Virus record (IMG/VR): IMGVR_UViG_3300021364_001341 | Location: 1 to 29,301 of that record | Source of the DNA: a virus | Length of the DNA: 29,301 nt | Reading direction: 5' to 3' (one strand) | In this document: one piece after another, positions 1-29,301 of the stretch | How positions within the stretch are numbered: position 1 is the stretch's first letter | How the letters are laid out: every line of letters begins with the position of its first letter | The notes under the pieces: generated by a model | What the model saw: the letters and a program-made list of their open reading frames with translations, nothing else | Databases searched by the model: none | Told to the model about the DNA's origin: nothing | Made by a program: the position numbers and the translations under genes

Positions 1-870
1 GAACAAGAAAAGAAACACTGGAGAAATACCAATGGTGGTGACCCCTTAGATTCAATTCTAACAGTTGAGATTAATACAACTGAGCTCTGTAATCGAACTT
101 GTGTATTCTGTCCTCGACATGACCCAGAGGTCTTTCCAAATCGAAATCTGCATATGACTGTAAAGGGTGCAGAAATCATTGCAGAAGAATTAAGTTCAAA
201 TGGTTATAGTGGTAAAATATCATTCAGTGGATTTGGTGAGAATCTACTCAATCCAAATTTCAGAAAAATTGTTAGAGAATTTAGATTTCATTTACCACAT
301 GCAACACTTGAATGTAATACAAACGGTGATAAGTTAACTGCGAAGTATCTAGGTGACTTAATGAAAAATGGATTAGATTTAATCTATATCAATCTTTACG
401 ATGGCATACATCAAATGGACCACTTCAAAGAAATTATAAAAGAAGCACGTGTAAAAGAAGAGAGATACAGATTTAGAATGCATTGGTCTGAGGCAGTAAA
501 AGACCATGGACTGATTCTAAATAATAGAAGTGGTACTATTGATTGGGTTGGTGTTGAAGAAGAATCAATAGAGAAACTCAAAGGTAAACCATGTCACTAT
601 CCATTCTATAAAATGTTTGTTGATTGGAATGGTGATGTCCTCTTTTGTTCTAACGATTGGGGAAGAGAACACGTTGTAGGTAATCTACTCACAATGTCTC
701 TACATGATGTTTGGTTTAGTAAACCTATGACAAAGATTCGCAAGAGATTAATGAAAGGTAATAGAAATCATTCGCCTTGTAATAAGTGTAGTGTAGACGG
801 TTCACTATTTGGCAAGCCGTCATTTGATTTGATTAAGGAATATTATGAGAATAGCAATAACAGGAAGTAG
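1..870 (+). CDS. Radical SAM/SPASM domain protein (5' end outside window)
   Basis: The reading frame is open from base 1, so the true start lies upstream. In-window residues 30-37 carry the radical SAM CxxxCxxC cluster (C30, C34, C37; motif ELCNRTCVFCPRH), which binds the 4Fe-4S cluster that cleaves S-adenosylmethionine. A second set of cysteines near the C-terminus (C198, C216, C260, C263) with the typical 'CHYPF...DWNGDV' context is a SPASM-type auxiliary cluster region. Family members modify peptides, sugars or cofactors; the substrate cannot be told. The 3' end overlaps the following SDR gene by 26 bases, so the two are co-translated and probably act in one pathway. An internal ATG at 154 would remove the CxxxCxxC motif and is not the real start. 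Confidence 0.85.
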   Translation, partial: EQEKKHWRNTNGGDPLDSILTVEINTTELCNRTCVFCPRHDPEVFPNRNLHMTVKGAEIIAEELSSNGYSGKISFSGFGENLLNPNFRKIVREFRFHLPHATLECNTNGDKLTAKYLGDLMKNGLDLIYINLYDGIHQMDHFKEIIKEARVKEERYRFRMHWSEAVKDHGLILNNRSGTIDWVGVEEESIEKLKGKPCHYPFYKMFVDWNGDVLFCSNDWGREHVVGNLLTMSLHDVWFSKPMTKIRKRLMKGNRNHSPCNKCSVDGSLFGKPSFDLIKEYYENSNNRK

Positions 871-1444
871 TGGTTTAGCAAAAACAATTAAAGACGTATT
901 TGAAGCAACACCACATGCAGGTAATACATTCGAAGTCACACCAATTCGTTGTGAAGATATAACAGCAAACGGAAAGAACTGTTGGATATTTACTGGTCAC
1001 AAACCTTGTGATGTGTTGTTAAACTTTGCACATCAAGACCAAGCAGATATATTATCAATCGCACATGAGGCTTGGCTCAATGAAGGTAGTAAAATGATAA
1101 TAAATTTTTCATCTCGTGCAGGTCATCCTAACATCTCAAAAGGTTACAAATATGCCAGTGAGAAAGCTCAACTCAATCATCTTGCAAATAATCTAACTTA
1201 CAACTCTAAAAAGAAATACAAGATGACTACAATCAATCTAGGTCTCATCAATCACGAGGACTTACCAAGTCTAAAATGGAATGATATCGCACATCTAGTC
1301 TACAAGTTAGTTACTGCATATCCTTCAATTGAGTTTCCTGAAATCACTATGCAACATAGAGCAAACTATATGGAAGTTCAAAGTGATAAGCAAGACTTAA
1401 AAGACTTAGAAAAAATAATTAAATATCCTGCAAACGGAATGTAA
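845..1444 (+). CDS. Short-chain dehydrogenase/reductase-like NAD(P) protein
   Basis: The 199-aa product starts with a Rossmann nucleotide-binding motif (residues 2-12, RIAITGSSGLA), then an 'LLNFAH' segment (about 58-63) in the position of the SDR NNAG motif, a serine pair (FSS, 88-90) and the catalytic YxxxK as YASEK (Y103, K107). It is shorter than classical SDRs (about 250 aa), with a reduced substrate-binding end. Members oxidise or reduce hydroxyls, often on nucleotide sugars. It overlaps the radical SAM gene by 26 bases, which argues for a shared pathway, possibly surface-sugar modification (inference). Confidence 0.7.
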   Translation: MRIAITGSSGLAKTIKDVFEATPHAGNTFEVTPIRCEDITANGKNCWIFTGHKPCDVLLNFAHQDQADILSIAHEAWLNEGSKMIINFSSRAGHPNISKGYKYASEKAQLNHLANNLTYNSKKKYKMTTINLGLINHEDLPSLKWNDIAHLVYKLVTAYPSIEFPEITMQHRANYMEVQSDKQDLKDLEKIIKYPANGM

Positions 1445-1455
1445 TAAATAATACC

Positions 1456-1704
1456 ATGAGCATAGAATATAACGATTTTGGTTTTACGGCAATGGACGCC
1501 GATGAACTTGCATCAGTCGACACCAAGATAATAGAAAAGACTGCTTCTGCAACGGAAGTAATAGAACAGATGGACAACTTTATTAGACCTTTGTTAGAGA
1601 ATCTTATGAAAGATTCAGACAAAGATTACATCTATTGGCCGAACAGGTCTGAAATGATTCAAAAGCAAATAGAAAAACTTAATTCAATTCAAAAAACCAT
1701 TTGA
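1456..1704 (+). CDS. Small conserved phage protein, unknown function
   Basis: An 82-aa acidic, mostly helical protein with a C-terminal 'KDYIYWPNR' stretch (about residues 57-65) followed by an amphipathic helix. From memory, similar short proteins with a K-Y-I-x-WP-x-R segment occur in T4-like cyanophages, but I cannot name a function. It lies 11 bases after the SDR gene with no clear Shine-Dalgarno sequence. Its stop codon (1702-1704) lies inside the -35 box of the promoter for the next gene. Confidence 0.6.
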   Translation: MSIEYNDFGFTAMDADELASVDTKIIEKTASATEVIEQMDNFIRPLLENLMKDSDKDYIYWPNRSEMIQKQIEKLNSIQKTI

Positions 1705-1730
1705 CTTTGACATCACTTTTTTAGTATACT
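1701..1730 (+). promoter_or_regulatory. Sigma70-type promoter cassette 1
   Basis: The -35 box is TTGACT (1701-1706) and the -10 box TATACT (1725-1730), with an 18-base spacer ending in a T-run plus AG. The TGA stop of the preceding gene is bases 2-4 of the -35 box. The same geometry recurs at 2010-2039 and 2751-2780. The start site should be near 1737, giving a leader of about 25 bases that carries AAGGAG before the ATG at 1762. Confidence 0.8.
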
Positions 1731-1761
1731 TATCCCTGTCACTAAAAACAAGGAGAAGACA

Positions 1762-2013
1762 ATGCAGAATTATTACGATGATTCAAAACAAATAAAAAGA
1801 CTGGTAGCAATCGGTCGACAAATGATAACCCTAGCAGAACAAAACGTTCTGTATCCCAAAGACGATTACATGTGGAATCAAGCAGTTGTTTGTGGTAATA
1901 AACTTACAACAGTTGGCACAACATGGGGTCGTTGTCAATCACTTTCTGACCTCACAAAAGATGAGAAGAAAGCATTACTACATTACCTAGATAACCATTC
2001 AACTAAAGCTTGA
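1762..2013 (+). CDS. Small hypothetical protein
   Basis: An 83-aa product I do not recognise. It is preceded by promoter cassette 1 and a strong AAGGAG ribosome-binding site about 7 bases from the ATG. Its stop codon is embedded in the -35 box of promoter cassette 2, so it sits between two promoters like a stand-alone early-gene cassette. No membrane segment; two tryptophans and two cysteines; probably soluble. Expected to be an early accessory (host take-over type) gene by position only. Confidence 0.65.
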   Translation: MQNYYDDSKQIKRLVAIGRQMITLAEQNVLYPKDDYMWNQAVVCGNKLTTVGTTWGRCQSLSDLTKDEKKALLHYLDNHSTKA

Positions 2014-2039
2014 CAGTAACAGCCATTTTTTTGTATACT
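2010..2039 (+). promoter_or_regulatory. Sigma70-type promoter cassette 2
   Basis: TTGACA (2010-2015), 18-base spacer, TATACT (2034-2039). The -35 box is a perfect consensus and again contains the TGA stop (2011-2013) of the preceding gene. The leader to the ATG at 2070 contains AAAGGAG. A second TATAAT-like hexamer at 2045-2050 could offer an alternative -10. Confidence 0.82.
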
Positions 2040-2069
2040 ATGTGTATAATATAAAAAAAGGAGAAAATT

Positions 2070-2288
2070 ATGAGTCACCCAATAAACGATATGATTGCCG
2101 ACAATGCAATCAGTGAAGCAATTGACATTGTAAATGAAATGTCAAACATAAAAGTAAAACAAGTTCTTCATCTAAACTTCGGTATCAACATACCAATGTG
2201 GAAACTGAATCTTGATGAAGCAAGAGATTTTCTAATCAGCAAAATCTCTGAGCAATTGTTTGAAGAAAAAATGGAAATGGGAGTTTAA
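2070..2288 (+). CDS. Small hypothetical protein
   Basis: A 72-aa acidic helical protein, not recognised. It follows promoter cassette 2 with a good AAAGGAG ribosome-binding site. It is the first gene of a short run (this gene, then the genes at 2291 and 2569) ended by promoter cassette 3. No motif supports a function. Confidence 0.62.
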   Translation: MSHPINDMIADNAISEAIDIVNEMSNIKVKQVLHLNFGINIPMWKLNLDEARDFLISKISEQLFEEKMEMGV

Positions 2289-2290
2289 TT

Positions 2291-2572
2291 ATGGATATAA
2301 GTTATCTAAGTGAATTCGATATGGTAAGGTTCAAACAAAGTGGTAGAACCTATGAAGGAGTGATTGATAAAGTTGTTAACAATCACTTTCCTTTTATTGA
2401 ACTCAAGTTCTATGAAGTAGACGAGATAGGTAAAAGAGTTGGTCATACAAGCACTGGACTTATATATGCAAACTCATTCAAAGGTCTAGAAATGGAATGG
2501 TGGTTCGAAGGACAAGGTTGTGATAACTCTGCAATAGGAGTTTCAGGTGCATGGGAACTACTCGTAGCATGA
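2291..2572 (+). CDS. Small hypothetical protein
   Basis: A 93-aa product starting two bases after the previous stop, with GGGAG as ribosome-binding site inside the end of the upstream gene. Predicted mostly beta, with a 'GRTYEGVID' start that recalls small SH3-like barrels, and a WW pair near residue 70. No confident family. It ends in an ATGA overlap with the next gene, indicating translational coupling. Confidence 0.6.
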   Translation: MDISYLSEFDMVRFKQSGRTYEGVIDKVVNNHFPFIELKFYEVDEIGKRVGHTSTGLIYANSFKGLEMEWWFEGQGCDNSAIGVSGAWELLVA

Positions 2573-2754
2573 AGTATCTAAAAGAGATTACAGAATGGGA
2601 TAGCAATATCCCAAATCATACTTACATTCTAAATGATAAGAATGAACTCGTAGGTTACATCAAGACAGGAACAAAAGATGAGATTATTTTTAAAACACCT
2701 ATGAAACAGTTTACAAGAACACGAAGAAAATTTGTAGAACTAAAAAGAGCTTGA
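2569..2754 (+). CDS. Small hypothetical protein
   Basis: A 61-aa basic-ended protein. I place the start at the ATG at 2569, which overlaps the previous TGA as ATGA. An in-frame ATG at 2551 would add six residues, but the coupled start is the more typical arrangement. The C-terminus is rich in K/R (segment TRTRRKF). The stop codon lies inside the -35 box of promoter cassette 3. Function unknown. Confidence 0.55.
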   Translation: MKYLKEITEWDSNIPNHTYILNDKNELVGYIKTGTKDEIIFKTPMKQFTRTRRKFVELKRA

Positions 2755-2780
2755 CTATAACAGCTACTTTTTAGTATACT
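2751..2780 (+). promoter_or_regulatory. Sigma70-type promoter cassette 3
   Basis: TTGACT (2751-2756), 18-base spacer, TATACT (2775-2780). The spacer shares an 'aACAGC' block and a T-run with cassette 2 and 'TTAG' before the -10 with cassette 1, so the three cassettes look like copies of one ancestral module. The preceding stop TGA is 2752-2754. The start site near 2787 gives a leader with AAGGAG before the ATG at 2806. Confidence 0.8.
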
Positions 2781-2805
2781 AATATAGTTGATTAAGGAGA
2801 CAATT

Positions 2806-3117
2806 ATGACAAAAAGAGACTATCCAAAAAAATTCAAAGACAATTTAGAAGTTGCTGGTAGAACATACTCAAGATGGAGTGTAACAGGAACTTTTGGAAC
2901 AACTGATAATGCAGTTGAGAAATACAAGAATGACTTTTACCTTGACGGTGATATAGTCAGATGGAAATCAAATAACCAAATACCTTTTGGTGATATGTTA
3001 CTTGATTTCTGCGAAGCAGGTTTAGTAAGTCCAAAACAACTCAGACTTTCTTGTGAGATTAGAGAGAACGAAACAGATGAGTTTTGGAAAAAATATTTTA
3101 ATAAGGAGACAGCATGA
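2806..3117 (+). CDS. Small hypothetical protein
   Basis: A 103-aa product. An upstream TTG at 2788 is in frame, but it would sit right at the predicted transcription start. The ATG at 2806 has AAGGAG 5 bases upstream and is chosen. The N-terminus is basic, with mixed alpha/beta content and no recognisable domain. Its end overlaps the next start by 4 bases (ATGA). Confidence 0.62.
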   Translation: MTKRDYPKKFKDNLEVAGRTYSRWSVTGTFGTTDNAVEKYKNDFYLDGDIVRWKSNNQIPFGDMLLDFCEAGLVSPKQLRLSCEIRENETDEFWKKYFNKETA

Positions 3118-3503
3118 TAATAAAAGATTATGAAGTGTTATCACCTGATATGACATCAGGTGGAACATCGTTACAAGGTTACAAGACTACAACTTACAGT
3201 AGACTAAGGGAAGTATTAGGTCCTCCTACTTTTTCAAGTGGTGACCCATACGACAAAGTCCAGTGTGAGTGGGTTATCGATGCACAATACTACGATGCAA
3301 ACGAGATTGGTCAAATCAATTACGAAGATTGGGAATACGAAACAGTTACAATTTACAATTGGAAAACTGCTGGTGTTCCTTTAGAAGAATACGATTGGCA
3401 CGTTGGTGGTAATTCAATCTGGGCAACAGATGTTGTTGACATGATTCTTGACAATTACAATCAGAACGGTGTTAATCACAACGGAGAGAGATATGTCGCT
3501 TAA
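3114..3503 (+). CDS. Hypothetical protein
   Basis: A 129-aa acidic, aromatic-rich protein coupled to the gene before by an ATGA overlap and to the gene after by an 11-base overlap. Its N-terminus (K-D-Y-E-V-L-S) resembles the start of the next product (K-H-Y-E-I-L-S), hinting at a shared N-terminal module. Function unknown. Confidence 0.62.
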   Translation: MIIKDYEVLSPDMTSGGTSLQGYKTTTYSRLREVLGPPTFSSGDPYDKVQCEWVIDAQYYDANEIGQINYEDWEYETVTIYNWKTAGVPLEEYDWHVGGNSIWATDVVDMILDNYNQNGVNHNGERYVA

Positions 3504-3696
3504 ACATTATGAAATCTTGTCAGAGACAAGTGGTGGTAAACTAACACCAGAAGAAGTTTACAACTTAGAAACTTACGGTGTCAAAAGTGCAATGGAATTT
3601 GCACCTGACCCAACCGATGAGCCAAAACCTGGATATTGTGTATGTGGCACAAAAGATTGTGCAACAGAATATTCATGTTTTACAAGTGGGTATTAA
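3493..3696 (+). CDS. Small cysteine-containing hypothetical protein
   Basis: A 67-aa product. The start at 3493 has GGAGAGAG just upstream; a longer in-frame start at 3448 lies deep in the previous gene. Near the C-terminus four cysteines (CVCGTKDC then C) could bind a metal. The N-terminus resembles that of the preceding 129-aa protein. Function unknown. Confidence 0.6.
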   Translation: MSLKHYEILSETSGGKLTPEEVYNLETYGVKSAMEFAPDPTDEPKPGYCVCGTKDCATEYSCFTSGY

Positions 3697-3697
3697 T

Positions 3698-3793
3698 ATG
3701 AACGAAGAAGACAAAAATTTATTAATTAATTTTAGTCCTCTGTTAACAGTATCAGTAATTATGTTGTTAATATTATTTTTAGGAGAATACTAA
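3698..3793 (+). CDS. 31-aa single-pass membrane miniprotein
   Basis: The ORF begins at the ATG at 3698, one base after the previous stop. A longer in-frame ORF starting at 3578 would lie inside the upstream gene and is unlikely. The product has a short acidic N-terminus (MNEEDKN), then one hydrophobic helix from about residue 8 to 28. It is followed by another tiny membrane protein and then an exported cell wall hydrolase, so a holin/antiholin or regulator role in lysis is possible (inference from context only). Confidence 0.5.
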   Translation: MNEEDKNLLINFSPLLTVSVIMLLILFLGEY

Positions 3794-3794
3794 A

Positions 3795-3908
3795 ATGGAA
3801 ATTGGATTTATAGGTGGAACAATATTATTATTTATTATGGGTAGTATGGTCTTTGTAGGACTTCATATCAACAAACCATTTCCCTGGGAGGATAAAGATG
3901 ATTCATAA
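3795..3908 (+). CDS. 37-aa single-pass membrane miniprotein
   Basis: The ATG at 3795 has AGGAG ten bases upstream. The product begins with a hydrophobic helix of about 22 residues (positions 3-24, glycine-rich) and ends with a charged tail (WEDKDDS). It overlaps the start of the cell wall hydrolase gene (3898) by 11 bases. The size and topology would suit a small holin (pinholin-like) or a membrane-anchored regulator. No sequence family recognised; the assignment rests on neighbours. Confidence 0.52.
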   Translation: MEIGFIGGTILLFIMGSMVFVGLHINKPFPWEDKDDS

Positions 3909-4428
3909 ACATACAGAGAAAGATGCTTTTAAGGCATTTTTATATGGCATGGGATTCGGTGCCTTTTTGATGTTTCTATTAATGATACCTCAACAAGTAA
4001 AGGCTTCAGATGCAAACAATGATATCTATTGTCTTGCACAAAACATTTATTTTGAAGCTGGTAATCAACCCCTTGCAGGTAAGATTGCAGTATCACAAGT
4101 TGTTCTCAATAGAGTAGAACATTATGCATATCCCGATACCATATGTGGTGTAGTGTATGATGCAAAGTGGAAAGAAAACTGGAAAGGTAATATGGTTCCT
4201 ATAAGGAATCAATGTCAGTTCAGTTGGTTCTGCGATGGTAAGTCAGACGACCCTATAGATAGTGCAACGTGGTTATCCTCTATGCACATTGCAAGGGATG
4301 TGGTTCAATCTAAGTATGGAGATATTACTGAAGGTGCAACTCACTATCATGCAACATGGATATATCCATATTGGGCAGACTCATTAAATGAAACGGTGGT
4401 TATCAATGAACACATCTTCTACAAATAA
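3898..4428 (+). CDS. Exported cell wall hydrolase, SleB/Hydrolase_2 family (candidate endolysin)
   Basis: A 176-aa protein with an N-terminal hydrophobic segment (about residues 12-30) ending in QVKAS, readable as a signal peptide or signal anchor. It is followed by the SleB-type catalytic core: 'NIYFEAGNQPLAG' with the likely catalytic glutamate E53, 'AVSQVVLNRV' (64-73), 'YPDTICGVVY' and 'CQFSWFCDG' (about 106-114). The family cleaves peptidoglycan glycan strands. Having an export signal means it reaches the periplasm through the host Sec system and need not depend on a large-hole holin. It is preceded by two overlapping tiny membrane-protein genes, which together look like a lysis cassette. 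Confidence 0.85.
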   Translation: MIHKHTEKDAFKAFLYGMGFGAFLMFLLMIPQQVKASDANNDIYCLAQNIYFEAGNQPLAGKIAVSQVVLNRVEHYAYPDTICGVVYDAKWKENWKGNMVPIRNQCQFSWFCDGKSDDPIDSATWLSSMHIARDVVQSKYGDITEGATHYHATWIYPYWADSLNETVVINEHIFYK

Positions 4429-4588
4429 AACAGAAAAATGTGTAGTGTGCAAGTGCGACACACACATTCCAATTGAGACTCACGTTGAGAAACGAAACTG
4501 TTACATTGATGGAGTAGGACAAGCATGTTCTACATGTTATAATAAGTTATATCATATTAAGGAGAAAGAAGAATGTATGATACTGTAG
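4406..4588 (+). CDS. Small zinc-ribbon-like protein
   Basis: About 60 aa. Two CxxC pairs, CVVC near residue 12 and CSTC near residue 42, separated by about 27 residues, form a likely zinc ribbon. The start is uncertain: ATG 4406 has a GGTGGT stretch upstream, whereas ATG 4388 is in frame and would add six residues. The gene overlaps the end of the hydrolase gene and the start of the next gene. DNA, RNA or protein binding is possible; target unknown. Confidence 0.55.
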   Translation: MNTSSTNKTEKCVVCKCDTHIPIETHVEKRNCYIDGVGQACSTCYNKLYHIKEKEECMIL

Positions 4589-4857
4589 AAAACTTTAGAG
4601 AGTATCTTAAAGATACTAATTATGTTAACAATGGAGTGCAACACAAGTATGCATTTTCAAATGGTTACGGTGCAAGTGTAGTGAAACACGATTTCTCATA
4701 TGGTGGTAAAAATGGTTTATGGGAACTTGCAGTTTTAGATTTCTCTGTAGACAGTGAAGGTGAACTATGTTATACTAGTGGTATCACTGAAGATGTTATT
4801 GGACATCTTTCATGGAATAACGTAGAGAAATACTTAGGGGAGATACAGCAACTATGA
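4573..4857 (+). CDS. Hypothetical protein
   Basis: A 94-aa product starting at ATG 4573 with AAGGAGAAA upstream, out of frame with and overlapping the zinc-ribbon gene by 16 bases. Mixed alpha/beta with a C-terminal acidic region. It overlaps the next gene by 4 bases (ATGA). No family recognised. Confidence 0.6.
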   Translation: MYDTVENFREYLKDTNYVNNGVQHKYAFSNGYGASVVKHDFSYGGKNGLWELAVLDFSVDSEGELCYTSGITEDVIGHLSWNNVEKYLGEIQQL

Positions 4858-5411
4858 ATTTATTTTACTTACACAAAGAACCACAAGTGTCAGCAACATT
4901 ACATTGCGACAAGCATGTGGTTAAAATGATTATCGAGTATGCACAAATGCTATCAACAGCACATCGTATGCTTGACGGAACTCAATACACCGATGCATCG
5001 AGTGGTCGCAGAATACAAAGATGGCGACTAGACAACTCAAACATGGACGGTATATTATACAAAGCATCACATATCAACCACCCATCTACACGTTGGGTCA
5101 GAGAGAATGCGATTCAATATCAGTATGCATATGATATGTTTGCTCATCTATGTGACGAGTATACCTATCGATATGGTAAAGTCCATATGACTGATACTAA
5201 ACTCAGAGATTTACTTAACCAATTGCCTAAGAACATTACACTAGGTGAATGGTCAGAACCACCTCAATGTATGCCTGATGATGTTAAGACAAAAAGCACT
5301 ATTGAGGCGTATCATAAATACTACAGAGAATACAAAACACCATTTGCAGTTTGGACAAAAAGAGACGTTCCAGAATTCATGCAAGAAGGTAATGCAGGTT
5401 ATATATCATGA
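4854..5411 (+). CDS. Conserved phage protein of unknown function (CDKHVVKM family)
   Basis: A 185-aa protein with conserved-looking blocks: 'HCDKHVVKMIIEYAQML' (about residues 17-33), 'HPSTRWVREN' (about 77-86), 'DEYTYRYGK' and 'PPQCMPDD'. From memory this pattern belongs to a family common in marine and T4-like phages, sometimes linked in annotation to pyrimidine-dimer glycosylase-like proteins. I cannot verify that link, so no enzymatic role is assigned. Conserved His, Asp and Lys near the N-terminus would suit an active site. Coupled to both neighbours by short overlaps. Confidence 0.65.
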   Translation: MNLFYLHKEPQVSATLHCDKHVVKMIIEYAQMLSTAHRMLDGTQYTDASSGRRIQRWRLDNSNMDGILYKASHINHPSTRWVRENAIQYQYAYDMFAHLCDEYTYRYGKVHMTDTKLRDLLNQLPKNITLGEWSEPPQCMPDDVKTKSTIEAYHKYYREYKTPFAVWTKRDVPEFMQEGNAGYIS

Positions 5412-5584
5412 GAGTATTGATTAAGAATTACGGAGACTGTAGAGTCTTTTCAGATAGACCATTCGGTTACAAAAGATATATCGTATCATGGAATGATGGC
5501 ACAGAAACCATCTATTCAGGTTTGTGGTATAAAGAGAAAAGAGTATTAGAAATAGTTGAGGATAGTTTAATCGATTATGCCTAG
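5408..5584 (+). CDS. Small hypothetical protein (58 aa)
   Basis: An ORF of 58 codons that fills the otherwise empty stretch between two genes. Its ATG overlaps the previous stop (ATGA at 5408-5411) and its stop overlaps the next start by 8 bases, the same close packing as its neighbours. This supports it as a real gene. The product is basic and aromatic (VSWNDGTETIYSGLWYKE), with no motif known to me. Confidence 0.6.
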   Translation: MRVLIKNYGDCRVFSDRPFGYKRYIVSWNDGTETIYSGLWYKEKRVLEIVEDSLIDYA

Positions 5585-5873
5585 ATACGATTTTCTCAAT
5601 ACAGAGACAAATGAGATTGAAGAACATATGATGTCTTACACAAAACTTGATGAGTTCAAAGAAAATAATCCACATCTTAAACAACAAATCAGTGCATTGA
5701 ATATAGTAGGTGGCACTGGCGACAGAGTGAAGACAGATGCTGGTTTCAAAGAAGTCTTATCTAAGATTGGTGAAGGACATCCAAGTTCACCACTAAACAC
5801 TAACAAGTCAATCAAAGACATCAAAACAAAAGAGATTGTCAAAAAGCACATTCACAAACAAGCAAAAAAGTAG
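5577..5873 (+). CDS. Conserved phage protein with FmdB-like N-terminus
   Basis: A 98-aa protein whose start (MPRYDFLNTETNEIEE) resembles the first strand pair of FmdB-type regulatory proteins (MPxYEF...), but without the zinc-binding cysteines. The middle block 'KTDAGFKEVLSKIGEGHPSS' recalls conserved cyanophage and pelagiphage proteins of unknown function. The C-terminus is lysine-rich, so nucleic-acid contact is possible. It sits just before the nuclease gene. Confidence 0.6.
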   Translation: MPRYDFLNTETNEIEEHMMSYTKLDEFKENNPHLKQQISALNIVGGTGDRVKTDAGFKEVLSKIGEGHPSSPLNTNKSIKDIKTKEIVKKHIHKQAKK

Positions 5874-5879
5874 TATAAT
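5851..5879 (+). promoter_or_regulatory. Putative promoter for the nuclease gene, nearly leaderless
   Basis: TTCACA (5851-5856), 17-base spacer, perfect TATAAT (5874-5879). Only five bases separate the -10 box from the ATG at 5885, so transcription should begin at or within a base or two of the start codon. No Shine-Dalgarno sequence precedes that ATG. Confidence 0.5.
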
Positions 5880-5884
5880 AGATT

Positions 5885-6568
5885 ATGACTGAAATAAAGA
5901 GGAAGACTCTGCCAATAGAGTTACATGAACTTGAACAAATCAAACTTGATACAGTTCAAGAGAATGGTAAAAGATTCTATGTTGATGATACAGGTGAGAG
6001 ATATCCTAGTGTTACTACAGTTACAAGTTTACTTACAAGAGACCAAATAAAACTTTGGAGAGAAAGAGTTGGTGAAGAACAAGCAAATAGAGTTTCAAGT
6101 AGAGCATCACGTAGAGGCACAAAGTTTCACAGTTTAGTCGAGGACTATCTTCGTAAAGAGAAAGCTTTCATTGAGTTTGATGACGTGATGCAAGAATCTC
6201 AGTTCATGGGTGTTAAACCATTACTCGATGAAGTCATACCTATTGCCCTAGAGGCACCTTTGTTTTCTACAGAATTAAAAATGGCAGGTCGAGTTGATTG
6301 TGTTGGACTATTCGAAAATAAATTATCTATTATCGATTTCAAAACAAGTAGTAAATTTAAAACAGAAGAAATGGCAAAACCTTGGTTCGTGCAAATGACT
6401 GCCTATGCAATCATGGTTGAAGAGCTAACAAACGAGCCTATTGAAGAAATTACGGCAATGGTTGCCATGGAGGACGGAAACTTTCAATTGTTTTCTGCTG
6501 ACCCAGGTGACTATGTAACACAACTATATGGTCTAAGACAACAATATAGAAATTTATATGGAGTATAA
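5885..6568 (+). CDS. PD-(D/E)XK exonuclease-like protein
   Basis: A 227-aa protein with the RecB/lambda-exonuclease-type core. 'RASRRGTKFHSLVEDYL' (73-89) is the helical motif with H82, followed by E130, GRVD (135-138, D138 metal ligand), IIDFKT (149-154, D151 and K153 of the DxK half) and a downstream Q170/Y174 motif. This fold cuts DNA with Mg2+ and is typical of 5'-3' exonucleases used in phage recombination or host DNA breakdown. It is encoded upstream of gp33/gp59/gp32, consistent with replication or recombination. The ATG lacks a Shine-Dalgarno sequence and follows a -10 box closely. Confidence 0.82.
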   Translation: MTEIKRKTLPIELHELEQIKLDTVQENGKRFYVDDTGERYPSVTTVTSLLTRDQIKLWRERVGEEQANRVSSRASRRGTKFHSLVEDYLRKEKAFIEFDDVMQESQFMGVKPLLDEVIPIALEAPLFSTELKMAGRVDCVGLFENKLSIIDFKTSSKFKTEEMAKPWFVQMTAYAIMVEELTNEPIEEITAMVAMEDGNFQLFSADPGDYVTQLYGLRQQYRNLYGV

Positions 6569-6570
6569 TT

Positions 6571-7017
6571 ATGAGTGACGTGAAAATAGAAATTGGCAAG
6601 ACATACGAAATATCTTGTGCAAACAAAAAGAGTGTTTATGAATTAGAATACTGGACTGATGAATCAGGCAGTAGAGTCAAAACAGAAACAATGTGGCGAA
6701 ACGGAGAATGGTTAGTCAAACCAACTAACGAAGAAGAAGTTGAATGGTTAACAGATGCTATGAATCAGGAAGATACTGATTGGTTTGAACCACAAGTATT
6801 CGAAGAGAATGAGTTTCAAGAATGTTGGGATGGTTGTTCATTCGATGTTGAGATATTAGAATTCAAAGGCAGTGATGAAGAAAGAGCAACACTACTTGAA
6901 AATGTAGAAGAAGAAGGCACAGGTTACTTCTTTGATAACGGATTCGATTCAGCAGATTGTGAGTATCTATTTTATGGACCAATTGCAATTGAAGAAACAG
7001 ATAGGGAGATATTCTAA
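6571..7017 (+). CDS. Acidic hypothetical protein
   Basis: A 148-aa strongly acidic protein (runs of E/D throughout, e.g. EEEVEW and NVEEEGTGYF), two bases after the nuclease stop. Very acidic small phage proteins are often inhibitors or DNA mimics, but no motif supports that here. The stop overlaps the next ATG by one base. Confidence 0.6.
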   Translation: MSDVKIEIGKTYEISCANKKSVYELEYWTDESGSRVKTETMWRNGEWLVKPTNEEEVEWLTDAMNQEDTDWFEPQVFEENEFQECWDGCSFDVEILEFKGSDEERATLLENVEEEGTGYFFDNGFDSADCEYLFYGPIAIEETDREIF

Positions 7018-7367
7018 TGGCAGATTTTTATGATGAAGAGAAGTTTACTCTAAAACAAGATTGGAATTGGGGTAAGATATTTCATAAAGCAGATGATTGG
7101 ATTCATCAACAAGCATACGATAATGCCTATGACAATATGTTAGAGTATCTTGAAATAGGAAGTGAAGACGAACTTACTGAAGTTCATTTAGATGAATGTC
7201 AAGCACTTATTGATTACTTAGAAACCCCTTATGCTGACGGTGGTGAAGGTATGGATATGAACGGACATAGTCCAACATATTATGCATACTATAGAGTCAT
7301 GATGGACTGGATTGAAAACTTTGATAATGGTGAAGAGGTTCAAGGAGCACCAATAGATTTAATATGA
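7017..7367 (+). CDS. Acidic hypothetical protein
   Basis: A 116-aa acidic protein rich in tyrosine and tryptophan with predicted helices; no recognised domain. Translationally coupled on both sides (one-base overlap before, ATGA after) to the acidic 148-aa gene and the gp33-like gene. Confidence 0.6.
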   Translation: MADFYDEEKFTLKQDWNWGKIFHKADDWIHQQAYDNAYDNMLEYLEIGSEDELTEVHLDECQALIDYLETPYADGGEGMDMNGHSPTYYAYYRVMMDWIENFDNGEEVQGAPIDLI

Positions 7368-7600
7368 TTAATAAAAAAGAATTTACTGATAAAGTTGAAA
7401 AAATACTTTCACGAGGCGGAGCAGATGTTATGGGTGCAATACTCAAAGTTTGTGAACAAAATAAAATAGAACCTGAAGGTGCTAAAAGGTTATTGTCAAA
7501 TCCTCTTAAAGAAAAACTTGAAGCAGAAGCAAAGGGTTTAAAGATGATTGACAGAACGAAAACTAGCAGAGCCTCACTTCAAGGGTTCTTTGTAAAATAG
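7364..7600 (+). CDS. gp33: gp33-like late transcription coactivator (probable)
   Basis: A 78-aa protein that aligns by eye with the C-terminal half of T4 gp33. The central block 'GAILKVCEQNKIEPEGAKRL' followed by LKEKLEAEA corresponds to the gp33 helix block and its IIEKIQSEA segment. Both end in a short hydrophobic tail (LQGFFVK here, LDFLL in T4), the sliding-clamp-binding element. gp33 bridges RNA polymerase to the gp45 clamp to activate late promoters. Order gp33-gp59-gp32 is that of T4, and TATAAATA boxes in the window fit a gp55/gp33 system. Shorter than T4 gp33 (112 aa), with the N-terminal part absent. Confidence 0.62.
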   Translation: MINKKEFTDKVEKILSRGGADVMGAILKVCEQNKIEPEGAKRLLSNPLKEKLEAEAKGLKMIDRTKTSRASLQGFFVK

Positions 7601-7608
7601 GAGTAATT

Positions 7609-7899
7609 ATGCAGAAAGGTGATATAGTAACCGTCATAACATTTAATGGTGAGTTTGTAGGTAGAGTTAAGAATGTTGACCCACTTACACTTGAGAATCC
7701 AAGAATGATTATCGGTACAGAAGATGGTAAGATTGGTTTCGCAAAGGGCATTGCCGCATCAGGTGAGATTGACCCAAGTGAATTAACAATCAACAATTAT
7801 ACGTTTGTTACGCCAACTAACGAAGTTGTGCAAGAAGGTTGGACAACTCAAACAGGTTCAATCGTAGCACCCAATAAAAAGAAAGTTATAGTTACTTAA
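7609..7899 (+). CDS. Small beta-barrel (Sm/SH3-like) phage protein
   Basis: A 96-aa product with the pattern of an LSm-like barrel: 'GDIVTVITFNGEFVGRVKNV' (4-23), then a strand ending in 'LENPRMII' (about 29-36) and a C-terminal basic strand. Similar small barrels recur in T4-like marine phages next to replication genes; function unknown. GGAG ribosome-binding site. It overlaps the gp59 start by one base. Confidence 0.6.
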   Translation: MQKGDIVTVITFNGEFVGRVKNVDPLTLENPRMIIGTEDGKIGFAKGIAASGEIDPSELTINNYTFVTPTNEVVQEGWTTQTGSIVAPNKKKVIVT

Positions 7900-8492
7900 T
7901 GTCCTCACGAGAAGGTTACGATGCATATCTACTCTATCTTGGAATCAAATTGCATTTCAATACAGAGTCGTATGACTTTATCAAGTATAATGGTAAGGTC
8001 GATGCAACGATTGATGCCTATCTAAAACGAAAAGATAAGTTTCATTTCGCAAAACTTTCTCGTAAGTATAAACAAGAACTTCGTGATTTCTTTATTGCGA
8101 ATCTTTCTTTCAAAGATTATTGGGCAGGCGACTTACTTGAGAATGAAGCTCATAAAAGATACACTGAATGGAAGAAAAGACAGCAGAGTTTGTTTTACAA
8201 TTTCGAATCAGAGGTTCAATCGTTACTTGAGAAGAAAAGTATAACAGAAATACTTACAGTTAAGAGTGGTCAACACCCCTATCTACTCAAACAGTTTCTA
8301 GGTAAAAAGATATCTATCGAAACGATGTGTATACTAGAAGAGATTACACATTACAGTAAGAAGTGGAATACATTGATTAGTGAAACAATAGTTTACCCTA
8401 ATACAATTAATAAGATTAACAAATACAAATCGTTTGTGCGATATGACTTTGCACGATATAAACAAAGGTTAGTTGAACTATGCTCACAATAG
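7899..8492 (+). CDS. gp59: gp59 helicase loader
   Basis: A 197-aa protein (T4 gp59 is 217 aa) with clear T4-like signatures. The N-terminal 'GYDAYLLYLGIKLHFN' matches the T4 GxSVYKLYLMIKQHMN region, 'YDFIKYNGKV' matches 'YDVIKYNW', and 'KRKDKFHFAKLSRKYK' matches 'KRRDKYFFQKLSEKYK'. gp59 binds fork DNA and gp32 and loads the gp41 helicase at replication and recombination forks. It lies two genes after gp33 and one gene before gp32, close to the T4 order. The extra gene between gp59 and gp32 is unusual. Confidence 0.88.
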   Translation: MSSREGYDAYLLYLGIKLHFNTESYDFIKYNGKVDATIDAYLKRKDKFHFAKLSRKYKQELRDFFIANLSFKDYWAGDLLENEAHKRYTEWKKRQQSLFYNFESEVQSLLEKKSITEILTVKSGQHPYLLKQFLGKKISIETMCILEEITHYSKKWNTLISETIVYPNTINKINKYKSFVRYDFARYKQRLVELCSQ

Positions 8493-9193
8493 TTGGCAAT
8501 GGTCCTAGTAGACTGAATACTAATCTCAACGAGTTAGATAATTGGTGGGGTTGTAATGCAATCTTCGAAGATTACACACCAGATATATTATTTGCTGGTG
8601 ATATTGCAATGCAGTCTCATGTCATAAAGAGTAAGTATCACGAAAAGAATAAGTTTGCAGTTGGTGGGTGGGAACCATTAGACATTAATATGAAAGAAAT
8701 GATGATGTCTGGTTTTGAATACTCACATAACAAAGTAAACGATAAGACAGAGGCATTAGACGATAAGTTCATCGTCCAAGGAAATAATGAGTATGTAGAT
8801 TTCTTAGGCTATAGAAGCGATTATGAACATAACATAATTATGTATAATTTTTCAAACCTCAAGAATCTATTTACAGGAATGATGGCATTAGGATATGCCG
8901 CTGAGACAGGTCACAAAGAGGTAACTCTTTTAGGTTTTGATGCATTACAAACAGGTGATGTATCAAATGTATATGAAGGCAGACTTAATTATTTGTCTAA
9001 ATATACTATGGAAAGTAGAGTATTTGATGCTCAACGTTCCCAATTTATTGCTCTATTGAAGCACTACGATATAGAAGTTTTTTTCAAAAACTCACTAGAC
9101 GAGAATGTTAAGGTGGAGTATAATAAATTATATGATGGAACCGATTGCAAAGAATGGATTTTAGGTCTAGGTTTTGCAGACGGTTCTGTTTAA
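8480..9193 (+). CDS. GNGPS-motif glycosyltransferase-like protein
   Basis: A 237-aa protein beginning with LTIVGNGPS (2-10), the nucleotide-binding start seen in bacterial sialyltransferase (GT42) and DUF115-type proteins. It is followed by 'WWGCNAIFEDYTPDILFAGD' (about 22-41) and a later 'VTLLGFDAL' strand (about 147-155), which corresponds to the 'LxGFDxx' part of those families. The sugar donor and acceptor are unknown. It overlaps gp59 by 13 bases and precedes gp32, interrupting the usual 59-32 pair. With kdsB elsewhere in the window, a CMP-sugar-using transferase is a tempting but unproven link. Confidence 0.55.
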   Translation: MLTIVGNGPSRLNTNLNELDNWWGCNAIFEDYTPDILFAGDIAMQSHVIKSKYHEKNKFAVGGWEPLDINMKEMMMSGFEYSHNKVNDKTEALDDKFIVQGNNEYVDFLGYRSDYEHNIIMYNFSNLKNLFTGMMALGYAAETGHKEVTLLGFDALQTGDVSNVYEGRLNYLSKYTMESRVFDAQRSQFIALLKHYDIEVFFKNSLDENVKVEYNKLYDGTDCKEWILGLGFADGSV

Positions 9194-9203
9194 TACAATG
9201 CGA

Positions 9204-9209
9204 TATAAT
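9204..9209 (+). promoter_or_regulatory. Putative -10 element upstream of gp32
   Basis: A perfect TATAAT in the 38-base gap before gp32, with the expected start near 9216 and AGGAG before the ATG at 9232. No good -35 hexamer is visible at 16-18 bases, so either it is weak or an activator or alternative sigma factor is used. Confidence 0.35.
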
Positions 9210-9231
9210 GTTAATACAATAGGAGAATACA

Positions 9232-10131
9232 ATGTCGACATCATTAGATAAACTAAGAGCAGCTATGGAATCTGCTTCACCTACTGAAGGTGCAAAAAAG
9301 TCCTACTCAGACGATAACTTCTGGAAACCAGAGTTAGATAAGTCAGGCAACGGTTACGCTGTTGTTCGTTTTTTACCAACACCAGAGGGAGAGGAGATGC
9401 CTTGGGTATCTTACTTTGACCATGGTTTCCAAGGACCAGGTGGGTGGTATATCGAAAAGTCTTTAACGACTCTTGGAAAACAAGACCCTGTATCAGAGTA
9501 TAATTCACAACTCTGGAATACCGGCATCGAAGCAAACAGAGAGATTGCACGTAAACAAAAAAGACGTTTACATTATGTGTCAAACATCTATGTTGTTTCT
9601 GACCCTAAAAATCCTGATAATGAAGGTAAGGTGTTTTCTTACAGATATGGTAAGAAGATTTTTGAAATGTTGAAAGAAGCAATTTCACCAGCATTCGAAG
9701 ATGAAGCACCGATTAACCCATTTGACCTCAGAGGTGAGGGTGCAAACTTTAAAATCAAAATCAGAAAAGTAGATGGTTACTGGAACTATGATAAATCAGA
9801 GTTCGATACACCTGCTCCTCTTTTTGACAGTGAAGAAAAGTTGAATAACATATATAGTTCACTTAGTTCACTGAATGAGTTAATTGCACCAGAGCAATTC
9901 AAGTCGTATGACGAGTTAAAAGAAAAACTCGACAGAGTGCTTGGACTGTCAGGTGGAGTATCCAATTCAACTGCTGAATCAGTTGCAGAAGACTTAGACG
10001 AAGTGCCTTGGTCTGGTGTAAATGAAGCAACAGCAGATGAACCTGTAATCTCATCAGCAGAAACTTCTGAAACTGTATCTACCACAGAAGACGATGCGAT
10101 GGATTACTTTAAGAAGTTAGCTACTGAGTAG
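9232..10131 (+). CDS. gp32: gp32 single-stranded DNA-binding protein
   Basis: A 299-aa protein (T4 gp32 is 301 aa). The core is recognisable: 'YAVVRFLPTPEGEEMPWVSY' (42-61), 'ARKQKRRLHYVSNIYVVSDP' (104-123), matching the T4 region ending YWANILVVKDP, and 'NEGKVFSYRYGKKIFEML', matching the T4 ENEGKVFKYRFGKKIWDKI block. The C-terminus is acidic (rich in E/D/S) ending in DDAMDYFKKLATE, as needed for contacts with replication proteins. It coats ssDNA in replication, repair and recombination. The whole protein contains no cysteine, so the T4 zinc-binding site is absent. Strong AGGAG ribosome-binding site. Confidence 0.93.
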   Translation: MSTSLDKLRAAMESASPTEGAKKSYSDDNFWKPELDKSGNGYAVVRFLPTPEGEEMPWVSYFDHGFQGPGGWYIEKSLTTLGKQDPVSEYNSQLWNTGIEANREIARKQKRRLHYVSNIYVVSDPKNPDNEGKVFSYRYGKKIFEMLKEAISPAFEDEAPINPFDLRGEGANFKIKIRKVDGYWNYDKSEFDTPAPLFDSEEKLNNIYSSLSSLNELIAPEQFKSYDELKEKLDRVLGLSGGVSNSTAESVAEDLDEVPWSGVNEATADEPVISSAETSETVSTTEDDAMDYFKKLATE

Positions 10132-10133
10132 TA

Positions 10134-10257
10134 GTTGACTTCACACGAAACTGAGGCCGTGGAAGATTCTCAGTAAGGGAAAGGTCAACATCATCATCAC
10201 GATGCGGAGTTGGTCGGTGAAGAACGGGTTGCTGTAAGGCGTGGGGTGACTTCACAC
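10134..10257 (+). ncRNA. Candidate structured RNA between gp32 and bS21 genes
   Basis: This 124-base stretch has no ORF and is visibly richer in G than the flanks. Helices by eye: GUUGAC (10134-10139) with GUCAAC (10184-10189), enclosing ACUGAG (10150-10155) with CUCAGU (10169-10174). CACG (10144-10147) can pair with CGUG (10158-10161), which would make an H-type pseudoknot. A second hairpin pairs UCACGAU (10197-10203) with 10213-10220 around one bulge. TGACTTCACAC occurs at both ends (10136-10146 and 10247-10257), and both copies could pair with GUGAAG (10217-10222), suggesting alternative folds. It could be a gp32 3' element, a processed small RNA or an upstream regulator of bS21. The direction is assumed from its neighbours. 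Confidence 0.4.
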
Positions 10258-10273
10258 TTTTATAAAAACACAC

Positions 10274-10303
10274 TAGACAAAAGATACATAATTATAGTAT
10301 AAT
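10274..10303 (+). promoter_or_regulatory. Promoter for bS21 gene, nearly leaderless
   Basis: TAGACA (10274-10279), 18-base spacer, perfect TATAAT (10298-10303); the spacing is the same as in the early cassettes at 1701, 2010 and 2751. The ATG is eight bases after the -10 box, so the mRNA leader would be only about 0-3 bases. No Shine-Dalgarno sequence is present. Confidence 0.65.
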
Positions 10304-10311
10304 AGAAACAC

Positions 10312-10548
10312 ATGACACAAGTAACACCAAGACGAAATAAGAAGACGAATCAACTCGAAGGTTTTGATTCTATGCTAAGAAGATTTCGTAAAGCATGTGA
10401 TAAGAAAGGTATCGTTAAAGAATGTAGAGATAGAAAGTATTACGAGAAACCAAACGATACTCGCAATCAAAAAAATCAGGAACTAAAACGTAAAAAGAAA
10501 TTAGAACTTAAGAGAAGACAAGACAGTAATTATAGAAAAGTAAGATGA
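10312..10548 (+). CDS. rpsU: Phage-encoded ribosomal protein bS21
   Basis: A 78-aa basic protein with the bS21 signature. 'FDSMLRRFRKACDKKGIVKE' (19-38) matches the bacterial 'FxxALRRFKRxCEKAGxLxE' helix, then 'CRDRKYYEKPNDTR' matches 'xRxREFYEKPTxxR', followed by a lysine/arginine-rich helix. bS21 sits at the mRNA exit/platform of the 30S subunit beside the anti-Shine-Dalgarno sequence and affects initiation. Phage S21 genes are known from pelagiphages and other viruses. An N-terminal extension of about 15 residues (TPRRNKKTNQLEG) replaces the usual short start. It overlaps the next gene by 4 bases. Confidence 0.88.
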   Translation: MTQVTPRRNKKTNQLEGFDSMLRRFRKACDKKGIVKECRDRKYYEKPNDTRNQKNQELKRKKKLELKRRQDSNYRKVR

Positions 10549-10751
10549 GTAATTGGCATGGAGGAAAGGGTTCAAAAAGAAGGAACTCAAACGAAGAACT
10601 CTATGCAGACAACTGGCAGAAAATCTTTGGTAAGAAAAAACCTGAATTAAAAGTTCGTAAAGAAACACCCTCACATGGACTTACTCAAGTTCATAAAGAT
10701 AAGACGAAAGTCATACCTCGAAAAAGTAAATACTACGATAAGTTAGATTGA
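10545..10751 (+). CDS. Small basic WHGGKG protein, conserved in T4-like phages
   Basis: A 68-aa basic protein beginning MSNWHGGKGSKRRNSNEE with a central 'NWQKIFGKKK'. Short proteins with a W-x-GGKG start and an 'NWDxIFGK' motif recur in T4-like phages, usually unannotated. Co-translated with bS21 (ATGA overlap), so a link to ribosome or RNA function is possible. Its stop codon abuts the stop of the convergent 540-aa gene with no base in between. Confidence 0.62.
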   Translation: MSNWHGGKGSKRRNSNEELYADNWQKIFGKKKPELKVRKETPSHGLTQVHKDKTKVIPRKSKYYDKLD

Positions 10752-12374
10752 TTACTTAGACAATGCTTCTGCGACTGCAGGTTGTCCTTGTTGAACGTAA
10801 GCACTTGTAATATTTTGCTGAAGACTTGGTGCCATAATTTGTGCCAACTGTCCTTGTCTACCTAGTTTACTATCTAAGAAAGTTGTTTTACCTTCAGCAG
10901 TTTGTTCTGCAATTTTTTCACCTGTTTGCTTTGCTTTACTAATATATCTGTCAGCAACCATTCCCATGTTGTTATTGTTGATGTCAATACCACCAATATC
11001 ACTTTCTACATCGTCTATTATAGTTCTTAGATTAACTCGTTTATTTTCAGATTGCAGTTTTGCTAATCTGTCTTGGGCAGATACTTCATTAGTTTCATTA
11101 TACTTATTAATAAAATTATTTGCAGCCTCTATAGCTTTTTGAGCGGTCTCTCTTTGTGAATCATTTCTAGCATTCTTAAGTCTTTTTTCTAATTCTGGCA
11201 AACGTCTTGCAGACTCTAAAGCAAGTATATCTAATTCTGCTTGAGAGGTGGCATCTGCTTGAAATTCTTCTTTTGATTTTTGTAATACATCACCTTGTGC
11301 ATTTACAAGTTGACCTGATTCATTGTATTTTGAATCTTTTGTTGTAAGTCCTTCTTCTCTAATCTTTTTTAACTTCTCTTCTTTAGAAATATCCATAGCA
11401 CCGATTTCATTAACTCTATCTCTATCTTTTGCTATTGCATTGACTCGGTTTCTTCTTTGAACTTCTTTTTCATTCTTTTCAATCATTGCTTCTCTATCTT
11501 TTTTAGATAAGAAATCTGCACCTACTTTACCTAGTAAATCATTAATGCCTAGAATTAAACTTCTTACGCCGTTTGCAAATCGACCAAATACATTTTGTAT
11601 CATATTGATTGTATCACCAATGGCATCCCAACCATTAAGAGCAGAAATGAATAGACCAATAGCAGTCGCAACTGCAACAAGAGCGGCAACAACTGCAAGA
11701 CCTTTTAATGCAAAAAGTGCCACAGGTATTAACATAGCACCAAGACCCACAGTCAATCTAAACAGTCCTGCACCAAAAGCTTTTAGTCCTGCTAGAACAG
11801 GAGCAAGTGCCATCATTATCTTATCATTGATACCACTAAACATGTTCTTAAATCCTTCACTGACCTCTGAAGTTAAGGCAAGAGCATTATTAGTATTAGG
11901 ATTTGGTAAAGCATTTCCATCTATTACTTCGTATTCACCATCTATTATATTTGAATCGTCAGGTTCAACTTGAGATTGTTGTTCTTGTTTTCTTGATTTA
12001 CCTTGTAAGAAGTTTAATCCAGCAAAAGCAAAACTACCTATCTCAGCGAAAGGTGCAAATAAATCTCCTAATGCATTAAATTTTTTACTAACTTCTTCTA
12101 TGATACCTTTGATATCAATGAAACCCATAGATAGTTCTTTCAAACCATCTGCTGACCTACCAAAAGCACCTTTCATTCCATCGCCAGCTCTTTCTAGATT
12201 AGAAATTACTTTTTTAACTTTGTCGCCAATCTTATCTTGTTTTTCAATTACAACATCTTGCTTTTCTACAGATACATCTAAATTGTCTGTTATCTGCCTA
12301 GTTTTATCTGCAAACGGTCTTGCAAACTTATCTAAAACTGCTGATTGTAATTGTGGATTGACTGCGACTTCCAT
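10752..12374 (-). CDS. Tail tape-measure/baseplate hub candidate (gp29-like)
   Basis: A 540-aa protein, close to T4 gp29 (590 aa). The N-terminal third is helical with heptad-like segments (VEKQDVVIEKQDKIG), residues 187-247 are strongly hydrophobic and alanine/glycine-rich, and residues 275-400 are charged coiled-coil. This is the usual make-up of a tape measure that sets tail length and passes through the tube. It is the last gene of the leftward cluster gp26-(2-TM protein)-this gene, the usual place for a tape measure after the tail-assembly chaperone. By-eye homology to gp29 itself is not evident; the call rests on size, composition and position. Confidence 0.6.
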   Translation of the reverse strand: MEVAVNPQLQSAVLDKFARPFADKTRQITDNLDVSVEKQDVVIEKQDKIGDKVKKVISNLERAGDGMKGAFGRSADGLKELSMGFIDIKGIIEEVSKKFNALGDLFAPFAEIGSFAFAGLNFLQGKSRKQEQQSQVEPDDSNIIDGEYEVIDGNALPNPNTNNALALTSEVSEGFKNMFSGINDKIMMALAPVLAGLKAFGAGLFRLTVGLGAMLIPVALFALKGLAVVAALVAVATAIGLFISALNGWDAIGDTINMIQNVFGRFANGVRSLILGINDLLGKVGADFLSKKDREAMIEKNEKEVQRRNRVNAIAKDRDRVNEIGAMDISKEEKLKKIREEGLTTKDSKYNESGQLVNAQGDVLQKSKEEFQADATSQAELDILALESARRLPELEKRLKNARNDSQRETAQKAIEAANNFINKYNETNEVSAQDRLAKLQSENKRVNLRTIIDDVESDIGGIDINNNNMGMVADRYISKAKQTGEKIAEQTAEGKTTFLDSKLGRQGQLAQIMAPSLQQNITSAYVQQGQPAVAEALSK

Positions 12375-12763
12375 TATTTACCGAATGCCTTACCTGCTTC
12401 TGATATTCCAAATGCACCAAGTGTAACTACTACAAACGATGTGTAGATTGTGTCTGATATTAATAAGTCCATTCCCCAAAATGCAGTGATTAAATCACAA
12501 ACACCGAAGACTACCATTAAGAAAAATGATATGAACCCTATGATTGATTTTTCGTTGATGTCGTTTTCATCTCTGAACAATGCCCCAATTGAAAATCTTT
12601 CTACTGGTTTCGCTGCCGCAGTAGCAATTTTGAGCTCTTTGGACATCTTTTCCATTTCTTTAATCTTGTCCTGTGCTTCATCAACTTTCAGAACAAGTTC
12701 AGTATACTTCTCAAGGTCGACTTTAACTTCGCCACTACCTTGTTTTATTGTTTCATCTGCCAT
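12374..12763 (-). CDS. Two-transmembrane protein between gp26 and tape-measure genes
   Basis: A 129-aa protein with an N-terminal coiled-coil stretch (residues 15-50) and two hydrophobic helices (about 73-96 and 101-122) with a short turn. Topology resembles class II holins, but its place in the tail operon suggests a virion or assembly-linked membrane protein. It starts one base after the end of the predicted gp26 frameshift product, with AAAGGA as ribosome-binding site, and overlaps the tape-measure start by one base. Confidence 0.6.
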   Translation of the reverse strand: MADETIKQGSGEVKVDLEKYTELVLKVDEAQDKIKEMEKMSKELKIATAAAKPVERFSIGALFRDENDINEKSIIGFISFFLMVVFGVCDLITAFWGMDLLISDTIYTSFVVVTLGAFGISEAGKAFGK

Positions 12764-12764
12764 G

Positions 12765-12944
12765 TTATTTCCTTTTTTGTCGTTCTTTCTCTTCTTCTAA
12801 GTATTGAAGTAAGAGTTTAATGTATATCTCCCTTTCCCATGGCATCATATTTTCTAATTCAGTTAATGAATAATTATGATGTTGCATTAACTGAAAGTTG
12901 GTGTTATAATAATTATACACCGACTCATGTGAAAGGGCGATTAA
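12765..12944 (-). CDS. -1 frameshift extension of gp26 (59 aa), tail-assembly-chaperone type
   Basis: In the -1 frame relative to gp26, translation past the T-run stays open for exactly 59 codons and stops at 12765-12767, one base before the next start. The product is a coherent helical tail with 'ELENMMPWEREIYIKLLLQY' and then EEEKERQKRK, which looks like the T-part of G/GT tail chaperones (short helix pair plus charged end), not random sequence. The only ATG in this stretch (minus strand, 12885-12887) would give a 40-aa peptide but has no Shine-Dalgarno sequence. A -1 slip would give a fusion of about 291 aa. No independent gene or promoter explains the open frame. Confidence 0.6.
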   Translation of the reverse strand, partial: LIALSHESVYNYYNTNFQLMQHHNYSLTELENMMPWEREIYIKLLLQYLEEEKERQKRK

Positions 12945-13639
12945 AAAAAATTTTCTAAACCTTTCAACTCTATGACTTGTTTATTACTACACAAAGGACA
13001 AACTGCTTCTATTTCATGAGATAACGTTGGCACTTGAGATATAAAAGTTGCAATCTTTTCTATTTGTGTCACGGTTAAACTCTCAAAAAATTCAGTTTTC
13101 TCTGCATCTGAATAATCTACTAAATCATAAACGTTTTCTTCATCATATATTTGAACAACACAAGACTTTACTATTTCCATAAATGTCTTTGTATTATCAT
13201 CACTGATACTACCTTGTATTGATGATTTCGGATATTCTAAAATGACTCCTAACTCATCTGATAACTCTATTTTAGTATCTGGTAAATTTGATGTATCAAT
13301 TTCTATCTCATTCAAATTTACAGTATGTGGTGTTTTACCAATACAGTCCTCTTTTTCACAAGGAATGTTTAATTCGGTAGTTTCACCCACTGATTTACTT
13401 CTAATTTGCAAAAATAGATACTCTAAATCTGCAATAGGTAAATCATCAGTGTTTACTTGACCTTCAGTAACAGCATGAACCATTTCTTTTAAAACATTGT
13501 ATGATTCTTTTTGCTCACTGTCTTGTAATAGCATCAAATTTCTTTGTTCTTTTACAAGAAATGGTCTAAATTTCACTTCTTTTTTACTCAAAGGCAACTC
13601 ACAATAATAATGTGGTGCCTTTTGCACTGGTAATCCCAT
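12941..13639 (-). CDS. gp26: gp26-like baseplate hub/tail assembly protein (T4_baseplate family)
   Basis: A 232-aa protein (T4 gp26 is 208 aa). Family features seen: 'LPLSKKEVKFRPFLVKEQRN' (15-34), a central 'DLEYLFLQIRSKSVGE', and paired cysteines (CEKEDC near the middle, CPLC near the C-terminus), the pattern of the T4 base plate family. T4 gp26 takes part in hub assembly. The zero-frame protein ends LENFF at a T-run immediately before TAA; the -1 frame continues for 59 codons. Good ribosome-binding site (TTAGGAG). Six bases downstream of the probable gp54 stop in the leftward operon. Confidence 0.78.
   Translation of the reverse strand: MGLPVQKAPHYYCELPLSKKEVKFRPFLVKEQRNLMLLQDSEQKESYNVLKEMVHAVTEGQVNTDDLPIADLEYLFLQIRSKSVGETTELNIPCEKEDCIGKTPHTVNLNEIEIDTSNLPDTKIELSDELGVILEYPKSSIQGSISDDNTKTFMEIVKSCVVQIYDEENVYDLVDYSDAEKTEFFESLTVTQIEKIATFISQVPTLSHEIEAVCPLCSNKQVIELKGLENFF
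12944..12950 (-). promoter_or_regulatory. Candidate -1 slippery heptamer U UUU UUU at the end of gp26
   Basis: On the minus strand gp26 ends GAA AAT TTT TTT TAA, so the last two sense codons form U UUU UUU in the right phase for tandem -1 slippage, with the stop directly 3'. The overlapping A AAU UUU also fits X XXY YYZ. A Shine-Dalgarno-like AAAGG lies about nine bases upstream, similar to the dnaX stimulator spacing. A hairpin (12900-12921: GGUGU/ACACC plus an AU stem) lies about 21 bases downstream, further than is usual. Confidence 0.6.
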
Positions 13640-13652
13640 AATAAACTCCTAA

Positions 13653-14339
13653 TTAATCAAAAATTCCACTAATTCTATTTAGTCTCTCTGCAAATTTTGT
13701 TATTTTCTTATTTGGTCCCTTTCCAAATACTCCTAATAAATCGTTAAAGACGCCTAATGCCCTTGCACCTCTGTTTAGACCTGATAAAGAATTTGGATTT
13801 CTGTATTCTGTAGTAAACGACCTGAATGCAAACGTGCATTCAAATCTTAATATCTCATCAGTCTGTTCGTAAGACAATTCTTGTGCTGAAAAACTTATTG
13901 GATATGCTTCGTGTAATTTGTAGACAAGTGATTTCTTGTCCTGTTGTGTAAGTGTTACTATCTCTACTTGACCAACGTAATCTTGGTAGTAACTAAACTG
14001 TGGTAATTGAAGAAACGATTCATCATTTAAATCATCTTGACCGTAAATAAAACTCTGCCATGTCTCAATTAAAAATCTATCAGTAAATGATGAATCACAT
14101 AGAAAGGTAAACGATGCTTCACCACCGTCCATCGCCACACCGTAAGGCATTTTTCTTGCAGGACCATATTCAGATACATCAGAAGTCTCTAATTGTTTAC
14201 CTGGTAATGTAGCACTAATACATCTAATTGATTCCATTTGAATGCCGAGTTTATCACAACGTAAATCAACTGCATAACGATTTGCTCTTGCACCTTGGTC
14301 AAAGTTATATTTTAATTTATCGATTCTCAAGTTGGACAC
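13653..14339 (-). CDS. gp54: gp54-like baseplate-tail tube initiator (tube fold)
   Basis: A 228-aa protein resembling the gp19/gp54 tail-tube family: an N-terminal strand 'NRYAVDLRCDKLGIQ', 'RCISATLPGKQL' (about 39-50), 'MPYGVAMDGGEASFTFLCDS' (about 64-83) and an aromatic 'ETWQSFIYG' helix. gp54 polymerises on gp48 to nucleate the tail tube. The true tube protein gp19 would be expected next to the sheath and head genes, so position near gp48/gp26 favours gp54. The start is GTG (minus 14337-14339), overlapping the previous TAG by one base, with AGGA upstream. Confidence 0.65.
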   Translation of the reverse strand: MSNLRIDKLKYNFDQGARANRYAVDLRCDKLGIQMESIRCISATLPGKQLETSDVSEYGPARKMPYGVAMDGGEASFTFLCDSSFTDRFLIETWQSFIYGQDDLNDESFLQLPQFSYYQDYVGQVEIVTLTQQDKKSLVYKLHEAYPISFSAQELSYEQTDEILRFECTFAFRSFTTEYRNPNSLSGLNRGARALGVFNDLLGVFGKGPNKKITKFAERLNRISGIFD

Positions 14340-14914
14340 TATATTTTATTCCTAGTTTCTCTATACACATCTAAAGCATTTGCTTTATTCCATTGAGCCG
14401 TAGGTAGAAATGCTATGATATCCCAATATTTTGGCTCAATCAGTAATGCTTGACCTACTATGTGTGGTGTTAGATATCTTTTAACACATGCACGAGCAGG
14501 TCTAAGTCTTGTTATACTATTTAGTAAATCCCACGAAGCTTCTAAACGAGTTGTTTCATCAAATTCGTTATTATTAGTATACATAAACAATTCATCTAAA
14601 AAGGATATTCTCATTCTTGGTGGTAAATAGTGTAGATTCAGACCAGTGAAACCCGTTTGATTCATATCGATGATGATAGTGCAAGGGAATGTATCGTAAT
14701 AAGGTAGAGTCTTTGCATGTTTAGGGTTGTAGAAGTAAGTATACATTCTACCTGTAGCATATCTATCTGTTTGTTGTAAGTCAGAATAGGAATATAAATC
14801 TCTGGCACCTGTTTTTAACTTGCCGACTCTGTTTCGAAACCAAGTTAAACTATCTTTTGACCTTCTTTGTAATTCACTAGGGCTCTCTTTATCTAATTTT
14901 TCTAAAAGACTCAT
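14339..14914 (-). CDS. Conserved T4-like virion/assembly protein (possible gp2-like)
   Basis: A 191-aa protein with the memorable block 'LPYYDTFPCTIIIDMNQTGF' and then GLNLHYLPPRMR (about residues 70-101). I associate this with conserved proteins of T4-like cyanophages and pelagiphages; some may be called DNA end protector gp2, but I cannot confirm it. T4 places gene 2 next to gene 4, and gp4 is in this same leftward cluster. A late-promoter-like box lies five bases before the ATG, with no Shine-Dalgarno sequence, fitting late expression. Confidence 0.55.
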   Translation of the reverse strand: MSLLEKLDKESPSELQRRSKDSLTWFRNRVGKLKTGARDLYSYSDLQQTDRYATGRMYTYFYNPKHAKTLPYYDTFPCTIIIDMNQTGFTGLNLHYLPPRMRISFLDELFMYTNNNEFDETTRLEASWDLLNSITRLRPARACVKRYLTPHIVGQALLIEPKYWDIIAFLPTAQWNKANALDVYRETRNKI

Positions 14915-14919
14915 AGAGA

Positions 14920-14927
14920 TATTTATG
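14920..14927 (-). promoter_or_regulatory. T4-like late promoter box (one mismatch), leaderless geometry
   Basis: On the minus strand the 14-base gap between two genes contains CATAAATA, one mismatch from the T4 late consensus TATAAATA, followed by five bases and then ATG. Exactly the same box-N5-ATG layout occurs before gp25 at 23376-23389. Confidence 0.45.
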
Positions 14928-14928
14928 A

Positions 14929-15798
14929 TTAAAGTCTAGATATTGTGAAATTGTCTGATTGATGTTTCTCTTTTGTTTGTGGATATAGTTCAGTAAACCA
15001 ACGTAAGTCTTCGAATGTAAATACGTAGTCATTATGGGTCTCTAACAGCACACCATCGTCTCCAGACTCACGAAATAAATGTTTGATGTCACTACTCACT
15101 TGACCTTTGACTATAGGTTTTTGATGCTTGAATAAGTCTGTTTTGATATCGACTTCTGCATCGATAATTAAATCCCTACGTTCACCAACATGCATTTCCA
15201 TAATACGACCTTCGATGTTAACTGCGAACTTAGTTTGATTTGGCACATCAAAGATACTAAACCATTCATCAAACGATAAAGGTTGTTTGTCAGTGATTGC
15301 ATTGTCTCTGTCCCAAACAACAACAGGTTTGTCCCACAAATCCATTTGCATGATTGCAAAGACTCTCGACATGCCTGGGTGAATGAATAGTTTTGTTTTA
15401 GTCAGTTGACCTTGCATAGTTGAATACAAACCAATCGTTCTTTCTTGGTGCATTAACCACATAACTTTACAACAATGAAAAGTCCAGTTGTCTTCTTTCT
15501 GAGATATGTCTGCACCCTTATCATGAGGTGGTGATTCGATGTTGCGTAAAAGTGTATCTACGTATTGATTGATTAAATCATAACTGTATTCATCGTCTCT
15601 ATCGTTTAATATGTAACCCATCTTTCTGAGTTCGCCAAATGTAACGAGATAAGGCACGGAACCATTCTCAACGATTTGATAAAATGTGTCTCGTGTTTCT
15701 TCGAGTCTTCTAGGATTATTTTCAAAGTAGAAGAATTCTTCCATTTGAAGATTAAGTTCTTCTGCTTCTTGTTGTGAGGGTTTAGTTAATTTGGGCAT
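14929..15798 (-). CDS. Hypothetical protein of 289 aa
   Basis: Not recognised. It overlaps the end of kdsB by 17 bases. A central segment 'TIGLYSTMQGQLTKTKLFIH' then PGMSRVFA (about residues 121-148) looks like a conserved core; an 'IHPGxSR' motif recalls ParB/sulfiredoxin-like and other 'HPGxxR' phage proteins, which is only a hint. The C-terminal half is acidic and aromatic. Clustered with HAD and kdsB, so either a sugar-pathway partner or a late structural gene. Confidence 0.6.
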   Translation of the reverse strand: MPKLTKPSQQEAEELNLQMEEFFYFENNPRRLEETRDTFYQIVENGSVPYLVTFGELRKMGYILNDRDDEYSYDLINQYVDTLLRNIESPPHDKGADISQKEDNWTFHCCKVMWLMHQERTIGLYSTMQGQLTKTKLFIHPGMSRVFAIMQMDLWDKPVVVWDRDNAITDKQPLSFDEWFSIFDVPNQTKFAVNIEGRIMEMHVGERRDLIIDAEVDIKTDLFKHQKPIVKGQVSSDIKHLFRESGDDGVLLETHNDYVFTFEDLRWFTELYPQTKEKHQSDNFTISRL

Positions 15799-16546
15799 TT
15801 AGATAGTTCTCCACGTTCTTTAAATCTCTTTGAGTGTCTACTGATAGTCCTTCATCTTGCACTTGAACCATGTTGACTGTCCATGAGTTCTCTAAGAATC
15901 TAAGCATCTCAATACCTTCTGCTTTCTCAACGGAACCTACTGGCATATTAGCGAACTGTTCTAACGTTTCACGATTGAACACATACAAGCCAAGTTGTTG
16001 ATAGAAATATGGCTCTTTACCTTTCTGATAGGGTATTCCGTATCGTGAATAATACATTGCATTGTCGTTCATATCTAAAACACATTTAACAACATTGTTG
16101 TCATGTAGTTTGTGCCATAAATCGTCTTCATCTAATACAACATATGCATTCGATACACCTATTTCTTTATCATGATTACGAATCAGTTCATCAATTGCAT
16201 TGGGGTCTATCAAAGGTTCGTCACCTTGAATGTTAACAAAGATATCGCCGTCAATCAAGTCGAGTGCTTTTGCACACCTGTCTGTTCCAGTCTCGCATTC
16301 TTCTTCAATCACAATACAACGTATCTCATTGTTGACACAATAATCATTGATTCGTTTATCATCTGTTAACACGACAACAGTATCTAACTCTTCACATTGA
16401 GTTGCTTGGTCATAAACTCTTTGTATCATTGGTACACTATTGATGAGTGCTAAAGGTTTACCTTCAAATCGAGTTGAGTTCCATCTTGCAGGTATGAGAC
16501 CTACGGTAAGATTAGTTGTTCTATCTGGTTCACTGAGTGTTCGCAT
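15782..16546 (-). CDS. kdsB: CMP-KDO synthetase-like cytidylyltransferase (KdsB)
   Basis: A 254-aa protein, the usual KdsB length. Motifs in order: 'LIPARWNSTRFEGKPL' (17-32, nucleotide binding), TGTDR (86-90), 'FVNIQGDEPLI' (103-113), 'VVKCVLDMNDNAMYYSRYGI' (about 153-172), 'QLGLYVFNRETL' and a final 'SVDTQRDLKNVE'. The enzyme activates 3-deoxy-manno-octulosonate (or a related acid sugar) with CTP to CMP-sugar for lipopolysaccharide or capsule. Adjacent to a HAD phosphatase, as KdsB and KdsC act in one pathway. The start overlaps the HAD gene by 46 bases; an AGGTGAA ribosome-binding site supports it. Confidence 0.88.
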   Translation of the reverse strand: MRTLSEPDRTTNLTVGLIPARWNSTRFEGKPLALINSVPMIQRVYDQATQCEELDTVVVLTDDKRINDYCVNNEIRCIVIEEECETGTDRCAKALDLIDGDIFVNIQGDEPLIDPNAIDELIRNHDKEIGVSNAYVVLDEDDLWHKLHDNNVVKCVLDMNDNAMYYSRYGIPYQKGKEPYFYQQLGLYVFNRETLEQFANMPVGSVEKAEGIEMLRFLENSWTVNMVQVQDEGLSVDTQRDLKNVENYLNAQIN

Positions 16547-17115
16547 TTCACCTGTCCATATCCATAGTTTGCATGTATAAAATCCACACCTGCCCTTTGA
16601 GCAGTTTCATAATCACTTTGCATATCTCCAATATAGACTGTATCTTTAGGGTCTTCATTACAGAATGCAATAGTATTTAGTAGTTGGTCAGGAGAAGGTT
16701 TTCCTCTGAGACCTTTCTTCGGCGCACAAACCCAATCAAACTTTGGTAGTTTATCACCATCTAAAATCAAACTTGATATCACATGTTGTACACGTTTGAT
16801 ATCTTTTGATGTACAGATGGCAATCTTACTACCTTGTTTCTTCAATTCTTTGAGTGTCTTAATAACACCTGGGTATATCTTTACTTCATCACCTTGTATT
16901 GATGCTTCATCATAAGTTAGTTTGATACTACTATGATTCTCATCTATTCCTATTGCAGTGAGTATGTCCCCAAATGGTTTACCGATATGCTTTTCATATT
17001 CTGAAAAGGGTATATCAATCTTATGTTTTAATTGAACGATTCCCCATGACATCTTCATGTTTGGGAGAGAGTCTATGAGAACTCCATCTAAATCGAATAC
17101 GTATAATTTCTTCAT
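16501..17115 (-). CDS. HAD-family phosphatase
   Basis: A 204-aa HAD hydrolase of the phosphoglycolate phosphatase (cap type I) kind. Motif I is FDLDGVLIDS (7-16, nucleophile D8, general acid D10), motif II ICTSK (100-104), motif III lysine in RGKPSPD (K139), motif IV YIGDMQSDYETA (161-172, D164 and D168). It would remove phosphate from a small metabolite. Placement before kdsB suggests a sugar-phosphate such as KDO-8-phosphate, a role played elsewhere by KdsC, which is a different HAD subfamily; this link is inference. Overlaps gp4 by 4 bases. Confidence 0.8.
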   Translation of the reverse strand: MKKLYVFDLDGVLIDSLPNMKMSWGIVQLKHKIDIPFSEYEKHIGKPFGDILTAIGIDENHSSIKLTYDEASIQGDEVKIYPGVIKTLKELKKQGSKIAICTSKDIKRVQHVISSLILDGDKLPKFDWVCAPKKGLRGKPSPDQLLNTIAFCNEDPKDTVYIGDMQSDYETAQRAGVDFIHANYGYGQVKCEHSVNQIEQLILP

Positions 17116-17558
17116 TTGCCTTTACCTGGTGTAAGTTCTTTCTCAGTTAGAATTCTAAACTTGTATCTTCGGTCAGCACAATACTCTTCTGCCGCTTTGA
17201 ACTTTGCTTGATTTACAAGATAAGTATTCACCTCTGTAAGAAACCTTTTTGTTTGTCTTTGTGGTTTCTTAGGTGGGAATAATTGTTTGTATGGTTTGAC
17301 TTCTATTACTTCACGAACTATTTGTTTATCCTTATTAGTATATTTTACATAAAAATCGGGAAAATATCTATGGGGTTTTTTATCTACAGGTGACCTGTAA
17401 GGTATAAAGAACTCTTCACTGCCCCATTCAAGGACAGCATCGTTGTTATCACACCAAACCATAAATCTTTTTTCTAACAGAGACCGATAGAAAATTTTTG
17501 TTGGGTCACCTTTGTACTTTTTGTAGTTCTTCGGTTTAAACTTACCACTGTATGACAT
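17112..17558 (-). CDS. gp4: gp4 head completion protein
   Basis: A 148-aa protein matching T4 gp4 (150 aa). 'MSYSGKFKPKNYKKYKGDPT' corresponds to the T4 start (MAYSGKWVPKNISKYRGDP), 'WGSEEFFIPY' to 'WGSETAVIPY', 'HRYFPDFYVK' to 'RRYFMDIWMK', 'IEVKP' to 'IEIKP' and 'RYKFRILTE' to 'GIKFRILTE'. The E-x-K and D positions fit a nuclease-like fold. gp4 stabilises the filled head before tail joining. First gene of the leftward cluster, expressed from the late promoter at 17583-17590. Confidence 0.92.
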   Translation of the reverse strand: MSYSGKFKPKNYKKYKGDPTKIFYRSLLEKRFMVWCDNNDAVLEWGSEEFFIPYRSPVDKKPHRYFPDFYVKYTNKDKQIVREVIEVKPYKQLFPPKKPQRQTKRFLTEVNTYLVNQAKFKAAEEYCADRRYKFRILTEKELTPGKGK

Positions 17559-17561
17559 AAA

Positions 17562-17569
17562 TATAAATA
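17562..17569 (+). promoter_or_regulatory. T4-type late promoter for gp48 operon
   Basis: Perfect TATAAATA on the plus strand, 25 bases before the gp48 ATG. The start should be near 17575. It faces a second perfect late box on the minus strand (17583-17590); only 13 bases separate the two boxes, so their transcripts start almost at the same base pair and run in opposite directions. Confidence 0.82.
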
Positions 17570-17582
17570 GAGATTTTAAAGG

Positions 17583-17590
17583 TATTTATA
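17583..17590 (-). promoter_or_regulatory. T4-type late promoter for the leftward gp4 operon
   Basis: TATTTATA on the plus strand is a perfect TATAAATA read leftwards, 24 bases before the gp4 ATG (17558). The leader would have no clear Shine-Dalgarno sequence. Its transcript crosses the rightward late box at 17562-17569. Confidence 0.78.
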
Positions 17591-17594
17591 ACAT

Positions 17595-18704
17595 ATGGCA
17601 TACATCGACAAACTTCTTAACAAATTCAACAAGATACAGAACTCAATCAACTCACTAAAGGGAATTAGTGCGAAGATTCAGAGCCTAAATTACAATACCG
17701 AAATAGACAAACTTGGTGAAAGAAAAACAGAAGCACTTGATAAATTAACTGATAGAAATAAGGCACTTAAAGAATTAAATATACAATCTAATTTATCTAA
17801 AGGATATCTCAAAGAGTTGCCTAAATCTACAAGACCAGAGTTAGTATATCCTTTTCATGACAATCTTGCCAATTACTTAGTCTTTGATATTAGAGATAGA
17901 AAGGTGGGTAATGAATTACCAGCAGATACTATAGCACTTTACATTCCAGATGAACTCATATCAAGTGCAACTGTTTCATTTGGTAGCACTGAAATTTCAC
18001 CTCTAGCAAAAGCAATGTCAGGAGTTTTAGATGCATTTGGAGAAGGTGGTGCTGTGGGAGATGCAGTAGCAGATGGTGGTAAAGCAGTTGTTGGGTCAAT
18101 CAGTAATAAGATTAAAAATTTTTTAACAGGTGGTATCAGTAACGTAAAGGCAGGTATTGCAATCAATCCTCAAAAAGAAACAACATTACAACCACTAGAA
18201 TTTAGAACATTTAGTTTTAATTATGAATTCAATCCAAGGTCAGAAGAAGAAACAGAACAAGTAAGAAAGATTATACACACTTTTAGAATGGCAATGTTGC
18301 CTGATGGACTTACAGCAGGTGAGTTTGAAAAAGGAGAAGATTTAGCAAAAGAATTAGATTTAACACCAAATACAAGTGAAGGTAGAAACGAATTGTTCTT
18401 CTCATTTCCAAATGTCTTTGATATCTACTTTGACGGACCTGTTGGTACAAAAATAGATGGCTTCTTACCAGCAGTTTGTACTTCAGCAGAAGTAAACTAT
18501 TCAGGTGGTCAAAAGTTTGCAACTCACTATGATGGTCAACCAGTAAAGATTGGTTTAGCATTATCATTCCAAGAAATCAGAGTCATGACAAGAAGAAATT
18601 ATAAAGCAATCTCATCTTATTTGCATGATAACTCTGGTGCAAATATATTAGATAATGATAATGAATCAATAGTGGGTAGACAAAATCCAAGAGGTGATGA
18701 TTAA
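17595..18704 (+). CDS. gp48: gp48 baseplate tail tube cap
   Basis: A 369-aa protein (T4 gp48 is 364 aa). The segment 'FRTFSFNYEFNPRSEEETEQ' with the following VRKIIHTFR corresponds to T4 'RTKVFTWDLTPRSTEDLMAI' and its helix. The end 'IGLALSFQEIRVMTRRNYKA' corresponds to the T4 'FTLEITMREIITLNRASL' ending. The N-terminus has a coiled-coil and a glycine/alanine-rich stretch around residues 135-185. gp48 caps the baseplate and, with gp54, starts tail tube growth. First gene of the rightward late cluster. Confidence 0.82.
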   Translation: MAYIDKLLNKFNKIQNSINSLKGISAKIQSLNYNTEIDKLGERKTEALDKLTDRNKALKELNIQSNLSKGYLKELPKSTRPELVYPFHDNLANYLVFDIRDRKVGNELPADTIALYIPDELISSATVSFGSTEISPLAKAMSGVLDAFGEGGAVGDAVADGGKAVVGSISNKIKNFLTGGISNVKAGIAINPQKETTLQPLEFRTFSFNYEFNPRSEEETEQVRKIIHTFRMAMLPDGLTAGEFEKGEDLAKELDLTPNTSEGRNELFFSFPNVFDIYFDGPVGTKIDGFLPAVCTSAEVNYSGGQKFATHYDGQPVKIGLALSFQEIRVMTRRNYKAISSYLHDNSGANILDNDNESIVGRQNPRGDD

Positions 18705-19414
18705 TGGCAAATCAATTTTTTAAAAATTTTCCAAAGATTCAATACGAATTAAATGATGGCAAACGTGTATACATTAAAGACTTTTTTCGTAAGTCACGTA
18801 TAGAGCAAGAAGCAGTCAATAGTATAATAAACTATACTAAGTATGAAATACAAGACGGTGAAAGACCTGATGTTGTTGCAACTAAACTCTATGGTAATCC
18901 AGATTTACATTGGACATTTTTTCTAGTAAATGACATAGACAATTACTATGATTGGCATATGGATAACGAAACTTTTGAGAAGTATGTCAATAAAAAGTAC
19001 AAGGGTTACTATGCAATCGCATCTCAAACTTCAGATATTCTTACAAGTACAGATAAATTTCTTATAGGCGAAAAGGTTAGTAGCACTTCAGCAGCTGGTC
19101 GTATACTAGAAGTCGACCCAACAAAAAATAGAATAGCAGTCGATACAAAAGGATTTGTTTCTGGTGAAGCAATCACAGGTGCAATTAGTGGTAAATCCTT
19201 TACACCAACAAGTGTTATACCTCATTATGAAGGTATAGTGCATTATAAAAATTCTGATGGTATAATTCGAAATGCACCTGCAAGTGGATTCTCAGCAGTT
19301 ACAATCTATGACCATGAGTATGAGCATAACGAAGAAAAAAGATTAATCAACGTAATAAGACCAAATATAATAAATGATGTAGTTAGAAGATTTGAAAAAG
19401 TAATGTTATCATGA
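18704..19414 (+). CDS. gp53: gp53 baseplate wedge protein with inserted module
   Basis: A 236-aa protein (T4 gp53 is 196 aa). The N-terminal half 'FFKNFPKIQYEL' through 'LYGNPDLHWTFFLVNDIDNY' (about 62-81) is typical of gp53, which links wedges around the hub. Residues about 114-165 (from 'DKFLIGEKVSSTSAAGRILE' to 'SGEAITGAISG') form an extra GE-x-SG-A-x-G module that reappears in the giant protein at 26664. One-base overlap with gp48; 4-base overlap with the next gene. Confidence 0.83.
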   Translation: MANQFFKNFPKIQYELNDGKRVYIKDFFRKSRIEQEAVNSIINYTKYEIQDGERPDVVATKLYGNPDLHWTFFLVNDIDNYYDWHMDNETFEKYVNKKYKGYYAIASQTSDILTSTDKFLIGEKVSSTSAAGRILEVDPTKNRIAVDTKGFVSGEAITGAISGKSFTPTSVIPHYEGIVHYKNSDGIIRNAPASGFSAVTIYDHEYEHNEEKRLINVIRPNIINDVVRRFEKVMLS

Positions 19415-20898
19415 GTGAATCACAAGCAAACTTTCTACCAGGTGAGTTATCGGTAGATGCAGTTATATTAACTAACCCAGAGGGAGAGACAATCAATCTT
19501 TTACCAATCACTGGTCGTATAGATATTTTTGAAGGCATTGATGAACCATTTCTACATGGAAGAATAACTGTAGTAGATGCATTAGGCATAGCAGACGATT
19601 ACAAAATTTTTGGACAAGAATCTATTTCTATCCGATATAGAGTTAAAGAAAACAAAGGTAACTTTTCCAAATTTATAGAAAAAACTTTTAGAACTTATAA
19701 GATTACAAATGTTAATAATAGTGATTATAATACCTATTCATATGCAATTCATTTTATAGACCCTAAGTTTTTCATATGTGAAAATTCTAGAATTAGTAAA
19801 ACACTTAGAGGTTCATATTCAGAAATGCTTTTACAAACATTGAGTAAAGATGCAAGATTTGAAAAGTTGCCTAATAAAATTGGTGTAGATTTTTGGGATA
19901 AATCTGTACCAGAAAAACATCAGTTAGTATGTCCTAATTGGTCTCTGAATGAGCTAATAGAATACATTGTAACGAATGCAAATCATGCCAATGATTCAGT
20001 ATTCAAGAATAGCATGTTCTTTTTTCAAACAATGATTGGTGGTTTCAGATTCATGTCATTAGATAAAATGTTAAGTGGTGATAATGAACTGATTTCTAAA
20101 TTTGATTATCAACCTAGAAACATAAATTTAAATCAAGAGGATATTCCAACAGAAGCAGACGGTGGTCAAAGTGCAAGAATTTTAGATTTTGAAATACAAA
20201 CTAAGACTGATACATTAAGAGGCACAACAAGAGGCGCATATTCTTCAGTATTAAAAACATATGACCCAATTCGTAAAGTAGAAAAAGAAATATATTTTGA
20301 TTTAGCAGAAAATTATAAGAGAAGTAAAAACAAACATTTATCAGGATTTCCACCTATCAGATTAGATGACGATGAAGTAATCTTTGATGGTGAACCTGGT
20401 GTTGGTTCATTAGGTGATATAGAGGGTAAAGAAAGAGAAGTAGATTATGCCCCAAATAAAAATTACTTAAGAGGTGCAAAAACACATTACAAAGTTAATC
20501 ATACAAATGCATTTTCAGATGAGGCAAAATTAGTAGATGGTAGTGGTAAAGTAAACATAGAACAATATGTAGGTAATGAATTTTTAGACGATGCGATATT
20601 AGAACGAGAAGCAATGTTAGAATTACTAAGTCAAAACGTTTTAAAGATGACAATACCTTATCGTCAAGACCTGGCAGTAGGTACGATTATCAATGCTTCT
20701 ATACCTACAGGAAAACAAAATGGTTCACAAAGTCCTTTAAATGACAATAGATACTTAGTGACTAAAATAAGGCATGTAGTTCAACCTTTAGATTATAAAG
20801 GCACTATGGTAATTCAGTGTGTCAAAGAAAGTTTTGCAGCTGATATAAAAGAAGTCAAAGCATTAGATGAATACGAAGGACCAAATATCGATGAATAA
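19411..20898 (+). CDS. gp27: Baseplate hub protein (gp27-like)
   Basis: A 495-aa protein. The N-terminus 'INLLPITGRIDIFEGIDEPF' followed by LHGRITVVDALG and 'KIFGQESISIRYRVKENKGN' (about 56-75) is the usual hub start (strand, edge, D-x-x-G, 'GxExIxIxF'). It lies between gp53 and gp5, where the hub is encoded in marine T4-like phages. gp27 forms the trimeric hub that carries the gp5 needle. Longer than T4 gp27 (391 aa), so the exact correspondence is inferred. Overlaps gp5 by 8 bases. Confidence 0.65.
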   Translation: MSESQANFLPGELSVDAVILTNPEGETINLLPITGRIDIFEGIDEPFLHGRITVVDALGIADDYKIFGQESISIRYRVKENKGNFSKFIEKTFRTYKITNVNNSDYNTYSYAIHFIDPKFFICENSRISKTLRGSYSEMLLQTLSKDARFEKLPNKIGVDFWDKSVPEKHQLVCPNWSLNELIEYIVTNANHANDSVFKNSMFFFQTMIGGFRFMSLDKMLSGDNELISKFDYQPRNINLNQEDIPTEADGGQSARILDFEIQTKTDTLRGTTRGAYSSVLKTYDPIRKVEKEIYFDLAENYKRSKNKHLSGFPPIRLDDDEVIFDGEPGVGSLGDIEGKEREVDYAPNKNYLRGAKTHYKVNHTNAFSDEAKLVDGSGKVNIEQYVGNEFLDDAILEREAMLELLSQNVLKMTIPYRQDLAVGTIINASIPTGKQNGSQSPLNDNRYLVTKIRHVVQPLDYKGTMVIQCVKESFAADIKEVKALDEYEGPNIDE

Positions 20899-21973
20899 TT
20901 TTTTCTACGGCATAGTTGAAGATAGAAATGACCCTTTGCAAATTGGTAGGGTGAGAGTTCGTGTTCATGGTGTTCACACTGATGACAAGAAACTTATATC
21001 TTCAGCAGACTTGCCATGGTCACAAGTTTTAATACCAACAACAAGTGCTGGATTATCTGGATTTGGACATGGTCATGGGCTTGTTGAAGGAACAACAGTC
21101 TTCGGAATGTTTCGTGATGATGAGAGACAAGACTTCTTAGTTCTAGGAGTCGCATTAGGAATCAATCAGACTGGTTACAAGATTACAATAACAGATGAGT
21201 TATTGACTAGGTCAGTTGACAAAGGATTCAATGACCCTAGAAGACAGACACAAACAGATTATAACAACTCAGTTGACGGTCTAAATTCTGGCACGGACAG
21301 AAAACGTCCTAACGAATTATCATTAGCACTTGATACATCACCTCAGTTGCCAAAAGGATTAGAAATAACTAATAAAGATAACAAATACGAAGTCAAATTA
21401 ACAGAACCTTCATCTAAAGAATTGCCGTATTACCCTCTCAAAGATTATTACAATGAATCAGATTTAAATAGATTTGCAAAAGGTGGTGGTGATTATAGCA
21501 CTAGAGATAATTTACCAAACGGATTTGTTCCTGATTTAGATGAAATATATCCAGCATACAATGAAGAAAAGAAAGAGGGTAATATATGGAAAAAAGAAGC
21601 AGGAAGAAAGTCTCTATATCCATTTAACAAAGTACATCATACAGAATCAGGTCACATGATAGAGATGGACGATTCTGTGGGCGCAGAACGATTGGCAGTA
21701 TCACACAGGTCAGGAACATTTTACGAAATACATAAAGATGGTTCAGAAGTTCATCGAGTCGTTAACGATAATTATACAGTCATATGTAAAGATGATAATG
21801 TATACATCGGTGGCAAATGTAATATTAAAATTTTAGGAGATGCAAACATCGATATCGATGGTAAAGCAGACATACATTCAGATAAAGCAATGAAAATCTC
21901 ATCAAGTATATCAACGACTATCACTGCACCTCTCGTTGACATCAATGGTAAAACAGTTAAACTTAATTCATAA
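20891..21973 (+). CDS. gp5: gp5-like central spike without lysozyme domain
   Basis: A 360-aa protein from the ATG at 20891. The start has GAAGGA upstream and gives 'MNNFFYGIVEDRNDPLQIGR', the gp5 OB-fold start; an in-frame ATG at 20867 would add eight residues. 'GLSGFGHGHGLVEGTTVFGM' then FRDDE (about residues 49-73) continues the OB fold. Residues 225-360 hold the trimeric beta-helix stem with short repeats (NYTVICKDDNVYIGGK, 'CNIKILGDANIDIDGKADIH'). The lysozyme domain present between these parts in T4 gp5 is missing, as in other marine T4-like phages. It forms the membrane-piercing spike on the gp27 hub. Confidence 0.82.
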   Translation: MNNFFYGIVEDRNDPLQIGRVRVRVHGVHTDDKKLISSADLPWSQVLIPTTSAGLSGFGHGHGLVEGTTVFGMFRDDERQDFLVLGVALGINQTGYKITITDELLTRSVDKGFNDPRRQTQTDYNNSVDGLNSGTDRKRPNELSLALDTSPQLPKGLEITNKDNKYEVKLTEPSSKELPYYPLKDYYNESDLNRFAKGGGDYSTRDNLPNGFVPDLDEIYPAYNEEKKEGNIWKKEAGRKSLYPFNKVHHTESGHMIEMDDSVGAERLAVSHRSGTFYEIHKDGSEVHRVVNDNYTVICKDDNVYIGGKCNIKILGDANIDIDGKADIHSDKAMKISSSISTTITAPLVDINGKTVKLNS

Positions 21974-23373
21974 TGACTACAGCACCAACATATGATGTAC
22001 CACAAGTCCCTTCGGCATTTCCATGCCCACCAGGTGATATCTTTAATCTTCCTACAAAAGAAGAGTTACTCAATGCAATCAATAAGATTGCACAAATACC
22101 AAGTGAAATTAAATCCTTTTTAGTAGAAAAGAAAGATGAGATAGCAGAAGACGTAGCAAAAGAATTACAAAAAATATCAGATGAAATCTCTGAGTTTATG
22201 GAAAAGATAGCAGACATACTATCTCCGTATTGGCAAAAAGGCACTATTCGCAATTGGCAAAAAGAAGCAAAAGATGCCATCACTGAACTCTTACAAGAGT
22301 TGCATCTCTATATTCCAACAAAGATAATGGAAATCATATCAAAACTTATTCCTTTTGATTTTAATGTAACTGTTCTTGGTATAGAAATCAATCTTCTAAA
22401 GATATTTACTAAAGAAGAGCAACTCAGAATCAAGACTCAAATTGCAGAAGATGTTGATAAGTTTTTTGCTATGGTTGCCGAAGAGTTTCAAGGATTCAAA
22501 GCAGACTTTGGTGTATTATGTAATGAGTGGAAAGCAAAGATGACTTGGCAGTATATTAAAACTAAGTTACAAAATCTTTTAACAGAAGGATTACATAGTA
22601 TCTTTGGTAAGTTGATTGATAAGTTTGATGAGATATGGGACGCCCTTGGACTGCCTAATCTAATTGCATTGTTTACTTTAGATGTGGGTGCATTGATTGA
22701 AGAAGCAATTGCAAAACTAAGAGAAAAAAGAGACGAGTTAGTAGAGAAAGTTCAAAATGCAGTAGGCGAAGCAAGAGAAAAGCTCGAAGAAGAATTGGCA
22801 AGAATTAATGCAGACATATTAGGTGTCATCGAAGATATTAGTCTCTTTGGTTTTAATGTTAGAAGTATTATTGGTGGGTTTATTGATGAGAATGTCGCAT
22901 CTTTAGAAGAGAAAATTATGGAGTTCAAACTAGCATTAGAAGACTTCAAACAAAATTGGCAGAAGAAGTTATTAATGGAATGGGTAAAGATTGTGAAGAA
23001 GTTCTTTGATGCAATCGGTCTAGGAAAAATCTTTGAATTCTTAACATTTACATTTTGTGATTTACTCAATCTAATAGGATTCCCTTTTGCAATCAACATA
23101 AGTAATGCGACTTTACCAAAACCAGTCCATCCAGAAGTAATAAAAGACCCTGCATTACTAACATTCAGTGAAGGAACAGCATCGTATGATGGAGATGGTG
23201 AGACTCAAAGTTTTTCTATACCAAGTGGCAGTGGTTCTATTCATGTTTTTGTAAATGGCGAAGCACAAGTCGGAGGAATACTTGGGTCTTATTCGATTTC
23301 AGATGGAAATATTACTTTTAGAGACAGTAGTGTTCCAAATGTTGAAGATATGGTTTCGATAATAAAGATATAA
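21973..23373 (+). CDS. Large helical virion structural protein
   Basis: A 466-aa protein. Proline-rich start (VPQVPSAFPCPPGD), then long charged helices (residues 30-370) with coiled-coil character, for example 'KLREKRDELVEKVQNAVGEA'. A small beta module at the C-terminus ('YDGDGETQSFSIPSGSGSIH' then VFVNGEAQ) resembles 'xFVNGxxQ' domains common in phage tail proteins. It sits between gp5 and gp25; I recall similar unnamed proteins in the same place in cyanophages. Probably a baseplate component; specific role unknown. One-base overlap with gp5. Confidence 0.65.
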   Translation: MTTAPTYDVPQVPSAFPCPPGDIFNLPTKEELLNAINKIAQIPSEIKSFLVEKKDEIAEDVAKELQKISDEISEFMEKIADILSPYWQKGTIRNWQKEAKDAITELLQELHLYIPTKIMEIISKLIPFDFNVTVLGIEINLLKIFTKEEQLRIKTQIAEDVDKFFAMVAEEFQGFKADFGVLCNEWKAKMTWQYIKTKLQNLLTEGLHSIFGKLIDKFDEIWDALGLPNLIALFTLDVGALIEEAIAKLREKRDELVEKVQNAVGEAREKLEEELARINADILGVIEDISLFGFNVRSIIGGFIDENVASLEEKIMEFKLALEDFKQNWQKKLLMEWVKIVKKFFDAIGLGKIFEFLTFTFCDLLNLIGFPFAINISNATLPKPVHPEVIKDPALLTFSEGTASYDGDGETQSFSIPSGSGSIHVFVNGEAQVGGILGSYSISDGNITFRDSSVPNVEDMVSIIKI

Positions 23374-23375
23374 CG

Positions 23376-23383
23376 TATAAATA
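23376..23383 (+). promoter_or_regulatory. T4-type late promoter directly before gp25
   Basis: Perfect TATAAATA in the 15-base gap between the helical protein gene and gp25, ending five bases before the gp25 ATG. Transcription should start at or next to that ATG; no Shine-Dalgarno sequence is present. Confidence 0.72.
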
Positions 23384-23388
23384 GATTT

Positions 23389-23808
23389 ATGGCCGATTAT
23401 CTAAAACCAAATTCTAAAGTAAACGCAAAGAAAAATTTGTATTCAGATTTAGATTTGTTTATGAATCCACATCCGGTAACAAAAGACGTTACAACTAAAA
23501 AAGATTCAGATGCAATCAAAAGGTCAGTAAAAAATATCATTCTAACAAACAAATTTGAAAGACCATTCAAACCAAATTTTGGTGCAAGTGTTCGTAATAT
23601 GCTATTTGAGTTAGACTCTCAAAGACAGATACGAAAATTCACAAAAGAAATAGAAAAGATGATTTCTATTTTAGAACCAAGAGTTAATAATGTAAAAGTT
23701 GCATTAGGTGAAATGAGAGGTAATGATTTAAACATGACAGTGTTTTATAATATTGTCAATGGTCTTCCAAATCAAGGTGTAGAATTCACAGTAACGAGGG
23801 TAAGATAA
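23389..23808 (+). CDS. gp25: gp25 baseplate wedge protein (GPW/gp25 family)
   Basis: A 139-aa protein (T4 gp25 is 132 aa). 'DAIKRSVKNIILTNKFERPF' (42-61) with 'KPNFGASVRNMLFELDS' and the family's EPR core in 'ILEPRVNNVKV' (about 94-104) identify it. gp25 forms the inner wedge collar with gp6 and gp53 and primes sheath assembly. The promoter box lies five bases upstream; its stop overlaps the next ATG by one base. Confidence 0.9.
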   Translation: MADYLKPNSKVNAKKNLYSDLDLFMNPHPVTKDVTTKKDSDAIKRSVKNIILTNKFERPFKPNFGASVRNMLFELDSQRQIRKFTKEIEKMISILEPRVNNVKVALGEMRGNDLNMTVFYNIVNGLPNQGVEFTVTRVR

Positions 23809-24215
23809 TGGCAACAGTATATAAATTAGTAGTAGAAAAATTAGGTGGGACAGACCCATCAACATTCAAACCAAAAGTTGGTGAGATATTTTATGACCCA
23901 ACAACAGGAACATTAAAAGTTTCTGATGGTTCAACATTAGGTGGTAATGGTTTACCAGTTACACTTGCTGGAACAGTAACAGGTCATTTAATACCTGATA
24001 CAAATGATGCATATGATTTAGGTAGTGCTGAATTTAAGTTTAGAGACATGTACTTATCAGATAGTACTATTCACACTGCATCAGGTTCTATCTCAACAGA
24101 GAACAATGTTTTATCATATAACGGAGAACCAGTCATACTAGAATCACATTTAAAGACTTTAGTTGCAGAGTCAACTTCATGGGACGACTTTCAATCTAAA
24201 GTAGAAGGATTATAA
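23808..24215 (+). CDS. Structural protein with fibre-type repeat motif
   Basis: A 135-aa protein between gp25 and gp6. Residues 62-83 contain 'LIPDTNDAYDLGSAEFKFRD' followed by MYLSD, a motif widespread in phage tail fibres and collagen-like tail proteins. The start 'GEIFYDPTTGTLKVSDGST' is also fibre-like. It could be a small fibre or wedge accessory. Overlaps both neighbours by one base. Not part of the T4 gp25-gp6 pair. Confidence 0.6.
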   Translation: MATVYKLVVEKLGGTDPSTFKPKVGEIFYDPTTGTLKVSDGSTLGGNGLPVTLAGTVTGHLIPDTNDAYDLGSAEFKFRDMYLSDSTIHTASGSISTENNVLSYNGEPVILESHLKTLVAESTSWDDFQSKVEGL

Positions 24216-26086
24216 TGGCAGTAAATAGTTCAAACATAAACATTACAGAAACAGATTTCGAAGCAATTGCAGATAACCTTAAAACTTATCTAAAAGGTCA
24301 AGAGAACTTTAAAGATTATGACTTTGAAGGCTCAAACATGTCAGTTCTAATTGACTTGATGGCATACGCATCTCATATTGGTGCTATCAATACAAACATT
24401 GCCGCATCAGAGTTGTTCTTAGACTCAGCACAAATCAGAAAGAACGTTGTATCACGTGCAAAAGATTTAGGATTTATACCTGCTACTGAAAAGGCATCAT
24501 CTGCCACTGTTGTAGTAGACATTAATAATATTGCTAAAGCTGATGGAACAATACCAACAGCAGATGAAATGATATTGCCTAGAGGACATAGATTTAATAG
24601 TGTCTTTGATGGTGTATCATACGAGTTCGTAGTTACTGAATCGGTCACACCAACAAAATCAGTAAACGACTTTAACTATGAGAGTGTAGAATTAGTTCAA
24701 GGAACTTATGTCACTGATACATTTATATTTGATAATCAAATACAGAATCCAAAATTTGTATTATCAAATGCAAGGGTTGATAGAAATAGAATTGATGTTG
24801 CAGTAACATCAAATGGTAGAGAAGAATCATATTCATTATCTACCAATGTATCAACAATTAATGCATCGAGTAAAGTATATTACACACAAGAAAATGAAGA
24901 AGGATTTGTAGAGATATATTTTGGTGATGGAGTATTAGGTACTGGTCTTAAAGACGGTGATGCAATCGAAGTTACATATGTTGTTGTTGATGAAGAACAT
25001 GCAAACGGTGCCAGAATATTTGGTATGTTAGATTCACTGAATGGATTCTCAAATGCAACAATTACAACAATAGATATTGCATCAGGTGGTGCAGAAAAAG
25101 AATCAATCGAGTCAATCAAGTTTAAAGCAACAAAATTCTATACATCACAAAACAGATTAGTCACACTGAATGACTACAAAGCAAAGGTCCAAGAGTATTA
25201 CTCAAATGCAGATGCAGTTGCAGTATGGGGTGGAGAAGACAACGACCCACCCGAGTATGGTAAAGTCTTTGTATCATTAAAACCACAAAATTCAGATTAT
25301 CTTTCAGAAGTAGAAAAGACAGACGTACAAAACAAACTTAACGCATTGAATATGTTGACTGTAAGACCAGTGATTGTTGATGCAGACATTACTAAGATAT
25401 TAATTACAACAACATTCAAGTATAACAAAAACGATACCACTTTGTCAAAAGGCGAGTTAGAAACAATTGTAAAGAATGCAATTATCAAATACGATACAGA
25501 AAACTTGAATAACTTCGATGCAATCTTTAGGCATTCAAAACTCGTAACAGCAATTGACAATGCACAATCTTCAATTTTATCAAACGTCACTAACGTTAGA
25601 TTGAAGAAAAAGAAAACTGTATCATTAGGTACAGATAAAGGTTTCGAAGTTAACTTTGGTAATGCATTCTACAATCCACATTCTGGTCATAACGCAGATG
25701 CTGGTGGAATATTAACATCAACAGGAATCAAAATACAAGGTGATTCAGTGAATGACCATTTCTTTGACGATGACGGAAAAGGAAATATTCGTAGATTTAT
25801 AATAGAAGCAGGAACAAGAGTAACAAAAGACAGTGAGGCAGGTACAATAGACTATGTCTCAGGAAAGATTTCGATTGACGCCATCAATATTACATCAACA
25901 AGTAATATCGATACCTCAATTGAATTCACCGTAATACCAAGTAGTAACGATGTCGTTGCAATCAGAGGTTCTTTGATTGACATTGATAAAGATAGTATTA
26001 GTGTTACTGGTGAAGTAGACACCATCGCAAGTGGTGAATCTAGTGCTGGTGTTGGTTTTACAACCACATCAACATCTAGTTATTAA
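24215..26086 (+). CDS. gp6: gp6 baseplate wedge protein
   Basis: A 623-aa protein (T4 gp6 is 660 aa) with baseplate J-type features. The N-terminal 'KDYDFEGSNMSVLIDLMAYA' (33-52) and 'ASELFLDSAQIRKNVVSRAK' (64-83) are the typical gp6 start. The middle has 'VEIYFGDGVLGTGLKDGDAI' (about 232-251) and 'RLVTLNDYKAKVQEYY' (about 311-326). gp6 forms the dimeric inner ring of the wedge with gp25 and gp53. Expressed in the same rightward late run. Confidence 0.9.
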   Translation: MAVNSSNINITETDFEAIADNLKTYLKGQENFKDYDFEGSNMSVLIDLMAYASHIGAINTNIAASELFLDSAQIRKNVVSRAKDLGFIPATEKASSATVVVDINNIAKADGTIPTADEMILPRGHRFNSVFDGVSYEFVVTESVTPTKSVNDFNYESVELVQGTYVTDTFIFDNQIQNPKFVLSNARVDRNRIDVAVTSNGREESYSLSTNVSTINASSKVYYTQENEEGFVEIYFGDGVLGTGLKDGDAIEVTYVVVDEEHANGARIFGMLDSLNGFSNATITTIDIASGGAEKESIESIKFKATKFYTSQNRLVTLNDYKAKVQEYYSNADAVAVWGGEDNDPPEYGKVFVSLKPQNSDYLSEVEKTDVQNKLNALNMLTVRPVIVDADITKILITTTFKYNKNDTTLSKGELETIVKNAIIKYDTENLNNFDAIFRHSKLVTAIDNAQSSILSNVTNVRLKKKKTVSLGTDKGFEVNFGNAFYNPHSGHNADAGGILTSTGIKIQGDSVNDHFFDDDGKGNIRRFIIEAGTRVTKDSEAGTIDYVSGKISIDAINITSTSNIDTSIEFTVIPSSNDVVAIRGSLIDIDKDSISVTGEVDTIASGESSAGVGFTTTSTSSY

Positions 26087-26087
26087 T

Positions 26088-26147
26088 ATGTATGAAGTGA
26101 TTACGGCATTTACCGTAAGTAGCATTCCATTAACTTGGTTTTTATAG
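26088..26147 (+). other. Gap between gp6 and next gene: 6-bp inverted repeat and 19-codon ORF
   Basis: The 73-base gap holds an inverted repeat TTACGG/CCGTAA (26101-26106 and 26113-26118, loop CATTTA) and a 19-codon hydrophobic ORF (MYEVITAFTVSSIPLTWFL) from ATG 26088 to TAG 26147, without a clear ribosome-binding site. The hairpin lacks a directly following T-run, so it is not a clear terminator; it may be an mRNA-processing or attenuation element. Confidence 0.3.
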
Positions 26148-26159
26148 GAGGAAACTAAA

Positions 26160-26651
26160 ATGGCAGATAAAAAAATTACCGCTCTAAACTTAATTGATGA
26201 AGCGGATATTAACGGTGCAGACTTATTGCACGTAGTAGACGACCCAAGTGGGACGCCTGTAAATAAGAAATTAACAATCGAAAGATTATTCAACAATGTA
26301 CCATCATTCTTAGCATTCGATGACATTGAATCTTTAGATGAGTCAACTTCAGTATCTTCAGGTATCTCAGCAGGTGAGGCAATTACAAAACTAGATTTCA
26401 CAGGTGAATCTGGTGGTGTAGACTTAGACATTGATTTAGGTGCCCCAACTCACGAAGGTCAAATGAAAATAATAATTAGAGTGAAGGACGATGTGGCAAT
26501 TAATGCAGACATCGATGTCCCATCATCTAATTGGGTAACAGGAACAGCTTCTGATTCACTAGTTATGGCATCTAACAGTGCTGTAGTATTAGTTGCAGTT
26601 GCTTCAGTATGGTATCCAGTTGCTACTGTAGGTACAGTAACAATTAACTAA
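26160..26651 (+). CDS. Small virion structural protein
   Basis: A 163-aa protein with a start typical of marine phage structural proteins, '[20 protein letters not shown]' then [19 protein letters not shown], followed by a beta-rich C-terminal half ('[20 protein letters not shown]'). Perfect AGGAGG ribosome-binding site nine bases before the ATG, the strongest in the window, suggesting high-level synthesis. Likely a fibre- or baseplate-associated protein present in many copies (inference). Confidence 0.6.
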
Positions 26652-26663
26652 TAGCAGAGATAT

Positions 26664-29301
26664 ATGGCTCATCAAAATCATGTTGTAGATAAATTATCTA
26701 CTCGATTATCAGGACTTCTTCCAGAATATATTAGGGAAGATGCACCTATATTCGAAGCATTCTTGCAATCATATTTTGAATACTTAGAGTCAGAAATCAT
26801 AGTTCTCGAATCAGTCGATGAACTAGATGCTATTCAACTCGAGGACGGTACTGTTGAGGGTGATACATCTATATTATTACTCGAAGATGGTACCGACCCA
26901 CTTGAATCAGACATAGACAATGCTAAACTGATTTACGAACAAGATAAAGAACCCCTATCAGTTGGTGAATATATCTATGGTGAAACTAATAAGTCGGTTG
27001 CCAAGATACTAACTCACCACATTTCAAAAGTAAAGAAAATTCTGATTGTCGATACGATATCAGGTACAGGTTTCGCAGAAGGCGAAAAGATTACGGGTAG
27101 AGATGGTAATCAAACAGGAGTTGTATCATCTTATAAAGAAAACAGTATTGTTGCAAGTAACAGATTACTAGACTATTCAGATGTTGATGAAACATTAGAA
27201 TCATTCTTACAATACTTTCAGAAAGATTTCATACCATCTTTAGATTTAAAAGATACACAAAACAAAAGACTTACATTAAAGAACATAGGTAAATTATACA
27301 AGCAGAAAGGAACAGCAGAGTCAGTTCAATTCTTAATGCGTATACTTTACGGACTCAATTCAGAAATTAAATATCCCATAGACGAAACAGTTTCTGCTTC
27401 AGAATCAAATTACAGTGAAGACAGAAGAATGTTTGTCGTTATGGACGCAGGTGGTACGCCACAAGCAACGGATAGAATCGTACAATACAACGAAGTCGAC
27501 ACAACTCTAGTCGATGCAGAGGCAGTCGTAGAGCAAGTCAACATTATTAGTTCAACTAATCGACAGTATTCACTGTCAATATCAGATACACATAGAGGAA
27601 CTTTTCAACCAAACAAAAGAGTTACACTACAAGACAGAGATGGCGTAACAGCATATCAAGGAACAGTAAAAGGTATTGTATCAGGTGTAATTAAATCAGA
27701 TACATCAACATACTTTGGTTTAGAAGACGATGCTGGTGACTTATTACTAGAAACTGGTTCTGGTTTATTATATGAGAAACCAACGATTGGTTCGATGTAT
27801 GATTTAAACGACCAAATAAGATTTACTGGTTCAAAAACAGATACAGAGGAAGTTGATGCAATAGGTATTGTTGCAGGTCTATCAAGAGGACCAGTTGAAG
27901 AGATATACTTAGAAGAAAGTGGCGAAGGATATTCAGCAAATGATATTATTATCTTCGAAGATGAAGGTACTGAAGGTGGTGGTGCAGAAGCAATCATCTC
28001 AGCAGTCGGTGATGAAATCACTTTAGAAAATGCAAGTGCATTAGACCAATACGAATTAATCGCAACAGCAGGACAAACAACGTTTGGTGGTGTTGACAGT
28101 AACGGAAATAGTATTCGTGATTTAAATGATAAACCAATCGCATTGAATGGTTTAAAGGTTAAAGTCTTTGTCGATGGTATAGAACAAGCAGAAACTAGTT
28201 TCGAAGAAAAACTCGATAGAGTTGTCTTCTCATCTTCACCTACACCAAGTGGTGGTGAGAGGGTAGAAATAGTATCAGAGTTCAGCAGACTTGTTGAAGA
28301 AGATGCCGACCCAATTATGTTAGAGTCATCTGACCAGAGAATCAGACGAATTATTATCACAAATGGTGGTGCTGGTTATCAAAAATTACCAAGAGTATTC
28401 CCAGGTGGTTATCTATACTTTGATGACGTTTCAGATTATACAGTGGGTGAAGTTGTAACAGGACAATCTTCAAATGCAACTGGTATTATATCACGTATTG
28501 ATACAAAAAACAAGCGATTGGTCATCAAAAGATTATCAACAGATACTGGTGAGTTTACAGAAGAAATTATAGAAGGTGGTTCATCAACAACCGAAAGAGC
28601 TTGTACATTCGCAAACGTTACAGCAGGTACAGGTGCAAAACTCTTTGCTTGGTCATCACAAATTGGTGGTGTGGAAAAAGTTAGATTTACAAATCAAGGT
28701 TACAACTTTGATGAAGATGCAATCCTTGGTAATAATTCATTCTTTAATATAATGATTACAACACCAACTACAGTTGGTTCATTAAGTAAAGATGTAGTCT
28801 TTACTGGTGAAACATCTGGTGCAACAGGTAGTGTTGTATCATTCGATGCACAAAGAAACATACTTAAGTTTACAACAAGAAATGGTACTTTCCAAAAAGA
28901 TGAGAAAGTAACTTACGCAAATACAGACAGTTTTAAAGTTATTGAGTTTGACCCATATGATGCTAGAGGTGAGTTTGCTGGAGAAGGTGTTATCTTAGAT
29001 AACTTCTTAGGAGAAAAGGGTTACGCATCTAACAGCACATCAAACATACAAGATAGTAAGTTCTATCAATCACATTCATATGTTATTAAAGTTGGTAAAG
29101 CAATCGATGAATATAGGTCAGTAGTTAAAGATATTGTTCACCCATCAGGTCACATCTTTTTCGGAGAAGTTGCTGTAGAAAACATCATCGTATCAGATAC
29201 AAAAAATGGTAGATTTAGTAGAAGAGTCGATGTAGATGGTGTTGATAACTCTCTTGCATTAGAACAAAGGGCATTTGTTCCTACTATCATTATTACATTA
29301 G
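26664..29301 (+). CDS. Giant baseplate/tail structural protein (3' end outside window; positional gp7 counterpart)
   Basis: The frame opens at ATG 26664 and is still open at the window edge (879 codons). The start 'LSGLLPEYIREDAPIFEAFL' with 'QSYFEYLE' and later 'GKLYKQKGTAESVQFLMRIL' (about 211-230) is characteristic of very large wedge proteins in marine T4-like phages. The C-terminal part so far has 'KFYQSHSYVIKVGKAIDEYR' then a 'HPSGHIFFGEV' block. Several GE-x-SGATG modules (about 27010-27130, 28440-28590, 28795-28925) repeat and are shared with gp53. T4 encodes gp7 after gp6, so this may be its counterpart; by-eye similarity to T4 gp7 is not evident. Confidence 0.75.
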   Translation, partial: MAHQNHVVDKLSTRLSGLLPEYIREDAPIFEAFLQSYFEYLESEIIVLESVDELDAIQLEDGTVEGDTSILLLEDGTDPLESDIDNAKLIYEQDKEPLSVGEYIYGETNKSVAKILTHHISKVKKILIVDTISGTGFAEGEKITGRDGNQTGVVSSYKENSIVASNRLLDYSDVDETLESFLQYFQKDFIPSLDLKDTQNKRLTLKNIGKLYKQKGTAESVQFLMRILYGLNSEIKYPIDETVSASESNYSEDRRMFVVMDAGGTPQATDRIVQYNEVDTTLVDAEAVVEQVNIISSTNRQYSLSISDTHRGTFQPNKRVTLQDRDGVTAYQGTVKGIVSGVIKSDTSTYFGLEDDAGDLLLETGSGLLYEKPTIGSMYDLNDQIRFTGSKTDTEEVDAIGIVAGLSRGPVEEIYLEESGEGYSANDIIIFEDEGTEGGGAEAIISAVGDEITLENASALDQYELIATAGQTTFGGVDSNGNSIRDLNDKPIALNGLKVKVFVDGIEQAETSFEEKLDRVVFSSSPTPSGGERVEIVSEFSRLVEEDADPIMLESSDQRIRRIIITNGGAGYQKLPRVFPGGYLYFDDVSDYTVGEVVTGQSSNATGIISRIDTKNKRLVIKRLSTDTGEFTEEIIEGGSSTTERACTFANVTAGTGAKLFAWSSQIGGVEKVRFTNQGYNFDEDAILGNNSFFNIMITTPTTVGSLSKDVVFTGETSGATGSVVSFDAQRNILKFTTRNGTFQKDEKVTYANTDSFKVIEFDPYDARGEFAGEGVILDNFLGEKGYASNSTSNIQDSKFYQSHSYVIKVGKAIDEYRSVVKDIVHPSGHIFFGEVAVENIIVSDTKNGRFSRRVDVDGVDNSLALEQRAFVPTIIITL

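Follow-up and report, generated by a model that had tools for sequence, protein, structure and literature searches.

A conserved −1 slip site at the end of gene 26 and the probable short and long forms of a tail assembly chaperone in a marine T4-like phage

Analysis of a 29,301-base virus contig of IMG/VR (the window, meaning the whole stretch of DNA that was analysed) revealed a locus that very probably encodes the tail assembly chaperone of a marine T4-like phage, of which −1 slippage would yield two forms, one short and one long. Comparison with related loci indicates that, at the end of the gp26-family gene, the ribosome almost certainly slips back by one base on occasion on a run of Ts, adding a tail of 59 residues. 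The arrangement is very widely conserved among T4-like phages of marine origin. The locus comprises the following features, all on the minus strand:

13653-14339, minus strand: tail tube-like gene immediately upstream of gp26 (phrog_45, E = 2.7e-31)
12941-13639, minus strand: gp26-family gene, 232 aa, predicted short tail assembly chaperone form (TAC-N) (PF12322, phrog_150, AlphaFold2 model)
12960-12965, minus strand: SD-like GAAAGG, likely stimulator of the slip (sequence; anti-SD pairing in relatives)
12944-12950, minus strand: slippery heptamer T TTT TTT, within the 8-T run at 12943-12950 (sequence; TTTTTTN in relatives)
12765-12944, minus strand: −1 frame tail of 59 codons, putative C-terminal domain of the long form (TAC-NC) (phrog_634, dN/dS)
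12895-12926, minus strand: possible hairpin with a presumed role in the slip (75-nt fold; relatives versus synonymous controls)
12374-12763, minus strand: gene following the tail, 129 aa, two membrane segments predicted (order conserved in relatives)
10752-12374, minus strand: tape measure candidate, 540 aa (position, central hydrophobic stretch, synteny with HTVC008M)

On the minus strand, the slip region reads ...GAAAGG TTTAGAAAA TTTTTTTT AA..., with a spacer of 9 nt between GAAAGG and the heptamer. Read in frame, gp26 ends GAA AAT TTT TTT TAA, and its stop (12943-12941) directly abuts the heptamer T TTT TTT. The −1 frame is translated as LIALSHESVYNYYNTNFQLMQHHNYSLTELENMMPWEREIYIKLLLQYLEEEKERQKRK* (59 aa) and closes with a TAA at 12767-12765, one base ahead of the ATG of the next gene at 12763. 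An earlier note on this DNA, made from the letters alone, had described the end of gp26, the phase of the heptamer, the 59-codon −1 frame and the spacing to the next start, and proved exact to the base on all of them.

Profile searches place both parts of the locus in known families. The gp26 product matches the Pfam family T4_baseplate (PF12322; E = 5.1e-52, 177 bits against a cut-off of 24.5, residues 11-232) and phrog_150, annotated as ‘baseplate hub’ (E = 9.2e-55), and the −1 tail matches phrog_634, the ‘baseplate hub assembly catalyst’ (gp51), with an E-value of 3.6e-26. The tail also matches positions 236-277 of the profile of phrog_150, that is, the C-terminus of the gp26 family itself. 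In tblastn searches (E ≤ 0.01), the tail was found in 480 phage records, mostly of Synechococcus, Prochlorococcus and other cyanophages, and a looser limit extended its distribution to T4-like phages of Vibrio, Aeromonas and Pseudomonas; the tail profile scored 30.6 bits with gp51 of 44RR, 29.6 bits with that of PspYZU05 and 15.2 bits with that of T2.

Related gp26 loci were gathered from IMG/VR and from annotated phages by means of the protein, not of the T run. An in-phase TTTTTTN heptamer together with a −1 frame tail was present in 116 of the 118 gp26-bearing loci or records (TTTTTTC in 55, TTTTTTT in 48, TTTTTTA in 11 and TTTTTTG in 2); in these, the heptamer always lies in the X XXY YYZ phase and no more than 33 nt from the stop of gp26, and the open −1 frame encodes 56-70 aa. 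The two exceptions are T2, in which gp26 and gp51 are encoded by separate genes, and Vibrio phage K357. Across the 103 non-redundant sites, the base preceding the two slippery codons, alternatives to which would be synonymous, is T without exception (log10 p −15.7) and the first slippery Phe codon is TTT in 103 of 103 (log10 p −23.2), these probabilities being calculated from the codon use of each gene with kinship ignored, and hence overstated. TTC makes up about one third of the Phe codons elsewhere in gp26, and the last base of the heptamer is free to vary. Such a wobble pattern is characteristic of tandem slippage on X XXY YYZ and not of a plain Phe-Phe pair or of poly-T. The 0-frame stop follows the heptamer immediately in 35 of the 103 sites and one codon further on in 58. 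The tail shows a dN/dS of about 0.12 across relatives, and both remaining frames hold stops in all 103. The alignment of relatives that the earlier note had called for thus came out as anticipated with respect to the T run, the open −1 frame and its dN/dS. Given that the run of Ts at the end of gp26 is the sole T/A run of eight in the 29.3-kb window, that the tail belongs to a known family and recurs in hundreds of records, and that nearly all heptamers are in phase, the arrangement is not due to chance.

In the 103 non-redundant relatives, pairing with the anti-SD is strongest at 7-10 nt ahead of the heptamer, with a mean of −5.9 kcal/mol as against −4.8 kcal/mol for synonymous controls built with the codons of each gene (z about −8); the stimulator of E. 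coli dnaX sits at this position as well. The SD-like element that had been pointed out upstream of the T run in the window is borne out both by its spacing and by pairing in relatives beyond what the protein imposes. Downstream, the window contains a possible hairpin at approximately 17-22 nt from the heptamer (−10.1 kcal/mol in a 75-nt fold). In the relatives, folding at +4 to +45 is stronger than that of synonymous controls, with a z of −1.65, compared with −0.09 for a control region of gp26, and the 5′ arm of the fold is enriched at +21 to +30. The base pairs differ between lineages and are not conserved as such, and the downstream structure is therefore treated as weaker evidence than the SD-like signal. 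The forced T wobbles, the SD-like stimulator and the dN/dS of the tail show selection for the predicted slip, and the comparisons between genomes document the anatomy of the gene, the phase and conservation of the site, the selection acting on it and the homology with gp51.

A different reading, which we consider very unlikely, is that the 59-aa tail constitutes a small gene in its own right (gp51), on which ribosomes re-initiate at an internal start codon. Database records mostly annotate a small separate CDS, ‘baseplate hub assembly catalyst’, a GTG at 12920 of the window could start a product of 51 aa, and Vibrio phage K357 displays a TAATG overlap and no heptamer. However, in 47 of the 103 non-redundant sites the open −1 frame contains no ATG, GTG or TTG ahead of tail codon 14, and at these sites the tail has no usable start of its own, as the earlier note had expected, and the first tail residues (LSHxSLxNYYxTNF) are conserved even so. 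Furthermore, the GTG, which is the sole start candidate in the window, has no SD pairing, and the annotated start positions of the small gp51 CDS vary between phages. A separate gene would also leave unexplained the fixed T wobbles and the phase of the heptamer, as well as the end-to-end match between T4-type gp51 and the fusion described below. There is similarly little chance that RNA polymerase, instead of the ribosome, slips on the 8-T run. Homopolymers of eight bases can cause RNA polymerase slippage, and the run is the only one of its kind in the window, but 68 of the 116 relatives carry just six Ts followed by C, A or G, which renders this explanation unlikely; moreover, the phase and the pattern at the last base fit tandem re-pairing of tRNAs, and an SD-like stimulator acts on ribosomes. 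Finally, an error of sequencing or assembly that split one plain gene within the T run, a possibility that the earlier note had itself raised and that the error-prone nature of homopolymers in an IMG/VR virus contig might suggest, is refuted by the occurrence of the same split in isolate genomes and in many independent contigs, also with TTTTTTC.

Under ribosomal slippage, the reading that we favour, most ribosomes would stop at the TAA after AAT TTT TTT and produce gp26, the short chaperone (TAC-N), whereas some would step back by one base on T TTT TTT and read 59 further codons to yield TAC-NC. The SD-like sequence 9 nt ahead of the heptamer would aid the slip, perhaps together with the adjacent stop and the downstream hairpin. 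At the gene level, the conserved slip site and the −1 tail provide for a short and a long form that share their N-terminus. By analogy with gpG and gpGT of lambda, the two forms would jointly cover the tape measure protein and recruit subunits of the tail tube while the tail is being assembled. In lambda, as an example of the conserved tail frameshift of double-stranded DNA phages, the −1 slip likewise occurs shortly before the short chaperone ends, and the locus is flanked by the genes for the tail tube and the tape measure; the slippery sequence of the window is different (T TTT TTN), and the likeness is drawn from the arrangement of the genes. The comparative tests strongly support the proposal of the earlier note that a −1 slip makes a short/long chaperone pair whose tail corresponds to the C-terminal end of gp51; slippage itself, its rate and the role of the products as chaperones are inferred.

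Structural modelling, with gp26 and the −1 tail treated as separate chains, is compatible with such a role. Among PDB entries, the AlphaFold2 model of gp26 (pLDDT 91) best matches 2ob9, the tail assembly chaperone of HK97 (Z 6.8, rmsd 4.1, 83 residues), over gp26 residues 1-84, the next-best match having a Z of 4.7; by Foldseek, the similarity of the model to HK97 gp13 is weak (E = 3.5). A Z of 6.8 lies in the range that a commonplace structural arrangement can also reach, and the match fits the chaperone role, albeit not conclusively. Compared with HK97 gp13 (2ob9), gp26 is about twice as long, and the match is limited to its first third. The tail is predicted to be helical (pLDDT 85). Searching the sequences of solved structures with the profiles of gp26 and of the tail returned nothing meaningful, the weak matches of the tail profile to HIV gp41 being helix look-alikes.

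The relationship to the T4-type genes emerges from a profile of the slipped fusion, which scored 46.8 bits with gp51 of T2, 74.4 bits with that of 44RR and 64.7 bits with that of PspYZU05, in each case with the tail aligned at the end; the search set consisted of six sequences, and the E-values apply to those six only. The full-length alignment of T4-type gp51 with the gp26-tail fusion identifies gp26 as the putative TAC-N and the fusion as the putative TAC-NC, and T4-type gp51 is, judging from this homology, the long form encoded as a gene of its own, with a gp26-like body and the tail. In T4 and T2, gp26 would be the short form and gp51 carries the same C-terminal domain as the window's tail; in T2, 44RR and PspYZU05, a separate full-length gene on the strand opposite to gene 26 encodes the long form, and no slip is involved. 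Instead of being replaced by the tail, as had been suggested in the earlier note, gp51 appears to be a second gp26-like protein with the same tail. It was remarked in 2010 that cyanophage gp51, compared with other gp51 proteins, is devoid of the N-terminal ~200 residues (PMC3037559); if gp51 is the long form and gp26 the short one, the part that seems to be missing is gp26. A widespread annotation would be corrected accordingly, the short ‘gp51’ annotated in cyanophages and pelagiphages being no reduced protein but the C-terminal domain that gp26 gains by frameshifting. As the same chaperone pair comes in a slip and a two-gene version, the proportion of the two forms could be compared across phages.

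In the slip-type records that were viewed, the tail is either unannotated or given as a separate ‘gp51’ with varying starts, and none marks a joined, frameshifted CDS; Synechococcus phage S-WAM1 (locus L114, 2501-2695) is one such tail record. In Vibrio phage K357 (locus L117, about 2640-2900), gp26 is without the heptamer, and its stop is overlapped, as TAATG, by an ORF that may be a −1 tail. This downstream ORF resembles the gp51 tail weakly (4 bits with the tail profile), and K357 possibly encodes the C-terminal domain in a third manner. A general description of the locus as a T TTT TTN heptamer with an SD-like sequence 7-10 nt upstream, an often abutting stop and a lineage-specific hairpin ~20 nt downstream, to which K357 would add a third, slip-free solution with its own overlapping TAATG ORF, is tentative and, in our estimation, rather doubtful as a whole.

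The tail assembly chaperone genes of T4-like phages were reportedly identified by Vladimirov, Gautam and Davidson in 2022 (Virology 566:9-15), with frameshifting said to be conserved in several T4-like groups and T4 said to use genes 26 and 51, an account that agrees with the present results. PMC12846349 cites that work for short and long forms made by frameshifting and for poly-T −1 slippery sequences in T4-like TAC-N genes, and PMC10885494 cites it for those T4-like phages in which one short gene is accompanied by a long, fused one instead. The T4-like chaperones so described and those of the window share the gene family, the short and long forms and the poly-T −1 slip, and the present locus is distinguished by its origin from an uncultured marine contig. 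The earlier note had believed the arrangement to be undescribed in T4-like phages, a claim that is not supported in view of these citations: the slip site is real and can be explained well, but its kind has been described before. To what the two citing papers state, the present analysis adds the SD-like stimulator and the tests at the codon level.

Among the neighbouring genes, the 129-aa gene directly follows the tail in nine relatives and in one weak match. The 540-aa product encoded at 10752-12374 is a candidate for the tape measure, as suggested by its position and by the same gene order in Pelagibacter phage HTVC008M, where a ‘putative tail tape measure’ is annotated; it gave no family match, and a direct search of viral_contigs returned no relative. 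A gene at 21973-23373 on the plus strand (466 aa), located between a gp5-like lysozyme gene and a gp25-like gene, weakly matches a tape measure family (phrog_1272, E = 1.2e-5) and is a competing candidate for the tape measure.

Two other gene ends in the window look slippery, but translation in all frames gave neither of them a −1 tail of its own: at 5577-5873 (A AAA AAG), the −1 frame hits stops within a few codons, and at 5885-6568 (A AAT TTA), it merely runs into the next gene. The head-closure (gp4-like) protein encoded at 17112-17558 (minus strand) also matches the N-terminal domain of the TnsA-like endonuclease family of Pfam (E = 1.5e-23). Within the block of structural genes, cytidylyltransferase and HAD hydrolase genes (Pfam) at 15782-17115 (minus strand), flanked by the genes for the head-closure protein and the DNA end protector, are likely cargo for sugar-nucleotide metabolism.
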